Shown: one piece after another, positions 1-25,894 of the stretch
Layout: each line of letters starts with the position of its first letter
How positions within the stretch are numbered: position 1 is the first letter of the stretch
IMG/VR virus record: IMGVR_UViG_3300024273_000181
Span: 1-25,894 of that record
DNA from: a virus
Direction: 5' to 3' (one strand)
Length of the DNA stretch: 25,894 nt
The notes under the pieces: model-generated
Told to the model about the DNA's origin: nothing
Databases searched by the model: none
The model's input: the letters and a program-made list of their open reading frames with translations, nothing else
Program-made: the position numbers and the translations under genes

Positions 1-156
1 GCCTTCGGAGCGCATGTAAGCTGTTGATATGTATAAGTTTATTACTAATTGTTGCTTATTAGACATAAAAGCTATAAAGGAATCTGCGCTAACGTAGTTC
101 CCTTTGAAGGAAAAGACACCCTGAATGTTGTCTAAGACCGTAGAAGGCCCTTAGTT

Positions 157-178
157 GTGTAAAGATTGTGTAAAGATT
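157..178. repeat. Two tandem copies of an 11-bp repeat
   Basis: GTGTAAAGATT occurs twice in direct succession (157-167 and 168-178). It lies about 30 bp upstream of the -35 box at 209, where an activator or upstream-element site would be expected. The one-turn spacing would place two bound proteins on the same face of the DNA. A regulatory role is inference only. Confidence 0.5.
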
Positions 179-208
179 AGAAGAAATAGCTGTTTATGTA
201 AATAAAAC

Positions 209-237
209 TTGACATCTAAGCATTCATAGTGTACAAT
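209..237 (+). promoter_or_regulatory. Sigma-70 type promoter for the late operon
   Basis: The -35 box TTGACA is at 209-214 (perfect consensus) and the -10 box TACAAT at 232-237 (one mismatch), with the optimal 17-bp spacer. Transcription should start near 244, giving a leader of roughly 210 nt before terS at 453. The same box sequences and spacing recur at 5729-5757. This implies the host RNA polymerase reads these genes; no phage polymerase gene is seen in the window. Confidence 0.8.
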
Positions 238-281
238 ATTTACATAGGTAATAAAAAGCCTATCAATAACTCAAATGAACA

Positions 282-427
282 ATGAAGGAGCGGCCCCTTC
301 ATAGCAAACTTGACAGAATCTGCACAAAGTCTATGACTTCTCTTAGAAGTAATAGTTCATTTAGATTATTGTCTTAATTACTACTAAGCCTTCTAAGGGC
401 TTAGTTCTTCCTAGGCCCTTTAAAGGG
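282..427 (+). promoter_or_regulatory. Hairpin-rich 5' leader of the terminase transcript
   Basis: Three inverted repeats follow the predicted transcription start: ATGAAGG/CCTTCAT (282-288 with 296-302, loop 7), ACTTCT/AGAAGT (336-341 with 345-350, loop 3) and ACTAAGCC/GGCTTAGT (383-390 with 398-405, loop 7). A 12-bp palindrome CCCTTTAAAGGG follows at 416-427. None has a clear terminator T-tract. They may affect mRNA stability, anti-termination or terS translation; the structures are visible, the function is not. Confidence 0.45.
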
Positions 428-452
428 GAGCCATCTCCTTGAAAGGACAAAG

Positions 453-881
453 ATGAATGAATTAATAAAAGAAGAAGGGTCGCCTATGGCTCCCGCCCCT
501 ACAAAGCCCCCTGCTAGGAAGGGACGCCCTCCAAAGGCCCTCATAGCCTCTAAGAAGACCGGAGGCAAGGGAAGTGTAGGTCGTCCTATAGGCAGGCCTC
601 CCGGAGAGGCTTCAAGGCTTCAGGAGTTCAAGGCAAGGCTCTTAGGAACCACAGGAGAGAAGATTATTGCTACGCTTATAAGCAAGGCAATGGACAGCGA
701 GGACAAGGATCAGTTTGCTGCTTTGAAGTTCTGTGCTGAGCGGATTCTTCCTATGAGTGCTTTTGATGCTGCGAAGAACGCTAACAGCACCCCCACAGTC
801 ACAATCAACATATCTAGTCTCGGTTCTCCAAAGCTTGAGGTATTGGACGATATAACAAGTTTTAAGGACATAGATGGCTGA
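453..881 (+). CDS. terS: Terminase small subunit (putative)
   Basis: A 142-residue protein encoded immediately before the large terminase subunit. The small subunit normally binds the packaging site on concatemeric phage DNA and hands it to the motor. The N-terminal 55 residues are rich in Lys, Arg, Pro and Gly, with two AT-hook-like stretches (RKGRPPK and VGRPIGRPPGE), consistent with DNA contact. The middle (about residues 55-100) is a predicted helical core, and the C-terminus is acidic. The start ATG follows AAAGGA at 6-nt spacing. The end overlaps terL by 8 nt. The identity rests on position, size and charge pattern, because small terminases diverge strongly. It is the first gene after the promoter at 209. 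Confidence 0.75.
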   Translation: MNELIKEEGSPMAPAPTKPPARKGRPPKALIASKKTGGKGSVGRPIGRPPGEASRLQEFKARLLGTTGEKIIATLISKAMDSEDKDQFAALKFCAERILPMSAFDAAKNANSTPTVTINISSLGSPKLEVLDDITSFKDIDG

Positions 882-2136
882 AATCGCATGGACGTTGCTC
901 CCTTGGCAGGTCGAAGTTTGGCAGGCGCCACAGCGGTTCAAGGTTATCGTAGCTGGGCGACGCACAGGCAAGTCCAACCTCTCTATCAAGAAGATCATTG
1001 CAGCGGGCTTAGAAGCCCCTCCCGGTTCTGCTGTGTTGTATGTTGGCCCTACACAGGCTCAGACACGGCAAATCGCGTGGGACGCCATTATTGACCAAGG
1101 ACGGGAAGTTATTAAACATGTCCACGTCAACTCTATGGATATCACTCTGGTGAACGGCGTCAAGATACACCTACGCTCTGCTGAGAACCCAGACACCCTC
1201 CGAGGCTTGAAGCTGTATTTCGCTGTTATTGATGAAGCAGCCTTTATCAAAGATAATAAGATATGGGCAGAGAGTATTCGCCCTGCCTTAGCCGACTTGA
1301 AAGGAGATGCTTGGTTTATCAGTTCTCCTGCCGGTAGAAACTGGCTATATGACTTGTACAAGTATGCAGAAGATGGAGAAGATGAGGATTGGGGTGCTTG
1401 GCATAAAACCACCTTTGACAACCCAACTATCGATCCTGCGGAGATTGAATCAGCAAGAAAGACACTGAGTACCTTCACCTTCAGAGCTGAGTTTCTGGCT
1501 TCCTTCGATAATGCAGGAAGTGATGTATTCAAAGAAGAATGGTTTAAGACAGCTCCAGAGCCTAAGCAAGGTTCTTATGTCGTTGCTATTGACTTAGCAG
1601 GCTTTGAGGAAGTTGGGAAGAATGCCGGTGCTTCTAAGAAACGTCTGGACGAAACCGCCATTGCGATTGTAAAGATTGAAGATAATGGGAATTGGTGGGT
1701 TCAGAAGATTGAGCATGGTCGGTGGGATATCATGAAGACATCTGTCAATATTCTTAAAGCAGTCAGGGAATATAAACCCATTGCAACAGGTATTGAACGA
1801 GGTGCTTTAAAGAATGCAGTTCTTCCCTACCTATCTGACCTCCAACGCAAGAATAACATTTACACTCATATCCAAGACCTTACGCACGGAAATAGGCGAA
1901 AAGTGGATCGAGTTGTTTGGTCGTTACAAGGACGAATGGAACACGGGCGTATTTCTTTTAACGAGAAAGAAGACTGGTCAGAATTTAAAGACCAGCTGCT
2001 TTTATTTCCCACAGCAGGCGTCCATGATGACTTGGTTGACGCTCTTTCGTATGTCGATCAATTAACAGTTACTAATTATTTACAAGATTATGATGAAGAT
2101 GAGCATGAGGCTCTTGACATTATTTCAGGCTATTAA
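874..2136 (+). CDS. terL: Terminase large subunit
   Basis: A 420-residue DNA-packaging motor that combines an N-terminal ATPase with a C-terminal RNase H-fold nuclease, which cuts concatemers and pumps DNA through the portal. The Walker A motif GRRTGKS is at residues 28-34, Walker B DEAAF at 120-124 (preceded by hydrophobic residues and containing the catalytic Glu121), and the coupling motif SSPAG at 150-154. The nuclease domain begins near residue 235 with the metal-binding AIDLAG (Asp240) and ends with HDDLVDAL about 30 residues from the C-terminus. The length fits compact terminases. The ATG at 874 has AAGGA five bases upstream and overlaps terS by 8 nt, so the two subunits are probably translationally coupled. 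Confidence 0.95.
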   Translation: MAEIAWTLLPWQVEVWQAPQRFKVIVAGRRTGKSNLSIKKIIAAGLEAPPGSAVLYVGPTQAQTRQIAWDAIIDQGREVIKHVHVNSMDITLVNGVKIHLRSAENPDTLRGLKLYFAVIDEAAFIKDNKIWAESIRPALADLKGDAWFISSPAGRNWLYDLYKYAEDGEDEDWGAWHKTTFDNPTIDPAEIESARKTLSTFTFRAEFLASFDNAGSDVFKEEWFKTAPEPKQGSYVVAIDLAGFEEVGKNAGASKKRLDETAIAIVKIEDNGNWWVQKIEHGRWDIMKTSVNILKAVREYKPIATGIERGALKNAVLPYLSDLQRKNNIYTHIQDLTHGNRRKVDRVVWSLQGRMEHGRISFNEKEDWSEFKDQLLLFPTAGVHDDLVDALSYVDQLTVTNYLQDYDEDEHEALDIISGY

Positions 2137-2150
2137 CTAAAGGATTTAAA

Positions 2151-2369
2151 ATGGCAAAAGGTTTTATTAAAGAAGAAGAGTCACGTCCAGTTGTGGCTGG
2201 CTCAGGTAAAAAGCAATATTATGTTGGCCCCAGCCCCAGTAAAGCAGGTTCTGGACGAGGCGTGGTAAACCAGCCTGCCATTAATAGTAAAGAGCAATAT
2301 TTATCTGAAAAAGAGGCAGGTGATCCGAATGCGTTAAATCTGTCTTTTGAAGAGTGGAAAAAACTGTAA
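2151..2369 (+). CDS. Small conserved-type protein between terminase and portal
   Basis: A 72-residue protein of unknown function. AAAGGA precedes the ATG, and the gene sits between terL and portal, ending just before the portal ribosome binding site. The N-terminal half is Lys-, Gly- and Ser-rich and looks flexible. The end (NLSFEEWKKL) looks like a short amphipathic helix. There are no cysteines, signal peptide or membrane segment. The position suggests a virion-assembly accessory role, which is only inference. Confidence 0.7.
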   Translation: MAKGFIKEEESRPVVAGSGKKQYYVGPSPSKAGSGRGVVNQPAINSKEQYLSEKEAGDPNALNLSFEEWKKL

Positions 2370-2377
2370 GGAACAAC

Positions 2378-4423
2378 ATGGCTAAAGAAGCACCAGTGGT
2401 ATTTGAAGAAGAAACAAACAACGAAAAAGACCTTGTTGATTGGGTTACAGGCCACTTAAACCGCTGGCGTGACTACCGCGATACCAACCACCTAGCTGAT
2501 TGGGAGGAGTACGAGCGCGTCTTCCGAGGCCAGTGGGCTGCTGAGGACAAGACCCGTGAAAGCGAGCGCAGCCGCATTATTAGCCCAGCAACTCAGCAGG
2601 CCGTGGAAACCCGCCACGCTGAGGTTATTGAGGCAATCTTTGGCCAAGGGGAGTTCTTTGACATTCAAGACGATGTGAAGGATGTTAACGGCAACCCAAT
2701 GGACATCCAAGCCATTAAGACGTTGTTGGTTGAAGATTTTAAGCGGGACAAGATTAAGAAGAGCATTGACCATATTGAGCTGATGGCTGAAATCTACGGA
2801 ACAGGCATTGGTGAGATTTCTGTCTCTTCCTACACAGAATACAAACCAGCCACCCAGCCTATGCAGGGCATTCAAGGCATGGCAGCTATTGGGGTGCAAG
2901 CTTCGGAGCGCTTCTGTGTGAAGCTGAAGCCAGTAAACCCAAAGAACTTCATCATTGATCCAAATGCAGAAAGCATTGAAGATGCTATGGGCTGTGCCGT
3001 GGAGAAATATGTCTCAATCCACAAGATTGTCCAAGGCATGGAAAACGGTATTTACAAGAAGGTGGATATTGGTACAACCAGCGGCGATAGTGACTTGGAA
3101 GCAACCCAAGAAGACAGCTATTACCAAGACGATAAGGTTAAGCTGATTACGTATTACGGCCTTGTTCCTCGTGAGTACTTGAAGGCCATTGACGAAGACG
3201 AGAGCGACGAAGTTGACTTGTTCCCTGAGGACAGTCTTGCTGATGATTACAGCGATATGGTTGAAGCCATTGTTGTAATTGCTAATGACGGGCAGCTCTT
3301 GAAGGCTGAGGAATCTCCTTACATGATGAAGGATCGTCCTGTGGTGGCCTATCAAGATGATACGGTTCCGGGCCGCTTCTATGGCCGTGGTACGGTTGAG
3401 AAAGCCTACAACATGCAGAAGGCCATTGACGGCCAGCTACGGGCTCATATGGACTCCCTAGCCCTCACCACAGCCCCTATGATTGCTATGGACGCCACAC
3501 GCCTTCCACGGGGTGCTAAGTTTGAAGTTAAACCCGGTAAGGCTCTCCTCACCAATGGCAACCCAGCAGAAATCATCTACCCCTTCCACTTCGGTCAAAC
3601 AAATGTGGACGCTCCAGCGGCTGCTCAAAACTTTGAACGTATGCTTCTCCAAGCAACCGGAACTGTGGATAGTGCTGGTTTACCTTCCGCAACTCAGCGC
3701 GACGGTGGTGGCCAAGGCATGTCGATGGCTATGGCAGGCATCATCAAGAAGTACAAGCGCACCCTTGTAAACTTCCAAGAAGATTTCATGATTCCGTTCA
3801 TTTACAAAGCTGTATATCGCTATATGCAGTTTGATCCTGAGCGTTATCCTTCTGTGGACATGACCTTCATTCCTACGGCTACGCTGGGCGTGTTGGCTCG
3901 TGAGTATGAACAACAGCAGATGATTGGCTTGCTACAAACCCTTGGCCCTAACACCCCGGTGCTGCCGGTGCTGCTCAAAGGCATTTTGGCTAATAGCTCG
4001 CTGTCCAACCGTGCAGAACTGATGGAAACGCTGGACAAGATGAGTCAGCCAAACCCAGAGGCTCAGCAGGCGCAGCAGCAGCAAGAACAGATGCAGATGC
4101 AGCTCATCGGTGCTCAAACAGCTGAATTGGCCGCTAAGGCTCAGAAGGCTGGTGCAGAGGCTCAGCAAATTGTTGTGGACACTCAGCTGGCCCCTCAACT
4201 GGCTCAGGCGAAGCTCACAGCAGCTTTGTCTACCAACCTGAATGAGGACAATGAGAGCAAAGACTTCGAGCGCCGTGCCCGTATCACTGAACTGATGCTG
4301 AAGGAGAAAGACTTGAGCATCAAGGAGGAAGACAGCAAGCGTAACGAGCGAATCACCATGATGCAGATGGATAAGAAGAAGGAGAATGACAACACGTTTA
4401 ACACTTTGATGAGTAATGGATAA
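2378..4423 (+). CDS. Portal protein (head-tail connector)
   Basis: A 681-residue protein that forms the dodecameric ring at the capsid vertex through which DNA is packaged and ejected. The central region, from about residue 300 (RPVVAYQDDTVPGRFYGRG) through the following long helix with AIDGQLRAHMD, is typical of podophage portals. Placement directly after terL supports the call. The last ~130 residues are Gln/Ala/Lys/Glu-rich and strongly coiled-coil-like. They may form a helical barrel as in the P22 portal, which is an inference by analogy. The start at 2378 (MAKEAP) was chosen over an in-frame ATG at 2354 because TAAGGA lies five bases upstream and the longer version would overlap the preceding gene. 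The end overlaps the next gene by 8 nt. Confidence 0.9.
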   Translation: MAKEAPVVFEEETNNEKDLVDWVTGHLNRWRDYRDTNHLADWEEYERVFRGQWAAEDKTRESERSRIISPATQQAVETRHAEVIEAIFGQGEFFDIQDDVKDVNGNPMDIQAIKTLLVEDFKRDKIKKSIDHIELMAEIYGTGIGEISVSSYTEYKPATQPMQGIQGMAAIGVQASERFCVKLKPVNPKNFIIDPNAESIEDAMGCAVEKYVSIHKIVQGMENGIYKKVDIGTTSGDSDLEATQEDSYYQDDKVKLITYYGLVPREYLKAIDEDESDEVDLFPEDSLADDYSDMVEAIVVIANDGQLLKAEESPYMMKDRPVVAYQDDTVPGRFYGRGTVEKAYNMQKAIDGQLRAHMDSLALTTAPMIAMDATRLPRGAKFEVKPGKALLTNGNPAEIIYPFHFGQTNVDAPAAAQNFERMLLQATGTVDSAGLPSATQRDGGGQGMSMAMAGIIKKYKRTLVNFQEDFMIPFIYKAVYRYMQFDPERYPSVDMTFIPTATLGVLAREYEQQQMIGLLQTLGPNTPVLPVLLKGILANSSLSNRAELMETLDKMSQPNPEAQQAQQQQEQMQMQLIGAQTAELAAKAQKAGAEAQQIVVDTQLAPQLAQAKLTAALSTNLNEDNESKDFERRARITELMLKEKDLSIKEEDSKRNERITMMQMDKKKENDNTFNTLMSNG

Positions 4424-5732
4424 AGCCATCATCTTAGCAACGGAGCTTAAAACCCTCCGTGAGCGTGTTTCAGCCCTTGTAGCTATCCCCGTCCCTCTAG
4501 ACGGCTTAGAAGGCCCTAGGGGGCTTCGTGGGGCCTCTGGAGACCAAGGTGATAAGGGAGAGGCAGGGGAGAGAGGCTTAGAAGGACCTAAAGGCCCTAA
4601 AGGGGACAAAGGCGAGACAGGCAAGCAAGGGGTGTCAGTAGTTGATGCCCGTATTGACTTCGACAACAGCCTAGTCATTACCCTCTCTGACGGACGAGAG
4701 ATTGATTGTGGGGCTATAACGCCTTCAGAGGCCAAAGCCCTGATTGCTCTGAAGCAAACCCACGGGAATGCTTGGGACAGAATTGACTTCAACACAACCC
4801 TCCCAAACCCGCAACACCAAGAGGGCTTGTTGTTCTATGACAAGTTTGACCACGCTCTTTCCTATTACAACGAGGAAGAGAATGTAACAGTTAATCTAGG
4901 GCGTGAGCTACTTGTGCGTGTTTATAACACCTCCGGAGCCCCTCTAACTGACGGAGACGTTGTTTATATTAGTGGAACAGATACCAACTTTCCCGGTGTT
5001 GTTAAGGCAGATGCTTCAACTAAAGTCACTTCGGAGGCCATCTTAGGGGTTGTTACGGCCCCCTTGGCGGCAAATACCTATGGATATGTCTGTGTTTCAG
5101 GGATTGTAGGGGGTTTAAACACCTCTGCCTATGCAACAGGAACTATCCTCTATTTATCTGAAACACTGGGCCTCCTCACCAACATACCACCTATTCAGCC
5201 TGCTTATGTCGTTGAGATGTGTACTGTGGTGCTTAGTGATTCCATTAATGGTCGGGTGTATGTGAGGGTTGATAAGAAGGACTGGTTTCCTTCTATTGAG
5301 CTACTTAATACAAATGCTCTAGTAACACTTCCAGTAGTTCCAACTATATTTAAAGCAACAACTATTGTCCAGAATGATGGTTTCACCTATAGTTTAACAA
5401 CAGGTGTTATAACAACTCTTGTAAGTGGCTCATATTCTCTTAATCTAAAGTTTAATGCGCTTCCTCTTGCAGCTAATAGATACATCTATTTCTATGCTGA
5501 AGAAGACCAAGGCGCGGGATGGGTTATTGATCGGTATTCGGCAAGAAAGCTAGAACTGGTTAATGCGACGGAAACAGAGGTTGTTTTGGGTGTGAGCCAT
5601 TACTATCCAACTGGTTCTAAAATTAGATACTATGTTTGGGGAGATGTGGGGGTAACATTGAAAACAACCAACCTTCCCGGCACTACCGCAGGAACTGTCA
5701 CGGTTCCAGCATTTAAATTACAAATGGCTTGA
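4416..5732 (+). CDS. Collagen-like fiber protein in the head module
   Basis: A 438-residue protein with a short helical N-terminus, then an unbroken collagen-type Gly-X-Y run from Gly30 to Gly72 (15 glycines in register, many Glu/Lys pairs that stabilise trimers). A beta-rich body follows, and the C-terminal domain (about residues 295-438) has the alternating hydrophobic pattern of C1q/TNF-like trimeric heads. Such proteins form trimeric fibers for surface binding. The location between portal and scaffold is unusual for a tail fiber and may indicate a head or neck fiber. The start overlaps the portal by 8 nt and depends on coupling, as no strong ribosome binding site is seen. The last codons contain the -35 box of the next promoter. 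Confidence 0.75.
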   Translation: MDKAIILATELKTLRERVSALVAIPVPLDGLEGPRGLRGASGDQGDKGEAGERGLEGPKGPKGDKGETGKQGVSVVDARIDFDNSLVITLSDGREIDCGAITPSEAKALIALKQTHGNAWDRIDFNTTLPNPQHQEGLLFYDKFDHALSYYNEEENVTVNLGRELLVRVYNTSGAPLTDGDVVYISGTDTNFPGVVKADASTKVTSEAILGVVTAPLAANTYGYVCVSGIVGGLNTSAYATGTILYLSETLGLLTNIPPIQPAYVVEMCTVVLSDSINGRVYVRVDKKDWFPSIELLNTNALVTLPVVPTIFKATTIVQNDGFTYSLTTGVITTLVSGSYSLNLKFNALPLAANRYIYFYAEEDQGAGWVIDRYSARKLELVNATETEVVLGVSHYYPTGSKIRYYVWGDVGVTLKTTNLPGTTAGTVTVPAFKLQMA

Positions 5733-5757
5733 CAACTTGTTGTTTTTCTGCTACAAT
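5729..5757 (+). promoter_or_regulatory. Internal sigma-70 promoter before the capsid genes
   Basis: TTGACA at 5729-5734 and TACAAT at 5752-5757 are separated by exactly 17 bp. A TG dinucleotide one base before the -10 box makes it an extended -10. The boxes match those at 209-237. The -35 box overlaps the stop region of the fiber gene. Start near 5764 gives a ~25-nt leader before the TTG start at 5789. Together with the terminator at 8037-8061 it bounds a capsid transcription unit. Confidence 0.85.
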
Positions 5758-5788
5758 AATTGTTACGAAACAACAGAAGGATAAAGCT

Positions 5789-6019
5789 TTGGCTCCTGAA
5801 TTACAACATTATTACGACGAAACCTTTTCAATGATGGCCACCAAAGGGTGGAAATTGTTGGTGGAGGATTTGCAACAAATTAAAAACACGGTTAACGAAC
5901 TGTCAACTGTCCTAGATTCACAATCTTTATTTAATCGCCAAGGACAGCTCGACATTCTTAACCTGCTTTTAACCCGCAAAGAAGCATGTGAACGGGCTTA
6001 CGAGGAACTCTCAGAATGA
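5789..6019 (+). CDS. Small helical phage protein, TTG start
   Basis: A 76-residue protein of unknown function that starts LAPELQHYYDETF (the first Leu codon read as fMet). The TTG at 5789 is preferred because GAAGG lies eight bases upstream and it follows the predicted transcription start. The longer frame from 5729 would begin inside the -35 box and have no leader. A further in-frame ATG at 5831 lacks a ribosome binding site. The protein is predicted all-helical, with a likely coiled coil in residues 25-70. The end overlaps the next gene by ATGA. Similar short helical proteins lie near head genes in many podophages, from general knowledge. It is the first gene of the capsid unit. Confidence 0.7.
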   Translation: MAPELQHYYDETFSMMATKGWKLLVEDLQQIKNTVNELSTVLDSQSLFNRQGQLDILNLLLTRKEACERAYEELSE

Positions 6020-6243
6020 AAAGAATCTATGAGTTTCGCTGTGCCCAGAAGCATGTATCTGAGCATTACATAGACGAAAGCATCCGAGTCACTTCCTGTA
6101 AAGAATGTGGCGAAGAAGCAATTCGTATCTTATCCACCCCGATGATTTCATTGGAGGGCATTACAGGTGCTTTTCCCGGAGCTTCGGATAAATGGGTAAG
6201 AAATCGAGCTGAAAAGCTCAAACAAGAACAGAAGAACGCGTGA
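6016..6243 (+). CDS. FmdB-type zinc-ribbon protein
   Basis: A 75-residue protein with the layout of the FmdB/CxxC_CxxC zinc-ribbon family: an N-terminal YEFRC, Cys9 and His13 as a first ligand pair, and Cys28-x2-Cys31 as the second. A ligand set with His instead of the second Cys is a variant of the usual four-cysteine ribbon. The C-terminal helix is Lys/Glu-rich. FmdB-like ribbons are common in phage head modules without a settled function. The start overlaps the previous stop as ATGA. Confidence 0.75.
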   Translation: MKRIYEFRCAQKHVSEHYIDESIRVTSCKECGEEAIRILSTPMISLEGITGAFPGASDKWVRNRAEKLKQEQKNA

Positions 6244-6304
6244 GCGACAACCTCTGAACTATTTAACTCTCCTAAAACCCTTACGGGCAGGATGAAAGGA
6301 CGGT

Positions 6305-7072
6305 ATGGCAATTTTTGATGAAGTAGACATGGGCGAGAGCGAATTTGATGCAGTGGAACGTAAGGAGGCCGTAGAGGCTTCTGAGGCTCCCCCCGAGCGT
6401 CCAAAGATTCCTTCTAAATATGAAGGCAAGAGTCTGGAAGACATTATGAACATGCACCAAGAGGCTGAGAAGCTTATTGGACGGCAGGCTCAAGAGGTGG
6501 GTGAGGTGCGTAAGCTGGCAGATGAACTACTCAAACAACAACTCTACAAAACAGAAGCCCCTACTCAGATTGAAAACGAGATTGATTTCTTTGAAGACCC
6601 AAAGACAGCAGTTCGTAACGCGGTGGATAAACATCCAGATGTCTTGGCAGCTAAACAGGCTGCGGCACAATTCAAACAAATGCAAAGCCAAGGTGCTCTC
6701 CAAAAGAAGCATCCCGACTTTGCAGAGATTGTACAAGACCCTGAGTTTACCGAATGGGTTAAGGGAAGCAAGCTTCGTATGCAAATGTATACAGCAGCGG
6801 ACACCTCCTTTGACTTCGACTCCGCAGATGAGCTTTTGTCAACCTTCAAACAGATTCGCAATGTAAAGACAACACAGACGCGCACCGATGGTGCAGAGGC
6901 CCTTAAAGCCAACATGCGAGCTGCTACTGTCGATACTGGCGGAACTGGTGAAACTTCAAGGAAAGTATATCGTCGTGCCGACCTTATCCGGCTTCGCATG
7001 ACAGACCCCGCTCGATACGAGACGCTTGAACCTGAAATTCGTCAGGCTTATGCGGATGGGCGGGTTAAATAA
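6305..7072 (+). CDS. Capsid scaffolding protein
   Basis: A 255-residue, highly charged and mostly helical protein encoded directly before the major capsid protein, as expected for the assembly core that guides procapsid formation. The first 45 residues are acidic with a Pro-rich patch. Residues ~45-90 and 100-135 have heptad-like spacing. The C-terminal 35 residues are basic (RKVYRRADLIRLR), as in scaffolds that contact the coat protein by a basic C-terminal helix. No protease motif is seen. AAAGGA precedes the ATG. The call rests on position, composition and length, and is supported by the neighbouring capsid gene. Confidence 0.85.
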   Translation: MAIFDEVDMGESEFDAVERKEAVEASEAPPERPKIPSKYEGKSLEDIMNMHQEAEKLIGRQAQEVGEVRKLADELLKQQLYKTEAPTQIENEIDFFEDPKTAVRNAVDKHPDVLAAKQAAAQFKQMQSQGALQKKHPDFAEIVQDPEFTEWVKGSKLRMQMYTAADTSFDFDSADELLSTFKQIRNVKTTQTRTDGAEALKANMRAATVDTGGTGETSRKVYRRADLIRLRMTDPARYETLEPEIRQAYADGRVK

Positions 7073-7101
7073 TACGCGCTAATGCGCAAAAGGAAATTTA
7101 A

Positions 7102-8025
7102 ATGGCTCTTGGTACCGCTCACGTCACTACGACAACCGCTGCAACGTTCATCCCTGAGATTTGGAGCGATGAAATTGTTGCAACTTATAAGAAGAACTTG
7201 GTTCTGGCTAATCTTATTAAAAAGATGAGCTTCAAAGGCAAGAAAGGTGACAGCGTTCACATTCCTGCTCCTATCCGTGGCTCTGCCTCCGTTAAAGCAG
7301 CTTCCACTCAAGTCACCCTGATTGCAGGCACTGAGTTGGAAATTGTTGCTACGATCGACCAGCACTACGAGTACAGTCGCCTGATTGAAGACATTGTTGA
7401 GACGCAAGCTCTGGCTTCGCTCCGCAACTTCTACACTGAAGATGCTGGTTACGCTTTGGCCCGTCAGGTGGACACTTCGTTGCTCCAACTGGGTCGTGGT
7501 GTTAACGGTGGCGGTACAACTGCTGCCTACAACGCTGCTTTCTCTGGTGCTGATGGCACTACCGCTTATGTGGCTGGTGCAAACACTGGCTTGGGTGCTT
7601 TGACCGATGCAGCAATTCGTCGTTCTATCCAGCGCCTTGATGACAACGATGTCCCTATGGACGGTCGCTTCTTGATGGTTCCTCCTTCAACCCGTAACAC
7701 CTTGATGGGCATTGCACGGTTTACTGAGCAGGCCTTCACGGGCGAAGTTGGCTCCGGCAACACCATCCGTAACGGTGAAATTGGTAATGTTTACGGTGTA
7801 CCAGTCTTCGTGACCAGCAACGCCGAATCCACTACCGGCACTACCGCTGCTAAGGTTTGCTTGCTTGGTCATCGCGACTTCGCAGTGTTTATCGAGCAGA
7901 TGGGTGTTCGTTCGCAAACTCAGTACAAACAGGAATACCTCGGTACTCTGTTTACTGCTGACACGCTGTACGGTGTTAAGGAACTGCGTGACGCTTCGGC
8001 TGTTGCGCTCGTTGTTCCGGCCTAA
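7102..8025 (+). CDS. Major capsid protein
   Basis: A 307-residue coat protein, probably HK97-fold. The N-terminus (ATFIPEIWSDEIVATYKKN) and the following KGDSVHIPAP segment are typical of phage coat proteins of this size. A long spine-helix region lies around residues 110-135 (YTEDAGYALARQVDT), and the C-terminus is hydrophobic and beta-rich. AAGGAAA lies about seven bases before the ATG. The gene follows the scaffold and is followed closely by a strong terminator, fitting a product needed in hundreds of copies. Codon choice is visibly more even and GC-rich at third positions than in the small neighbouring genes, consistent with high expression. Confidence 0.93.
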   Translation: MALGTAHVTTTTAATFIPEIWSDEIVATYKKNLVLANLIKKMSFKGKKGDSVHIPAPIRGSASVKAASTQVTLIAGTELEIVATIDQHYEYSRLIEDIVETQALASLRNFYTEDAGYALARQVDTSLLQLGRGVNGGGTTAAYNAAFSGADGTTAYVAGANTGLGALTDAAIRRSIQRLDDNDVPMDGRFLMVPPSTRNTLMGIARFTEQAFTGEVGSGNTIRNGEIGNVYGVPVFVTSNAESTTGTTAAKVCLLGHRDFAVFIEQMGVRSQTQYKQEYLGTLFTADTLYGVKELRDASAVALVVPA

Positions 8026-8036
8026 ACCGGCTTAAG

Positions 8037-8061
8037 GGGAGCCCTTCGGGGCTTCCTTTTT
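8037..8061 (+). terminator. Intrinsic terminator after the capsid gene
   Basis: GGGAGCCC (8037-8044) pairs with GGGCTTCC (8049-8056) with one G-U pair around a TTCG loop, the very stable C(UUCG)G tetraloop, followed by TTTTT. It begins 11 bp after the major capsid stop codon. A second imperfect inverted repeat (CTCCGAAGG / CCTTCAGAG, 8068-8087) follows without a T-tract. Some read-through must occur, because tail genes follow with no obvious promoter of their own. Confidence 0.9.
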
Positions 8062-8107
8062 AGAGACCTCCGAAGGCCCCTTCAGAGCTTTGCAAAAAGG
8101 AAAACAA

Positions 8108-8269
8108 ATGGCTAAATTTAAATGTGTGCATAGTGGTTGTGTTTATGAACTAACAGAGCCTGAAGCAATTGAGAACATGCGCCTTCATGCGGAATACAGC
8201 GAATTAGAAGAAGAGGCCCCGGTTGCTAAAGAAGCTCCAAAGCCAAAGCCTAAGAAGGAAGCTAAATGA
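8108..8269 (+). CDS. Small Lys/Glu-rich protein after the capsid gene
   Basis: A 53-residue protein starting MAKFKCVHSGCVYEL, with AAAAGGAAAA upstream. The N-terminal half has two cysteines (Cys6, Cys11). The C-terminus is a Pro/Lys/Ala tail (APKPKPKK) that looks disordered. The stop overlaps the next gene's ATG as ATGA. Small proteins of this layout are common directly downstream of phage capsid genes; the function is unknown to me. Confidence 0.75.
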   Translation: MAKFKCVHSGCVYELTEPEAIENMRLHAEYSELEEEAPVAKEAPKPKPKKEAK

Positions 8270-9813
8270 CTATCTACAGAGGACCCGGTGGAGGTGGTAA
8301 CGCCACAACAGACGCTGAGATTAATGCCTTAACTCTTCTAACAAACCAATCAGCAGCCTCCGCAGATGCTTCAATGGCTTCAGCCTCACAAGCAGCCACC
8401 AGCGCAGGCAACGCAGCTACCAGTGCCTCCGGAGCTTCCACAAGCGCCTCCGCAGCCTCTGGCAGTGCTTCTACGGCTTCTACGCAGGCTACCAACGCCT
8501 CCAACAGCGCATCCGCAGCTTCTACAAGCGCATCTAATGCCTCCACCAGTGAAACCAATGCAGCCAATAGCGCCTCCGCAGCAGCAGCTTCAGCTGCTTC
8601 TGTCAACGATGCCAATCTTGTCCACAAGACAGGGGATGAAACCATTGGTGGAATTAAAACATTCTCTTCTACAATTGTAGGGAGCGTATCCGGTAATGCA
8701 GCTACGGTTACAACCAATGCCAACCTTACAGGGGCTATCACCTCTGTAGGTAATGCAACTTCTTTAGGTTCGTTTACGTCTGCACAGCTTGCAGCAGCTC
8801 TCACGAATGAAACAGGGTCAGGCTCTAATGTCTTTTCTACGAGTCCTACACTAGTAACACCCACTCTTGGGGCTGCTTCAGTCACCTCGATCACCTTCGA
8901 CGACCTTTCAGTTCAGAACACAGCAGCCTCACCACAAATCACTACCATAGGTGCAACGGTTGCCGCAAGTGCGCTGACTATTACTCGCGCAGTAATCAGT
9001 CTTGCCTTTCGCTCTACGACTTTAGGCTCAGGGGCTGTCACGATAGTTACTGGAACTCCTGCTAACTTGGTTGTGCCAAGCACAGCTACGCTGGGAACAG
9101 TCTCGGCGGCTCAATCTCGAATCGTCGTCCTTGCGCTGAACAATGCAGGAACAATTGAGTTGGCAGTAGTCAACATCGCGGGCGGCAATGACCTGAGTGA
9201 GACTGGCGTTATCAGCACCACAGCGATTGCTGGGGGGTCTAACACCGCCAATGTTATCTACTCGACAACTGCCAGAACGGGTGTGGCTTATCGGGTGGTT
9301 GGCTATGTTGAAAGCACGCAAGCCACTGCTGGCACTTGGGCAACTGCACCCAGCACGGTACAAGGTGTAGGTGGTCAGGCTTTAATTAGACCATCAAGCG
9401 GGAGTATGGTTCGCCTGAATACAGGCAACGGATTTGGCTCAACCAATACTGTAATTCGTCGATTTACAAACGTAGTGACGAATCTAGGCGCCGATATTAC
9501 TTACGCTGATTCAGCCACGCTTGGTTCATCATTTGTTATCAATACTAGCGGAGTCTACGCCATAAGCTACAGCGATAGTTTTGCGGGGGGATCAGACATG
9601 GGGCTTTCTTTAAACAGCAATCAGCTTTCTACTGGAATTAACAGTATAACTGTTGCGGATAGGTTGGCTCACTCCCAAACAGCAAACGCAAGCACAATAA
9701 TGTTGGTATCTTGGACAGGATATTTAATTGTAGGTTCCATTATAAGACCACATGATGACACAAATGGTACTGGTTCTCGCCTTTCCCTTTTTACTATTTC
9801 AAGGGTGTCATAA
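8266..9813 (+). CDS. Tail fiber protein with Ala/Ser/Thr repeats
   Basis: A 515-residue modular fiber. Residues ~1-25 start with a Gly-rich patch. Residues ~25-115 are a low-complexity Ala/Ser/Thr/Asn stretch with heptad-like ASxxAS units typical of trimeric fiber shafts. Residues ~120-200 contain the common NAATVTTNANLTGAITSVGN fiber motif. Residues ~235-375 form a beta module often shared among proteobacterial phage fibers. The C-terminal ~135 residues resemble a C1q/TNF-like receptor-binding head. The start overlaps the preceding stop (ATGA). Base composition changes around 8960-9380, which suggests the middle module was exchanged between phages. Receptor recognition is inferred from this architecture. 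Confidence 0.85.
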   Translation: MTIYRGPGGGGNATTDAEINALTLLTNQSAASADASMASASQAATSAGNAATSASGASTSASAASGSASTASTQATNASNSASAASTSASNASTSETNAANSASAAAASAASVNDANLVHKTGDETIGGIKTFSSTIVGSVSGNAATVTTNANLTGAITSVGNATSLGSFTSAQLAAALTNETGSGSNVFSTSPTLVTPTLGAASVTSITFDDLSVQNTAASPQITTIGATVAASALTITRAVISLAFRSTTLGSGAVTIVTGTPANLVVPSTATLGTVSAAQSRIVVLALNNAGTIELAVVNIAGGNDLSETGVISTTAIAGGSNTANVIYSTTARTGVAYRVVGYVESTQATAGTWATAPSTVQGVGGQALIRPSSGSMVRLNTGNGFGSTNTVIRRFTNVVTNLGADITYADSATLGSSFVINTSGVYAISYSDSFAGGSDMGLSLNSNQLSTGINSITVADRLAHSQTANASTIMLVSWTGYLIVGSIIRPHDDTNGTGSRLSLFTISRVS

Positions 9814-10104
9814 ATGTATTATTTTAAAGACTCAGGAGATGGATTTTATGCCCTTGCCGACTTATCCATTAAGGTTCCAGAAAGTTACGTATCAATCACT
9901 TCAGAAGAGGCGTTGGCATTACAAACAGCCCCCCCAGTGCACACATACCAAGAACTCCGTGCAGCAGCTTATCCTCCTATTGGCGACCAATTAGATGCCA
10001 TGTGGAAGGGTTTGGCGTCTAGTGGGATAGCGTTAGGCGCAGACGGCGAAAACATGCTAAACGCCATTAAAGAAGTCAAGATTAGCTACCCAAAGAATGG
10101 TTAA
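9814..10104 (+). CDS. Tail fiber-associated small protein (assembly or chaperone type)
   Basis: A 96-residue protein that begins MYYFKDSGDGFYAL and contains YPPIGDQLDAMWKG near residue 62. This P-x-I-G-D-Q-L-D-x-x-W-K motif is typical of short proteins encoded directly after phage tail fibers, many annotated as tail fiber assembly or hypothetical tail proteins. AAGGGTG precedes the ATG, which directly follows the fiber stop. The C-terminus EVKISYPKNG resembles the end of the next gene's product (DVKAEYPKP), which matters for how that HNH gene arrived. The precise function is not determined. Confidence 0.65.
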   Translation: MYYFKDSGDGFYALADLSIKVPESYVSITSEEALALQTAPPVHTYQELRAAAYPPIGDQLDAMWKGLASSGIALGADGENMLNAIKEVKISYPKNG

Positions 10105-10735
10105 TTCTACGAAACGGCTAACGTATCAGTATGTTCATAGCTACATCTCTTTGCAGGGTTATTCTCTGGTTTCTGATGAGTATGTAAACAGTACAACCAA
10201 GATGTCAATTAAATGCAATAAAGGCCACAGCTATGATGTTAAGTTTAATCTGTTCCAACAAGGAAAGCGCTGCCCAAGCTGTAAGGCAGAGGATGCATCA
10301 ATAAGAATGCGTGGGCACGGAAATCCACAATACGGCATGGTTGAAAACCTTTCTCCCAGATGGAATGTTGAAAGAACAACGGTAGATAGAAATGATGAAC
10401 GTAAAACACACTCGTATACTCAATTCAGGAATCAAGTTTTTGAAAGAGATAAATACAGTTGTGTTAAGTGTGGGGATAGCACAGGTGGAAATCTTGTAGT
10501 CCATCATTTATTTAACCATAAAGACTATCCCGAAGTTAGAGTGGATCGCAGAAATGGCGTAACTCTATGTGGTGGCTGTCATAAATCTTTTCATTCTGAG
10601 TACGGGTATGGAGAGAATGACGGGTTTAGAACAGTAACATTTATTGGAGAGCGCATGTTTAATAAAGTAAGGCAAGCTGAAGCGGCTATGAAGCAGACCA
10701 TCCTTGACGTTAAAGCGGAGTACCCAAAGCCATGA
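10097..10735 (+). CDS. HNH homing endonuclease with zinc ribbon and captured tail
   Basis: A 212-residue nuclease. An N-terminal zinc-binding region has Cys40-x3-His44 and Cys59-x2-Cys62. Residues ~73-89 (GHGNPQYGMVENLSPRW) match the NUMOD3 type of DNA-binding motif found in homing endonucleases. The HNH domain has Cys122-x2-Cys125, His136-His137, Asn153, and Cys158-x2-Cys161-His162. The last ~28 residues lie outside the nuclease and end DVKAEYPKP, like the ends of fiber-associated proteins. The gene overlaps its upstream neighbour by 8 nt and its downstream neighbour by ATGA. The DNA is more AT-rich than the surrounding virion genes, as expected for a recently arrived mobile gene. Confidence 0.9.
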   Translation: MVNSTKRLTYQYVHSYISLQGYSLVSDEYVNSTTKMSIKCNKGHSYDVKFNLFQQGKRCPSCKAEDASIRMRGHGNPQYGMVENLSPRWNVERTTVDRNDERKTHSYTQFRNQVFERDKYSCVKCGDSTGGNLVVHHLFNHKDYPEVRVDRRNGVTLCGGCHKSFHSEYGYGENDGFRTVTFIGERMFNKVRQAEAAMKQTILDVKAEYPKP

Positions 10736-11079
10736 ACCATATTAACCTTTTCTATGCTGTCTTAATTGGCCTCGGAAGCACCTACGCCTTATGGATTTTC
10801 TATCTAGCCGTAATGAATTTAAAACGTGCCAAGGACGCAGGGCAGCTAACCACAACTGCGAAGGCTCTAGGCTATCCTGTCCTCATTGTTGGTTACTTAT
10901 TGGACTGCTTTGTTAACTTCACAGTGATGACGGTGCTTCTGCTCGAGATTCCACAAGAAACTACGGTGACTTCACGCCTCAGTCGTCACTTGAATGAAGG
11001 CGGAGGATGGAGGAAAGCAATTGCTGCTTGGGCGGCTCCTCTTCTCAATCCGTTCGATCCCAGCGGGGCCCATCTATAA
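10732..11079 (+). CDS. Membrane protein with two transmembrane segments
   Basis: A 115-residue protein with two strongly hydrophobic helices (about residues 4-27 and 45-70) separated by a short basic loop (LKRAKDAGQ), then a soluble tail ending WAAPLLNPFDPSGAHL. The pattern predicts an inner-membrane hairpin. It starts inside the stop of the HNH gene (ATGA) and overlaps the next start (TAATG). A holin or antiholin role is possible, but a better holin candidate lies next to the lysozyme at 18981, so I leave the function open. Confidence 0.7.
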   Translation: MNHINLFYAVLIGLGSTYALWIFYLAVMNLKRAKDAGQLTTTAKALGYPVLIVGYLLDCFVNFTVMTVLLLEIPQETTVTSRLSRHLNEGGGWRKAIAAWAAPLLNPFDPSGAHL

Positions 11080-11312
11080 TGGAAGACCAAACAATCATTA
11101 ACGCTGTCCTCGGAAGCATTGCTTCTGTGACGGGCTGGTTTGCTAGAGAGCTTTGGTCTGCTGTGCAAACTCTGAAGGATGACCTCTATAAGATCAGGGA
11201 AGACTTGGCTAAGAACTACATTCCAAAGGATGAGTTTGCAGCCTTCAAAGGAGAACTATTCACTCTGCTTCATCGAATAGAAGATAAAATAGAAAAGAAG
11301 GAAGATAAATAA
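11079..11312 (+). CDS. Small coiled-coil protein with hydrophobic N-terminus
   Basis: A 77-residue protein starting MEDQTIINAVLGSIASV. The ATG at 11079 overlaps the previous TAA; an in-frame upstream start at 11007 would lie deep inside the preceding gene and adds unlikely sequence. The first ~20 residues could be a membrane or amphipathic helix. Residues 24-77 are charged with heptad spacing (ELWSAVQTLKDDLYKIRED) and look like a coiled coil. The stop overlaps the next start (TAATG). Function unknown; the membrane-plus-coil layout next to a membrane protein hints at joint action. Confidence 0.7.
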   Translation: MEDQTIINAVLGSIASVTGWFARELWSAVQTLKDDLYKIREDLAKNYIPKDEFAAFKGELFTLLHRIEDKIEKKEDK

Positions 11313-11971
11313 TGGCCCTCCCCTCATACCTCTCACTTGTTAACGACGTGCTTATTCGCCTGCGAGAGCCAGAGGTGACAACCGTTAATGAGAATGTGTT
11401 GTCTAAGCTTGTAGGTAAGTTTATTAGCGATTCTAAACGAACTGTAGAGGATTCCTATAACTGGAATGCTTTGTGTACAACCCTCACAGCAACTACAACA
11501 GCAGGTGTTTTCAATTATGCTTTGGTAGGCACCGATAGCCGCTTTAAAGTTATTGAGGTTTTTAACGCCACAGATCGCTATTTCCTACAACCGAAGTCAA
11601 GCAGGCAGATGACGGAGAACTTCATTAGCTCTCCAACGGCTCAGCTTGGCGCCCCCACCTATTACAACTTCAACGGGGTGGACAATAACGGAGACACGCA
11701 GGTAGATTTGTTCCCTGTTCCTCAGCAAGCCTACACCATCTTCTTTAACCTCTATGTTCCTCAAACAGAGCTTCGCCTAGACGGAGACACAATGTTGGTT
11801 CCTAAAGAGCCTGTAGTGCTTCTCGCGCTGGCGCGCTCGCTGGTTGAGCGAGGAGAGGATGGAGGTTTGACAAACTCAGAAGCCTACGCTATGTATAAGG
11901 CATGTCTTTCTGACTACATTTCAATTGAGTCCTCTCGCTATGTTGAAGAGGAATGCTGGGTAGGGACCTAA
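11312..11971 (+). CDS. Head-tail adaptor (tail tubular A-like)
   Basis: A 219-residue protein. The N-terminal ~60 residues are helical with SYLSLVNDVLIRL and a YNWNAL motif, and the remainder is mixed beta and helix, ending with an acidic helix. This pattern is that of adaptor proteins which sit below the portal in podophages (T7 gp11 or P22 gp4 role). It is encoded immediately before a large putative tail hub protein, a pairing seen in podophage genomes. The assignment is by layout and N-terminal pattern rather than a diagnostic motif. Start and stop overlap neighbours as TAATG. Confidence 0.7.
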   Translation: MALPSYLSLVNDVLIRLREPEVTTVNENVLSKLVGKFISDSKRTVEDSYNWNALCTTLTATTTAGVFNYALVGTDSRFKVIEVFNATDRYFLQPKSSRQMTENFISSPTAQLGAPTYYNFNGVDNNGDTQVDLFPVPQQAYTIFFNLYVPQTELRLDGDTMLVPKEPVVLLALARSLVERGEDGGLTNSEAYAMYKACLSDYISIESSRYVEEECWVGT

Positions 11972-13512
11972 TGGCACAACCAATTCAAACCTTTAGTATT
12001 TCGGCTCCGGGCTTCTACGGCCTGAACACGCAAGACTCTTCCCTTGACCTTGCGCAGGGCTATGCCTTGGTAGCTAACAATGCTGTCATTGACCAGTATG
12101 GCCGCATTGGTGCTCGGCAGGGCTGGGTTAAAGCAAGCGCTACATCTACGGCTTTAAACACCTCTGATGTTAAAGCCATTGCTCAGCTTGTAACCACTGA
12201 CGGCTCTGAGTGGACAGTGTGTACAGGAAATAACAAACTGTTTAAGCTTGTAAGCGGTGTGCTGACAGAGCTAACATACGGAGGCGGAGGCACTGCTCCT
12301 ACGATTACAGACAGTAACTGGCAGCTTGTAACCCTCAACCAGTGTGTGTATTTCTTCCAAGAAGGACATTCTCCTCTAGTGTTTGCTCCGGGTGTGTCTA
12401 CGACAACCTACAGACGCATCTCTGAGCAGGCAGGCTCTGTAGGCACTGTCCCTAGTGCTGATGTAGCTTTGAGTGCCTATGGGAGATTGTGGGCTGCTTC
12501 GTCCACAACGAATAAGAATGTGGTTTCTTTCTCCGACATCCTTGCTGGGCAGGTATGGAGTACTGGAACGGCTGGTTCCTTGGATGTGTCTACGGTGTGG
12601 CCTAATGGCTCAGACACCATCACAGGGCTTGGCGCACATAACGGCTTCTTGTTCATCTTTGGCAGGTCTTCTATTCTTGTCTATTCAGGAGCTATTTCTC
12701 CTGCTGCTATGGCCTTAGCTGACACCATCACAGGTATTGGCTGCATTGCACGAGACACCATTCAGAATACAGGTAGTGACATCATCTTCTTGTCTGATAC
12801 AGGGGTGAGAAGTATTCTCCGAACCGTACAAGAGAAGAGTGCTCCTTTTAGAGATTTGAGTAAGAATGTACGTAACGATCTTATGAGGGCTGTGCAGGGC
12901 GAAACGGCTAAAACAATCAAGAGTATTTACAATCCCTTTGAAAGCTTCTACCTACTAACCTTTCCAGTGCTCCAGCAGGTTTATTGCTTTGATATGAAGC
13001 AGGCTCTTCCTGATGGGGCTGCCCGTGTCACTACATGGGACTCAATACAACCGCTGTCCTTTTGCTACTTGCGTAATAAAACAATGCTTATTGGTAAACC
13101 GGGATATATCGGAGCTTATACAGGTAATCTAGACTACACAAGTAGTTACCGCTTCCAGTATTTCACCAACCATACCGACTTGGGGGCACCTTCTGTAACT
13201 TCGGTTCTTAAGCGATTGCAAGTTGTCGTTATTGGAGGAACAAGCCAGCAAGTTATTATGAAGTGGGGCTACGACTTCTCAGGTAATTATCTTTCTCAAT
13301 CTGCTGCAATTCCTGCTCAAGGGGTTGACTATTACGGAGTTGCGGAGTATAATGTAGGTGTATATAGTCCGGGAACTTCCCTACAAACACTAACTGCCTA
13401 CCCTACTGGAGCAGGTAAAATCATTCAAACAGGCTATGAGTCAGAGATTAAGGGTGCTCCTTTGAGCATACAAAAAATAGAAATCATGGCAAAGAACGGG
13501 AAACTTCAATAA
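11971..13512 (+). CDS. Tail hub / nozzle-like structural protein
   Basis: A 513-residue, beta-strand-rich protein with repeated short segments ending in aromatic and Gly residues (GRIGARQGW near residue 50, several YFxxGHSPLVF-like repeats), suggesting a propeller-like fold. Proteins of this size following the adaptor fill the nozzle or DNA-stabilisation role (T7 gp12 or P22 gp10). It is shorter than T7 gp12, nearer to P22 gp10. The start at 11971 (MAQPIQTF) overlaps the preceding TAA; an in-frame start at 11953 would add six residues and is less likely. Exact family membership is unproven. Confidence 0.7.
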   Translation: MAQPIQTFSISAPGFYGLNTQDSSLDLAQGYALVANNAVIDQYGRIGARQGWVKASATSTALNTSDVKAIAQLVTTDGSEWTVCTGNNKLFKLVSGVLTELTYGGGGTAPTITDSNWQLVTLNQCVYFFQEGHSPLVFAPGVSTTTYRRISEQAGSVGTVPSADVALSAYGRLWAASSTTNKNVVSFSDILAGQVWSTGTAGSLDVSTVWPNGSDTITGLGAHNGFLFIFGRSSILVYSGAISPAAMALADTITGIGCIARDTIQNTGSDIIFLSDTGVRSILRTVQEKSAPFRDLSKNVRNDLMRAVQGETAKTIKSIYNPFESFYLLTFPVLQQVYCFDMKQALPDGAARVTTWDSIQPLSFCYLRNKTMLIGKPGYIGAYTGNLDYTSSYRFQYFTNHTDLGAPSVTSVLKRLQVVVIGGTSQQVIMKWGYDFSGNYLSQSAAIPAQGVDYYGVAEYNVGVYSPGTSLQTLTAYPTGAGKIIQTGYESEIKGAPLSIQKIEIMAKNGKLQ

Positions 13513-13549
13513 TGTTTCTCTTAAATAAAACACAGATTGGGGTATTAAA

Positions 13550-14284
13550 TTGACAGAATACGTAAAGGCCACTTCGTTTGCCTCCAAAGACACACTAGCA
13601 CAAGGGAACCCTTTGAAGATTGTCAAAGGAACCGAGATTGATACGGAGTTTAATAACATTGCAGTTGCTGTTGCTACGAAGGCAGACCTGCTGAGCCCTG
13701 TGTTCACAGGAACCCCCACAGCAGCAACAGCAGCCACGGGGACAAGCTCTACGCAGCTGGCAACCACGGCCTTTGCTACAGCAGCTATCAGCCCCTTCAC
13801 AGGTAGTATGCTTATGTGGCCTACAGCAACTCCCCCTTCTGGCTTCCTCCTCTGTAATGGTCAGTTGGTTAGTCGGGCTTCTTATTCAGCTTTGTTTGCC
13901 ATTGTAGGGGTGTTGTTTGGTGCTGGGGATGGCTCTACAACCTTCACGCTTCCTGACTACCGTGACCGGATGCCTGTTGGTGCGGGTACAACCTACTCAG
14001 CTAATAGCTTAGGCGGGTCTAAAGACGCCATTGTTGTTAGCCACACACACACAGCAACTGTAACTGATCCTTCCCACGTACATGGATCAGCAGCGGGTAG
14101 CGGTTTCTTATCAAACGGTGGCGGTGAAGTACTTGGTGGTGGTGGCGATGTTACTTTTAGTCGTCCTTCTACTACAGCAGCAGCCTTTACGGGTATCTCA
14201 GTAACCAACGCATCCGCAGGCTCCAGTGGCACAAACGCCAACCTGCCTCCCTATCTTGGTATTTTCTTTATTATTAAGACCTAA
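13550..14284 (+). CDS. Tail fiber with phage tail collar domain, TTG start
   Basis: A 244-residue fiber or tail-tip protein. Residues 1-50 (starting TEYVKAT after the initiator) form an attachment-type N-terminus that is conserved in podophage fibers, which supports the TTG start at 13550. Residues ~50-80 are the Thr/Ala-rich TPTAATAATGTSSTQLATTAFA segment common in fibers. Residues ~84-145 match the phage tail collar domain (PSGFLLCNGQLVSRASYSAL, then FTLPDYRDRMPVGAG). The rest is Gly/Ser-rich with a His-x-His (HTHTATVTDPSHVHG) metal-binding pattern seen in trimeric needle domains. The ribosome binding site is weak (GGGG). A 37-bp gap separates it from the hub gene. Confidence 0.88.
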   Translation: MTEYVKATSFASKDTLAQGNPLKIVKGTEIDTEFNNIAVAVATKADLLSPVFTGTPTAATAATGTSSTQLATTAFATAAISPFTGSMLMWPTATPPSGFLLCNGQLVSRASYSALFAIVGVLFGAGDGSTTFTLPDYRDRMPVGAGTTYSANSLGGSKDAIVVSHTHTATVTDPSHVHGSAAGSGFLSNGGGEVLGGGGDVTFSRPSTTAAAFTGISVTNASAGSSGTNANLPPYLGIFFIIKT

Positions 14285-14580
14285 TGAAAACACCAGTTAT
14301 TGTCTCTACTAATTACATCGTGTACTTGGAAGAACATGCTGGTGCTTCTTTCATCCATTGTGATTGCTTTGGGTGGACTAAAGCAATTAAGAAAGCTTTA
14401 ACAGGGGATTTTGATAAGCTTTTACAAATACACAGAAAGCCTATCTTTGCTGTGCATGAGTTAGAAGACACTAAACACTTGAAGTTTATAGAAATGATGG
14501 GCTTTGTGTTTTACAAAGACTTTGCAGGAACAGATACTAAAATGCGACAACTTTACGCAAGGAACTATAATGGGAATTGA
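14284..14580 (+). CDS. Small acetyltransferase-like phage protein
   Basis: A 98-residue protein whose second half (KPIFAVHELEDTKHLKFIEMMGFVFYKD) has the helix-then-strand pattern of the C-terminal part of GNAT-fold proteins, where a motif of the type KFIExxGF is common. In podophages, small GNAT-like proteins are encoded at the start of the internal virion gene cluster, which fits this position. A complete acetyl-CoA binding loop is not seen, so enzymatic activity is doubtful. It starts in the previous stop (TAATG), and the next gene begins 11 nt before its end. Confidence 0.5.
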   Translation: MKTPVIVSTNYIVYLEEHAGASFIHCDCFGWTKAIKKALTGDFDKLLQIHRKPIFAVHELEDTKHLKFIEMMGFVFYKDFAGTDTKMRQLYARNYNGN

Positions 14581-15640
14581 AGCAACACTTATCGGTGGAG
14601 GGGCCTCCCTCTTAGGCGGTGTCATGAGTGGAAATGCTGCAAAGAGCGCAGCAAGCACACAAGCAAACGCACAGCTAGAGAGCGCACGTATTGCTGCGGA
14701 GGCTCAACGCTTCCGACCAGTGGGGGTTACATCAGCCTTTGGTTCTAGCCAGTTTGGCACAGACGCTCAAGGCAATGTGAACTCCGCAGGCTACACCCTC
14801 TCTCCGGAGCTTGCGGCGCAGCGGGACGCTTTCATGGCTCAGATGGGCGGCTCTGGCATGGACTGGGCCAACCAAGCAGGACAGGCAGGACAAGGCTTGT
14901 TCAACCTCGGGCAGGGCTATCTGGCTCAAAGCCCTGAAGCAGCTGCTCAGCAGTGGCTCACCTCTCAGCAGGCAGCCTTGGCTCCGGGACAGGAACAACA
15001 GCTAGCGGGTATTCGTAACCAGCAGCAGCAACAAGGGCGCTCTGGTCTCGCTGTAGGCGCTACAGACGCTGGTGGCATGGGAGCCTCTAACCCAGAGCTT
15101 CAAGCCTATTACAACAGCATTGCTCAGACTAATCTAGGCTTGCAAGGGCAGGCTCAGGAGCAGGGACGAGCACAAACACAGTTTGGTCAAGGCCTTATGG
15201 GCAGTGGTATTGATCTTACTAGCCAAGGCTACAACCCGTATAAGACACAGTTTGGTTTGGCTCAGGGCTTGGAAGCTGCTGGTCAGGGCTCTCTAGACCT
15301 TGGGTTGAACATTGGTGGGCGAAGCACGCAAAGTAATCAAGACATTGGAAAGACGCTCTTCTCGGGTGGTATGAACGCAGCTAACACACAAGCACGAGCA
15401 AATGCCTATAGTCCTTGGGGAGATGCTTTCACATCTGCGGGTAGTAATCAACAGCTCCAAGATGCTTTTAGTAAAATGTTTGGGTCTTCCTCAACAGACA
15501 TGGCAGGCTTCCAGCAGCCCTACACGGCACCTACATACCAAGCATCAAATCCTTCTACCGCTTTGGGTACGGGGACATGGAGCCCTTCCTCGTCCTCTGG
15601 TTCATTGGGATCGGGAACATACAGCCCCTACGGCTATTAA
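14570..15640 (+). CDS. Internal virion protein I (putative)
   Basis: A 356-residue protein rich in Ala, Gly, Gln and Ser. The N-terminus has a Gly-rich hydrophobic segment (LIGGGASLLGGVMSGNAA, residues ~7-24) that could insert into membranes. The middle is Gln/Ala-rich helix, and the last ~60 residues are Ser/Thr/Pro/Gly-rich and probably unstructured. This composition is typical of ejected core proteins of podophages. The start at 14570 was preferred over the longer in-frame ATG at 14504 because it matches the internal-protein N-terminus and limits overlap to 11 nt. Role in DNA ejection is inferred from the position in a cluster of three such genes. Confidence 0.65.
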   Translation: MGIEATLIGGGASLLGGVMSGNAAKSAASTQANAQLESARIAAEAQRFRPVGVTSAFGSSQFGTDAQGNVNSAGYTLSPELAAQRDAFMAQMGGSGMDWANQAGQAGQGLFNLGQGYLAQSPEAAAQQWLTSQQAALAPGQEQQLAGIRNQQQQQGRSGLAVGATDAGGMGASNPELQAYYNSIAQTNLGLQGQAQEQGRAQTQFGQGLMGSGIDLTSQGYNPYKTQFGLAQGLEAAGQGSLDLGLNIGGRSTQSNQDIGKTLFSGGMNAANTQARANAYSPWGDAFTSAGSNQQLQDAFSKMFGSSSTDMAGFQQPYTAPTYQASNPSTALGTGTWSPSSSSGSLGSGTYSPYGY

Positions 15641-15649
15641 GGACTAATT

Positions 15650-16966
15650 ATGGCAACACAACAAAGCCTCTTCGGAGCAACTCCGGAGAGCATTCAACAA
15701 GCACGAGCAGCGGCTCTTAATACAGAGGCTGCGCAGTATGCTCAGATGGATCCCTTCCAACGGGCCTCCTTCGGTATTTACAAAGGAGCTAACCAACTAG
15801 CAGGTGCTGTAGGCGGTATGCTTGGTGGACAAGACCCTCAGATGCTTCAAATGCAGAAGCGTCAGCAATTGCTTCAAGGAGTGGATACAACAAACCCTCA
15901 ATCGCTTATGGAAGCTGCTCAGCGGGCTTCTCAAGGAGGAGACTACCAAGCTGCTCAGGAGCTGGCGACACGTGCTCAAGCAATGGTTAAAGCAGGCTTA
16001 GAAGGCCAGAAAACAGCGGCTGATACAGCGGCCTCCGTAGCAACCACAGCAGGTAAACAGTTTGATATGTCTCCTGTAGGTAGAGGCGAGGGCTTGGCTA
16101 AGACGGGTAAGTTCACCTCTGAGAGCATTGCTAAGTATGTTGCAGGTGAGGGTAATCTGGTTCCTATTGACAACCTAACTAAGCCTACAGCAGACTTTGC
16201 TGCTAAGGCAGTTGAGCTTGGTTTTGGTCAGAAGGCACAATATGGCAGCTATTCTCCCCCAGAAGTGGCGGCAATTAACTCAGCTTTGCTTAGAGAAGAG
16301 ATGGGTAAGAAAACAGCTGGTGCTCCTAAGACAGCGATCAGCTTGGGCGGTAATAAGTATGCTGAGAATGTTGGCGGTAAGATGGGTGAGGCAGACGTAG
16401 CTAACTTCCAATTTGCTCAAACCATTCCCGCTGCTTTGTCTAAAGTTGATGAAACACTTAATATTCTTAAGAACTCCGACATCAATACAGGCATCGGTGC
16501 TGAGATGTTTACAACTCTTGACCGCGCCCGTACTAAGTTTGCAGCCGATAAGAAAGCCGGTATTCGTGTATCTAATACAGAATATCTGAACTCCCTGCTA
16601 GGCTCTGAAGTGTTCCCTCTTATTCAGTCGTTGGGTATTGGTGCTCGCGGGATGGACACCCCTGCTGAGCGTGAGTTCTTGCGTGAGGTTATGACAGGAA
16701 CTATTAATCTTGATAAGAAAACTCTTGTTCGGATGGCGGAGCTTCGTAAGAAAGCGATGATTGGGACGGCTGAGCAGTATAACAAGAATGTAGACAGCGG
16801 TGAACTTGATAACTTCTTTGCTGCTTCTGGTCGAAACAAGAGTAAGATTAATATTACAAGCAAGCCTGCCGGTCTTTCAGCAACTGACCAACAAGCCCTC
16901 TCTTGGGCTAATGCGAATGCTAACGACCCGAGGGCTACGGCAATTAAACAGAGATTGGGACAATAA
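15650..16966 (+). CDS. Internal virion protein II (putative)
   Basis: A 438-residue, mostly helical protein, Gln/Ala-rich in the first 125 residues, with a Gly-rich segment near residues 45-62 (GANQLAGAVGGMLGGQDP). Residues ~255-390 form long charged helices. No enzymatic motif is found. A clear AAGGA lies before the ATG, and the stop overlaps the next start (TAATG). With its neighbours it forms a three-gene block between tail fiber and lysozyme, the usual place for ejected core proteins. Confidence 0.65.
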   Translation: MATQQSLFGATPESIQQARAAALNTEAAQYAQMDPFQRASFGIYKGANQLAGAVGGMLGGQDPQMLQMQKRQQLLQGVDTTNPQSLMEAAQRASQGGDYQAAQELATRAQAMVKAGLEGQKTAADTAASVATTAGKQFDMSPVGRGEGLAKTGKFTSESIAKYVAGEGNLVPIDNLTKPTADFAAKAVELGFGQKAQYGSYSPPEVAAINSALLREEMGKKTAGAPKTAISLGGNKYAENVGGKMGEADVANFQFAQTIPAALSKVDETLNILKNSDINTGIGAEMFTTLDRARTKFAADKKAGIRVSNTEYLNSLLGSEVFPLIQSLGIGARGMDTPAEREFLREVMTGTINLDKKTLVRMAELRKKAMIGTAEQYNKNVDSGELDNFFAASGRNKSKINITSKPAGLSATDQQALSWANANANDPRATAIKQRLGQ

Positions 16967-18549
16967 TGGCTACATTTGATCCAGATGCTTATTTAGCACA
17001 AGGAGCTTTTAATCCGGACGCCTACTTAGGGGAAACCCCCGCTCCGCAGGAAAAAGCACCGAATGCCTTCCTTATGGGTTTGAAAGACCCCATAAGCGGT
17101 GGCGCTCAGCTTCTCCCACGAGGGCTAGAACAAATAACCTCCCTTGGTGGGCTTGTCCCAAACATGATGAGTAAATACTTTGGTGGGGAGGCAGCTCGGG
17201 TAGATGCTATGGTTAAACAAGAGCAAGAAGCCTACGCCGCTCAGAGAAAAGCAGCAGGAGGAGAGGGTTTTGATGTTGGTCGGTTAGCTGGTAATATTTT
17301 AAATCCGGCCAATGTTATCGGAGGCGCCCGGGCTGCTCCATATGTTGCAGGCGCTATTCAAGGAACCTTACAGCCTGTAACCGGAGAAGACTTTGCACAA
17401 GAGAAAGCAACTCAAGTTGCCGTAGGTGCTGTTGGTGGTCGGGTTGGAGAAGTAGTTACTAAAGGCATTGGTCGGGCTTTGTCCCCCCTACAAAGTAAGG
17501 CTGAGGCCACAATGCGTGAACTAGGGATTGTTCCCACTCCGGGTCAGTCCCTTGGTGGCACCTTTAAGAAAATGGAGGACTTTGCGCAGAATCTTCCTCT
17601 AGTAGGTGAGAGTATTCGGACAGCACGTGAGAAGGTTTTGTTCAACTTCAATAAAGGAGTTATTAATAAAGCACTTGCAAAGGTGGACGATAAATTACCA
17701 TCAGATGTTATTGGTCGCGATGCTGTAGCTTACGCCGCTGAGCAAGTATCTAATAAATACGATGACGTACTTAGTAAGATGGGCTTCAACCTAGATTTTA
17801 AAACAACGTCAGGTATCTTGAATGCTTTAGATACGGCTCCTTTATCATCAGCTGCTCAAAGGGAGCAAGCCTCTACGATCTTGAATAACACAGTTCTTTC
17901 TCGGTTCTCTGGGCAGAATCTAACAGGTTCGGAATATAAAGCTATTGAGTCTGATCTTGCAAAGCAGGCAGCTTCTTACTCATCCAGCGCCACCGCCGCT
18001 GAGAGAGAAGTCGGCCAAGCTTTGAAGGGTGTATTAGATGTGTTTAAGAAAGAATTATACCAACAGAACCCTAAGTTCACATCGCAGCTTAGGCGTATTG
18101 ATAGCGCCTATGGTGATCTGAAGGTGATGGAAAGAGCAGCCGCAAGTGGTGGGGCTATTAACGGTGTGTTTTCTCCCTCACAGTATAGTGCCGCTGTTCG
18201 TCAATCAGACCTTTCTAGGGGTAAGGCACGCTTTGCCCGAGGAGAGGCAAGAAACCAAGACGTGTCAGAAGCAGCTATGCAAGTTATTGGCAAAGACGCT
18301 TCTTCCACTTTGGAGGGCAGACTAGCTATGGGGAGCCTCGGAGGAATTGCAGCTTTTTCTCAGCCACAGTTTGTCCTCCCCGCAGCAGCAGCAGCTATGG
18401 GGCTTTATAGTCCTGTTGGTATGAGAGCTTCAGATGCCCTGTTACGAAGCCGTTCACCACTCGTGTCTCAACTTGGTCAGCAAGCCGGAAGAGCTGCACC
18501 TATTACAGGAAGTATCTTTAGCGGAGCAGCTCTCGAAGCAAATAGATAA
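16966..18549 (+). CDS. Internal virion / DNA injection protein III (putative)
   Basis: A 527-residue protein. It opens with a near-tandem repeat (FDPDAYLAQG then FNPDAYLGET, residues ~4-23), a motif also seen at the start of other phage injection proteins. Residues ~100-165 contain Gly/Ala-rich hydrophobic helices (GGARAAPYVAGAIQG, ATQVAVGAVGGRVGEV) able to contact membranes. Residues ~170-440 are helical and charged. The C-terminal ~80 residues are hydrophobic and Ala-rich (FVLPAAAAAMGLYSPVG). No transglycosylase motif is seen, unlike the large core proteins of T7. The start overlaps the previous stop. Confidence 0.65.
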   Translation: MATFDPDAYLAQGAFNPDAYLGETPAPQEKAPNAFLMGLKDPISGGAQLLPRGLEQITSLGGLVPNMMSKYFGGEAARVDAMVKQEQEAYAAQRKAAGGEGFDVGRLAGNILNPANVIGGARAAPYVAGAIQGTLQPVTGEDFAQEKATQVAVGAVGGRVGEVVTKGIGRALSPLQSKAEATMRELGIVPTPGQSLGGTFKKMEDFAQNLPLVGESIRTAREKVLFNFNKGVINKALAKVDDKLPSDVIGRDAVAYAAEQVSNKYDDVLSKMGFNLDFKTTSGILNALDTAPLSSAAQREQASTILNNTVLSRFSGQNLTGSEYKAIESDLAKQAASYSSSATAAEREVGQALKGVLDVFKKELYQQNPKFTSQLRRIDSAYGDLKVMERAAASGGAINGVFSPSQYSAAVRQSDLSRGKARFARGEARNQDVSEAAMQVIGKDASSTLEGRLAMGSLGGIAAFSQPQFVLPAAAAAMGLYSPVGMRASDALLRSRSPLVSQLGQQAGRAAPITGSIFSGAALEANR

Positions 18550-18558
18550 GGAACCATA

Positions 18559-18984
18559 ATGAAAGAACAACTACTAAAGCAGCTAAAGCGTGACGAAGGC
18601 TTGGTATCTTCTGCCTACCAAGACCACTTAGGCTATTGGACTATCGGGTATGGCAGATTGGTTGACAAACGGAAAGGAGGTGGTTTATCTCCCGAGGAAA
18701 GCGCGTTTCTTCTAAATAACGATGTGGACACCCGCATCAAGGCCTTAGAAGCAGCTTTCCCGTGGTTCAAAGGCATGGACGAGGCCCGTAAGGGGGTGTT
18801 GGTAAATATGTCCTTCCAGATGGGTGTGGATGGCTTGAAAGCCTTTAAGAACACCTTGGCCTCCGTAGCCAACGGGTTGTATGAGAAAGCAGCTTCTCAG
18901 ATGCTGGATAGCCTATGGGCTACACAGACGCCTGAGAGGGCTAAGAGGCTGTCAGACCAAATGAAAACCGGAGAATGGCAATGA
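18559..18984 (+). CDS. Endolysin, T4-type lysozyme (GH24)
   Basis: A 141-residue muramidase that cleaves peptidoglycan between MurNAc and GlcNAc. The catalytic triad of T4 lysozyme (Glu11, Asp20, Thr26) is matched by Glu13, Asp22 and Thr28 with identical spacing, within RDEGLVSSAYQDH and the following WTIGYGR. No N-terminal signal or membrane anchor is seen, so export depends on a holin, which is supplied by the next gene. The length is slightly below that of T4 lysozyme. AAGGA precedes the ATG. The end overlaps the holin start. Confidence 0.95.
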   Translation: MKEQLLKQLKRDEGLVSSAYQDHLGYWTIGYGRLVDKRKGGGLSPEESAFLLNNDVDTRIKALEAAFPWFKGMDEARKGVLVNMSFQMGVDGLKAFKNTLASVANGLYEKAASQMLDSLWATQTPERAKRLSDQMKTGEWQ

Positions 18985-19394
18985 TCTTAGACAGTTTGTT
19001 AAGCATTGGCGGTAAGCTGATTGATAAGCTGATTCCAGACCCTGTAGCGAAGGCTCAGGCTCAATTGGAACTGGTGCGGCTGGCTCAGGAGGGAGAACTC
19101 ACTAAGATGGCTCAGGAGGCTTCCTTGTACAAGACAGAGCAGGAGAATACAAGCCAGCGGTGGTCTTCCGATATGGTTAGCGATAGCTGGATGGCTAAGA
19201 ACATCCGTCCTGCTACGCTTGCCTATATCCTTACAGCCTACTTAGGGCTTGCAATTATGGATGGGAACGGCTTTCATGTGGCCGAGTCCTACGTAACTTT
19301 GTTGGGTCAGTGGGGTATGTTGGTTATGTCTGCCTACTTCGGTGGGCGCACATTGGAGAAGATTATGGAACTACGTAACAAGAAGGACAAATGA
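18981..19394 (+). CDS. Holin-like membrane protein
   Basis: A 137-residue protein with an amphipathic N-terminus (LLSIGGKLIDKLIPDPVAKA), a charged helix, and then SWMAKNIRPATLAYILTAY followed by two hydrophobic segments (about residues 77-93 and 103-122) ending YFGGRTLEKIME. The xxRPxTL and YFGGRxLEK pattern is that of the 3TM holin family, which forms the inner-membrane lesion that releases endolysin. The ATG at 18981 was chosen because GGAGA (18970-18974) is six bases away; the ATG at 18975 directly abuts that site. A dual start remains possible. Start overlaps the lysozyme stop (ATGA). No Rz-type spanin gene follows. Confidence 0.8.
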   Translation: MILDSLLSIGGKLIDKLIPDPVAKAQAQLELVRLAQEGELTKMAQEASLYKTEQENTSQRWSSDMVSDSWMAKNIRPATLAYILTAYLGLAIMDGNGFHVAESYVTLLGQWGMLVMSAYFGGRTLEKIMELRNKKDK

Positions 19395-19474
19395 TGAAAC
19401 CCGCAAAGAAACCTGCTCCGATGCCCATGCGAGGTAGTCGAACTGCAAAGCACAAAGCAGCTAAGAAGAAATAA
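19391..19474 (+). CDS. 27-residue strongly basic peptide
   Basis: The frame starts MMKPAKKPAPMPMRGS and ends KHKAAKKK, with 12 Lys/Arg/His among 27 residues and no acidic residue. It begins in the holin stop (ATGA) and ends two bases before the terminator stem, the position of a real last gene of an operon. It could be a nucleic-acid-binding or virion-internal basic peptide, but no function can be assigned. A missed small gene is likely; translation is not proven. Confidence 0.55.
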   Translation: MMKPAKKPAPMPMRGSRTAKHKAAKKK

Positions 19475-19475
19475 G

Positions 19476-19513
19476 AAAAGCCCACACTAGAGCAATCCTG
19501 TGTGGGCTTTTTT
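19476..19513. terminator. Strong intrinsic terminator between convergent operons
   Basis: AAAAGCCCACAC (19476-19487) pairs perfectly with GTGTGGGCTTTT (19500-19511), loop 12 nt, followed on the plus strand by a run of six T (19508-19513). Read on the minus strand the same stem ends in TTTTCTTATT, so it can also stop leftward transcription. It lies exactly where late plus-strand genes meet the minus-strand metabolic genes. Confidence 0.95.
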
Positions 19514-19516
19514 GGT

Positions 19517-19675
19517 TTAGAAGATTAGATAAATAACAACAATACCAAGGTAGATGTTGATGGAGGTGTTCTGAGCCTTATCGAAGGTCATTACCTCTCC
19601 TTCATCCATCATACTTACTAGGTCTGTGTCAATACCAAAGACAAGACCTGCTTTCCATTCCCAATCAACTAGCAT
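19517..19675 (-). CDS. Small protein with C-terminal membrane helix
   Basis: A 52-residue protein starting MLVDWEWKAGLVFGIDTD. The C-terminal 14 residues (IYLGIVVIYLIF) form one hydrophobic helix ending at the stop, a tail-anchor layout. A clear GGAGG lies before the ATG. The start overlaps the end of the upstream minus-strand gene by 11 nt, and the stop sits just before the terminator, making it the last gene of the leftward operon. Function unknown. Confidence 0.7.
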   Translation of the reverse strand: MLVDWEWKAGLVFGIDTDLVSMMDEGEVMTFDKAQNTSINIYLGIVVIYLIF

Positions 19676-19835
19676 TGATTTTCCTCCATTCTTTATCCAT
19701 TTCTTCGTGGGCTTTGCGATAAGCTCTTTCGGCTGCTAAGAACTCATGTTTGTACTTATCAGCGAGTTCACTGGCGTCCCACATAGCATCTTGTTTCTTA
19801 TGATACTCTTCCTGTAGGTTTTTAAATAGCTCCAT
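19665..19835 (-). CDS. Small helical, charged protein
   Basis: A 56-residue protein starting MELFKNLQEEYHKKQDAM, almost entirely Lys/Glu/Ala with heptad spacing, so a single long helix or coiled coil. AAGGAG lies four bases before the ATG. It starts 10 bp after the nrdJ C-terminal half and overlaps the next gene by 11 nt, so it belongs to the same operon. Function unknown. Confidence 0.7.
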   Translation of the reverse strand: MELFKNLQEEYHKKQDAMWDASELADKYKHEFLAAERAYRKAHEEMDKEWRKINAS

Positions 19836-19844
19836 AGTTTCTCC

Positions 19845-20825
19845 TTAGATTTCGCACTGACCAGCAGTGCAAGCAAGTGTTTGAGCACCTTCAACGTTGT
19901 CCGTATTCTCATACAGATGATCCCAATTAATCCCTTTAGGCATTTCTGCTTCAAAGGCTACATATTCTTCCTTCGTAATAGCCTCATAAGGAGCCTGTCG
20001 ATACGTCCCTCCATCCATAGGTAGAAAGCTAACACCCGTGATTTCATCAAAATGCTCCCATACTTTAGCACCAATGATTGGCCACTCGTCCTCTTTCACG
20101 CTAATGGTAACGGAGGGCTTATGCTCACAATAATGACGCTGGTACAACAACCAAAGCTGTAAGTGCTTCTCAGCACTCAAGTCTTCACGCAACAAAGCAC
20201 CTTCTTTAACTTGCATAGGGAAGCTGAAGATGGTTGTGCTATCAGGCTTCATTACACAAACCTCTGAAGGAAACCCCTGAATCTTCAAGAAGTCTGTCAG
20301 AGGGTCTTTATTATCGCTCCTTACGCGACGAATAAAGAAACGACTATGTTGAGGATGGAGCCCACTAGCAGTATTACTAAGCTGGCTGACAGTCCCTTCT
20401 GGTTTGATAGCGGTAATTGCCACAGAAGGATTGATGCCAATATCATTAGCAAATTGCTTATTTGTATCCACAGCATGTTGTTTAAGTTTCTCTAGAAGCT
20501 TTGGAAGATTTTCATCATCCGGGTTATTCAATAAAAGATTGTCCAGAGGGCCTGTCATCGACACACCCAGCAAACGCTCTTCTTCTGTATTCTGCTGCCA
20601 AATCTTACGGAGATAAGGGAAGTTTGTCATTGTGGACTGGAAGGTTCCCAAGATGGTAGCCATTTCAATCTTATCTAGCAGGGTTTCTTCTGTGTCTTCT
20701 GGTCGCACAATAACACTGCTTAAATTGCAAAATTGAAAAGGCCGTAGAATAATTTCTGAGCAGGGGTTTGTTCCATAAGCATGGTTACCTGTGTCCGTAA
20801 TAACTTCAATGTTTGTAATTTTCAT
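19845..20825 (-). CDS. nrdJ: Class II ribonucleotide reductase, C-terminal half
   Basis: A 326-residue C-terminal part of a monomeric AdoCbl-dependent ribonucleotide reductase, which makes dNTPs from NTPs by a cysteine radical. The finger-loop motif NPCSE gives thiyl Cys22, Glu24 and Asn20. Cys33 lies 11 residues after Cys22, exactly as Cys419 follows Cys408 in the Lactobacillus leichmannii enzyme. The C-terminal pair Cys319 and Cys324 (ACTAGQCEI) keeps the 5-residue spacing of Cys731/Cys736. Residues 1-16 (MKITNIEVITDTGNHA) are extra and not part of the known fold. The start at 20825 overlaps the HNH stop (ATGA) with AGAGG upstream. Alone it lacks the first redox cysteine and the N-terminal part of the substrate and cofactor sites, so it must work with the product of 21180-22250. 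Confidence 0.9.
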   Translation of the reverse strand: MKITNIEVITDTGNHAYGTNPCSEIILRPFQFCNLSSVIVRPEDTEETLLDKIEMATILGTFQSTMTNFPYLRKIWQQNTEEERLLGVSMTGPLDNLLLNNPDDENLPKLLEKLKQHAVDTNKQFANDIGINPSVAITAIKPEGTVSQLSNTASGLHPQHSRFFIRRVRSDNKDPLTDFLKIQGFPSEVCVMKPDSTTIFSFPMQVKEGALLREDLSAEKHLQLWLLYQRHYCEHKPSVTISVKEDEWPIIGAKVWEHFDEITGVSFLPMDGGTYRQAPYEAITKEEYVAFEAEMPKGINWDHLYENTDNVEGAQTLACTAGQCEI

Positions 20826-21187
20826 TTCCATTCCTCTTCTGCATGTGTAAGCCGATGACAATTTGAACAGAGCAAGATACACTTATCAAGCTCTTCTTTT
20901 ACTACTTTCCATTTTCTCCCCATCAAAGAACCGGGATCGGCTTCTTTTTCTAAAGGGTCTACATGATGGAAATCATATACAGCCGGATGAAATACCCCAC
21001 TACATCTAGAACAAGCACCTCCCTTGTAAGTGATAGCTTTCAGCTTTGTTGCTCTCCGTAGATTGCTCACTGTAGCTGCGTCACATGTTTTACAATATCC
21101 GGCTCTTCCGTCAATACATTGCTTATGTTTTACAAATAAATCTAAAGGTTTTGTTTCTTTACATTTATTACAAACCTTATTAAACAC
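20822..21187 (-). CDS. HNH endonuclease interrupting nrdJ
   Basis: A 121-residue nuclease with an N-terminal zinc ribbon (Cys6-x2-Cys9 and Cys32-x2-Cys35) and an HNH core with Cys59-x2-Cys62, His74-His75-x-Asp77 and Cys107-x2-Cys110-His111. It starts with GTG at 21187, overlapping the stop of the nrdJ N-terminal half by 8 nt, and its TGA overlaps the ATG of the C-terminal half. It is in a different frame from nrdJ, so it is a free-standing gene and not an endonuclease domain inside a protein. The role expected from the family is homing: cutting intact nrdJ alleles of co-infecting phages so that this version is copied. It could alternatively be a domesticated nuclease. Confidence 0.88.
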   Translation of the reverse strand: MFNKVCNKCKETKPLDLFVKHKQCIDGRAGYCKTCDAATVSNLRRATKLKAITYKGGACSRCSGVFHPAVYDFHHVDPLEKEADPGSLMGRKWKVVKEELDKCILLCSNCHRLTHAEEEWK

Positions 21188-22250
21188 TATCTCCTACTTT
21201 CAAATCAATAGCTGCTTTGTTATTTACAAGCTCATTTGACTCAAACGTCTGCTTACTCCCATCCTCTAAAGTCACTACAACCTGCACAGCGCGTCTTCCG
21301 TTCTTATTAGCCTGTAATTTACTAGCATAACGATTAAAAATACCACGCTCACCAGAATGACTCTCATAGATGCTGCTCCATTCTCGCATAAACTGGCCTA
21401 CGGAGGGCTTAACGTCATACACAGCACTGTTGTTAGCTAGTGCCCGTTGTCCGTTACCGTCCCACCAATTACCTGCCTTAGCCTTAGCCATGTTGTCATC
21501 GCCGAGGTCAGATAAACTAATCATTGCGCTTCGTCGAACTCCGCCCACAACAACAACTTCCCCGATCTTACATAGAATGTCATGTGCTTCGAGAGAAGTG
21601 AGTTTTCGACCAACAGCACCCTTGAACTTAGCAATGACGTATTTAAACAAGTCCACCAAAGGCTCGGGGCCACTTGCACGGCCACCGAATGTTTTAAGTC
21701 GTGCTCCGGCAGGTCGTACAGATGATACGTCCCATTTAGGAATCTCGCCTGCATAAAGCAGGGCAAACACCTGTCGTAGCGCCTTAGCCCATCCTTCTTT
21801 GGAGTCTTTAACGCCAATAACAGTGTTGCTATTGTACAACACTTCTGGAACCTCTGGAAGCTTGTTAACATATTTCTGCTCCACACTATAACCAACACCA
21901 GTACCGCAGAGCAGGATGTACATACTCTCATCAAAGCTCTTAGGGTCATCAATTGTCAAGTAGGCACAATTGTAGCCTGCAACGTTCTGTCGGTCAAGAG
22001 CCTCACCAGCGGTCATGATGGAGCGCATCGAAGGAACAACTTCCAAGTTGGTCACAGCCTCTTGTAGACGACCACGGAGAGCCTCTGTAAGTACATAGCC
22101 GTGGTTCTTTTGGAGGTGGGTCCCCATGAAGTCAAAATAACGGCTAACTGTCTCAGGCCAATGCTCTCGTCGGCCTTCTTTGTCTAGGAAGCGGCTGTAC
22201 CGACTTTTGCTGATATACGTCTGGTATGGGGACATTTCATTCTTGGTCAT
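21180..22250 (-). CDS. nrdJ: Class II ribonucleotide reductase, N-terminal half
   Basis: A 356-residue N-terminal part of monomeric AdoCbl-dependent ribonucleotide reductase. VPSMRSIMTAGEAL and then NVAGYNCAYLTI (Cys95, equivalent of redox Cys119) are typical, as are CGTGVGYSVE and WDVSSVRPAGARLKTFGG. The homologous fold runs to about residue 320 (GIFNRYASKLQANKNGRR). The last 36 residues, ending AIDLKVGDSV, are an extra tail with Hint-like strand pattern. The ATG at 22250 has AAGGA upstream; further upstream in-frame starts lie inside the preceding gene. It overlaps that gene by 14 nt. Activity is expected only after association with the C-terminal half at 19845-20825. Confidence 0.9.
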   Translation of the reverse strand: MTKNEMSPYQTYISKSRYSRFLDKEGRREHWPETVSRYFDFMGTHLQKNHGYVLTEALRGRLQEAVTNLEVVPSMRSIMTAGEALDRQNVAGYNCAYLTIDDPKSFDESMYILLCGTGVGYSVEQKYVNKLPEVPEVLYNSNTVIGVKDSKEGWAKALRQVFALLYAGEIPKWDVSSVRPAGARLKTFGGRASGPEPLVDLFKYVIAKFKGAVGRKLTSLEAHDILCKIGEVVVVGGVRRSAMISLSDLGDDNMAKAKAGNWWDGNGQRALANNSAVYDVKPSVGQFMREWSSIYESHSGERGIFNRYASKLQANKNGRRAVQVVVTLEDGSKQTFESNELVNNKAAIDLKVGDSV

Positions 22251-22398
22251 TCGTTCCTTCTTTTTCATAAACATATAATTGGTCAAACTTCTTAAACTTG
22301 TCGACAAAAGCAGCAGCTGCTAAGAAGTCATCAACGGTTTGCCGTCGAAGCCCTCCTGTGATGTAGCTGCTCTTGATATAGGGAGTGTAGTAGCCCAT
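22237..22398 (-). CDS. Small protein upstream of nrdJ
   Basis: A 53-residue protein starting MGYYTPYIKSSYITGGLRR, with an Ala-rich middle (DDFLAAAAFVDKFKKFD) and a charged end. Its ATG overlaps the stop of the upstream gene by one base (TAATG), and its end overlaps the nrdJ N-terminal half by 14 nt, so coupling in the operon is likely. The ribosome binding site is weak. No known domain is recognised. Confidence 0.65.
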   Translation of the reverse strand: MGYYTPYIKSSYITGGLRRQTVDDFLAAAAFVDKFKKFDQLYVYEKEGTNDQE

Positions 22399-22940
22399 TA
22401 CTCAGGCCTGTGTTTTTGTTCAAACCACAAGAGAAACAGCAAGCAGCAAATAGCATGTGCTAGATGGCTTTTGTTTGTCTCGGGGTCTTTCTTCTCTCCT
22501 GAGTTCCAATCAGCAAGGTGTCGATAAGCAGCGTCAATATATCGCTCTTGAGCATTAGGCACAATCTTCCAGTTATCAGATGCGTACTTCTTAGCTCCGA
22601 AGGTGAGTACCTCCACAACCTCTTGCAAGGCTTTGAAGGGCAGCAACGACCACCGAGGCTTATCGCTGTCGTATTTAACTCCCAAGGCTGCGGAGGCGCT
22701 TTTAGCAGCTTCGGAGGCTGAGGCAGAAGCATTCTTGGCTTGGTCAGAAGCGCGAATACGATGAAGCTGTTGAAGCATCTGTTCCATGACCTTCTCTCCT
22801 TCCATGCTAGAGGTGTCATCTGGAACATCCTTCAGGAAGTCTACCGCCACCCACTTAGAGCCTCCAGCATCACAATGAAAGCAGGGGCCTTCGTTCCAAG
22901 GAAGTGCTTCGTAGAAACAGTTGTTACAATTCTGTGCCAT
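22398..22940 (-). CDS. dATP/dGTP diphosphohydrolase-like protein with zinc ribbon
   Basis: A 180-residue two-part protein. Residues 1-30 hold Cys5-x2-Cys8 and Cys20-x2-Cys23, a probable zinc ribbon. An Ala/Ser linker (about residues 68-86) leads to a helical domain from KYDSDKPRWSLLPFKAL through EVLTFGAKKYASDNW, YRHLADW and SHLAHAICCLLFLLWFE. This pattern is that of the DUF5664 family (dATP/dGTP diphosphohydrolase N-terminal, related to MazG-type NTP hydrolases). The acidic residues and His of the helices would bind metal. It lies in the operon with nrdJ and thyX, which supports a role in nucleotide pools. Catalytic specificity cannot be read from sequence. Confidence 0.75.
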   Translation of the reverse strand: MAQNCNNCFYEALPWNEGPCFHCDAGGSKWVAVDFLKDVPDDTSSMEGEKVMEQMLQQLHRIRASDQAKNASASASEAAKSASAALGVKYDSDKPRWSLLPFKALQEVVEVLTFGAKKYASDNWKIVPNAQERYIDAAYRHLADWNSGEKKDPETNKSHLAHAICCLLFLLWFEQKHRPE

Positions 22941-22942
22941 AT

Positions 22943-23407
22943 TTAATTCCTTTTTGCTTCTGGATGATATATTTTCTTTGCAGCTAAGTAGGCTGCGTGG
23001 GCTTCTGCTTCGGTGTCAAAGCAACCCAGATGTTTTTGTTTATAGTTTGTTTCTATCTTCGCCCGCCAACGTACCCCTCTTGCATACGTCCCTCGTACTT
23101 TGTTGTTTTGCAAATTAACACCTTGCGACACTTCCCGTAAATTTAACAATCTATTATTTCTTGGATTCCCATCAATGTGATCTATGACCGTAAGAGAGCT
23201 TTGTGAATGAGCTAAGGCGTAAATTATGCGGTGCGCGTAGTAGAGAGTATAGTCTATGCGAACTTGAATGTAGCCGCCTCGGCTTAAGAAGCCCGCCACC
23301 GTGCCCATTTTTGCAGCGCCTCTGCTTATTTTCCAAAGTAGGTTTCCCGTCTCTTCTTCGTACCGGAGCAACTCAGAGATTCGCTGTAGGGGTAAGTCGT
23401 TGGCCAT
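22943..23407 (-). CDS. HNH endonuclease with AP2-like DNA-binding domain
   Basis: A 154-residue homing-type nuclease. The HNH_3 motif is visible as IDHIDGNPRNNRLLNLR (His77, Asn81, Asn85, Asn89), preceded by a tyrosine-rich AHRIIYAL helix. Residues ~107-150 (YARGVRWRAKI, then HLGCFDTEAEAHAAY) are the AP2-type DNA-binding domain common in phage homing nucleases. AAAGGAAAAT precedes the ATG at 23407. Its first 35 nt overlap the 3' end of the phosphoesterase gene in another frame. It is compositionally AT-richer than its neighbours, suggesting recent arrival. Confidence 0.92.
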   Translation of the reverse strand: MANDLPLQRISELLRYEEETGNLLWKISRGAAKMGTVAGFLSRGGYIQVRIDYTLYYAHRIIYALAHSQSSLTVIDHIDGNPRNNRLLNLREVSQGVNLQNNKVRGTYARGVRWRAKIETNYKQKHLGCFDTEAEAHAAYLAAKKIYHPEAKRN

Positions 23408-24158
23408 ATTTTCCTTTCAGGTATTCAAGACTAAGAAACATTTCATCCGAAGTGCCGTCTTTAACTTCATTTAAAACCACCAAGCCTCTCCAGTGTTTGT
23501 TACTGAGCTGGTCTAAATAGTCCTCATCGTGTTGGTAGTAACTACCGGCGATAATAGCCGTAATCGATTTGCCATCAGCCCTTTTCCCATAAGCTACCTG
23601 CCGACCTTGCTGATGCCCACAAACAACAGATTGGTGTAACTTGGTGATTAACTGCTGGGCTGAACCTGTGGGTCGCCCCATAGCGCCGCTCGGGAAATAA
23701 TGACTAAAACCAATACCACTAATAAAAACAGGCTTTAAGAATCCATGCACTTCCCAGTCTTTTAAATCCAAATGATCAAAGGTCATAAGCCCCTCCAGCA
23801 TAGGGTTGCCTTGGACAGCCCGCGTAAGTCTGCTTTCATGATTACCGAATAAGAAAACTAAACGAGGCTTGAAAACCTTATGTTTGTTTTCCTTCTGTAT
23901 TTTCTGGGCAGCTTTCAACGGTGCTAGAAGAAGTTCCATGCCTTTGTTGCCTGCCTCCACATCTGCCAAATATCGCTTACCTTCAAAGTATTTACTTCCA
24001 GCTTTATCGTGGCTGCTAAGGCTCGGGAAATCCCAATGATCTCCAATATGGACTACAACATCCGGCCTGTAATCAACAATTGCTTGTCCAGCCCACGTAA
24101 GGTGCTCCATTGGAATATTTGGTTTGCACTGTGTGTCAGGAATAACTAATATCTTCAT
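23373..24158 (-). CDS. Calcineurin-like metallophosphoesterase
   Basis: A 261-residue phosphoesterase with all family metal-site motifs in order: Asp8-x-Gln10 near the N-terminus (replacing the usual Asp-x-His), GDHWD (39-43), GNHE (105-108), His153 and GHQQG (181-185, replacing the usual GHTH). Substitution of the canonical His residues is a known variant in phage enzymes. Such proteins hydrolyse phosphodiesters or phosphomonoesters; the substrate here is unknown. It starts in the stop of the upstream gene (ATGA). The last 35 nt are shared with the HNH gene. Confidence 0.88.
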   Translation of the reverse strand: MKILVIPDTQCKPNIPMEHLTWAGQAIVDYRPDVVVHIGDHWDFPSLSSHDKAGSKYFEGKRYLADVEAGNKGMELLLAPLKAAQKIQKENKHKVFKPRLVFLFGNHESRLTRAVQGNPMLEGLMTFDHLDLKDWEVHGFLKPVFISGIGFSHYFPSGAMGRPTGSAQQLITKLHQSVVCGHQQGRQVAYGKRADGKSITAIIAGSYYQHDEDYLDQLSNKHWRGLVVLNEVKDGTSDEMFLSLEYLKGKYGQRLTPTANL

Positions 24159-24424
24159 TTAAAAGCTTTCTTAAATTCACCAGATGCTCGATACTCAGAC
24201 ATCTGATCCTCTAACTTAGTCAGCTCATGGATAATACCACGGAGCTTGACCTGTCGTTCAGTGTAACCCTTAATAGAATGGCTACTCAGATCAATAGTCA
24301 CCTGCTTACCACAGTCGCTAAGAACAAAAGAACTGTCAACATAGGTTACAGAAGGGCTGAACTCTGCCTGCAAAGCAGCCATCCCAACCTTCTTGTTTAG
24401 AAAGACACGTGATAAATAACTCAT
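24155..24424 (-). CDS. Hypothetical protein in the metabolic operon
   Basis: An 89-residue protein starting MSYLSRVFLNKKVGMAAL. The first half has beta-like alternation, and the second half is a Lys/Glu-rich helix (ELTKLEDQMSEYR). ATGA overlaps on both sides show it is translated with its neighbours. No domain recognised. Confidence 0.75.
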   Translation of the reverse strand: MSYLSRVFLNKKVGMAALQAEFSPSVTYVDSSFVLSDCGKQVTIDLSSHSIKGYTERQVKLRGIIHELTKLEDQMSEYRASGEFKKAFK

Positions 24425-24657
24425 AGGTAGTCCTCAGGGTTAAACACAGGACCTGTCCACTTCTCTCGGTCAACACCAAAGCGGCTCTCAGCAACAGCAA
24501 CCCGCTCACGAATATCATACCCATACACATTGCTCATAAAAGAGACAAACTGCTCAAGCACCTCCGGCCACGTATCTCCGGGAGAGAAGCCCACAGAGAT
24601 GTGTCGATCTTCACCGTCAGAGTATTGAAATCCGTAGGTTTCTTTGAATTCATTCAT
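24421..24657 (-). CDS. Hypothetical acidic protein
   Basis: A 78-residue acidic protein starting MNEFKETYGFQYSDGEDR, with helical DTWPEVLEQFVSFMSNVYGYD in the middle. It overlaps the upstream gene by 8 nt and the downstream one by ATGA. No known motif; the overlap and conserved-looking aromatic pattern support a real gene. Confidence 0.75.
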   Translation of the reverse strand: MNEFKETYGFQYSDGEDRHISVGFSPGDTWPEVLEQFVSFMSNVYGYDIRERVAVAESRFGVDREKWTGPVFNPEDYL

Positions 24658-24943
24658 GGTTATTTCCTTCTTCTACAACAAATTTAAGAGAGAGATATTT
24701 ATTCAAGTCGCCGGTTTCCATTGTGCGGGTTGCTTCAAAACCTCCTGTGCCCATCATGAAGAAAGGAGACGCTGGTTTATTATACACTTCTTCAAGCAGC
24801 CCACGAGCCTGCCTGCGCAGCTCTCCGACATAAGGAACGCCATCCACAGCAGTGACCCACTGCCAGTTCAAAGCAATCATTACTTGCTGCACTCGATGGA
24901 AGTCGAACTCGTCTAGGATGTTTTCAATTGTTTCAATTCGCAT
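24650..24943 (-). CDS. Conserved phage protein of unknown function
   Basis: A 97-residue protein with the pattern FDFHRVQQVMIALNWQW, VPYVGELRRQARGLLEEVYN and FMMGTGGFEAT. This layout (a helix with V-x-x-V-M-x-x-L-x-W, then EL-R-x-A-x-x-LL, then a TGGF strand) is familiar from a widely distributed phage protein group without assigned function. A strong AAGGAAGGAAA lies before the ATG. A hairpin separates it from thyX upstream. Confidence 0.8.
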   Translation of the reverse strand: MRIETIENILDEFDFHRVQQVMIALNWQWVTAVDGVPYVGELRRQARGLLEEVYNKPASPFFMMGTGGFEATRTMETGDLNKYLSLKFVVEEGNNHE

Positions 24944-24960
24944 AATTTCCTTCCTTAGAC

Positions 24961-24992
24961 AAAACGAACTAACGAGGAATCCTTGTTAGTTC
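24961..24992 (-). terminator. Hairpin, possible terminator after thyX
   Basis: GAACTAACGAGG and CCTTGTTAGTTC (24966-24977 with 24981-24992 on the plus strand, one G-T or A-C mismatch) form a 12-bp stem with a 3-nt loop. On the minus strand it is followed by GTTTTGTC, a short T-rich stretch, 13 bp after the thyX stop. It could be an attenuating or weak terminator, or an mRNA-protecting structure, between thyX and the downstream genes. Confidence 0.6.
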
Positions 24993-25005
24993 ACCTTGTC
25001 AGTTA

Positions 25006-25632
25006 TTAAAAGCTTCCAACAATACTAGGGAATGCCTTAGCAATTTCTGCCTTACACAACAAAGCAACCTCTCGGTGCTCCTTCTGAGTTGCTGGTTCGT
25101 AGCGGATGGCTACATAGTGAAGCCAGCTCCGAAGTGTTCCATTCATAAACATTCGGCTCTTCGTAAGCCCTTCTGGCAGCACCTTACGAGCAACCTCTTT
25201 AGCAATCCCCTTCTTCAAAGCTTCTTGGTAGATGTATTCAGCATCTGCCGCAGCACGATGTTGCATACCAACCCACCAGTTCTTCAAATACTCGTCGTCG
25301 CTTTCAAGGCTGTTCTGCCGGTTCTTACTGTCTTGTAGCCGAGCCTCCCCATATTCAAAGCCGTCAGAAGGAACTTCCGCATAACGCTGCGAAAACTCTT
25401 GAAAGCTAAAGCTTCGATGGCGGAGAATCTGACGGGCAATGTCTCGGGTTGTCTCAATCTCCATGCAGATGTTAACACACTCAAAAGGGCTCCAATGGTT
25501 ATTCTTAATCAAGTATTGAATAAGCTTTGGAGCTGTTGCTTCATTATTTTGATTAGCTGGGTTAGAAACACGGGCCATATAAGCTACTAGCTTCTCTCCC
25601 TCTGGTGTTGCCCACACTGTTGATACCTTCAT
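25006..25632 (-). CDS. thyX: Flavin-dependent thymidylate synthase
   Basis: A 208-residue ThyX, which methylates dUMP to dTMP using methylenetetrahydrofolate, NADPH and FAD. The signature RHRxxSxxxxSxR is present as Arg71-His72-Arg73, Ser76, Ser81 and Arg83. Upstream lies HWSPFECVNICMEIE, typical of the family, and downstream LPEGLTKSRMFMNGTLRSW carries the substrate-binding Arg. The length is normal. It starts immediately after the small membrane gene and heads the nucleotide genes of the leftward operon. Confidence 0.97.
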   Translation of the reverse strand: MKVSTVWATPEGEKLVAYMARVSNPANQNNEATAPKLIQYLIKNNHWSPFECVNICMEIETTRDIARQILRHRSFSFQEFSQRYAEVPSDGFEYGEARLQDSKNRQNSLESDDEYLKNWWVGMQHRAAADAEYIYQEALKKGIAKEVARKVLPEGLTKSRMFMNGTLRSWLHYVAIRYEPATQKEHREVALLCKAEIAKAFPSIVGSF

Positions 25633-25770
25633 TTAAAACCCCGCAATGACAAGAACACAAAATAGCAATAAGAAAGCTATTGATGGAAGAAACACTATAA
25701 ACCAGCCAATTGTAATTAGTCCCAGTAGTTTCAATACAATCAGAACTGCTGTCAATAGGTTAAATATCAT
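25633..25770 (-). CDS. 45-residue membrane protein
   Basis: The protein starts MIFNLLTAVLIVLKLLGLIT and is almost entirely hydrophobic, with two possible membrane helices (about residues 4-24 and 25-43) split by a Pro. AAGAAG lies before the ATG, which overlaps the preceding HNH stop (ATGA); its own TAA ends one base short of the thyX ATG (TAAATG). Very similar small membrane proteins are frequent in phage early regions. Function unknown. Confidence 0.75.
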   Translation of the reverse strand: MIFNLLTAVLIVLKLLGLITIGWFIVFLPSIAFLLLFCVLVIAGF

Positions 25771-25894
25771 TTCTTCTTCCTTAGTTTCTTCTCTGCTGCG
25801 GTCTTCTCAGCATGGCAGGGCTTACAAAGCACACTTAAGTTGTCCTTCTCACAGAACAGCCTATCGACATAAACATCCCAGCTTACAAACCCCT
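25767..25894 (-). CDS. HNH endonuclease, C-terminal part (cut by window edge)
   Basis: The last 41 residues of an HNH protein are visible: FVSWDVYVDRLFCEKDNL, then SVLCKPCHAEKT and a Lys-rich end. The L-x-x-LC-x-x-CH pattern is the second zinc knuckle and the terminal His of the HNH motif. The start and the first half of the gene lie outside the window. The stop overlaps the next gene (ATGA). Confidence 0.85.
   Translation of the reverse strand, partial: GFVSWDVYVDRLFCEKDNLSVLCKPCHAEKTAAEKKLRKKK

Follow-up and report, generated by a model that had tools for sequence, protein, structure and literature searches.

In the phage DNA analysed here, the class II ribonucleotide reductase (RNR) gene nrdJ is broken in two by a cassette built around an HNH endonuclease gene. 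We think it quite probable that this is a homing cassette which splits nrdJ and brings a two-part clip that reassembles the enzyme, as in NrdA of phage Aeh1. The anatomy of the locus, the uninterrupted alleles in relatives, the recurrence of the split, the exchange of the nuclease, a nuclease remnant and the selection on the pieces can all be read from the sequences. The original prediction described the split but overlooked that the tail and head derive from the element, that other phages are split at this site too, and that the nuclease can be exchanged or lost. The window, that is, the whole stretch of DNA analysed, is a virus record of 25,894 bases. The nrdJ pieces and the HNH gene lie on its minus strand as follows.

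21180..22274, minus strand: NrdJ N-half, with ATG at 22274, including an element-derived C-terminal tail; RTPR match 1.8e-43
21966..21968, minus strand: redox Cys of the N-half (Cys95 in the numbering of the original prediction), aligned with the NNCWF segment of 1L1L
21183..21290, minus strand: C-terminal tail of the N-half, AVQVVVTLEDGSKQTFESNELVNNKAAIDLKVGDSV, 36 residues, absent from uninterrupted NrdJ and homologous to the tails of loci L014, L267 and L268
20822..21187, minus strand: HNH endonuclease gene, 121 residues, GTG start, PHROG 2255, overlapping both nrdJ pieces
19845..20825, minus strand: NrdJ C-half, 326 residues, with the finger loop carrying thiyl Cys22 (NPCSE), redox Cys33 and the C-terminal Cys319/Cys324; RTPR match 7.2e-44
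20790..20825, minus strand: N-terminal head of the C-half, MKITNIEVITDT, element-derived, with the homologous head MKITNIEV in L014
20760..20762, minus strand: thiyl-radical Cys22 (NPCSE), aligned with GTNPCGE of 1L1L

Each half is a single open frame in the same frame as the other, and the gap from the N-half stop to the C-half ATG (21179..20826) is 354 nt, as originally predicted. The coordinates, frames, cysteine positions and cysteine spacings given in that prediction also hold. Other in-frame ATGs of the N-half are at 22268 and 22250. The HNH ORF and the N-half stop overlap by 8 nt, and the TGA of the HNH gene overlaps the ATG of the C-half (ATGA). These overlaps indicate that the three genes are translationally coupled.

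On sequence grounds, the locus encodes an RTPR-type class II RNR (NrdJ) in two pieces. The NCBIfam RTPR profile matched both halves, partially in each case because each half was scanned alone. Pfam identified the RNR-II insertion domain and the RNR barrel in the halves. Among solved structures, phmmer gave L. leichmannii RTPR (1L1L) as the sole significant relative of the N-half and as the top one for the C-half. The hallmarks of the RTPR type are present, namely the NPC(S/G)E thiyl loop, two active-site redox cysteines and a C-terminal cysteine pair, together with the RTPR profile, the insertion domain and the fold. In an alignment of 60 rows, checked for loss of catalytic cysteines, Cys95, Cys22, Cys33, Cys319 and Cys324 were all kept, in columns at least 90% conserved. 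Redox Cys95 and its partner Cys33 are on different chains.

A second HNH gene (PF13392 HNH_3; 22943-23407, minus strand) is found upstream of the nrdJ pieces and overlaps a metallophosphatase ORF (23373-24158) by 35 nt. Genes of nucleotide metabolism, a dATP/dGTP diphosphohydrolase (22398-22940) and ThyX (25006-25632), are interspersed with nucleases in this region.

The limits of the cassette were set by comparison with uninterrupted nrdJ. In more than 160 such loci the stretch from GIFNR to NPCSE is almost always 31 residues long and reads NGRR-xx-GKEWGTNPCSE or similar. In the window, NGRR is followed by 36 foreign residues and a stop, and the C-half opens with MKITNIEVITDT followed by GNHAYGTNPCSE, which places about 12 extra residues before GNHAYGTNPC. 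Neither the roughly 36 residues at the end of the N-half nor the roughly 12 at the start of the C-half occur in any uninterrupted relative. The in-frame insertion of tail, HNH gene and head is about 498 nt and exceeds the 354-nt gap. The break had been placed about 20 residues before the thiyl Cys; its location before NPCSE stands, but about 12 of these 20 residues are element-derived and not native.

Insertion of the HNH gene into nrdJ, as originally proposed, agrees with the uninterrupted alleles in close relatives. A search for the unsplit allele had been suggested, and it was found in L003, L005 and L008, whose NrdJ is 91-97% identical to the halves of the window (N-half 95.6-96.9%, C-half 91.0-94.8%). 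The split alleles L063/L064 are more distant from the window than these unsplit ones (93.2% in the N-half, 88.5% in the C-half). The locus thus has what marks an RNR put in pieces by a homing endonuclease, a nuclease gene between the halves and uninterrupted alleles in relatives. As in RNRs of the Aeh1 kind, both halves also carry additional tails that intact homologues lack.

Two other kinds of nrdJ locus were noted. In L154-L159, from other phages, an intact nrdJ is directly preceded by an HNH gene that overlaps its start and is related to that of the window (53-57% over the conserved part); HNH genes of this type are a possible free-standing source of the cassette nuclease. In L218, this loop of nrdJ holds a short in-frame insertion (GRRQSLKSWTNEPYLFGCNPCSE), which may be the scar of a lost cassette or merely a sign of a tolerant loop.

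We screened the fetched nrdJ loci for C-halves not continuous with their N-halves, which gave L014 and L200/L201. The latter two were also fetched as L306 and L307, and L308 is alike. Scans with the tails of L014 and L200/L201 added L267 and L268/L269. In all of these, L014, L267, L268/L269 and L306-L308, nrdJ is split at the same site as in the window. The tail and head of L014, L267 and L268 are homologous to those of the window, with 57-60% identity and invariant VTLEDG..K, NE.V, A, L, GD, KI and IE. The L267 tail matched copies of the window tail in L313-L316 with E values of 2e-8 to 4e-9.

The gene between the halves is not the same in these loci. In L014, L267 and L268/L269 it encodes an Endonuclease_7 relative, of endonuclease VII type (Pfam E values 2e-22 to 1e-25). 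The L014 nuclease, the one of this group that was compared, had no BLAST similarity to the HNH protein of the window. In L306-L308 the split is retained and only a 21-residue remnant is left, which resembles the end of an Endonuclease_7-type nuclease and runs over the C-half start; 3 of 4936 scored shuffles equalled the remnant match. The halves of L306-L308 are in different frames, and the L306 insert is only about 200 nt. The L306 tail and head show only weak similarity to those of the other loci (28% identity, hhalign probability 21%), although none of 2000 shuffles reached their score. This nuclease-free split nrdJ (L306, 3068-5199) was present in three metagenome records that differ by at most one base, so the two-gene form is not a one-off assembly error.

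When 2.9 million viral contigs were scanned with the patterns VTLEDG[ST]K and GD..KI, relatives were found solely in these split nrdJ records. By these comparisons at least five phage lineages have such a split, and their nuclease genes differ or have been lost; the count is a lower bound because sequence patterns detect near relatives only. No relatives of the tail were found in plasmids, nor by pattern scan in 84,980 bacterial and archaeal genomes. Matches of the tail by tblastn in GenBank phages (a Rhizobium polymerase, Gordonia, Listeria) were weak, with E values of 0.03 to 8; those in Rhizobium and Gordonia were on the strand opposite to the annotated genes, and the matches were dropped as chance. 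A match to MKITNIEV in L262 was not in nrdJ. Just downstream of the split nrdJ, tRNA genes are found in L267 (5651-5724) and L268 (4961-5041).

On a maximum-likelihood tree of 94 NrdJ rows, the split alleles are scattered and each sits among uninterrupted relatives. The six split rows need six changes, and starred branches force every one of them. Transfer gains, losses or a combination would each fit, and the tree alone does not choose between them. Between the window and L063, synonymous differences affect 0.25 of sites in the insert compared with 0.47 in the halves (P 2e-5). At a distance from the insert, nucleotide divergence is 0.15-0.24, and around it 0.05-0.09, with the dip on both flanks. 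The low divergence in and around the insert fits recent copying with co-conversion of the flanks. Together with the patchy distribution, it is indirect evidence that the HNH protein may act as a homing endonuclease.

To follow selection on the pieces, we compared the window with L063. The dN/dS was 0.062 for the N-half, 0.092 for the C-half and 0.077 for the HNH gene. Part of the divergence between the two may predate the insertion, and the insert dS of 0.30 was therefore taken as the shortest time in the split state; with this dS, dN/dS was at most 0.14 for the N-half and 0.26 for the C-half. The tail had 0 nonsynonymous and 4 synonymous changes, and tail and head together had 1 nonsynonymous against 9 synonymous (P 8e-6). 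Between the L267 and L268 tails, 7 of 28 changes were nonsynonymous (P 6e-9). These counts indicate that both halves, the tail and the head are under purifying selection at the protein level; nonsynonymous changes in the tails are few, which argues that the tails are selected as protein. The tails also persist where the nuclease is gone, and it is more likely that they serve the NrdJ halves rather than the nuclease.

These numbers bear on whether the split inactivates NrdJ, leaving a decaying gene with a selfish nuclease. The insertion adjoins the active-site loop, and a patchy distribution would suit short-lived damage. Against decay, dN/dS in the halves is 0.06-0.09, and it stays low with the insert dS, where every amino-acid change is assigned to the time after the split. 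The halves are free of stops and frameshifts, the catalytic residues are kept and the tails are conserved between lineages. A second RNR would have weakened the argument, and none was found in the 11 split records, which are metagenomic fragments of up to 40 kb, all possibly incomplete. The original view that nothing looks decayed is borne out, and we regard an inactive NrdJ as unlikely.

The AlphaFold models that we examined are single read-through chains, in which the N-half frame continues through the insert with stops as Gly, so that about 120 junk residues separate the halves. The window model superimposed on 1L1L with a Z of 33.9 over 596 residues and an rmsd of 3.5. It has tail strands at 331-336 and 341-345 and a head strand at 486-491, all of low confidence (pLDDT about 57-74 in the tail, 50 in the head). 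In the L268 model five strands are assigned to the tail (pLDDT 74-86), of which two exceed two residues in length. The L268 head forms a nine-residue strand at about 78, compared with 23-37 for out-of-frame junk in the same chain. Tail and head are thus predicted to form ordered strands in L268, with a less clear prediction for the window. The head strand has no neighbouring strand in sequence, so pairing with the tail is likely, as judged from the strand assignments. A profile of tail and head gave weak SH3-like matches in the PDB (Crk, E 0.3-0.4), the best match (0.035) being unrelated, and these were not counted as evidence.

Tail and head could instead be a split intein or a degenerate form of one, and protein trans-splicing would then join the halves, as reported for the fractured NrdJ of ocean metagenomes. 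The nuclease gene between two RNR halves would suit this, the tail segment LEDG...LKVGD resembles intein block B by eye, and intein-interrupted nrdJ is on record, with two cases from ocean metagenomes cited (PMC3653736). However, tail and head come to just about 50 residues, no nucleophilic Cys, Ser or Thr follows NGRR at the tail start, and the head does not end in an Asn before Cys, Ser or Thr. Pfam and NCBIfam gave no match to a Hint or intein model, even at E 10. We consider an intein very improbable.

Removal of the insert from the mRNA as an intron with the HNH gene inside is hardly credible. Introns are frequent in phage RNR genes (PMC3653736), but covariance models found no group I or group II intron: no family passed the threshold when the window and four split loci were scanned, and the insert gave none at E 5. 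Moreover, ORFs fill the insert, the tail and head show selection at the protein level, and the L306 insert measures only about 200 nt. Least probable of all is ribosome bypass or read-through of the insert, as in T4 gene 60, to give one fused protein: the halves are mutually in frame in the window, L014, L267 and L268 and the gap in L306 is short, but 14 stop codons interrupt the N-half frame within the insert, translation of the C-half can begin at a start of its own that overlaps the stop of the nuclease gene, and the L306 halves are in different frames.

We therefore return to the homing cassette with a clip. From the evidence above we infer homing, assembly through the clip and enzymatic activity. 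The cassette of about 500 bp (tail, HNH gene, head) sits in the nrdJ loop just before the thiyl-radical finger loop and divides the enzyme into two polypeptides, of which the N-half gains about 36 residues and the C-half about 12. The HNH enzyme would cut or nick uninterrupted nrdJ at the empty site, and the cassette with flanking DNA would be copied in. Conservation, selection and the model suggest that tail and head, on separate chains, fold into one small beta domain that clips the halves together. The RNR barrel would then assemble without RNA or protein splicing, each chain contributing one redox Cys. With the clip present, the nuclease would be dispensable for the enzyme, and in other lineages it has been exchanged or lost while the split stays. 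The product is a real and recurrent two-chain class II RNR, and probably a functional one.

Whether the split protein clip, two short peptides completing a beta domain in trans, and not the nuclease forms the conserved core of a class of mobile elements is in our view an evenly balanced question. If so, what lets such an element enter an essential active-site region is a reassembly device of its own, a third solution beside introns and inteins, and its nuclease can be exchanged, or lost to leave a permanently two-chain enzyme. A selfish gene would have a route by which to turn a monomer into a lasting two-subunit enzyme. The short natural peptide pairs may serve as protein-joining tags. Close uninterrupted alleles exist, so the cost and role of the clip are directly testable.

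The pieces of the fractured NrdJ from ocean metagenomes are reportedly joined by protein trans-splicing, unlike the clip proposed in the window. That fractured NrdJ with a split intein (Dassa et al. 2009, cited in PMC3653736) resembles the window in an nrdJ interrupted in environmental phage DNA and in its association with a homing endonuclease. In the freely accessible literature that was searched, we found no paper on a nuclease that splits a class II RNR within its barrel where splicing plays no part. The original prediction knew of no class II case, but split class II RNRs as such are on record: P. aeruginosa NrdJa/NrdJb (PMC4520616) and nrdJ-a/nrdJ-b of Thermus phage phiYS40 (PMC3653736) are, like the window, class II RNRs in two chains. 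NrdJab is active as two chains, with the full catalytic machinery in NrdJa and thiol exchange in NrdJb (PMC4520616). In phiYS40 we checked in the sequence that NPCGE lies in the first piece, the second being the C-terminal part. In both systems the cut falls downstream of the catalytic barrel and no nuclease gene separates the pieces, whereas the window is cut before NPCSE and has a nuclease gene there. L. leichmannii RTPR (1L1L) shares the fold, the catalytic cysteine positions and the insertion domain with the window NrdJ, but it is one chain of 739 residues and the window enzyme is two chains.

To our knowledge, NrdA of phage Aeh1 is the one worked example in which the element that split an enzyme also supplied the domains that reassemble it. 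These domains are reportedly the tails of the two NrdA halves. Aeh1 NrdA, split by mobE, is reported to be a functional two-chain enzyme (PMC2988022, citing the Aeh1 study), and the title of Crona et al. 2011 (NAR 39:1381; title via PMC3267527) credits mobile-element-derived protein interaction domains. As in the window, an HNH gene splits the catalytic RNR subunit in the active-site region, and the gene order (NrdA-A, mobE, NrdA-B) is alike. Aeh1 NrdA is class I and the window enzyme class II. In Aeh1 the break follows NLCIEIALPT and so lies downstream of the thiyl Cys, whereas in the window it lies upstream of that Cys. MobE is a different nuclease from that of the window, and the tails have no evident sequence likeness. 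The Aeh1 logic would thus operate here in another RNR class, at another site and repeatedly, with homologous clips, two nuclease families and one nuclease loss. Unlike Aeh1, the window-type cassette recurs at one site in several lineages and with different nucleases.
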